A DNA stretch of 33,282 bases from Sulfurimonas sp. (lineage in GTDB: Bacteria; Campylobacterota; Campylobacteria; Campylobacterales; Sulfurimonadaceae): assembly GCA_013791885.1 (NCBI GenBank), contig VMSZ01000053.1, positions 1-33,282 of the forward strand, written 5' to 3'. The position numbers and the translations under genes were made by a program. Shown piece after piece: positions 1 to 33,282 of the stretch. How positions within the stretch are numbered: position 1 is the stretch's first letter; each line of letters starts with the position of its first letter. The notes beneath the pieces are model-generated. The model saw only the letters and a list, made by a program, of their open reading frames with translations. It did no database searches and was not told the DNA's origin.

Positions 1-102
1 GTTGAAGAAGGTCATAACATCAACTTCTCATATAACTACCAAGGAGAAGGTTCGACATTTAAAAACCATGTACTTTCTGCGAAGTATGTGTTTAGCTTCT
101 AA
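1..102 (+). CDS. C-terminal end of an outer-membrane beta-barrel protein (partial)
   Basis: An open frame runs in from the window edge and stops with TAA at 100-102, giving 33 residues. The last residues are YVFSF, with alternating hydrophobic/aromatic positions and a terminal phenylalanine. That is the classic C-terminal signature read by the BAM complex for outer-membrane beta-barrels. The preceding residues (NINFSYNYQGEGS) look like a barrel strand-turn-strand. The family cannot be told from so little; an autotransporter or porin-like protein are both possible. The rest of the gene lies upstream of the window. Confidence 0.6.
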   Translation, partial: VEEGHNINFSYNYQGEGSTFKNHVLSAKYVFSF

Positions 103-114
103 AAATATTTCTAC

Positions 115-1011
115 ATGCCATGGCATGTGGAAATGCTTTATGAGAAAATGTTAACGCTTTTATTGAAACAAACTCTCTGTTCTTCTGTGTTGGGTGTTTT
201 CTTTTTGAATGGATGTACTCATATTCCCACATTGGATGAACGAAAATCTACAGTTTTAAATCTTTCCTTTGACAAAGCTGCAATACAGGCAGAGTTACAA
301 ACTTCCTCTTTCACTCTCTTCAGTATACAAAAACTCTCAAACTCTTGCGAAAACAAAGATATGAAAGTATACATAGAAGGTGATGGCCTCTCGTGGATTA
401 CCAAACGCCGAATATCTGATGATCCCACTCCGCTATATCCTGTGGGACTCTCACTTATGCTTAGTGATGAGAGCAGTTGTAAAGTTTACATTGCCAGACC
501 TTGTCAGTACGTAAAACAGAGCATCTGTGAAAATAAATACTGGACTTCACACAGATTCAACACTAAGATTATCCAAAGCTTTGATGAAGCCTTGGATAAT
601 CTTAAAAAAAATCATAAAAACAGTACCTTCACTCTTGTAGGTTACTCAGGCGGTGCAGCTGTAGCGGCATTAACAGCTGTAAACAGAGAAGATATCAGTA
701 AACTTATAACAGTTGCAGGTAATTTAGATACGAATGAATGGACAGAATTACATCATATTATGCCACTTGAAGGTTCACTTAATCCTGCTGACTTCACAAG
801 AGTGCTGCAAAATATACCCCAGTATCATCTCATAGGAGAGAACGATACCATAGTTCCTAAAGAGATATTTTTTTCTTACTTCAATAAGTTTGAAAACAAA
901 AACAATGTAAAATACTTCACTTACGATGCAACACACAGCTGTTGCTGGGGTGAAATATATAAAGAATTTTTAAAAGGTGCAAAAACAGATGAGTCAACAA
1001 AAAACAGATAA
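115..1011 (+). CDS. Alpha/beta-hydrolase-like lipoprotein
   Basis: Predicted serine hydrolase of the alpha/beta fold, probably anchored in the cell envelope. Numbered from the ATG at 115, it has a hydrophobic segment at about 13-32 ending in the lipobox LNGC (C34), a nucleophile elbow GYSGG (S178), a candidate acid in GENDTIVP (D244) and a candidate histidine in ATHSCCW (H274). These are in the right order for a Ser-Asp-His triad. The ATG at 115 is the outermost start. The in-frame ATG at 148 gives a neater 22-residue lipoprotein signal and is preceded by GAGAAA, so it may be the true start. The 3' end overlaps the next gene, which suggests translational coupling. Substrate unknown; an esterase, lipase or peptidase are all possible. 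Confidence 0.65.
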   Translation: MPWHVEMLYEKMLTLLLKQTLCSSVLGVFFLNGCTHIPTLDERKSTVLNLSFDKAAIQAELQTSSFTLFSIQKLSNSCENKDMKVYIEGDGLSWITKRRISDDPTPLYPVGLSLMLSDESSCKVYIARPCQYVKQSICENKYWTSHRFNTKIIQSFDEALDNLKKNHKNSTFTLVGYSGGAAVAALTAVNREDISKLITVAGNLDTNEWTELHHIMPLEGSLNPADFTRVLQNIPQYHLIGENDTIVPKEIFFSYFNKFENKNNVKYFTYDATHSCCWGEIYKEFLKGAKTDESTKNR

Positions 1012-2437
1012 ACCAAAAGAGCAAAATATAAACTTTACCTACTCTGCAAATATTGTAGAATTTTTAAAACAGATAAAATCCACAATCGTTATGACCACAT
1101 ACCAAAGCGGCAAAATAATGCTTATGGGACAACACAACAATCAGTTTGACATACGCTACAAAGAGTTTGCAAGACCTATGGGAATGTACGCAAAAGGCGG
1201 TAAAATATGGGCAGGTTTAGGTCACGGAATCTACCAGTTTGCAAACTACAGTGGAGTTACATCTAAGCTAGAAGATGGAAAAACTTATGACGCATGCTAC
1301 CTCCCTCAAAATATTCACTTTACAGCAGATGTTGATATACATGAGATGGAATATACTAAAGATGAACTCTATTTCATAAACACAAAGTTTTCGTGCTTGT
1401 GTATTAAAGAACCAAACAGCAGTTTCAAGCCTATTTGGAAACCGCCTTTTATATCTCTGCTTCAGCCCATAGATAAGTGCCATTTGAATGGTTTTTGTAC
1501 CAGAGACGGTGAACCCCGTTATGTAACAGCCTTAGGACAGACAGATGAACCACTGGGCTGGAGAGCCAATAAAGCTAATGGCGGTATTCTTATGGATATT
1601 ACCACAAACAAAATATTGGCCAAAGGTTTAAGTATGCCGCACTCTCCAAGATGGCATCAGGAGAAACTTTGGCTTCTTGAATCAGGCAAAGGCGCTCTTT
1701 CCTACTATGACTTTAAAAAGAAAAAAGTTATAGAAGTAACAAAACTTCCCGGATTTACCCGAGGGCTTACAATGGTGGGAGACTTTGCGTTTATAGGCCT
1801 TTCAAAAGTAAGAGAGAGTGCAACATTCAGCGGACTAGAGATTACGAAACTGCCTAAAAGAGTGAGTGGTGTCTGGGTTGTAAATATTAAAACAGGGAAG
1901 ATTGTCTCCTTTATTGAGTTTACTTCCGGAATAGATGAAGTGTTTGCAGTTGCTGTACTTCCACATGCCAAGATGGAGATGTTCGACTTTGATAGTGAGT
2001 ATTCAAAAGGAAACTATCTCATAGCATCCGAAGATATAGAACAAGTTAAAATGCCAGAGACAAAGCTAGAGAGAGCTGCACCTCTCTTTGAAAAAGGAAA
2101 TGACCTTTTTAATGAAAATAAAAAAGAAGAAGCTATAGAAGAATTTAAAAAAGCGCTTGCCATTCAGAGTGACTATTTGCCTGCCACATTTAACATGGCA
2201 GTTGCCCTTGGTGATTTAGGAAGATTTGATGAAGCATTGGCAATACTCAAAGATGTAATGGACAAAGATGCCTCCATACTTGAAACATACGATTCTCTAG
2301 GCTATCTTTACTATAAAAAAGGTGATTTTAAAGCAGCACGAGAAGAGTACAAAAAAATCTTAGAGCTTGATCCAAAAAATGCAAAAGCTAAAAACTCTCT
2401 TGATATATTGAGAAAAGAACAAAATGCCAAGTCTTAA
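989..2437 (+). CDS. TIGR03032-family protein with C-terminal TPR repeats
   Basis: The first 340 or so residues match what I know of the TIGR03032 family: an opening block of the type FTYSANIVEFL, then TYQSGKIMLMG, the phrases ALGQTDEPLGWR and MPHSPRWH, and a repeated beta-propeller-like pattern. The last 110 residues or so form TPR repeats (for example EALAILKDVMDKDASILETYDSLGY-type helices). No signal peptide is visible, so it is probably cytoplasmic. The family's biochemical role is not established to my knowledge. An in-frame GTG at 977 is possible, but AAAAGG at 971-976 sits directly against it and is better spaced for the ATG at 989. The gene overlaps the hydrolase upstream and the GNAT-like gene downstream, so the three probably form one operon. 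Confidence 0.72.
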   Translation: MSQQKTDKPKEQNINFTYSANIVEFLKQIKSTIVMTTYQSGKIMLMGQHNNQFDIRYKEFARPMGMYAKGGKIWAGLGHGIYQFANYSGVTSKLEDGKTYDACYLPQNIHFTADVDIHEMEYTKDELYFINTKFSCLCIKEPNSSFKPIWKPPFISLLQPIDKCHLNGFCTRDGEPRYVTALGQTDEPLGWRANKANGGILMDITTNKILAKGLSMPHSPRWHQEKLWLLESGKGALSYYDFKKKKVIEVTKLPGFTRGLTMVGDFAFIGLSKVRESATFSGLEITKLPKRVSGVWVVNIKTGKIVSFIEFTSGIDEVFAVAVLPHAKMEMFDFDSEYSKGNYLIASEDIEQVKMPETKLERAAPLFEKGNDLFNENKKEEAIEEFKKALAIQSDYLPATFNMAVALGDLGRFDEALAILKDVMDKDASILETYDSLGYLYYKKGDFKAAREEYKKILELDPKNAKAKNSLDILRKEQNAKS

Positions 2438-2924
2438 CCTCAAGTTTGTTTATGGAACACTCTCACCAACAGAAAAAGAGAGTGTCATACATATGTGGAC
2501 AACTGCCCGTGTAGTACCCCTGCAAGAAGCCATAAAAAGAGTAGAACAGGTATCGTCTTTGATACTCTATAACGATGAGATAGTGGGTGTAAGTACTGTA
2601 TATACAGATGATTTATCCAAAGTCGGTGACACATACTTTTTTTCCAGAATGTTTATCAAAGAAGCTTACAGAGGAAGCAATACTCTTAGAGCTAAAGTTT
2701 TACAACTAAATTTTCATGAATTAAAAAAAAGATATGAGCAACAAACAAATGGTTTAGTTTTGGAACTTGAAAATATAAAACTCGCCCGCCTTGGAGAAAA
2801 CACTAACTATATGCAAAAAAGAGGCTATACATACTATGGAAAAAGCCAGCGGGGATTGCAACTATGGTATGTTAGATTTGATGAACCTAAGGGTATTTTT
2901 AAGATGGACAATATTACCGAGTAA
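2424..2924 (+). CDS. GNAT-like hypothetical protein
   Basis: A 166-residue protein whose middle reads like a GNAT acyltransferase core: a beta strand LILYNDEIVGVSTVY, then FFSRMFIKEAYRGSN, where the strand and the R-G pair resemble the acetyl-CoA binding beta4-alpha3 turn, followed by a helix. The full Q/RxxGxG/A signature is not intact (YRGSNTLRAK), so catalysis is uncertain. It starts inside the 3' end of the TIGR03032-TPR gene (14-base overlap), so the two are probably co-translated. A modifying role on the product or partner of the upstream genes is a guess. No signal peptide or membrane helix is present. Confidence 0.5.
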   Translation: MPSLNLKFVYGTLSPTEKESVIHMWTTARVVPLQEAIKRVEQVSSLILYNDEIVGVSTVYTDDLSKVGDTYFFSRMFIKEAYRGSNTLRAKVLQLNFHELKKRYEQQTNGLVLELENIKLARLGENTNYMQKRGYTYYGKSQRGLQLWYVRFDEPKGIFKMDNITE

Positions 2925-3069
2925 ACCCATCAAATATATTCAAAGTTTCAGGACTTTCTAAAGTTCACACTTATTTTTGATGAGAAAAGTTCCTTTTTAG
3001 AAAAATTTAAAATAGCTAATTGGGTCACTCCAAACACATAAAATTATTGTACTGACATGGAGAAATATA

Positions 3070-3678
3070 ATGATACAGCAAACTTTTAAAATACTTGTTG
3101 CAAGTATGCTTGTGATAACTTTAGCTAATGCAACGTCGGCACTTGTATTGAAAAACTCAAATGTTCGTGAAGAGCCCTCACTTACAAGCTCAAAAGTGGC
3201 CTACGTTAAACAAGGTGATAAAGTTGAAATCCTGCAGCATGTAACAGATGCAGATAAAAGAGTCTGGTATAAAACAGACAAAGGATATATTCTTGGAAGA
3301 CTTTTATCTGTAGAGAAGCATAGTGCAGCTACAAATAAAAAAGTTGTTTTTTTAAATGCTGCTCAAGTAAAAGAACTTTTGGTAGATAAAACCAGGATAG
3401 GAGTTACAAGAAATTCTAAAAATGGTATCTTTTATAGAAGTATATTTAAAAAAGACGGCAGAGTTATCGCATCTTTGCACCAAAAAAATGGGCTTAAAAT
3501 AAAAGATGTTCCAGTTGGAAAATGGATTATAAATAATGACGGAACATTTTGCATACTAAGAGGTAATAAAAAAACAAATACAAGTTGTAGAAGAGTTTTA
3601 AATAAAGGCAATTATTATGCTTCAGTTCTTACTTCTGATAATAAAGTGTGGGAAAAGTTTGTTATAGCAGATAAATAA
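3070..3678 (+). CDS. Secreted bacterial SH3-domain protein
   Basis: A 202-residue exported protein. Residues 1-22 or so form a signal peptide (MIQQTFKILVASMLVITLANA, then TSA). Residues 23-85 or so match a bacterial SH3 (SH3_3) domain, with the typical opening LNVREEPS-like (SNVREEPSLTSSKVAYVKQGDKVEIL) and the W-Y-K-T-D-K-GYILGRL ending. SH3_3 domains usually bind peptidoglycan or envelope partners. Residues 100-202 or so form a second domain I do not recognise, rich in beta-type residues and with two cysteines near CILRGNKKTNTSCRR that could pair. The start is supported by GGAG about eight bases before the ATG. It stands alone: gaps of about 145 bases upstream and 136 bases downstream. Confidence 0.7.
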   Translation: MIQQTFKILVASMLVITLANATSALVLKNSNVREEPSLTSSKVAYVKQGDKVEILQHVTDADKRVWYKTDKGYILGRLLSVEKHSAATNKKVVFLNAAQVKELLVDKTRIGVTRNSKNGIFYRSIFKKDGRVIASLHQKNGLKIKDVPVGKWIINNDGTFCILRGNKKTNTSCRRVLNKGNYYASVLTSDNKVWEKFVIADK

Positions 3679-3692
3679 GAAAAAGATGATGT

Positions 3693-3716
3693 CACAAGCA
3701 TGCGTACATGCTCGTG
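3693..3716. repeat. Inverted repeat in the gap before the biosynthetic cluster
   Basis: CACAAGCATG (3693-3702) and CATGCTCGTG (3707-3716) can pair as a 10-base stem with one mismatch around a CGTA loop. No U-run follows, so it is not a typical intrinsic terminator for the SH3 gene. It could be an operator or a transcript-end structure. Confidence 0.45.
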
Positions 3717-3814
3717 TAGTAAGGGCTGATGAACTCAAGGTAATTTTTAGACTGACATATGATAAAAACACAATTTATTTTTTAACTATTGAAGAACTAT
3801 TTTAAAGGTTGCAA

Positions 3815-4816
3815 GTGCAAAAAAATACAATAAAAAATCTTCTCAGACTCAATGACGAACCTTATACTTATGTAGATGAGATGACTTCTCACAATATCTT
3901 AATTGATAATTGCAATGAGTTTATGGAAACTCTTGTAAAGTTTTATAATGAATGGAGCGATTTCGAAACTGATATAAAACTACCGCTTAAACAAGTCTTT
4001 GTGAACAATAATGACATAGCTGGAGATTACAGACTAATGCCATGTTCGATTGAAAGTATGCATTTGAAATTTGTTAAAATCATAGGGACAAATGAAGAAC
4101 AAAGAAAAGTAAAAGATAAAATCAGTGTTGGCAAGGCACTTTTGATTGATTATTTTGATAATTACGCGTATGCTGTCTTTGATGTTTGTGCTTTCTCATC
4201 GTTTAGAACAGCTGCTATATCTGTACTTGCACTGCATTGTTCAAATATTTCTCTAGAAAAGGTTGGTATTATTGGCACTGGACGGATTGGCTTTTACACA
4301 GCATTTATTCTTTATAAGTGGCATAACATCAAGTCGTTTACTGTTTGCGATACAAATGAAAAAAATTATCAAAATTTTGTAGCCCTCTGTAAACATTATA
4401 TGCCTGATGTAACCATAGAACATAAACAAAAAGAATCACTTTTAAATAATTCAGAAGCAGTTTTTCTTGCAACAACTGCTTCTGAATCTTTGTTAAATGT
4501 CTCCAACAGCAAACACATAAGATTTATTTCAAGTGTCGGGGCAGACGCTGATAATCTAAGTGAAATAGATGCTTCACTATTGAATAGTCATAGACTTATT
4601 ACTGATTCTTTTCAATCAACATGTTTAGGTGATATGAAAAAATGGAACCTTAATACAAGAAGCGATACTATCCCTACAGAACTAAAACATTTTATACTTG
4701 AAAAATATCAAGAAAATTTAAAAGTGTTATTTATCTCTACTGGCATAGCAGTGCAAGATGCTCTTATATGTAAATTTATTTATGACAAAATGAATGCGGT
4801 TGATCACAATATTTAG
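3815..4816 (+). CDS. Ornithine cyclodeaminase / mu-crystallin family oxidoreductase
   Basis: NAD(P)-dependent enzyme of the OCD/mu-crystallin family, whose members include ornithine cyclodeaminase, alanine dehydrogenase (Archaeoglobus type), ketimine reductases and SbnB. The Rossmann dinucleotide motif GIIGTGRIG lies at about 151-159. Before it are MHLKFVKIIG, which matches the family's substrate-lysine region, and SSFRTAAISVLAL, which matches the conserved RTAA helix. Length (333 aa) is normal. The start is taken as GTG at 3815 because AAAGG at 3804-3808 is six bases upstream; a TTG at 3809 touches the ribosome site. It leads a four-gene + strand cluster with two ATP-grasp ligases and a BKACE, so it probably makes or reduces an unusual amino or imino acid for them. 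The exact reaction is unknown. Confidence 0.78.
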   Translation: MQKNTIKNLLRLNDEPYTYVDEMTSHNILIDNCNEFMETLVKFYNEWSDFETDIKLPLKQVFVNNNDIAGDYRLMPCSIESMHLKFVKIIGTNEEQRKVKDKISVGKALLIDYFDNYAYAVFDVCAFSSFRTAAISVLALHCSNISLEKVGIIGTGRIGFYTAFILYKWHNIKSFTVCDTNEKNYQNFVALCKHYMPDVTIEHKQKESLLNNSEAVFLATTASESLLNVSNSKHIRFISSVGADADNLSEIDASLLNSHRLITDSFQSTCLGDMKKWNLNTRSDTIPTELKHFILEKYQENLKVLFISTGIAVQDALICKFIYDKMNAVDHNI

Positions 4817-4876
4817 ATTAGATGAGGAACTTTAAAGTTATAGTAAAAGTCGATCTAACAATCAAAGGAAATAAAA

Positions 4877-6667
4877 ATGCGAATCACGACCAAACTCTTC
4901 CATGGTCCCAATATATATGCGAATGTTCCCATAGTTTTGATTACGATAAAAGTGCTTTCTGCACAACCTGAAGTTCTTATTGAGACTTGTAAAGAGATAG
5001 AAAAGTTATTGCCAAACTATGTCGATGAAAACATCTCTAAAATTCTTACACCTTATACACACTTTGGTATGTTGATGTCTAATTTTGCCTTCAATCTTAT
5101 AAATAAAAATAAAGGACTTCTAACTTCGTATGGGGCTAAAGAGAGTAGTGATGCCATTTTAAGTTGGGTAGAGTTCGACACACCCGAAGTAACTTTAAAA
5201 GCTATTGAACTTTTTTTCAATATTTTTCTACCATTGTTGCAAAAAAAACAACTATCAAGTGCCGCAATAGATCAGGCAATTGTCAACTACGCAGAGTTTG
5301 CTAAAAAATATAGTAACTACGATTACGAATTATTGTCAGGATCAAAATCTTTAGATATCCCATCGTTTAAATTCATGACAAATTCTCTTTATAGACAATA
5401 TGGATGGGGAAAAAACAGTCGAGTGTTTAGAGGCAGTTCGCCTATGGAAGACAGCTATCACGGAGTTTTTGTTTCTATGGATAAAGTGGCTAGTAAAGAG
5501 CTCCTCAAAAGCATCGGAATGCCTGTTGTCAAAGATGTCGTTATTCAGTCCAGAGAACAATTACAAAAAGCGGCGGAGACGATAGGCTATCCCTGTGTTG
5601 TTAAGCCCATACGAGGAGCCCAAGCAATAGGTATTAGTGTCAATATACTATCTTTTGATGAACTTCAAAATGCATTTGACCACGCAAAACAATCCTCATT
5701 CGGAAACAACCCAATTATGATTGAAGAAAATATAAATGGATATGCTCATAGAATACATGTAGTACGAGGGAAATTTTTTGTTTCCATAAAAAAAATGCCT
5801 CCTATTCTCATTGGTAATGGTATATCAACGATACAAAGCTTAATCGAAGAGATCAATATACAGCGGATGGATGTACGAAAAAACCCAGATTCTTTAAAGC
5901 AGATACAAATCAATGATGAGCTAATCGTGTATCTCAAGAAGTTTCATTTAACACTTCAAAGTATCTTATCAGATAATCAAGAATTTCAACTAAGTACAAC
6001 ATTTACATATGGAGTACATGGAGCTTCAATAGAAAACACAACAAATATTACACATCCAGACATTATACATATGGCAGAGGCTATCGCAAAAGTCACACAT
6101 ATTGATATGTTGGCTATCGACTATATTACAAGTGACATCAGTAAGTCTTTTCATGAGATAAAAAGTGCGATCTGTGAATATAACCATACACCAGGTTTGG
6201 GGTCATTAAAGGTATTAGGTGCTTCTTTATATACTCCACTCGAAGTTGCTAGAACTTTTATAGGAGACGAGGTAGGAAGAATTCCCATATTTTTGGTGCT
6301 TGTTGAAAATTCTCATTTGGGAAAAATAGATACTTGGTTTATAAATAATATAAAAGAGAGTAGTGTTGGGTATATGTGTGGTGACAAAGTAGCTGTTGGA
6401 AGGTTTGTTTTGAATACGTACGAATCACAAGGGTGGGATAGTGCAAAGATGTTACTGCGTCAAAAAACGACAGACAAGGTCTTTTTAATTTGTGACAAAG
6501 AAGAAGTTTTGGAAAAAGGGCTTCCCGTAGATAGCTTCGATACAATATTTTATGATCAGATTACAGATGATTGGCTGGTAGTTCTTGACAATGCTACAGC
6601 AAGATTGCAAAAGTATAGTCAACTGGATGTACTTTTTGAACTTCTAGAAAAAGAATTGTCTAATTAA
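4877..6667 (+). CDS. Cyanophycin-synthetase-like ATP-grasp ligase, first copy
   Basis: An ATP-grasp amino-acid ligase, 596 aa. Residues 1-170 or so form an N-terminal domain like that of CphA. YGWGKN (about 175) and GVFVSMDKVASKELLKSIGMPV match the CphA entry into the ATP-grasp fold. GYPCVVKPIRGAQAIGI, EENINGYAHRIHVV and IGNGISTIQSLI follow in the family order, and EYN (about 434-436) is the metal-binding E-x-N. From GRIPIF (about 466) the alignment continues into the CphA Mur-ligase region, but the GTNGKTT P-loop is absent and the protein ends about 130 residues later. It therefore should ligate one bond using a single ATP site. AAAGGAAATAAAA precedes the ATG. This is not a full cyanophycin synthetase. 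The substrates are unknown. Confidence 0.8.
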   Translation: MRITTKLFHGPNIYANVPIVLITIKVLSAQPEVLIETCKEIEKLLPNYVDENISKILTPYTHFGMLMSNFAFNLINKNKGLLTSYGAKESSDAILSWVEFDTPEVTLKAIELFFNIFLPLLQKKQLSSAAIDQAIVNYAEFAKKYSNYDYELLSGSKSLDIPSFKFMTNSLYRQYGWGKNSRVFRGSSPMEDSYHGVFVSMDKVASKELLKSIGMPVVKDVVIQSREQLQKAAETIGYPCVVKPIRGAQAIGISVNILSFDELQNAFDHAKQSSFGNNPIMIEENINGYAHRIHVVRGKFFVSIKKMPPILIGNGISTIQSLIEEINIQRMDVRKNPDSLKQIQINDELIVYLKKFHLTLQSILSDNQEFQLSTTFTYGVHGASIENTTNITHPDIIHMAEAIAKVTHIDMLAIDYITSDISKSFHEIKSAICEYNHTPGLGSLKVLGASLYTPLEVARTFIGDEVGRIPIFLVLVENSHLGKIDTWFINNIKESSVGYMCGDKVAVGRFVLNTYESQGWDSAKMLLRQKTTDKVFLICDKEEVLEKGLPVDSFDTIFYDQITDDWLVVLDNATARLQKYSQLDVLFELLEKELSN

Positions 6668-6712
6668 CTGTGTAGTTTTTTTTCAAAATATATAAAAAAG
6701 GTTTAGTTTAAA

Positions 6713-8068
6713 ATGAATTTTACAATACATAAAGCATTAGCGCAAGATAAAAATGATATTTTGGAAGTTTTAAAACCTTGGAATATGCATCGTATCCCAT
6801 CTCCAGAAGCAGAAGATATTGATTTTTCATGTTTTTTTGTAGCAAAAATGTCTAACAAAATTGTTGGAGTTGCTGGCTTTAAAATACTAGGTAAAGGTAA
6901 GGCAGAAACCAGATTGTTGGCAGTTCTTCCGGACTTACAAGGCACAGGGATTGGGAAAGCACTTCAAGAAACCAGACTTGAAGCCATGTATGAATTAGGT
7001 ATTCAAACTGTTCTTACAGAAGCTGATAGAGATGAAATAATAATTTGGTATAAAAAACATTGCGGCTACAAAGAAATTGGCAAACGAGCAAAATTATCTA
7101 ACCATGGCCTGAGTACTAAGAGCTTTTTTGTTGCACTTGAATTAGACCTTAATCAATATATGAGGAATAAAACAAAAAAGTCTGAATCTATAAGTCATTA
7201 TATTGCATCTCACGATCCGCATCCCCTTTCCCCATATATGCCACTTATTATAAATGTAGCTTTAACCGGAATGATACCCACGAAAATATCAACACCTTTT
7301 GTACCCATTTCTGTTGATGAGATTATTGAAGATGCCATAAATGTTTGTGATGCAGGCGCAAGCATAGTTCATTTGCATGCTAGAGATCGAGAAGGAAAAC
7401 CTAGCAGCGATGCACGTTATTATGAACAAATCATCGCTGGAATAAAGAGTGAAAGACCTCATTTAATCTGTTGTGTTACCACATCCGGAAGAGATGGCAT
7501 ATCTTTTGAGCAAAGAAGTGAGGTTTTACATTTAACTGGCAAGGCAAAACCTGATATGGCAAGTTTAACTTTAGGGTCTCTCAACTTTCTTTCTGGAGCA
7601 AGTATAAATTCTCTTGATACAATACAAAATTTAGCTATGCTCATGAAAGAAAAAAATATTAAGCCTGAGCTTGAAATATTTGATAGCGGTATGATAAATG
7701 TTGCAAAATATCTTGAACGCCACAATATAATAAGCGGCAGTAAATATTTTAATATTTTGCTCGGTAATTTAAATACAGCATCTGCTACAATCAGTGATTT
7801 AGCTCATATATATACATCTTTACCCGAAAATTCTGTTTGGGCAACAGCAGGATTAGGAAGTTTTCAACTCCCTATGAATATGGCTTCTATAATTGCAGGC
7901 GGGCATGTTCGTGTAGGTATAGAAGATAATATTTATTATGATTCAAATAAAAATAATTTTGCAAGCAATAAGTCATTAGTTGATAGAGTAGTAAAAATTG
8001 CGCACGAGCTGGAGAGACCGATAGCTACTCCTTCATATACACGAAACATTCTTAATCTTGATTTATAG
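6713..8068 (+). CDS. GNAT acetyltransferase fused to a beta-keto acid cleavage enzyme (BKACE/DUF849)
   Basis: Two enzymes in one chain of 451 aa. Residues 1-145 or so are a GNAT domain: VGVAGFKILGKGKAETRLLAVLPDLQGTGIGKALQ contains the acetyl-CoA loop Q-G-T-G-I-G-K. After a linker, residues 178-451 are BKACE (DUF849): HLHAR (H220, H222) and GGHVRVGIED (H398, E404) supply the metal ligands and are strongly conserved. GSLNFL and ELEIFDSGM also fit the family. BKACE enzymes use Zn and acetyl-CoA to cleave 3-keto acids (Kce acts on 3-keto-5-aminohexanoate), giving acetoacetate and a CoA ester; the reverse or a related condensation is conceivable. The pairing of an N-acetyltransferase with BKACE suggests both act on the same amino-acid intermediate. 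It lies between the two ATP-grasp genes. Confidence 0.83.
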   Translation: MNFTIHKALAQDKNDILEVLKPWNMHRIPSPEAEDIDFSCFFVAKMSNKIVGVAGFKILGKGKAETRLLAVLPDLQGTGIGKALQETRLEAMYELGIQTVLTEADRDEIIIWYKKHCGYKEIGKRAKLSNHGLSTKSFFVALELDLNQYMRNKTKKSESISHYIASHDPHPLSPYMPLIINVALTGMIPTKISTPFVPISVDEIIEDAINVCDAGASIVHLHARDREGKPSSDARYYEQIIAGIKSERPHLICCVTTSGRDGISFEQRSEVLHLTGKAKPDMASLTLGSLNFLSGASINSLDTIQNLAMLMKEKNIKPELEIFDSGMINVAKYLERHNIISGSKYFNILLGNLNTASATISDLAHIYTSLPENSVWATAGLGSFQLPMNMASIIAGGHVRVGIEDNIYYDSNKNNFASNKSLVDRVVKIAHELERPIATPSYTRNILNLDL

Positions 8069-8077
8069 GAGATGCTC

Positions 8078-9817
8078 ATGAGGGACAATATAGATACAAA
8101 CTTGAGAGATTTGCCAACACCAAGGAAACCCACAATGCAAAAAACTAATAATAGTAAAAAAAATTTATTAAATTCACAACAACCTACAAAACAATACAGA
8201 GTAAATTTAACGCTTCCCAATATCATTAATTTAGACTTAGTTGATGCATGGATAAGTCAGGTACTTGAGATAGATGAAGATACTTCATGCAACGGCAGTG
8301 ACATGAATAAACTTGCATATAAAGCACTTTTTATAATAAAAAACTTGTTGCAAAATTCACAAATCCCCGCTTTTTATACAGGTACAGTTGTCAATATAAT
8401 TTCCCAAGACAATAACAGCTATGCGATTGATTTGGCAATTGTTGATATTAATTTTATTGATGATGCACATGTAAAAAAAACTGTCAACTTTGCGTTTAAA
8501 GTACTTTTTTGGATGATGAAAAATGAAATCACACCTCAAAATAGGCAAGAGTTTTATAAGGCCTGTCTCAATGAGATAATCAATCCTATCACATCCGTAC
8601 AGCCAATCGGGATATCTAGAATCCATACTTTAAAGGCAGCATATTATAAAAATATTCCTTTTATACATTTGGGCGATGGAGTTTATCAGCTCGGCTGGGG
8701 AAGCAAGGCGAAAAAGTTAGATAGAAGCATAAGTGAAGCTGACAGTGCAATTGGTTCCAAGCTCTCACAAAATAAAGTCAATACTGCTAATTTACTTAGA
8801 CTCGCTGGATTACCCGCTCCATTGCATGGAGTCGTAAACAACAACGCAAATGCACTGCATGTAGCAAAACAACTTGGCTATCCTGTGGTGGTAAAACCCT
8901 CGGACCTTGATAGAGGTGAAGGTGTAAGTGTTGACATCACGCATGACACCCAACTTATAAAAGCATTTGAAGAAGCATTCACACTCTCTAAGTCAAAAAA
9001 AATTTTAGTTGAAAAGCAGGCTAAAGGAATGTGTCATAGACTATTTGTGGCACAGAACGAATTACTGTATGCGGTTGAAAGACTCCCTATTTCCGTAAAA
9101 GGTGATGGCATAAAAACAGTAGCCCGATTGATAGATGAAGCAAATAACATTCAAAATGCAAGAGCTCCGTGGCTTAGGTCTAAGCCGTTTCCACATGACG
9201 CTTTAGCATACAAAGAAATTGAAAAACATGGGTTTAGTTTACACTCTGTTCCAAAAGAAGGAACTTGGATACCGCTAAGAGATATAGAATCTACAAAGTG
9301 GGGAGGACGAAGTGAAAATGTTACAGAGATAGTGCATCCTGATAATATTGATATTGCTATCAGAGCCGCTAAACTCTTTGGATTGAATATTGCAGGAATA
9401 GACATTATAACTGCAGACATCTCCCAACCCTGGTATCAAACAGGTGCAATTATCAATGAAGTGAATTTTGCTCCTATGTTTGGTGTAGGAGAGACATCAC
9501 GGAGCTCTATGCCGGCTTTTTTTGATAAGTTTATAGAAGGAGACGGGAGAATCCCTCTGGAGATATTTGTAGGGGAAGATGAAGAAACTCTTAAAAAAGC
9601 AAAACGCAGACAACAAAAGCTCATAAAAACAGGCTTGAGATGCTATTTGTCAACTGCCATGATAACTTTTGATGAGAGAGACAGTGAAGTTAAATTTATG
9701 CATCACAGCATCTTAATGAAAGCGCAGGCACTATTACTCAATCACAATGTGGATGCAGTAATATTTGTCGTTGAAACTGAGGGAATAAAGGAAGTTCTGC
9801 TTGAGCGTCTTGGATAG
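8078..9817 (+). CDS. Cyanophycin-synthetase-like ATP-grasp ligase, second copy
   Basis: An ATP-grasp ligase of 579 aa, paralogous in layout to the gene at 4877. It has an N-terminal domain to about 200, then YQLGWGS (about 203) and ISEADSAIGSKLSQNK, close to the CphA core. GYPVVVKPSDLDRGEGV, VEKQAKGMCHRLFV, VKGDGIKTVARLIDEAN and the catalytic EVN (about 461-463) follow. After GRIPLE (about 490) comes a short Mur-ligase-like remnant without a P-loop, ending in VDAVIFVVETEGIKEVLLERLG-type sequence. The start is ATG 8078: GGAG at 8068-8071 is six bases upstream, whereas ATG 8072 abuts it. The stop of the BKACE gene lies inside this ribosome site, so the two are tightly coupled. It probably makes a second amide bond in the same product. 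Confidence 0.82.
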   Translation: MRDNIDTNLRDLPTPRKPTMQKTNNSKKNLLNSQQPTKQYRVNLTLPNIINLDLVDAWISQVLEIDEDTSCNGSDMNKLAYKALFIIKNLLQNSQIPAFYTGTVVNIISQDNNSYAIDLAIVDINFIDDAHVKKTVNFAFKVLFWMMKNEITPQNRQEFYKACLNEIINPITSVQPIGISRIHTLKAAYYKNIPFIHLGDGVYQLGWGSKAKKLDRSISEADSAIGSKLSQNKVNTANLLRLAGLPAPLHGVVNNNANALHVAKQLGYPVVVKPSDLDRGEGVSVDITHDTQLIKAFEEAFTLSKSKKILVEKQAKGMCHRLFVAQNELLYAVERLPISVKGDGIKTVARLIDEANNIQNARAPWLRSKPFPHDALAYKEIEKHGFSLHSVPKEGTWIPLRDIESTKWGGRSENVTEIVHPDNIDIAIRAAKLFGLNIAGIDIITADISQPWYQTGAIINEVNFAPMFGVGETSRSSMPAFFDKFIEGDGRIPLEIFVGEDEETLKKAKRRQQKLIKTGLRCYLSTAMITFDERDSEVKFMHHSILMKAQALLLNHNVDAVIFVVETEGIKEVLLERLG

Positions 9818-9943
9818 TTAGAATTTCAATACGTTACTTCGAAGGCTTGCGTTTACTCCGCTTTCGTTCCCGCTTACGCCGACTCTTGTTGTTGAACAAG
9901 CACTAAAAAATAAAAATATTATAAGAATAACAGTTATTTTCAT
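9818..9943 (-). CDS. Small lipoprotein (41 aa)
   Basis: A short open frame on the minus strand. The translation begins MKITVILIIFLFFSAC and continues STTRVGVSGNES, ending in NVLKF. A lysine, a hydrophobic stretch and FSAC (C16) make a lipoprotein signal with a slightly atypical -3 residue. GAAGGA lies six bases before the ATG, which supports real translation. It begins 18 bases after the stop of cysQ, so it is probably the last gene of the sulfate-activation operon. It ends one base from the stop of the convergent ATP-grasp gene. The mature part would be only about 26 residues. Function unknown; small Campylobacterota lipoproteins of this shape are often overlooked. Confidence 0.6.
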   Translation of the reverse strand: MKITVILIIFLFFSACSTTRVGVSGNESGVNASLRSNVLKF

Positions 9944-9961
9944 ACATATCCTTCAAATAAA

Positions 9962-10765
9962 TTACACCACTACAAACCAAGGATTTAGCAGATTTTCTTT
10001 GTTATACAATACACATTTCAAGTTAAAAGTATTTGATGTCAAGTATCCTGCGGCAGTTATACTTTCATCATAAATGTAAACATTCTTACCGCTCTCAAGC
10101 ACTATCGCATGTGCAGCGGCTGTGTCCCATTCCATTGTCGGAGCAAGACGGGGATAGATATCTGCCACACCCTCGGCAACCATGCAAAGTTTTAAACTGC
10201 TTCCTTTTGAGGACAACTCTATATGTTTTGCAGTAAGTGCTATTTTATCTATAAAATCTTGCGTTTGAATAGAGAGATGTGATTTTGAAGCCACTGCCGT
10301 TAAACTTTCTTGCGGATTACTATTAAGAAATAGAGGCATTTTTTGTCCATTTTTAAAAGCGCCCTCTCCTTTTTTTGCATAATAAATCTCATGAAGTGCC
10401 GGTGCATATACAACACCTAGAACAGGGATATGATTAGCAATAAGAGCTATATTTACCGTAAATTCATCATTTTTCTTGATGAATTCTTTTGTTCCGTCTA
10501 TCGGATCTATACACCAATAATATTTCCAATTTTTTCTTGTCTCATAATCTACCTGCTTGTTTTCTTCTGACATTATTGGAATGTTTGGATACAGCTCCGC
10601 TAATGCTCTGCAAATTATTTCGTTTGATTTTTTATCTGCCTCGGTAAGCGGTGAACTGTCCTCTTTATACTCTACAGTAAAATCTTTTTTGTATATTTCC
10701 ATAATAGCGCTGCCGGCTGAGAGAGCTATCTGTTTAATATCTTCTATATCTATTTGTTCAATCAT
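9962..10765 (-). CDS. cysQ: 3'(2'),5'-bisphosphate nucleotidase
   Basis: Inositol-monophosphatase superfamily enzyme that hydrolyses PAP to AMP, relieving the inhibition PAP exerts on PAPS-using enzymes. Visible motifs are PIMSEEN (metal glutamate), DPIDGTKEFI (the family's DP-D-GT motif with the TKEF extension typical of CysQ) and EWDTAAAHAIV near the C-terminus. Length of 267 aa is normal. The ATG overlaps the end of cysC by eight bases, so they are translationally coupled. Context in an APS/PAPS operon supports PAP rather than inositol phosphate as the substrate. Cytoplasmic or peripheral. Confidence 0.9.
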   Translation of the reverse strand: MIEQIDIEDIKQIALSAGSAIMEIYKKDFTVEYKEDSSPLTEADKKSNEIICRALAELYPNIPIMSEENKQVDYETRKNWKYYWCIDPIDGTKEFIKKNDEFTVNIALIANHIPVLGVVYAPALHEIYYAKKGEGAFKNGQKMPLFLNSNPQESLTAVASKSHLSIQTQDFIDKIALTAKHIELSSKGSSLKLCMVAEGVADIYPRLAPTMEWDTAAAHAIVLESGKNVYIYDESITAAGYLTSNTFNLKCVLYNKENLLNPWFVVV

Positions 10766-11360
10766 TTATGTAACCATTTTGCAGCAGATAATCTATAATC
10801 AGCTGGACACTTTCTCTGAGAGTTGTTTCAGCAGGTTTAAGATGTATTTGCGCATGTCGAGGTGGTTCATAAGGGCTGTCTACCCCGGTGAAGTTTGCTA
10901 TCTCTTTATTTCTGGCTTTTTTATACAGTCCTTTAGGGTCTCTTTGTTCACAAATTTCAAGAGGTGTGTCTACAAAAATTTCTATAAATTCACCATCTTC
11001 GAGTAGGCTTCCCGCTATTTGTCTATCACTCTCAAACGGACTGATAAAAGCGCTTAAAACAATAAGCCCGGCATCTACAAAAAGCTTGCTGACTTCACCG
11101 ATTCGACGGATATTTTCTATTCGCTCATCTTCACTAAAGCCTAAATCTTTGTTGAGTGCGTGTCTTACATTATCACCATCAAGAAGATATGTTTTAATAT
11201 TTCTTTGAAACAGCTCCGCTTCAAGTACATTTGCAATTGTAGATTTACCGCTTCCGCTAAGCCCTGTAAACCATAAAACGCAAGGCTTTTGTTTGAATGA
11301 TTGTGCTCTTTTTTCTTTAGTGATACTTTGATTATGCCAAACTATATTTTTATCCATCAT
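10758..11360 (-). CDS. cysC: Adenylylsulfate (APS) kinase
   Basis: Phosphorylates APS to PAPS using ATP. P-loop GLSGSGKST at 33-41; DGDNVRH at 61-67 carries the conserved DGD motif and the APS-contacting arginine; GFSEDERIENIRRIGEV and AFISPF follow, the serine of the latter being the residue phosphorylated in some CysC enzymes. KNFTGVD-like NFTGVDSPYEPP closes the fold. At 200 aa it is a standalone enzyme with all motifs intact. It starts in ATGA overlap with the DUF2061-kinase gene before it and overlaps cysQ after it. Compare the degenerate sister kinase at 11357. Confidence 0.93.
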   Translation of the reverse strand: MMDKNIVWHNQSITKEKRAQSFKQKPCVLWFTGLSGSGKSTIANVLEAELFQRNIKTYLLDGDNVRHALNKDLGFSEDERIENIRRIGEVSKLFVDAGLIVLSAFISPFESDRQIAGSLLEDGEFIEIFVDTPLEICEQRDPKGLYKKARNKEIANFTGVDSPYEPPRHAQIHLKPAETTLRESVQLIIDYLLQNGYIND

Positions 11361-12082
11361 TTTACATATCTTTTTTTGATATATTTTACAATAACCTCAA
11401 CGGACTCTTCAATAGATTCTTTATCCGTATCTATCACTATCTCAGCATGCTGGGGTTCTTCATAGATATCATTCACGCCCGTAAAATTTTTATATTCACC
11501 TCTGATGGCTTTTTCATATTTCCCTTTTGTGTCTCTGGCCTTACAAGTTTCTATGTCAGCCTTTACATAAACCACACAATTATTTTTTACCATATCCCTA
11601 ATTGCTTTTCTGGATTCTCTATAGGGGCTTACAAATGAAGCTACTGTTGAAATAGAGTTATTTTGAAGAGTTTTTATAAGATGCCCTATGCGGTACATAT
11701 GCATATTTCTCTCTTCTCTGCTGAATCCAATATCAGGTATGAGTTCTCTTACATCTTTAGAGTCTATTCTCTCAAGAGGAATATCCAGTTTCGCGAGTTC
11801 TTTAAATACGGCATCAGCTAGTGTTGTCTTTCCGCTAAGAGGCAATCCGGTGAACCAAATATTGAAAGGTTCTACCTTTTTTCTGCCCCATTTAATTTGA
11901 ACCCAAAGCCTTTCATGCACCCAATAAAGTAGAATTTTTACAAAACTCTCAACAACTCCGGCAGCAATCGCCAAGTCAAGTCTTCCAAAGAAAATATAAA
12001 CAATTATTACAGTTGTTGCGGTAGCAAAAATCCTCCAGCTAACCCCTTTGGCAATTGAACGAAGATTTTTATCTTTATACAT
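11357..12082 (-). CDS. DUF2061 membrane domain fused to a divergent APS kinase
   Basis: Residues 1-65 or so are a DUF2061 domain with two membrane helices (about 15-33 and 38-56; RSIAKGVSWRIFATATT and VVESFVKILLYWVHER are characteristic). From about 72 it is an APS-kinase domain: P-loop GLPLSGKTT at 79-87, SFVSPY and KNFTGVNDIYEEP. The DGD motif of CysC is replaced by D107-S108-K109, and the ENIRR block by MHMYR, so APS binding or phosphate transfer may differ. The start is the ATG at 12082, which shares one base with the cysN stop (TAATG) and has CAAGGAA upstream. An in-frame GTG at 12103 is less likely. It could anchor the PAPS-making enzymes at the membrane or act on another substrate. The fusion is clear; the activity is not. 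Confidence 0.8.
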   Translation of the reverse strand: MYKDKNLRSIAKGVSWRIFATATTVIIVYIFFGRLDLAIAAGVVESFVKILLYWVHERLWVQIKWGRKKVEPFNIWFTGLPLSGKTTLADAVFKELAKLDIPLERIDSKDVRELIPDIGFSREERNMHMYRIGHLIKTLQNNSISTVASFVSPYRESRKAIRDMVKNNCVVYVKADIETCKARDTKGKYEKAIRGEYKNFTGVNDIYEEPQHAEIVIDTDKESIEESVEVIVKYIKKRYVK

Positions 12083-13533
12083 TAAATTTCCTTGCAATTC
12101 CACTCAGGATATGTATTTCTGATGTATGCATTGAGGTCTCTTTCTTCTTGTGAATATTTTCTAGTATCTGTCGGAGTATTCCCCAATATAGAAGAGATTA
12201 CCATCCCTGCGCCTACTGTTTCATTTGTATATTTGTCTATGACTATAAAGCTTCCTGTGTTTCTGTTTTTTTCATAAGAATCTACTGCAATGGCCCTGTC
12301 TAAATTTAAAGTACATTTTGCGATATCATTTAAATCTAATGTATTTGCTTTTAATTCTTCGAATGTATTAATATCTTTTTTATATACGATGGAATGAAAG
12401 CTGCCATTTATTACAGACGTTGCTCTTTTGATGATATAGTTTGCGTTTAACTGCATCGGTACTTCATTCATCCACACCAGCATTACACTGAATTTATTTG
12501 AAACATCAAGAGTAGAATCCGATTTTACTATCATATCGCCTCTGCTGATGTCTATTTCATCTTCAAGTGTCAGTGTCGTGGACATAGGTGCGAATGCTGT
12601 TTGTATAGTCTCTATACTTTCATCTTTTAATTTGGGTCGAAGCTCTTTTATATCGTTTGAAACTATTGATTTTACTCTGCTTGTTTTTTTAGACGGAAGT
12701 ACGGTTATTGCATCTCCCACACTAATACTTCCGCTTGCTATAGTTCCGCAGAACCCTCTAAAATTCAAATGTGGACGGTTTACGTACTGAACAGGAAATC
12801 TAAAATTATTATTTTCTTCTCTCTGAAGGTCTATCGTATCTAAAAGTGTCATAAGAGGTGCATCTGTATACCATGATGATTTTTTACTTACATTTACTAT
12901 GTTGTCACCGTCAATAGCTGAGATAGGAATATATTTAAAGGTTATCCCTTTATGGCTTGGCAGTTTAGGAATTATTCTTTCATACTCACTTTTTATCTGT
13001 GCAAATTTTTCCTCTGAAAAATCTACCAAGTCCATTTTATTAATAGCTACGATGATATTTTTAATACCAAGAAGTGAGACTATATAAGAATGTCTTTTTG
13101 TTTGAGTAAGAACTCCTAGTCTTGCATCTATCAGTATTATGGCGATATCTGCAGTAGATGCACCGGTTACCATGTTTCTGGTGTATTGTTCATGCCCTGG
13201 TGTGTCGGCTATGATAAATTTTCTTTTTTGGGTTGAAAAAAATCGATAAGCTACATCAATGGTTATGCCTTGTTCTCTTTCGCTGGCAAGTCCGTCAACC
13301 AAGAGAGCCAAGTCTATCTTATCACCTGTAGTTCCACTTTTTTTACTATCTTTTTCTATAGCACTTAACTGATCATCAAATATCTTTTTACTGTCGTATA
13401 AAAGCCTACCAATGAGGGTTGACTTTCCATCATCAACACTTCCGCAAGTTATAAATCTGCATATTTCTTTATTTTCATGCTCTTTGAGGTACTTTTCAAT
13501 ATTTTTGGCTATTAACTCTGAGTCATACGCCAT
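12082..13533 (-). CDS. cysN: Sulfate adenylyltransferase subunit 1 (GTPase)
   Basis: The GTPase subunit of ATP sulfurylase, related to EF-Tu. G1 is GSVDDGKST at 31-39, G3 is DTPGHEQ at 111-117 and G4 is NKMD at 166-169. GTP hydrolysis by CysN drives APS formation by CysD. REQGITIDVAYRFF is the switch I region typical of CysN. The beta-barrel domains follow to residue 483. There is no fused C-terminal CysC kinase, consistent with the two separate kinase genes downstream. The start codon overlaps the cysD stop by one base (TAATG), and the same junction occurs at its own 3' end. Role: assimilatory sulfate activation, cytoplasm. Confidence 0.94.
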   Translation of the reverse strand: MAYDSELIAKNIEKYLKEHENKEICRFITCGSVDDGKSTLIGRLLYDSKKIFDDQLSAIEKDSKKSGTTGDKIDLALLVDGLASEREQGITIDVAYRFFSTQKRKFIIADTPGHEQYTRNMVTGASTADIAIILIDARLGVLTQTKRHSYIVSLLGIKNIIVAINKMDLVDFSEEKFAQIKSEYERIIPKLPSHKGITFKYIPISAIDGDNIVNVSKKSSWYTDAPLMTLLDTIDLQREENNNFRFPVQYVNRPHLNFRGFCGTIASGSISVGDAITVLPSKKTSRVKSIVSNDIKELRPKLKDESIETIQTAFAPMSTTLTLEDEIDISRGDMIVKSDSTLDVSNKFSVMLVWMNEVPMQLNANYIIKRATSVINGSFHSIVYKKDINTFEELKANTLDLNDIAKCTLNLDRAIAVDSYEKNRNTGSFIVIDKYTNETVGAGMVISSILGNTPTDTRKYSQEERDLNAYIRNTYPEWNCKEI

Positions 13534-14459
13534 TAAAAGTATCCCTCTTGTTTTTTCTTCTCCATCGAAGCATTGCTGTCACCGTCTATAAGCCGTCCCT
13601 GCCGTTCACTTGTTGTAGTAAGCAGCATTTCTTGAATGATTTCAAGCAAAGTAGAAGCCGAAGAATTCACAGCACCTGTAAGCGGATAACACCCGAGTGT
13701 TCTAAACCTTACAAGTTCTTCTTTTGCGGTATCTGCCAGCTCTTTTGGCATCCTCTCATCATCTACCATGATTTTAGTGCCCATATACTCTATTACAGGT
13801 CTTTTTTTTGCAAAATAAAGTTCTGGTATCGAAATATTTTCCAGATAAATATATTGCCAAATGTCCAGCTCCGTCCAGTTCGAAAGAGGAAATACTCTTA
13901 TACTTTCACCTTTTTTATGTCTTGCGTTATAAATATTCCAAAGCTCAGGTCTTTGATTTTTAGGATCCCACCTGTGATTTTCATCTCTAAAAGAGTAGAT
14001 ACGCTCTTTGGCCCGGCTTTTTTCTTCATCACGTCTCGCTCCCCCAAATACAGCATCATATTTTTTAAGATTAAGTATCTGCTTTAAGCCTTCTGTTTTC
14101 ATGATATCTGTATGAAGTTCTGAACCGTGGGTAAAAGGTGAGATGTTCATCTCATCGCCTTTAGGATTTGAATAAACAATAAGCTCCATACCGACTTCTT
14201 TGGCACGGCGGTCACGAAATTCTATCATTTCTTTAAATTTCCATTTGGTGTCTACATGCACAAGCGGTAATGGCGGGATGGAAGGATAAAATGCTTTTTG
14301 AAGGAGATGAAGCATCACGGAACTGTCTTTTCCTACACTGTAGAGCATAGCCGGATTATCAAACTCTGCGATAACCTCTCTCATAATATGAATAGATTCT
14401 GCTTCTAATTGCTTAAGGTGTGTTAACTTAGTGGCTTGATCCAAAATAATCCTCTTCAT
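13533..14459 (-). CDS. cysD: Sulfate adenylyltransferase subunit 2
   Basis: The catalytic ATP pyrophosphatase-type subunit of ATP sulfurylase: ATP + sulfate gives APS + PPi. The PP-loop-like motif SVGKDSS is at 41-47. [17 protein letters not shown] is the family's N-terminal signature, and [21 protein letters not shown] and [15 protein letters not shown] are also characteristic. Length is 308 aa against about 302 in enterobacteria. No strong ribosome site is visible before the ATG, but the N-terminus aligns with known CysD. It follows the small unknown gene by 36 bases and couples to cysN through TAATG. Confidence 0.94.
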
Positions 14460-14495
14460 TGAGCGGTGATAATATCATATTTCCACTTATACCAA

Positions 14496-14762
14496 CTAAA
14501 TCTTTTTAACAGTTTTAATCATGCGTGACAAATCAAACTCTATAATTTCATACTTACACTCTATGCTAATTAAACACTTGCTTTTACTGAGTGTTTGCGG
14601 CATCTGAATATCTTCAAGCAGCTTCATATTCTCATTTGTCACTGGGTCATGTGCGTAGAGTGTACTTTCTTTCACAAAAAAAGTCCTTCCCCCGCCGCAG
14701 CCGTCACCGATGATGCCCTCACAAACAAGCGGAGAATCTAAATCAAAACCATGAATCGTCAA
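14496..14762 (-). CDS. Small hypothetical protein (88 aa), TTG start
   Basis: An unrecognised soluble protein. It carries a glycine/cysteine-rich block GIIGDGCGGGRTFFV near residues 16-30, a further cysteine in CLISIECKYEIIEFDL, and no signal peptide or membrane helix. The frame opens at TTG 14762 inside the 3' end of the preceding membrane-protein gene (20-base overlap), with GAAGAA a few bases before it. No ATG appears in this frame until MKLLED, so TTG is the likely start. The compact overlap with genes on both sides argues that it is real. Function unknown. Confidence 0.5.
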   Translation of the reverse strand: MTIHGFDLDSPLVCEGIIGDGCGGGRTFFVKESTLYAHDPVTNENMKLLEDIQMPQTLSKSKCLISIECKYEIIEFDLSRMIKTVKKI

Positions 14763-15123
14763 GGCATTCTTCTTTGGTCTCTTTTACAAATTCCAAGTAA
14801 TCACTGCTGTTTTTATCAAGTGCTTGGTATGTTTCGTACGGGTACTCTTTAAAGATATTCTCATCCAGACATTTGCACAGGGTTTCGTTATTTTCCTGTA
14901 AACATGCTGCGTTTACTTCACTCTTAAGAGAGTCATTCCAAGTAATATAGCTATTGTAAAACGGTATTGCCGTCCAGATAAAAAAACCTATCGTCAGAGC
15001 AATATTTGTCAGATACTCTTTTTTTTGTGTCTGAAAATATTTTTTCGCATCATAAATGATAAAAAGCAAAAAAACTATCTCTAAACTTATAATAAACCAA
15101 TCTTCGCTGAAAAAACTAAACAT
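14743..15123 (-). CDS. Small membrane protein with a cysteine-rich C-terminal domain
   Basis: A 126-residue protein with two predicted membrane helices (about 10-25, IISLEIVFLLFIIY, and about 40-56, NIALTIGFFIWTAIPFY). A charged soluble tail contains CLQENNETLCKCLDENIF, with three clustered cysteines, and a fourth cysteine near the end (ECLDDSWF). Cysteine patterns like this recur in small envelope proteins of Campylobacterota, where they probably form disulfides outside the inner membrane; that placement is inferred. A clear AAAGGAAACAG precedes the ATG. It begins nine bases after tcdA. Function unknown. Confidence 0.6.
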   Translation of the reverse strand: MFSFFSEDWFIISLEIVFLLFIIYDAKKYFQTQKKEYLTNIALTIGFFIWTAIPFYNSYITWNDSLKSEVNAACLQENNETLCKCLDENIFKEYPYETYQALDKNSSDYLEFVKETKEECLDDSWF

Positions 15124-15132
15124 CTGTTTCCT

Positions 15133-15789
15133 TTATTTTTCTTTTATGTTTTTAAGTGCTTGCGCGCACATTACAAGTCCAAAAGTAGCCGTTACACCCA
15201 TGAAACTGCCCTTTTCTTTTGTGATAGCCTCTTCGCTTGAAAAAATAACCGTGTACTTTTTGTTAAAACCGCGTTTTTTAAGTTCATAGCGGATTTTAGA
15301 ACCAAAACGGTCTCCGTAACTCTTCCAAATGTCGCTTACCTGTACTTTTGTCGGGTCCATACGTTTAGCGCTTCCAAAAGAGGAGATGAGTTTTTTGTGG
15401 CATTTTTGAGCCAACGCCAATTTTGCTTTGGTGTCGTCTATTGCGTCCAAAACTACGTCATAACTCTCAAAATCAAAGTCCCAAACCCATTGCTCATCAA
15501 TACGAGTGTTAATAATTGTAAGCTCCGGATAATGTTCTTTAAGTGCCTCAACCTTCGTCTCACCCTCATGAAGCTCCGACCACATTTGACGGTTTTGGTT
15601 TGTTGCATCATAGGTATCAAAATCTACAATGGTAATCTCTTTGACCCCGCTTCGCACTAGACAATCCAGACAAAAACTCCCGACTCCGCCAACGCCTAAA
15701 AGAATGATTTTTGCGTTTTGAAGCTTGGCAAAATCATCGCCCATAAGCATTTTTATGCGATTATACTTCAAGTTCGCCCATCCAAGCAT
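15133..15789 (-). CDS. tcdA: tRNA threonylcarbamoyladenosine dehydratase, ThiF/E1-like
   Basis: E1-like adenylating enzyme that converts t6A37 of tRNA to its cyclic form. LLGVGGVGSFCLDCLVRSG is the nucleotide-binding ThiF motif. VDFDTYDATNQNRQ carries the metal/ATP-binding D, N and R residues. DAIDDTKAKLAL and the later SSFGSAKRMDPTKVQVSDI fit TcdA rather than MoeB or ThiF. Length is 218 aa, slightly shorter than E. coli TcdA at 268 aa. The ATG at 15789 overlaps surE by 29 bases. No good ribosome site is visible, so translation is probably coupled to surE. Confidence 0.87.
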   Translation of the reverse strand: MLGWANLKYNRIKMLMGDDFAKLQNAKIILLGVGGVGSFCLDCLVRSGVKEITIVDFDTYDATNQNRQMWSELHEGETKVEALKEHYPELTIINTRIDEQWVWDFDFESYDVVLDAIDDTKAKLALAQKCHKKLISSFGSAKRMDPTKVQVSDIWKSYGDRFGSKIRYELKKRGFNKKYTVIFSSEEAITKEKGSFMGVTATFGLVMCAQALKNIKEK

Positions 15790-16555
15790 CGAGTTTTTTC
15801 ATACTCTTATAGGCGCTCAAGTCGAGCATTATAGGCGTGATGGAGATATTTCCCTCTTGGATAACCTCATAATCGCTTAAACCCTCCGAGCCTTTGCGGG
15901 GAGAAAAATTCAGAGGATGCAGACCCAGCCAATAGTGTTCTTCACCACGAGGGTTTCTATGCAGATGCGAGTCATTCGCATAAAATCTGTAACCGGCATA
16001 GCTCACTTTCATTTTGGCATTCTCTACGTCTGCGGGAATGTTTACATTTAAAAACTCCCGCTCAGGCAGAGGAAAAGAGCCTTCACGTATTTTTGTAACG
16101 AGAAGTTTTATGGTCTTGCACGCAAGTGTAAAATCACCCTCAGGATTAGAGAAATCCATCACCTGACTTATTGCAATAGAAGGAATATCATGCAAAACTC
16201 CTTCCATCGCGCCTGCCGCTGTTCCTGAGTAGGTAATATCTTCACCCATATTTGAGCCTCTGTTGATACCGCTTACGAGCAAGTCCGGTTTTTCGTCTGG
16301 AAATATAGTACTGATTGCCAGATAAACGCAGTCGCTCGGTGTTCCGTCATCAAGTTTGAAGAAGTTGTCATCAACACCCACAAAACGCAGCGGTCTCACC
16401 AGCGTCAAAGAGTGTCCGCAGGCAGATTTTTCATTTGCAGGGGCAACAACCGTAACCTCAACATTTTCAAGTTCTCTCAAAGCATTTCGAAGTTCTAAAA
16501 GCCCTTTTGCTTCATAGCCGTCATCATTTGTTACTAATATTTTATATGTTTTCAT
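15761..16555 (-). CDS. surE: 5'/3'-nucleotidase SurE
   Basis: Survival protein E, a metal-dependent phosphatase of nucleoside monophosphates. TNDDGYEAKG (D11-D12) is the metal-binding N-terminus. GTPSDCVYLA and SGINRGSNMGEDITYSGTAA are the other hallmark blocks. Length of 264 aa is typical. No Shine-Dalgarno is seen before the ATG, and an extended -10 box sits only seven bases upstream, so the message may be leaderless. It is the first gene of the minus-strand run leading through tcdA to the cys genes. Confidence 0.92.
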   Translation of the reverse strand: MKTYKILVTNDDGYEAKGLLELRNALRELENVEVTVVAPANEKSACGHSLTLVRPLRFVGVDDNFFKLDDGTPSDCVYLAISTIFPDEKPDLLVSGINRGSNMGEDITYSGTAAGAMEGVLHDIPSIAISQVMDFSNPEGDFTLACKTIKLLVTKIREGSFPLPEREFLNVNIPADVENAKMKVSYAGYRFYANDSHLHRNPRGEEHYWLGLHPLNFSPRKGSEGLSDYEVIQEGNISITPIMLDLSAYKSMKKLDAWMGELEV

Positions 16556-16561
16556 GGGCGT

Positions 16562-16570
16562 ATTTTAGCA
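16562..16570 (-). promoter_or_regulatory. Extended -10 promoter element for surE
   Basis: On the minus strand the sequence is TGCTAAAAT, matching TGnTAnnnT. Transcription would start about seven bases further on, at or next to the surE ATG at 16555. No clear -35 box is present, as is common in Campylobacterota. Confidence 0.4.
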
Positions 16571-16628
16571 AACATACTTTAATTATTTACATTTTTTCCG
16601 ATATTACTCCAAAGAAAAAGGATTACTC

Positions 16629-17162
16629 ATGAACACTTCTTATGCACTTGAGGGCTACCGTTCTCATGACTTAAAGATTGCTATGAAAACTTCCAGCGGT
16701 GATGTTATCAAAATGGATTTTTCCAATCAGCAGTCTCTTTCTCTCTCCTCTGAGCAGAATGAAAAGGGGTCGAGAAGTTCTCTGAGTTTTAGCTCCATGC
16801 AGTCTTTTGCCTTTTCTGTTGAGAGCAATGGCATAGATGCACAGGATGAAAAAGAGATTCAGGAGTTTATGAAAATTGCCCAGCCTTTTATAGATGACTT
16901 TCTCAAAGAACTTGAGCAAGATGCTCCTCAAACGCCGGTGACAAAACTCGCTCAAAAGGTCGCTTCCATTTTTGAACCAAGTAAACAAAGAGATGAAAAT
17001 GCCAAAAATCATGTTAAATCTAACATAGTAGAGATGTTTGACAACTCTCTGGCAAAAATAGATAATTCTAAAATAATGGACAAAATCTTTGCGGATGCCC
17101 AAAAACTTTTAGAAAAAACGCTTCAGGCTTTTGACAACTTCAACAAAGAGATTTACGCCTGA
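16629..17162 (+). CDS. Hypothetical protein (177 aa)
   Basis: An unrecognised, probably cytoplasmic protein. The N-terminal half is serine-rich and looks beta-structured (MKTSSGDVIKMDFSNQQSLSLSS). The second half is helical and acidic (EIQEFMKIAQPFIDDFLKELEQ; KIFADAQKLLEKTLQAFDNF). No signal peptide or membrane segment is seen. The start is supported by AAGGA six bases before the ATG. It is transcribed away from surE across a 73-base gap, and the methyl-accepting gene begins 14 bases after it, so those two may be co-transcribed. Function unknown. Confidence 0.7.
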   Translation: MNTSYALEGYRSHDLKIAMKTSSGDVIKMDFSNQQSLSLSSEQNEKGSRSSLSFSSMQSFAFSVESNGIDAQDEKEIQEFMKIAQPFIDDFLKELEQDAPQTPVTKLAQKVASIFEPSKQRDENAKNHVKSNIVEMFDNSLAKIDNSKIMDKIFADAQKLLEKTLQAFDNFNKEIYA

Positions 17163-17176
17163 TTTAGGCATAAAAC

Positions 17177-18241
17177 TTGCTACAGCAAGGGTATGAAACT
17201 ATTATATTTTTTTTACTCTTAACTATTTCTCTTTTTGCTTCTCTCTTTGATGTTGAAAAAACCTACCAAGAACTCAACCTTGAAATAGACAAAATATCTC
17301 ACAAACTCTTAGCAGAAGAAAAAATTTATCTCTACTATCTTTCACTTGCAACACATGAAAAAATAAGTACGGCTCTTACTTTGCATGATACTGGGGCAAT
17401 CGAAATTCAAACCCTAGAAGATGAGATGCTGCGTTATTTTGCAACTCTTCATGAACATAACAACCGCCTCACAGCCCAGGAGATAGAAAAGCTCAGAACT
17501 CTTTATCTGCAGATGAACAAAGAAGCACAAATACTTTTACAGCAACCTCAGGAAGAAAAAACGGACTACACATTTCTTTTTATTTTCCTTGGAGTTTTGC
17601 TCTTTGTACTCTTGCTTGTTCTATTCTTTTATCTGCTTCGCAAAACAAACGCAATCAATACGCTTCAAAACATTGGCCTACAAGAGCTCAAACAGCAAAA
17701 CGCAGCCTTAAACAAAGATATTTTCAACTTAAGTAAATCTCTAGAATCGTCTGCTCAAGAGAAAGAAAAAACGCAGTTCAAACTTCAAGAGCAATATATG
17801 ATATATGCGAATGAAAAAGAAAAGCTACACCAAAAAACGCAGGAGTTAGAAAATTCCTATACAATTCTTACACAAGAAAACGCACAGTTGGAACATAAGC
17901 TGCGTTTAGAAAGTGAAAAACGCAAAGAAGAACCCAAAAAGTACGAATTGCCAAAAACAGAAGAAAAGAACTTTGATATGCAAGAGAAACTCTCTCTTTT
18001 GAATTCTCAAAGTCAAGAGTTTTCCAAGGTAATTGAGACAGTCTCAGAGATTGCCAAGCAGACAAATCTTTTGGCCTTAAACGCAGCTATAGAAGCCGCA
18101 CGTGCCGGTGAGCACGGTCGCGGTTTTGCAGTTGTAGCTGATGAAGTTAGAAAGCTCGCCGAGAGAACGCAGCTCTCACTTCAAGATGCAAAAGTCAATG
18201 TTACCGATATAACTGAGACAATCTCAAGTATAAAAATATAA
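17177..18241 (+). CDS. Short methyl-accepting chemotaxis-type protein
   Basis: An inner-membrane receptor-like protein. There is a first membrane helix near the N-terminus, a periplasmic-sized helical region to about 130, a second membrane helix at about 133-153, a long coiled coil (about 160-270), and the highly conserved MCP hairpin tip near 290-332 ([16 protein letters not shown], then [16 protein letters not shown]). Only about 22 residues follow the tip, so the return helix of the signalling domain is largely missing. The frame opens at TTG 17177. An ATG at 17193 lies in another frame, broken by a tract of eight T. The tip should still contact CheA/CheW, but methylation sites would be few. 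Ligand unknown. Confidence 0.75.
17207..17214 (+). repeat. T8 homopolymer near the start of the methyl-accepting gene
   Basis: Eight consecutive T at 17207-17214. In the present length the ATG at 17193 runs into TAA after eight more codons. One additional T would join that ATG to the main frame, giving the signal-like N-terminus [17 protein letters not shown]. Confidence 0.6.
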
Positions 18242-18258
18242 ACATAAAGGAAAACATT

Positions 18259-19035
18259 ATGAAAATTGACGGACGTTTCTGGCTCACAAAAGATGACAAA
18301 AGCTTTCTTGGAGCCGGAAGAGTTGAACTTCTTCATAAAATAGAAAAAACAGGCTCCATAAACGCAGCGGCAAAAGAGATGAAAATGAGCTACAAAGCTG
18401 CATGGGAGAGAATAAACGGAATGAATGAGTTGGCTGACGAACCGCTCATTCAAAGAAAAATCGGAGGTTCAGGCGGCGGCGGAACAACTCTCACCCCTTA
18501 TGCTTATGAACTGATAAAAACTTATGAAAGACTAAATGAACTGCACCGCCAGTTTATAGACCGTTTCGCCGAAGCGGGAGATGACCCTGAACGCTTGGCG
18601 CGCATACTCAGCAGAACTTTTTTGACAACAAGTGCGAGAAACCAAATTCCTACAACCATTAGTAAAATTGAGCAGACAGGATTACATACCCGTATTGAAA
18701 TGCCCCTGACAAAAGAGAGTTCTTTAGTCTCTTTCATTACAACAAAATCTGCGCAAAATATGGGCTTAACCCTTGGAAGTGAAATTTATGCCATCATAAA
18801 ATCGAGTGACATATCCATTGTAAACGCAGCGCCAAAGACGAGTGAAGAGATAAATATTATTCAAGGGCATGTAAAAGGTATGGAACTCTCAGATGAGTTT
18901 ATCGAACTTACATTTGCAGTGAATGATGAGAAAAAACTCGTTGCGTTTTTAGATAAAACAGAAGCAAACTCTTTTGAAATAGGCTCCGAAGCTTATGCAC
19001 TTATTGGAACTAATAATATAATCATTGGCTCTTAA
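18259..19035 (+). CDS. modE: Molybdate-responsive transcriptional regulator ModE
   Basis: Residues 1-110 or so are a LysR-type winged helix DNA-binding domain as in ModE (SINAAAKEMKMSYKAAWERIN, then IGGSGGGGTTLTPYA). Two TOBE (molbindin) domains follow at about 125-190 and 195-258 (SLVSFITTKSAQNMGLTLGSEIYAIIKSS; FIELTFAVNDEKKLVAFL). With molybdate bound, ModE dimers repress molybdate transport genes. Length of 258 aa matches the family. AAAGGA precedes the ATG by about eight bases. No mod transport genes are in the window. Confidence 0.88.
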   Translation: MKIDGRFWLTKDDKSFLGAGRVELLHKIEKTGSINAAAKEMKMSYKAAWERINGMNELADEPLIQRKIGGSGGGGTTLTPYAYELIKTYERLNELHRQFIDRFAEAGDDPERLARILSRTFLTTSARNQIPTTISKIEQTGLHTRIEMPLTKESSLVSFITTKSAQNMGLTLGSEIYAIIKSSDISIVNAAPKTSEEINIIQGHVKGMELSDEFIELTFAVNDEKKLVAFLDKTEANSFEIGSEAYALIGTNNIIIGS

Positions 19036-19076
19036 ATATATCTAAGCTCTTCTAACTGCCCTAAAATAGGGTATCC

Positions 19077-19106
19077 TTGACATTAATAGATAAGTTATTG
19101 TAAAAT
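19077..19106 (+). promoter_or_regulatory. Probable sigma-70 promoter of rho-murI
   Basis: TTGACA at 19077-19082 and TAAAAT at 19101-19106 (preceded by TG) are separated by 18 bases. The start of transcription would be about 75 bases before the rho ATG, leaving a leader in which rho autoregulation could act. Confidence 0.55.
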
Positions 19107-19187
19107 TGCATCAACAAAATGGCTTCTTTAGCCAAATAACTTACATCTGCATCCAATAAATCCAAAGAAACTAAGGTACTTAACTAC

Positions 19188-20540
19188 ATGAGTGAAAACA
19201 CTTCACAACAACCTCGCAAAACTCCTAAAGCTCCTAGCAACAAACCAAGCACAAAGTCACGTTCACATACGCCCGTAGAAGGTGCTACTATTGATGATCT
19301 TCGATTAAAAAGTATTGAAGATTTAGTTGCTATGGCAACGGAGCTTGAGATTGAACATCCAAATGAGCTTAAACGCCAGGATATCATTTTTGAAATCCTT
19401 AAGGCACAGACTGCTCAGGGCGGCTTTATTCTTTTTAGCGGTATTTTAGAGATTATGCAGGATGGGTATGGCTTTATCCGTTCTATCGACAAAAGTTTTA
19501 ACGAAAGTATCAATGATGCTTACGTTTCTAACACGCAAATCAAACGTTTTGCTCTAAGAAACGGAGACGTTGTAACCGGTCAGGTACGCCCTCCAAAAGA
19601 GCAAGAGCGTTACTATGCGCTTATCAAGATAGAAGCGGTAAACTCCCTGCCCCCAGAAGAAAGCAAAAAAAGACCTCTCTTTGAAAACCTTACTCCAATC
19701 TATGCAGCCCAACAAATCAAACTTGAATACCGTGAAAAAGGTTTAACAGGCCGTATGATGGACTTATTTTCTCCAATCGGTAAAGGACAGCGCGGTCTTA
19801 TTGTTGCTCCTCCAAGAAGCGGTAAAACAGAACTTTTAAAAGAAATTGCTCATGGTATCACTGCAAATCATCCGGAAATCGACCTTATGGTTTTGCTTGT
19901 GGATGAGCGTCCAGAAGAGGTTACGGACATGGAAAGAAGCGTAAAGGGCGAAGTTTACAGCTCGACTTTTGACATGCCGGCAAAAAACCACGTCAAAGTG
20001 GCTGAGATGGTTATCGAAAAAGCGAAACGCCGTGTGGAACTTGGCAGAGATGTTGTGATTTTACTTGACTCCATCACCCGTTTGGCGCGTGCTTACAACA
20101 CCGTAACACCTTCAAGCGGTAAAGTGCTCTCTGGCGGTGTGGATGCAAATGCACTTCACAAACCAAAGCGTTTCTTTGGAGCGGCTCGTAACATTGAAAA
20201 AGGCGGAAGTTTAACCATCATCGCCACTGCACTTATAGACACGGGAAGCAGAATGGACGAGGTTATTTTTGAAGAGTTCAAAGGTACAGGGAACTCGGAA
20301 GTTGTTCTTGACCGTAAAGTCGCTGAGAGACGTATCTTCCCTGCGATTGATATTCTTAAATCCGGAACGCGTAAAGATGAACTTCTTATCGGTCCTGATG
20401 TACTTCAAAAAGTATTTATTCTTCGTCAAATGATTCATAAACAAGATGATGAAGTCGAAGCGCTTAAATTTGTCTACACAACTATGGGTAAAAAAGCCAC
20501 AAACGCAGAGTTCTTAGAAAGCATGAACACAAATCAGTAA
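19188..20540 (+). CDS. rho: Transcription termination factor Rho
   Basis: RNA-dependent ATPase helicase that ends transcription. After a short Ser/Pro/Lys-rich lead (1-30), the Rho N-terminal domain begins ([14 protein letters not shown]). An RNA-binding cold-shock-like fold follows (about 80-150, with GYGFIRS). The RecA-like motor carries Walker [10 protein letters not shown] at 207-215 and [36 protein letters not shown] is the Q/R-loop region. Length of 450 aa is normal. AAGG lies about a dozen bases upstream of the ATG. murI starts three bases after the stop, so they form an operon. Confidence 0.97.
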
Positions 20541-20543
20541 ATT

Positions 20544-21287
20544 ATGAAAATTGGCGTATTTGATAGCGGAATTGGCGGTTTAACTGTTGTAAAATCTCTT
20601 TTGGAGCATAAACTCTTTGAAGAGATTGTCTACTTTGGTGACACTGCGCGCGTGCCTTACGGTGTCAAAGACAAAAACACCATTATTCGCTACGCCATTG
20701 AAGCCGTAGAATTTTTCAAAAACTTTGAACTTGACCTTATTATTGTTGCCTGCAACACTGTCAGTGCTTACGCTTTGGATGAGATGCGAGAGAGTGCGAG
20801 CTGCCCTGTTTTTGGGGTTGTGGAAGCGGGGATTTTGGCAACTGCAAACGCAGTCGAAGGTAAAGACGCAAAAGTTCTCATTTTAGGAACAAAAGCAACT
20901 GTCAATTCAAAAGCTTACGAAATCGGTCTGCGTGCTCTTGGCTACGAAAATCTTCAAGCCAAAGCAACGGGACTTTTTGTGCCTATGGTTGAAGAGGAGA
21001 TATATGAGGGTGAGATTTTACAGGCCACGCTTAGACACTATTTTTCAACTCTTGACAAACCAAACGCACTCATCTTGGGATGTACCCATTTTCCGTTAAT
21101 CTCTGAAGCATTACAAGAGTATTTTGGTTCAGAATGCAAACTTATACACTCCGGAGATGCGATAGTCGAGTACTTGGAAAAAGAGTTTACTTTTACACAT
21201 AAGTACCCAAATACTGAGCTAAAATTCTTCGCTTCGGAAAATCCCGACGCACTTAAAAAAATTGCCAAAAAGTGGTTAAATAATTAG
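20544..21287 (+). CDS. murI: Glutamate racemase
   Basis: Interconverts L- and D-glutamate for peptidoglycan synthesis. FDSGIGGLTV at 6-15 supplies the catalytic Asp/Ser. C70 (VACNTVSA) and C180 (LGCTHFPLI) are the two catalytic cysteines, with H182 beside the second. PYGVK is the substrate loop. Length of 247 aa is typical. It follows rho by three bases without its own promoter. Confidence 0.96.
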   Translation: MKIGVFDSGIGGLTVVKSLLEHKLFEEIVYFGDTARVPYGVKDKNTIIRYAIEAVEFFKNFELDLIIVACNTVSAYALDEMRESASCPVFGVVEAGILATANAVEGKDAKVLILGTKATVNSKAYEIGLRALGYENLQAKATGLFVPMVEEEIYEGEILQATLRHYFSTLDKPNALILGCTHFPLISEALQEYFGSECKLIHSGDAIVEYLEKEFTFTHKYPNTELKFFASENPDALKKIAKKWLNN

Positions 21288-21360
21288 AATCTTTGTAATG
21301 CTGCAAAGCTCCAATCACAAGCTGTAACACTCCTGCAACCATTCCATACTATATTTCCTT

Positions 21361-23112
21361 ATGGAAAATAACTTATCAAAACTTTGGCGTGAAAACTTAG
21401 AACTGTTAGACTTCGCTTTTCAACCTATACTCAACACGCATACAGGAAAAATCTTTGCTGTTGAAGCATTGCTGAGAAACTATGAAAACATAGGTTATAA
21501 ATCTATCTTTTCCCTATTTGATGACGTCTATAAAAATAATCTCCTCTACGCTTTTGACATTATGCTTCGTAACAAGGCCATAGAAAAATTTGTCACTATC
21601 AAAAATTATAAAGATATAAAACTCTTTTACAACCTCGACAACAGACTCTTTGAAATGCAAGATTTCACGAAGGGCAATACGCTTAAAATACTCAAAAAAT
21701 TTGATTTAAATAAAAATGCTCTCTGCTTTGAAATATCTGAACGCCATGAAATTGCCTGCAACAGCAATCTTGAAAATGTTATTAACCACTACAAAGAGAG
21801 CGATTTTTGTATCGCCATAGATGATTTTGGTGTTGGCTATTCAGGTTATAAACTGCTCTACGACATGCTTCCAAATATTATAAAAATAGACAGATTTTTT
21901 TTAGCCAATTTAGAGAAAGATGCAAAAAAAAGAGTGATGGTTAAAAGCATATGCAACCTCGCCATTCAGCTTGGTATAAAAATAATAGCTGAAGGCGTGG
22001 AGACAAAAGAAGAATTGCTTGTATGTAAAGAAATTGGCTGCCACTACATACAAGGCTATTTCATACAAAGACCAACCCAAGAATGTGATGAAATTCTGAA
22101 TGAATATGAACATATTAAAGAACTGGTTCAAATCGATAAAAGAAGTAAAAACTCGATTCAGGCATACCTAGATAAAATAGAAACCTTAAATATTCATTCC
22201 CAAATGAGTGATATTATAGAGTACTTTAACAAAAATAAGCAGATAAGCATCTTACCGATTGTCTCTGCCAATAATGAGCCTTACGGGATAATTCAGGAGA
22301 ATAAAATTAAGGAATATCTCTACTCTCCTTATGGACACTCACTGCTTCTAAAAAATAATGCTGATTGTTCAAAAATTAAAAACCTGATTACTCCGTGCGG
22401 AATTACAGATTTAGACACCAGTTTGTCCAATATTATTGAACTCTTCTCCAGTAATCCTGAGTCGGTCGGAATTATTATTACCAAAGACACGAAGTACTAC
22501 GGTTTTTTATCTGCAAGAGCAATTATTACTGTTATGAATGAAAAGAATCTTATTTATGCCAGAGACCAGAACCCACTCACTAAGCTTCCCGGAAACAGCA
22601 TGATAGAGGAGTACATAGCAAAAATCGACACCATGCATAATTCCTATATTTTGTGTTATTTTGACTTAGACAACTTTAAAGCATACAACGATGTTTACGG
22701 ATTTAGAAATGGAGACAGAGTGCTTCTTCTCTTCTCTGAAATATTAAAAAAACATTTTTCATGTGACTATTTTGTTGCCCACATCGGAGGCGATGATTTT
22801 TTCAGCGCCGTTTCATTTCATGGCATGGATGAAAATATTTTTATTGACGAGATTTGCCAAATCACCAATAAATTTACGCATGATGTACAATCTTTTTATA
22901 ATGAAGAAGATAAAAACAAAGGGTATATTGAGGCAAAAGACAGAGAGGGAAATATGAAAAACTTTCCTCTTCTAAGCGTCAGTACTTCCATACTGATTGT
23001 GCGCAAAAGCACAACATGTCAATGTGAAAAAGATATAAACGCCATCTTGTCTCAGCAAAAAAAATATGCCAAGAATGAGCTAGACCATATATCTATAAGC
23101 AGCCTGATTTAG
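21361..23112 (+). CDS. EAL-CBS-GGDEF c-di-GMP signalling protein
   Basis: A cytoplasmic protein of 583 aa. An N-terminal EAL phosphodiesterase comes first: EALLR at about 35-39, ISER, DDFG (about 153), KIDRFF, EGVETKEE and QGYF, so the metal and catalytic residues appear intact. A CBS-pair-like region follows at about 265-395. A C-terminal GGDEF domain carries GGDDF at about 476-480 (DLDNFKAYND upstream). The EAL-first order is the reverse of the common GGDEF-EAL arrangement. Whether the cyclase half is active or only binds GTP is unclear. The CBS pair would be expected to sense a nucleotide. No ribosome site is obvious. It converges on the next gene with an 18-base gap. Confidence 0.87.
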   Translation: MENNLSKLWRENLELLDFAFQPILNTHTGKIFAVEALLRNYENIGYKSIFSLFDDVYKNNLLYAFDIMLRNKAIEKFVTIKNYKDIKLFYNLDNRLFEMQDFTKGNTLKILKKFDLNKNALCFEISERHEIACNSNLENVINHYKESDFCIAIDDFGVGYSGYKLLYDMLPNIIKIDRFFLANLEKDAKKRVMVKSICNLAIQLGIKIIAEGVETKEELLVCKEIGCHYIQGYFIQRPTQECDEILNEYEHIKELVQIDKRSKNSIQAYLDKIETLNIHSQMSDIIEYFNKNKQISILPIVSANNEPYGIIQENKIKEYLYSPYGHSLLLKNNADCSKIKNLITPCGITDLDTSLSNIIELFSSNPESVGIIITKDTKYYGFLSARAIITVMNEKNLIYARDQNPLTKLPGNSMIEEYIAKIDTMHNSYILCYFDLDNFKAYNDVYGFRNGDRVLLLFSEILKKHFSCDYFVAHIGGDDFFSAVSFHGMDENIFIDEICQITNKFTHDVQSFYNEEDKNKGYIEAKDREGNMKNFPLLSVSTSILIVRKSTTCQCEKDINAILSQQKKYAKNELDHISISSLI

Positions 23113-23130
23113 TGTAATATATACATAAAT

Positions 23131-25098
23131 CTATATGAAATTTACACAATTTCTGCCACTGTGCTTTGATACATAGAGAGCTTCATCAGCCCTTTTTAAA
23201 ATGCTCTCTTTGGTATCCTCGTTTCCAAAAAGCGTGATACCAACGCTTATTGTAAGATTTTGTACATACTCAAATTCATATTCACTCACTGCCTCTTTTA
23301 TTTTAAGTGCAAATTGCAGGAGCTGTTCTTTGTTGATATTTGGAGAGACGATTAAAAATTCTTCTCCTCCCCATCTCCCAAAACGATCACTCCCTCTAAT
23401 GAGTCCGGATATAATATTACATACTTCCTGCAACACATAATCTCCCACATCATGCCCATGAGTATCGTTTACCTTTTTAAAGTGGTCTATATCAATCATG
23501 AGCAGCCCAAAAGTACTATTATACCTCTCAACTCTGGCTATCTCTATCTCAAGTTCCTCATTAATTTTACGGCGGTTGTATATGCCCGTTAAACTGTCTA
23601 TGTTAATTAACTTTTGTATATTTTTTTCCATTTTTACACGCTGCGTTATATCTTGACTTGTTGCAACAAAATGATGAATCTCACGGTTCTTGTCCATCAT
23701 AGGTGTAATAGTCTCTTCTTCATAATATAGACGTCTGTCTTTTTTTCTGTTTGTAAAAATACCTTGGTATGTATGACCGGCCAAAATCGTATCCCACAAC
23801 TCTTTGTAAAATAATTTTGTATGCTTTCCTGATTTGAACATGCCGATTTTTTTACCAAGCAATTCTACACGTTTATACCCGGTGTGAACTACAAGCGAGT
23901 CATTGACATAAGTTATAATGCCATCCTTATCCGTTATGCGGACAAGTGCATCTGTCTGTTCTATAGCTTGTGCCAAAAGTGTTAACTGCTGCTCTGTTTC
24001 TATGATATCCGATATATCTATCATAGCTCCCATCCCGGAATAAACGCCATCGCACTTAATAGTCCGGGTCATAACTCTTACATTTTTAATTTTACCGCTT
24101 TTAGTGAGAAGCTTAACATCGTTGTACTCTTTTGAAAACTCTTCACCTTTGAGCCGTCTCATTGCAGTTTTTTTAAAAATTTCCTGCTGCGACTTGTCCA
24201 CAATAGACCACGGGTCCATGGCGTAGAGTTCCTCTATACTGTAACCTGAGATTAATGCAAATGCTTCATTTACATACGTGAGTTTATCCTCATATATAAA
24301 AATACCCATAAGCGAACTCTCTGTAATTGTTTTAAACTTCTCTTCACTTTGTTTGAGTTTTTTCTCAGCTAAAACACGTTCTGTTATATCATTGGCGAAA
24401 ACGGCGAACTGCTGTCTCCCATCAATACTAATAGACTGAATACGCACTTCAGCATGATATGTCGTTGCGTTTTTTCTTTGATGAATAGTTTCAAGCAAAA
24501 GATACTCCACGGAACCCTTTAATAGTGGCTCCATAAGAGCTGAAAAAGCTGACATTGAATATTCAGGCTTAATGTCAACAGGTGTCTTGTCTAACATCTC
24601 TTCAAGTGTATATCCCAGGTTCTTTTCTACCTGTTTATTCACATAGGTAAACTTCAAACTCTTAGCATCTACAATGTAGACTTCGTTGATACTGTCGTCT
24701 ACTATTTTTCCTAAAACTTCTAATTTATTCTCTTTCTCTTTTTCACTTGTCTCATCGCTGTAAATCGCTATAATATCGCCGTTTTCAAGCCTGCCTACTC
24801 TATTTTTTCTCCAGCCTTTGACGCGCTCATCTTCATAATAACCAAGATTAACATCTTCTGCAATCCCACTTCCGTTTACACGAACCAGTACATCAAAAAG
24901 ACCAAACCTTTTCACTCCGGGAAATACATCGGTGATTCTTTTCCCAATAAGGTCATCTTTTTTTACTTTTTCAGTCTTTTCAGCCATTTCATTTAAATCA
25001 ATAAAAATGAAATCATCACCCTCTGCTCGATAAACAACTACATTCACAGGAATCAAATTTATAGGTATTTCAGGCACTGAACTGAACTCATTCTTCAT
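23131..25098 (-). CDS. Multi-PAS diguanylate cyclase
   Basis: A soluble sensor of 655 aa with about four PAS domains in tandem (roughly 10-115, 125-240, 250-365 and 370-490; phrases such as YVNKQVEKNLGYTLEEML, YVNEAFALISGYSIEEL and YVNDSLVVHTGYKRVELLGKK). These are followed by a GGDEF domain with GGEEF at 577-581, preceded by an RxxD inhibitory site (RGSD), so it should make c-di-GMP and be product-inhibited. No membrane helix is present. The strong ribosome site GGAGGGAGG precedes the ATG, and a promoter with a tandem repeat lies just upstream. PAS signals are unknown. Confidence 0.9.
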   Translation of the reverse strand: MKNEFSSVPEIPINLIPVNVVVYRAEGDDFIFIDLNEMAEKTEKVKKDDLIGKRITDVFPGVKRFGLFDVLVRVNGSGIAEDVNLGYYEDERVKGWRKNRVGRLENGDIIAIYSDETSEKEKENKLEVLGKIVDDSINEVYIVDAKSLKFTYVNKQVEKNLGYTLEEMLDKTPVDIKPEYSMSAFSALMEPLLKGSVEYLLLETIHQRKNATTYHAEVRIQSISIDGRQQFAVFANDITERVLAEKKLKQSEEKFKTITESSLMGIFIYEDKLTYVNEAFALISGYSIEELYAMDPWSIVDKSQQEIFKKTAMRRLKGEEFSKEYNDVKLLTKSGKIKNVRVMTRTIKCDGVYSGMGAMIDISDIIETEQQLTLLAQAIEQTDALVRITDKDGIITYVNDSLVVHTGYKRVELLGKKIGMFKSGKHTKLFYKELWDTILAGHTYQGIFTNRKKDRRLYYEEETITPMMDKNREIHHFVATSQDITQRVKMEKNIQKLINIDSLTGIYNRRKINEELEIEIARVERYNSTFGLLMIDIDHFKKVNDTHGHDVGDYVLQEVCNIISGLIRGSDRFGRWGGEEFLIVSPNINKEQLLQFALKIKEAVSEYEFEYVQNLTISVGITLFGNEDTKESILKRADEALYVSKHSGRNCVNFI

Positions 25099-25118
25099 AC
25101 GCTACCTCCCTCCAAATT

Positions 25119-25140
25119 ATTTGTGACATATTTGTGATAT
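25119..25140. repeat. Tandem 11-base repeat in the leader of the PAS-GGDEF gene
   Basis: ATTTGTGACAT at 25119-25129 is followed directly by ATTTGTGATAT at 25130-25140, with a single difference. It lies between the -10 box and the ribosome site of the minus-strand gene, where a bound protein would block transcription. The TGTGA core resembles CRP/FNR-type half-sites, but a one-turn tandem spacing differs from those palindromes. Confidence 0.5.
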
Positions 25141-25150
25141 ATTTACTTAT

Positions 25151-25156
25151 ATTATA
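25151..25156 (-). promoter_or_regulatory. -10 box for the PAS-GGDEF gene
   Basis: A perfect TATAAT on the minus strand, 53 bases before the ATG at 25098. No -35 match is visible at 16-18 bases further upstream, which is usual for this group of bacteria. Confidence 0.5.
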
Positions 25157-25216
25157 ACTTTATTTAAAAAAAATCTACTTAATGCATGTCAATAGAATCT
25201 AAAATATTCGATTGAT

Positions 25217-25252
25217 GGTAGATTAACACTTGATGTGTTAAAATCCATCTAC
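25217..25252 (+). promoter_or_regulatory. dnaX promoter with nested inverted repeat
   Basis: TTAACAC (25223-25229) and GTGTTAA (25235-25241) form a perfect repeat around TTGAT. Outside it, GTAGAT (25218-25223) pairs with ATCTAC (25247-25252). The right arm contains an extended -10 box, TGTTAAAAT at 25236-25244. Transcription would begin near 25251. A regulator bound to the repeat would cover the -10 region. Confidence 0.45.
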
Positions 25253-25259
25253 TTAAAAA

Positions 25260-27053
25260 ATGGAGTCTGTTTTGAAATCAAGTTCAGAAGTTTTAGCAAG
25301 AAAATACCGTCCCTCAAACTTTGATGAGCTTATTGGACAAGAGAGCATTTCTCAAACACTTTCACTTGCACTTGATTCAAACAGACTCTCTCATGCTTAT
25401 CTTTTTTCAGGTTTAAGAGGCAGCGGAAAAACTTCGACCGCGCGCATCTTTGCCAAGGCGCTCATCTGTGAAGAGGGAATGAGCCATCAGCCTTGCGGCG
25501 TTTGTCCCAACTGCGTTTTAGCAAAAGAGAACCGCCATATTGACATTATCGAGATGGACGGTGCTTCTTCAAGAAAAATAGATGATATTCGTGATTTGGT
25601 CGAACAGACAAAATATAAACCTGCAAATGCAAGATACAAAATCTTCATAATAGATGAAGTGCACATGCTCACCAAAGAGGCGTTTAACGCTCTGCTCAAA
25701 ACGCTCGAAGAGCCGCCTTCATACGTCAAGTTTATCTTGGCAACGACAGATCCGCTCAAACTCCCGGCTACTATTTTAAGTAGAACGCAGCACTTTAGAT
25801 TTAAAAGTATTGGCGTTAAAAAAGTTGTTGACCATCTTGCACACATTCTTCATCTTGAAAAAATTGAGTATGAAACAGAGGCACTGGAGATTTTAGCCCG
25901 TAGCGGAAGCGGTAGTTTAAGAGATACGCTTACCCTCCTCGACCAGGCAATCATCTACTCTAAAAACCATGTAGATGTTCGAACTGTAACCGACATGCTA
26001 GGTCTTGTGGACCCGCAATTTATAGACGATATTTTTTCTGCTGTCTTTGCGAAGGATTATGCAAAACTCGTTGAATATACAAAAGTTTTAGAAGATTATG
26101 AAGCCGAGATGGTTGCCGATGAGCTCATTGCTTACCTCAAAGAGAAGATGTACAATGGCGATGCACTCTTTTCTACGCTTGTTTTAGACAGATTTTTCAG
26201 AATTTTGAGTGATTCTAAATCTCTCTTTCACATAAACGCAGACGGGTCTTTTGTAATCTCTCTCATCTTTTTCAAAATGATTGAAGCGCTTCGTATCAAA
26301 GAAGTAGACCAGATGATAGAGTCCCTGCAAAAAGAGATACAAAGAACACCCATAGCAGTACGGCAAACGCAAGAAGAGCCGCAAGCACCAAAGCGTGAAA
26401 CGCAGCCACAAGAACAAGAAACTCCAGCGCCGCAAACGCAAGTGCCGGAAGAGCCGGAAGTCACTCCTGAGCCAAAAAAAGAAGAACCGCCGGTAGCTTT
26501 ACACAATAAAGAGTTTGATGAACTTCGTGCAAAAATCAAAGACAGAAACTATGAACTCGGCTTATGTTTTGACAAAAGCATACAGTTTGTTTCTTATGAA
26601 AACGGTGTCTTATCCTGGGAGAGTTGTGCCGACGAAGATTGCAAAAAAACACTTACGCATGGCTACTCTGCCGTAAAACAGCTTGTGCGTGAAGTGTATG
26701 GTTTTAGTACACAGATAAAAAACATTCCCTGCACAAAAGTGCAGCAAATAGCCCAAGAAAAACAGCAAACGCAGCCTCAAACGCAACCCAATGATGACCT
26801 TTATGAAGATGAATCAAACATACAAGATTTAGACACGCAACATTTCATGCAGCCAAGTATGCAGGGAGACCAAAGTACTTCTATGGTTGAAGATGCCGAG
26901 ATGGGAGGAAGTGCGAGTTGTGTGACTAACTGTTCAGAGACGGACACTTCTACGCAAGAGATAAATGGAACGGACATAACGCAAGAGCCCATGGTACAAA
27001 AAGCCATAGAGCTTTTTGAAGCAAAAAAAGTAACTATTCAGTCAAAAATCTAA
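25260..27053 (+). CDS. dnaX: DNA polymerase III subunits gamma/tau
   Basis: The clamp-loader motor. P-loop GLRGSGKTS at 51-59, zinc ligands C70, C79, C82 and C85, Walker B DEVHML at 132-137, and sensor SRTQ at 174-177. Domain III follows to about 365. After a Pro/Gln/Glu-rich linker (375-415) a tau-like C-terminal part runs to 597. The ATG at 25260 has no ribosome site. TTG at 25272 has GGAG six bases before it and would leave a sensible leader from the predicted promoter, so the true protein may start at residue 5. An in-frame A AAA AAA heptamer at codons 405-407 could produce a shorter gamma form. Thr-Gln pairs in the linker nearly all use ACG-CA. Confidence 0.95.
   Translation: MESVLKSSSEVLARKYRPSNFDELIGQESISQTLSLALDSNRLSHAYLFSGLRGSGKTSTARIFAKALICEEGMSHQPCGVCPNCVLAKENRHIDIIEMDGASSRKIDDIRDLVEQTKYKPANARYKIFIIDEVHMLTKEAFNALLKTLEEPPSYVKFILATTDPLKLPATILSRTQHFRFKSIGVKKVVDHLAHILHLEKIEYETEALEILARSGSGSLRDTLTLLDQAIIYSKNHVDVRTVTDMLGLVDPQFIDDIFSAVFAKDYAKLVEYTKVLEDYEAEMVADELIAYLKEKMYNGDALFSTLVLDRFFRILSDSKSLFHINADGSFVISLIFFKMIEALRIKEVDQMIESLQKEIQRTPIAVRQTQEEPQAPKRETQPQEQETPAPQTQVPEEPEVTPEPKKEEPPVALHNKEFDELRAKIKDRNYELGLCFDKSIQFVSYENGVLSWESCADEDCKKTLTHGYSAVKQLVREVYGFSTQIKNIPCTKVQQIAQEKQQTQPQTQPNDDLYEDESNIQDLDTQHFMQPSMQGDQSTSMVEDAEMGGSASCVTNCSETDTSTQEINGTDITQEPMVQKAIELFEAKKVTIQSKI
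26474..26480 (+). other. Candidate -1 frameshift / slippage site in dnaX
   Basis: Seven A in the phase A AAA AAA (last base of CCA plus two AAA codons), the classic shifty heptamer layout. In the -1 frame nine codons follow and then TAA at 26507-26509. The product would be about 416 aa, close to the length expected for a gamma subunit lacking the tau tail. A GGAAG lies about 13 bases upstream. Confidence 0.45.
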
Positions 27054-27262
27054 TCGAAGAACAGCTCGTTGCAACAGAGTTCTTCTTTTTTGCAAAACTT
27101 TAAAATACTCTCATAAGGGGTGGAATTTCTTTTTTTAATGGTTGCAAATTTCGCCTGAGAAATTTCAAGGGCGTTTGCCACCTCTTTATCTAACACTTTC
27201 ACATCTTTGCCTTTGGCAAGATGGCCTTTTAACTTTTGTATGACACCGTGAAAATCTTTCAT
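27050..27262 (-). CDS. Small CI-repressor-type helix-turn-helix protein
   Basis: A 70-residue protein similar to the DNA-binding domain of bacteriophage CI-family repressors: KEVANALEISQAKFATIKKRNSTPYESILKFCKKEEL has the helix-turn-helix, the R-N-x-x-P-Y-E-x-I block and the closing helix. It has only this domain, so it lacks the cleavable oligomerisation part of a phage repressor. GAGAGG four bases before the ATG supports the start. It lies 72 bases after the histidine-kinase gene and its last codons overlap the dnaX stop by four bases, tail to tail. Target unknown; no other prophage genes are near. Confidence 0.7.
   Translation of the reverse strand: MKDFHGVIQKLKGHLAKGKDVKVLDKEVANALEISQAKFATIKKRNSTPYESILKFCKKEELCCNELFFD
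27056..27091 (+). terminator. Intrinsic terminator of dnaX
   Basis: GAAGAAC at 27056-27062 pairs with GTTCTTC at 27079-27085 and is followed by six T (27086-27091). The 16-base loop contains the self-complementary GTTGCAAC. It begins three bases after the dnaX stop and lies inside the antisense helix-turn-helix gene. Confidence 0.65.
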
Positions 27263-27334
27263 TTTACCTCTCTCGCTTCTTGTGCTAAAAATATAACACA
27301 GGAAAAAGCTAAGAGGAAAAAATATTGCGTTTTG

Positions 27335-28729
27335 CTATTTTTTTATCATCTCTTTGATGCTAAAGCTAAAAACAGAACCTTTTGCAAAAGTTGAGTTAAT
27401 GACTAAAAGAGAGTTATGTGCTTTAAGTATGTAACTTACCATCGCCAGGCCTATTCCCATAGAGTTGTCCCAGGAGTTTTTATCTACTCTGTAAAACTTT
27501 GATGTCACCTTGTCTAAATGCTCTTCTTTAATTCCAATTCCCGTGTCTTTTACCGAGACAACATCATTTTCCAAGCTTAGGTAGACATCGTTTTGTGAGT
27601 ACTTCAGGGCATTGTCGAGCAGGTTTATAAGTATCAATTCCAACATTGTCTTGTCGGCTTTTATCATCTGAGTAGGAACGTTTACGTGTATTTCTCTCTC
27701 TTTATATTTTAGACGCAAGTTTGCCGCAACTTCCTCAGCTAAAGTTTTTAGATTAAACTCACTCTCGTGTATTTCCAAGTCATTATTTTCAAGTTTAACA
27801 GAGAGCGCCAGTCTATCAAGCATTTTGGATATTTTCTCTCCATTCGAGCTTATTTTTTCCAAAAATTTTGCCCGTATTTTTGGGTTGATATCCGGGTCTT
27901 CTTCCAGCGTTTGCGCGTATCCCATGATGGAAGCAACAGGATTTTTAAACTCATGTGAAATAGCTGAGAGTATGTCGTTTCTTTGCTTGTTGACAAGTCT
28001 CAGTTTTGCTGTGTACTTGCGTTTTTGCTTGTCTCGGTTGCTCAGTTTTTTCACAAGATTTTTTAAAAGAAGCGAGATTTGCAAAAATTCGTAAAAGTAT
28101 TTTGTCTTGATAATTGCCTTATAGTTTTTATTGGATATCTCATCAAGATAGTTAGTAAGCTGTTCAATATCGTACAAAACACGCGCACTCATGCGTTTAG
28201 AAGCATAAAACGCAAGAAGCAGTATGACGGCAAATAAGACTGCCAGTTTAATCCACAAAGAGTAGAAATCTTCCATAAGCTTTGCCAAACTCAAAGAAAG
28301 TCTGATATACATCGGCTCATTTTTATACATAATTTTTTTGGCAACATACAAAAAATCTACCGAAAGCGTATCGGAATAACGAACAATATGCGCAAACTCT
28401 TCGCTGTTTGACTGCATAATCTCATAACGTGAGCCATGATTTTCCATACCCTCTTTTGCAACTTCCGATTCACCCACAACCACGCCATCTGCATTCACAA
28501 ATGTAACACGAAGTCCTGTTGCCTTATTGACCTTACGCGCGAACAGATCTAAATCTGCTTGATTCTCTATCTCCATGCTCATGAGTTGAATCGCGTTTTT
28601 CAGGTGTTCCTGATTGTGTTCAATAATGCTTGATTTTAGTGAAATATAACTTACAAGCGAGGTGATGAAAAGTGTTCCAACAAAAAGAAGCAGGAACTTT
28701 ATGATGAAGATTTGATATATTTTTAGCAC
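27335..28729 (-). CDS. Sensor histidine kinase, PhoR-like
   Basis: A membrane histidine kinase of 464 aa: helix 1 at about 8-28, a periplasmic domain of about 130 residues, helix 2 at about 160-180, then a HAMP-like linker. The phosphoacceptor helix has SHEFKNP (H259). The catalytic domain has the N box LINLLDNALKYS, G1 VKDTGIGI and G2 GIGLAMV. All key residues are present. The start is GTG at 28729, seven bases inside the response-regulator gene, with AGGG upstream. The sensed signal is unknown. Partner: the regulator encoded immediately before it. Confidence 0.88.
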   Translation of the reverse strand: MLKIYQIFIIKFLLLFVGTLFITSLVSYISLKSSIIEHNQEHLKNAIQLMSMEIENQADLDLFARKVNKATGLRVTFVNADGVVVGESEVAKEGMENHGSRYEIMQSNSEEFAHIVRYSDTLSVDFLYVAKKIMYKNEPMYIRLSLSLAKLMEDFYSLWIKLAVLFAVILLLAFYASKRMSARVLYDIEQLTNYLDEISNKNYKAIIKTKYFYEFLQISLLLKNLVKKLSNRDKQKRKYTAKLRLVNKQRNDILSAISHEFKNPVASIMGYAQTLEEDPDINPKIRAKFLEKISSNGEKISKMLDRLALSVKLENNDLEIHESEFNLKTLAEEVAANLRLKYKEREIHVNVPTQMIKADKTMLELILINLLDNALKYSQNDVYLSLENDVVSVKDTGIGIKEEHLDKVTSKFYRVDKNSWDNSMGIGLAMVSYILKAHNSLLVINSTFAKGSVFSFSIKEMIKK

Positions 28730-29397
28730 AGCTTATACCCTACACCACGCACACTTTGAATATAATCTTTAGTTTTGTCCGGATCTATCTTTTCTTTGAG
28801 GCGGTTGATTGCGACATTTACCGTTCTGTACTGATAGTTTTCGGCATCTCTCCAAACATTTTCCAGTAAATAGTCTCTATCTAGTACGCTGTTTTTGTTC
28901 AAAATAAACTCATATAAAAGGTCAAATTCCAGCTTTGTAACATCTACAACTCTTCCATCAACACTTATACTGCGGGTACTTGTATCGAGCAATAAGTCTC
29001 TGTAGGCAATTTTGTCTCCGGAGACTTTTTTACTTGTTCTCTTGAGAACAGACTTTACTCTTAAAATGAGTTCTTTCATGTTAAAAGGCTTCGTAATGTA
29101 ATCATCTCCGCCTCGCTCAAAACCTTCTTCTATGTCTGAGTCGCTGTTTTTTGCACTTAAAAATATAACGGGAGTTAAAATACCCTCATCACGTAAGTTT
29201 GCAACAAATTCACTTCCTTCAACACCGGGAAGATTTCTGTCCATAATGAGGAGGTCTATCTCTTCTTCTTCAAGTATTTGGGCAACGGTTTTTGTATTGA
29301 CAAAACCTATGGTCTCAAAACCTTCTTTTGCAAGATTGTACTCAATCAGCTCGAGTAAATCTTCTTCATCTTCAACTATAACTATGTTTGCGCTCAT
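28723..29397 (-). CDS. OmpR/PhoB-family response regulator
   Basis: A receiver domain at 1-120 with acidic pocket D10/E11, phosphoacceptor D53 (LIMDRNLPG), the conserved S/T and K in FLSAKN and ITKPF, then a winged-helix DNA-binding domain at about 130-224 (LEFDLLYEFILNKN, YRTVNVAINRLKEKID, VRGVGYKL). Length of 224 aa is standard. AAGG lies seven bases before the ATG. It is first in a two-gene unit with the kinase. PhoB-like by sequence, but no phosphate genes adjoin, so the regulon is unknown. Confidence 0.9.
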   Translation of the reverse strand: MSANIVIVEDEEDLLELIEYNLAKEGFETIGFVNTKTVAQILEEEEIDLLIMDRNLPGVEGSEFVANLRDEGILTPVIFLSAKNSDSDIEEGFERGGDDYITKPFNMKELILRVKSVLKRTSKKVSGDKIAYRDLLLDTSTRSISVDGRVVDVTKLEFDLLYEFILNKNSVLDRDYLLENVWRDAENYQYRTVNVAINRLKEKIDPDKTKDYIQSVRGVGYKLC

Positions 29398-29468
29398 GAA
29401 TAAACCTTAGAAATTTTGTTCACTTATTCTAGCATAATGTTGAAGCATTTTGGTTGCGGGAATTTATA

Positions 29469-29485
29469 CCCCGAGAGATTCGGGG
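29469..29485 (-). terminator. Probable terminator after the adhesin gene
   Basis: CCCCGA and TCGGGG form a six-base GC-rich stem with a five-base loop, 18 bases after the adhesin stop. On the minus strand it is followed by TATAAATT, a weak U-tract, so Rho help or a transcript-stabilising role is possible. Confidence 0.45.
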
Positions 29486-29503
29486 CAATTGAAAAAGAAA
29501 AAA

Positions 29504-32500
29504 CTAAATAACTGTTGTCGGGATATTCTCGTCGACTATCAATGAAACACTGTCTGTACCTTTAGTATATTCATAAGTGGTAGTCGAGCCATCTGTTGTA
29601 TTTGTAGTTACAGCACCTGCTGTCCAACCCGTTTTATCTATCTGTAATGTATCCGCACTGTCTCCGGCAATAACCAAAGTATGGTTTGAGGTACTGCTTG
29701 TCATATCTAAAACATCATCCAATGTTAAAGACACTTTTTGTTTATCCGCATCACTCAAATCGATTTTTTGAAGATTATCTATCTGTTTTGCTAACTGATC
29801 GAAATCAACGCTGACTTCATCCGTCAAAGTGAAAATACCTGTCGTCTGATTGAAAGCCGCATCCGTACTATATTCTCTAGTTATAACTAAGTTATCCAGA
29901 TGTAACTCTTCCGAATTGCTGTTAGTACTTACAAAAATATTTAATTGAATAGCACCGGTTGCATTAGCAGTTGCTGTAAAATTAATAGCTCCAGTATAAT
30001 CATCAGAGTGCTCATAAAGAACTGTACCATTTGCATCTTTTATTGTAAATTTATCACCTGATTCCCAATTATCTTGAGTTTGAGCATCAAAACTAAAGCT
30101 TACAGTTTCATTAGCATGTACAGCAAACGTTTTAGAAGCAGTTTTCCCATTATCTATAAATAAAGTCTGATTCTCTATCCCTGCGTTTGTCCAACCATAG
30201 CTATTTGAACTAATAGAAGTTCCAATGTTATAGTCTTCGAAATGTATGCCACCATCAAATGTTCTTAATTCCGCACTTACACTGACGTTAATATTTAACA
30301 AGACAGTATTTAAAGTATCCCCGTCACCATCGACTATAGATGCTTTGAGTGCTTCAGTATACTGTATGTAATCTTTTGCAACATATCTGTATGCTCCGGT
30401 ATTAAAATTAATCACGAAATCACCATGAAGCCCGCTAATTGTTTGTGTAATATTATTTGCATCATAATTAACTATATTATTGTTAATTTCAATAGATGCA
30501 ATATGTGCACCCTCAGCATCCGCACCAAAATCAATGATGGAGTTACCTGATGTATCTTTGACTAAACTGCCTTCAGTATATATTTGCACCGTGTCACTGA
30601 CTACATTCTGTAACTGAGTTATACTCGTAACAGTAATAGGATCAGGAGATTTCACATCTTCATTTGGAAGAGCGACAGCATTTAAGTCAGTACCTGAAGT
30701 CCCAATGCCATATGTAAATAATTTCGTAATTGAATCTTGTGCAACAAAAGTCGCCCAAGAGGCATTCCAATTTGTTGTACTTCCTTCTGTAATTGCGCCG
30801 TCAGATATAAAGTAAATGATTGTTTGGTCTGCTGCAGGTCTGTTAATATCATAATTACTCATTACACTATTGAGAGCAGCCTCATAATCCGTCATATTTC
30901 CATCGGTTCTAAGCGGTGTACCATATAAGTTGTTTGAGTCCATCCATGGTGTAGTTATGGCATTGGATTCAAATTGAGTTTGCATAACATTGACATGCCC
31001 AAACTCTTCATATTGAGAAATCAAAAAGTCCCTCGCATCAGCTTCTAGTTGTAGCTCAGTATTATCCATACTTCCTGATACATCAAGTATAAAGACGATG
31101 TTCGTTGTAATCGGCTCAACTACTAAATCAATAGTTTGAGGAGCAGCTACTGGAGTGTCATCAACTATAGTAACGACTAAATTAGCACTAGAAGTAGCAC
31201 CGTTAGCCGCGGTCACAGTATATATAAATGTTTCTGCAACAGCATCATTACCCGCACTCGGATGATCAACTGCATTATTGAGCGTATAAGTATAATCACC
31301 GTAATTTGCCGAATTTACATCTGCATTGACCACAAGCGTATTTCCTTCTGCAGTAGTAACAGTAATGATGCCATTGACAGCCGTAACTCCATTAATACTT
31401 GTCAATGCACTGCCAACCGATAAAGTATCATCACTTAAAATATTACCTGTTGCGGTCTCTAGCGTAAGGCTGTGATTTGTTCCAATATTTAGAATATCCG
31501 CTTCATCTACTTGCGCAAGATTATCACTTAGAGAAACATAATTTTTGTCTTGTACAGTTATCTCCAGTGGTACTTCTACTGACGCATTATCTCCATTAGA
31601 ATACTCTGTACTTGTAGCAACAACATTGAGTGTATACGTAATAGCAGCTGCATCGATATTTGGCATATTAAATGTCAAGGCATTAAGATTCCAACCTGTA
31701 ATATCTGTACTTGTTGTCGTTGCAGTTGCTGTGAATGTATTCACACCATCAGAAATAATAGCGCCTGCTGGGATATCTTGTAAAACTAGAGCTAAAGATT
31801 CTGAACCGTCTGTATCTGTTAAAGCTGATGTAATATGTAGAGCAACATTGTTACCTTCATCAACAACTATACTAGTTGGGCTATTTTCAACTTTGTTGTA
31901 TGTTATGGAATGAATCAAATAATCATCACCGGCACCTAAGGCACCAAATACTACTTCATCAAATGCTCCACCGTTTGAAGGTTGTAATGTTTTTGCAGGA
32001 TCGTTTCCATCAGTTCCACCGTTATCTGTTAAAACATTTCCAACTTGAACTCCATTTTTAAAGAAGGTAATAGTTGCCGTTTCGCCAGCACCATTAGAGT
32101 GTTTCCATGAAAAAGCAACATCAACAGAAGAAACTTCAGTGTCAAATTTCACAGCTATAGTTTCTGATTTGTTCAATGTTGTATCATAACTAATCTCATC
32201 CACATGACCTCTATCAGAACCACCTAGGACATCCCCTGTTACCCCAAAGCCATTTACTTCAGTAGAATCTGCTACACCATGAAGACTAATTGTTGTAAGA
32301 ACACCATATTCATCGTAAGCTTTAACTGTATAGCCCTTCGTAGTGTCAGTTGCATTTCCTACATTAATTGTTTGCGTAACACTTGTAGAAGCACTTACTG
32401 CTAACGTTGGTGCATCAGCAACTGCGTTTACATCAATAGTCATCGTTCCTGAAGCAGCACTCCAGTTAGTTCCATCGTTGACACTAAAGTCAAATTGTCC

Positions 32501-33282
32501 ATAGCTAGCAGACTGTTCACCAACACTTGTACTGTTTCCTATATTATCTATATATTCATCCGAACCGGAATCATGTAAATCTGGTTTAAATGTTAGTAAT
32601 CCAATATTTGCAGCATCTATTTCCAAACCGGCTGTAGTTAGCAAAGTACCGTTATAGTATAAATCACCCATAACCGGCAGAGAATCTATTCTAATAGCTG
32701 TAATTGGGTCATTATCTGCATCAGAATATTTGAAATCAGTAAGCGTATATGTATATGTAGTGTCTTCTTGCATAGTGATTACGCCGTTTAGAGCTTCTGG
32801 TATATAGTCATTGTCAATAATAGTACCAGTTACTTTATCAGTAGTAGCAACAATATTTTCATAAGTATAGTTGTTATCAGCAACACTGACAATAGCAAGC
32901 GTGTAACTCTCATTTCCTTCTTGTATCAAATCATTTAAAACAGTATTAGTAATCTGAGCAGTACCTGATATACCTATAGTCACTTGAACTATTTTTGCAC
33001 TCTGAAAGTCTGCAGCAGAAGTAGCATCAGATGTATATACTAGGTTTACTGTAATACTTGTCCCAGCCGCAGGAGTGATTGCATTACCGGCAGCATCGAC
33101 AAGAGTTACAGTGTGATTTAATGTAGCACCTGTCACTTCATTCACTGAATCACTGTGAGTTAATTTTACATAAACGGTATCTTCTGCACCTGGAGTTGTC
33201 TCATCTGTGATTTGAGTTGTGACACTTGTATTTCCAGTCACTACATTCTCATATGCAGGTGCGCTTACATTGCTCATTGTAA
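29504..33282 (-). CDS. Large secreted adhesin with a VWA domain (C-terminal part)
   Basis: At least 1258 residues of a giant surface or secreted protein. The frame is still open at the window edge, so the ATG at 33277 is probably internal. Residue numbers here count from it. In order: a Calx-beta-like repeat (about 10-155, ending TGTIIDND), a cadherin/VCBS-like repeat (about 160-300), a jelly-roll-like segment (about 310-470), further Ig-like repeats (about 470-715), a von Willebrand A domain (about 724-915) with MIDAS residues DVSGS at 731-735 and FISDG near 824, and another beta-rich carbohydrate-binding-like region (about 1010-1130). The C-terminus (LTLDDVLDMT, then TLVIAGDSADTLQID) resembles type I secretion targeting ends of RTX adhesins. 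Its low-complexity Thr/Asn/Asp content differs from the neighbours. Attachment or biofilm role is inferred. Confidence 0.8.
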   Translation of the reverse strand, partial: TMSNVSAPAYENVVTGNTSVTTQITDETTPGAEDTVYVKLTHSDSVNEVTGATLNHTVTLVDAAGNAITPAAGTSITVNLVYTSDATSAADFQSAKIVQVTIGISGTAQITNTVLNDLIQEGNESYTLAIVSVADNNYTYENIVATTDKVTGTIIDNDYIPEALNGVITMQEDTTYTYTLTDFKYSDADNDPITAIRIDSLPVMGDLYYNGTLLTTAGLEIDAANIGLLTFKPDLHDSGSDEYIDNIGNSTSVGEQSASYGQFDFSVNDGTNWSAASGTMTIDVNAVADAPTLAVSASTSVTQTINVGNATDTTKGYTVKAYDEYGVLTTISLHGVADSTEVNGFGVTGDVLGGSDRGHVDEISYDTTLNKSETIAVKFDTEVSSVDVAFSWKHSNGAGETATITFFKNGVQVGNVLTDNGGTDGNDPAKTLQPSNGGAFDEVVFGALGAGDDYLIHSITYNKVENSPTSIVVDEGNNVALHITSALTDTDGSESLALVLQDIPAGAIISDGVNTFTATATTTSTDITGWNLNALTFNMPNIDAAAITYTLNVVATSTEYSNGDNASVEVPLEITVQDKNYVSLSDNLAQVDEADILNIGTNHSLTLETATGNILSDDTLSVGSALTSINGVTAVNGIITVTTAEGNTLVVNADVNSANYGDYTYTLNNAVDHPSAGNDAVAETFIYTVTAANGATSSANLVVTIVDDTPVAAPQTIDLVVEPITTNIVFILDVSGSMDNTELQLEADARDFLISQYEEFGHVNVMQTQFESNAITTPWMDSNNLYGTPLRTDGNMTDYEAALNSVMSNYDINRPAADQTIIYFISDGAITEGSTTNWNASWATFVAQDSITKLFTYGIGTSGTDLNAVALPNEDVKSPDPITVTSITQLQNVVSDTVQIYTEGSLVKDTSGNSIIDFGADAEGAHIASIEINNNIVNYDANNITQTISGLHGDFVINFNTGAYRYVAKDYIQYTEALKASIVDGDGDTLNTVLLNINVSVSAELRTFDGGIHFEDYNIGTSISSNSYGWTNAGIENQTLFIDNGKTASKTFAVHANETVSFSFDAQTQDNWESGDKFTIKDANGTVLYEHSDDYTGAINFTATANATGAIQLNIFVSTNSNSEELHLDNLVITREYSTDAAFNQTTGIFTLTDEVSVDFDQLAKQIDNLQKIDLSDADKQKVSLTLDDVLDMTSSTSNHTLVIAGDSADTLQIDKTGWTAGAVTTNTTDGSTTTYEYTKGTDSVSLIVDENIPTTVI

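Follow-up and report, generated by a model that had tools for sequence, protein, structure and literature searches.

BKACE (DUF849) enzymes, which include the Kce of lysine fermentation, have been described mostly from degradation. Among amide-forming systems, the closest described relatives of the locus considered here are the cyanophycin synthetases CphA1 and CphA2, and the synthetase of N-acetylglutaminylglutamine amide (NAGGN; TIGR03103), in which a GNAT is fused to the same type of ATP-grasp ligase and an N-acyl dipeptide is produced. The reaction established for the BKACE family yields acyl-CoA and acetoacetate (PMC11961710), and a DUF849 enzyme, BsfD of flavophos biosynthesis, can also transfer acetyl to carbon and has Phe in place of Tyr at the position of Kce residue 145 (PMC12871164). 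For cyanophycin synthetase, the ATP-grasp residues of TeCphA1 are K220, K261, R309, R323, D431 and E450, and we follow the numbering of that protein throughout (PMC9427784).

As a locus with which to compare these systems, we considered a stretch of 33,282 nucleotides from Sulfurimonas sp. (contig VMSZ01000053.1, hereafter the window). An earlier note, made from the sequence alone, had described in it four compact plus strand genes encoding an OCD-family enzyme, two CphA-like ligases and a GNAT–BKACE fusion, and had not recognised this combination as a described pathway. The open reading frames (3809/3815-4816, 4877-6667, 6713-8068 and 8072/8078-9817, all on the plus strand, with gaps of 60, 45 and 3 bp in this order) and the Pfam and NCBIfam matches bear out both the gene arrangement and the family assignments, and our literature searches for the enzyme combination found no paper describing such a pathway. 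The cluster is real, conserved, rare and modular, and is a variant of ATP-grasp-based amide biosynthesis for which we found no description.

Enzymes of the four-gene cluster

The first gene (3815..4816, plus strand) encodes an OCD-family NAD(P)-dependent enzyme (Pfam OCD_Mu_crystall, 5.9e-19; 68.6 bits against the PF02423 cut-off of 24). Its start is better placed behind AAAGG at GTG 3815, the codon already chosen in the earlier note, than at TTG 3809. The protein belongs to a distinct subfamily, its nine relatives, which come from several phyla, being 43-51% identical to it, and R75, K90, R133 and D246 are invariant in an alignment of 10 OCD members. Its AlphaFold2 model (pLDDT 84) has its best PDB folds in pyrroline-2-carboxylate reductase, ornithine cyclodeaminase, SbnB and AlaDH. 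It shares the fold and the family motifs of SbnB and the OCD family, and its best named model is TIGR03944, SbnB (3.4e-19), but it reaches only 69 bits against a cut-off of 326.9 and the cluster has no SbnA-like partner; all NCBIfam scores against the curated equivalogs, ornithine cyclodeaminase proper and SbnB, fall far under the cut-offs. Its probable substrate is an imine or an amino acid, converted with NAD(P)H.

The two ligases, LigA (4877..6667, plus strand) and LigB (8078..9817, plus strand), align to cyanophycin synthetase along the N domain and the ATP-grasp and on into the Mur domain, which is shortened, and cyanophycin synthetase models match both (2.8e-71 for LigA, with PRK14016, and 1.1e-70 for LigB). 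The Mur P-loop GTNGKTT is gone in each, and with it the active Mur domain of the CphA1 type, which leaves the layout of CphA2, namely an N domain, an ATP-grasp and a truncated Mur domain without P-loop. Residues 6-564 of LigA align with CphA2 7ta5; its ATP/Mg residues are retained, its nucleotide loop is altered, and it has all of the ATP-grasp residues listed above except R323, which is Lys. The AlphaFold2 model of LigB (pLDDT 82) gives as best PDB matches CphA1 and CphA2, including 7ta5 and 8fxi, and all aligned LigB members retain every one of these residues, an intact ATP-grasp.

LigB nevertheless differs from CphA2 in its linkage to OCD and GNAT–BKACE, in a [DE]RGEG nucleotide loop, in EST where CphA2 has AN[LI], and in the replacement of H267 by Arg, of N394 by Ser/Thr and of R458 by Gly, R458 being missing in CphA2 7ta5 too. 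LigB members thus lack both the aspartate-recognition residues of CphA1 (N394, R458) and the catalytic H267. They have in common a signature ([DE]RGEG, IE[ST]T or VEST, and P..G) whose motifs are absent from CphA1, CphA2 and the NAGGN-type protein, and also from LigA apart from the last Gly. All LigB members fall in one clade (support 99/98), and LigA lies on a long branch with unsure placement. Because of this specific signature, LigB is predicted from the alignment to take a different incoming amine from those of CphA1, CphA2 and NAGGN synthetase, and, since its substrate residues are altered, this cyanophycin-synthetase-derived subfamily is expected to form amides that are not cyanophycin.

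The third gene encodes a single protein of 451 amino acids with both of its domains recognised by Pfam: a GNAT domain at residues 1-147 (6713..7153, plus strand; PF00583, 6.2e-11) and a BKACE domain at residues 177-449, which together with the C-terminal residues and stop codon occupies 7241..8068 (plus strand; PF05853, 1.9e-82). Its TAG stop at 8066-8068 forms part of TAGGAG, the ribosome site of LigB (8066..8071, plus strand), as read directly from the sequence, and the coupling that had been noted for one gene pair is therefore real. ATG codons for LigB are found at 8072 and 8078; the spacing is better for 8078, and 8072 is also possible.

The acetyl-CoA pyrophosphate loop of the GNAT, QGTGIG, is intact and conforms to Q/R-x-x-G-x-G/A, QG.G.G is present in all six aligned GNAT–BKACE proteins of the genus, and amino-acid N-acetyltransferases are among the models and structures closest to the GNAT. 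Of the N-acetylated product suggested earlier, the N-acyl/acetyltransferase stands, but the group transferred may be an acyl other than acetyl. The BKACE domain scores 277 bits against a PF05853 cut-off of 24.8 and keeps the Zn-site and catalytic residues of Kce (equivalents of H46, H48, E143, R226, E230 and D231). It differs from Kce in having Ile for E14, in being fused to a GNAT, a fusion found in either order, and in standing with amide ligases and in no known degradation cluster; the E14 replacement and the gene context disfavour a Kce acting as in lysine fermentation. An anti-phage defence system was also considered and dropped, as none of the four cluster proteins has a match in PADLOC-DB.

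Distribution within and beyond Sulfurimonas

An initial scan of GTDB contigs with LigB alone gave no matches, and the OCD alignment then gave relatives. Using OCD-alignment scans and whole-genome profiles, we surveyed 135 genomes of the genus and found OCD in 5, LigB in 9 and intact GNAT–BKACE in 5. In each of the five genomes with OCD, the cluster also contains LigB. Across the 135 genomes, and with no correction for phylogeny, the hypergeometric p for genome-level overlap is 3.6e-7 for OCD with LigB and 4.6e-5 for GNAT–BKACE with LigB, and the overlap of OCD with GNAT–BKACE is weak (p 0.011). These statistics place LigB at the centre, with OCD and GNAT–BKACE as its alternative or joint partners.

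The gene order is GNAT–BKACE, LigB, OCD in G373; GNAT–BKACE, LigB in G361; OCD, LigB in G464 and G017; and LigB, OCD and a TauD-family hydroxylase in G445. These five appear to occupy one chromosomal site, from argH/OsmC to HIT/pheS, with varying gene content and order, the loci of G017 and G445 being cut on one side by the contig end. In G497 the GNAT–BKACE and LigB genes are flanked, as the cluster of the window is, by TIGR03032 and by cys genes, and G012 has two GNAT–BKACE copies, each between RimK-like ATP-grasps and one also with a GCS2-like ligase. LigB adjoins OCD in all five OCD genomes of the genus, LigA and GNAT–BKACE standing between the two in the window, and GNAT–BKACE adjoins LigB (four loci) or RimK-like ligases (G012) at every Sulfurimonas locus, that is 6 loci in 5 genomes. 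The full four-gene order was found in the window only, and LigA was not found in any other genome searched among the 135. The conserved neighbourhood for which the earlier note proposed a search holds as co-occurrence and not as a gene order. What is conserved is a modular set centred on LigB, joined by OCD, by GNAT–BKACE or by both, in which RimK-like ATP-grasps can replace LigB.

Intact OCD and GNAT–BKACE occur together in only two genomes, that of the window and G373; elsewhere each has a ligase but not the other and, as they are mostly apart, they may make different parts of a product or different products. About 10 kb from OCD-LigB in G464, a lone GNAT fragment of 127 amino acids (L051:126-509), 70% identical to the GNAT of the window and with the BKACE part missing, is perhaps a decayed GNAT–BKACE fusion.

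Of the 10 loci of the close OCD subfamily, 8 include a ligase, either LigB or one of the RimK-like type, in the cluster; more distant homologues (about 23-34% identity, L018-L034) adjoin other genes and were left out. Outside the genus, Desulfuromonas has a radical SAM gene, LigB and OCD in this order, a gammaproteobacterium has OCD and LigB side by side, and Sulfurovum has OCD with a RimK-like ligase homologous to those beside GNAT–BKACE in G012. No match to OCD was found on plasmids or viruses. Most tellingly, in G1061, from the phylum of Desulfuromonas, the domains of the fusion are reversed in a protein of 457 amino acids (BKACE 23-295, then GNAT 307-457), directly after the stop of which LigB begins, and in G900 a fusion in the window order (56% identity) lies beside a diaminopimelate-decarboxylase-like gene. 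The cassette families thus recur jointly at different sites and in several phyla. Possible tailoring genes at homologous loci are those for a radical SAM enzyme in L010 and a VioC/GntD-type hydroxylase in L014; the latter (L014:2052-2999) is of the TauD family, near GntD/VioC (arginine or enduracididine beta-hydroxylases), and directly follows LigB-OCD.

We also inspected nine unfused BKACE relatives (L070, L071, L120 and L122-L127). A hexapeptide acyltransferase is adjacent or within about one gene for seven of the nine, overlapping BKACE by 4 bp in L070, L126 and L127 and lying close by in L071, L122, L123 and L124. Glycosyltransferases or DegT aminotransferases are encoded at some of these loci (L070, L071, L122-L124, L126 and L127), DegT aminotransferases at L070 and L071. 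The acyltransferase of L127 is nearest to WxcM-like and QdtC proteins and N-acetyltransferases. Since BKACE stands beside acyltransferases, genomic context suggests that it may provide them with acyl-CoA, and its pairing with a GNAT fused in both orders or with an adjacent enzyme of the hexapeptide type points to a biosynthetic supply.

Flanking genes and the cell surface

Upstream of the cluster, the window encodes an FSH1-type hydrolase/lipoprotein (115..1011, plus strand; Pfam FSH1, 8.2e-8), homologues of which lie near ligB in L048 and L010 and without ligB in L095, and a TIGR03032 (DUF4915) and TPR protein (977..2437, plus strand). The TIGR03032 family is present in 6 of the 135 genomes, and four of these six carry ligB within about 10 kb (co-occurrence p 1.3e-4). 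On the other side lie sulfate activation genes on the minus strand (9962..14459), namely cysQ, cysC, a second cysC-like gene, cysN and cysD; such genes adjoin ligB in L048 too, and L085 has a cysD-cysNC-ligB arrangement. As regards sulfation of a product, the genome of the window, 2.52 Mb in size, encodes a single PF13469 sulfotransferase, on another contig. The second APS-kinase-like protein (11357-12103), beside the normal cysC, has an N-terminal hydrophobic segment.

Near LigB loci we repeatedly found an autotransporter or other large surface protein, an FSH1 hydrolase, TIGR03032, a subtilase and sulfate activation genes, and a link of the cassette to the cell surface is possible. TIGR03032/DUF4915 is accompanied by large surface-type proteins (autotransporter, DUF4347 and others), FSH1-type hydrolases or subtilases in the window (977-2437) and in L084, L085, L048, L095, L096, L098 and L120. 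This module occurs both with and without ligB and looks like an undescribed surface-protein module; our literature search on the cassette found no mention of TIGR03032. One LigB is part of a 993-aa fusion of TPR, a LicD-like domain and LigB (L006:152-3133), followed by a cytidylyltransferase gene, and in L085 TPR-LicD and the cytidylyltransferase have genes of their own, near ligB. G877 encodes BKACE close to TIGR03032 and to a large repetitive protein; of the several other genes there, the one tested is PaaK-like.

Proposed pathway and alternative readings

The enzyme families, the intact catalytic residues, the conserved linkage, the fusions in both orders and the distinct LigB subfamily are seen directly, and the enzyme logic of the cassette is well supported, as is the amide-ligase logic put forward earlier. 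With about even confidence, we propose a mobile, modular cassette whose product is a small molecule, N-acylated and amide-linked, that is made with neither ribosome nor NRPS. BKACE would join a beta-keto acid and acetyl-CoA to give acyl-CoA and acetoacetate, and the fused GNAT would move that acyl group, or acetyl, onto the amine of an amino acid. The OCD-family enzyme would use imine/NAD(P)H chemistry to make or reduce an unusual amino acid, LigB would activate a carboxylate as an acyl phosphate with ATP and join it to the incoming amine, and LigA, in the strain of the window, would form a second amide bond. The beta-amino-acid product, compatible solute, metal ligand or storage dipeptide suggested in the earlier note are candidates for what is made. 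We infer the order of these steps, the hand-over of acyl-CoA from BKACE to GNAT and the part of OCD as precursor supplier. More tentatively, the cassette may represent an NRPS-independent N-acyl-peptide pathway in which a bifunctional enzyme makes its own acyl-CoA through BKACE and hands it to the fused GNAT, followed by a CphA2-derived ligase subfamily. Against the pathway stand the presence of intact OCD and GNAT–BKACE together in two genomes only, the G900 fusion, which has no ATP-grasp neighbour, and the OCD loci L012 and L017, where no ligase adjoins; BKACE could also act as a C-acetyltransferase or in degradation. If the pathway is true, BKACE gains a general biosynthetic role as maker of acyl donors for acyltransferases, glycan-type loci included, and the cassette, small and without carrier proteins, suits heterologous expression.

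That the product is instead a compatible solute analogous to NAGGN, with the GNAT using acetyl-CoA, LigB coupling the N-acetylated amino acid with a second one and BKACE doing no more than supply or remove a beta-keto acid, seems to us unlikely. NAGGN synthetase combines a GNAT with this type of ATP-grasp, TIGR03103 matches LigB (1.6e-34), the window GNAT resembles amino-acid acetyltransferases and the open reading frames of the cluster include no transporter gene, all of which would agree with such a solute. LigB, however, reaches 119 bits against a TIGR03103 cut-off of 569 and lacks two motifs, ANL..GG and PG, that CphA ligases have in common with the NAGGN-type protein; BKACE, and not the ligase, is the fusion partner of the GNAT, and the ligase is separate, CphA2-like and has other motifs; and the cluster adds OCD and has no open reading frame for an asparagine-synthase-like amidotransferase. 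The cassette is also rare in the genus, unlike a general osmolyte, and the recurring BKACE-acyltransferase pairing suggests a special acyl group. We consider it rather improbable that a building block is made for a surface protein or glycan and not as a free metabolite. This would account for the surface-type company of many LigB loci, with DUF4347 protein, TPR-LicD, cytidylyltransferase and sulfate activation genes, for TIGR03032 with LigB in four of six genomes, for the single TPR-LicD-LigB protein of L006 and for the DegT aminotransferases and hexapeptide acyltransferases that accompany BKACE relatives, but no such genes lie close to the cassettes of the argH-pheS site and the adhesin module is also found without LigB (L095).

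For BKACE itself, we regard as very unlikely a C-acetyltransferase activity like that of BsfD, giving a beta-diketone rather than acyl-CoA. All six aligned GNAT–BKACE proteins have Phe at the Kce-145 position, as BsfD does, but Phe also occupies it in the Fusobacterium BKACE and in one encoded in a protocatechuate (pca) cluster, both of which would be expected to catalyse cleavage; the residue is therefore not diagnostic of the reaction, and we rejected it as a sign of chemistry of the flavophos kind. It is scarcely credible that mobile genes have come together at integration sites by chance or for catabolism, with no joint product: the patchiness of the cassette in the genus and the varying gene content and order at the argH-pheS site would be expected in that case, but the same families are together at different sites and in several phyla, their genes are compactly coupled, the fusion exists in both orders, and amide ligases consume ATP, which argues against catabolism.

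BKACE proteins close to that of the window are also encoded on a Streptomyces plasmid (L065:5299-7685) and a Salmonella plasmid (L066:549-4745), with ribA, gamma-glutamyltransferase and methyltransferase genes, and these may be flavin-antimetabolite clusters.
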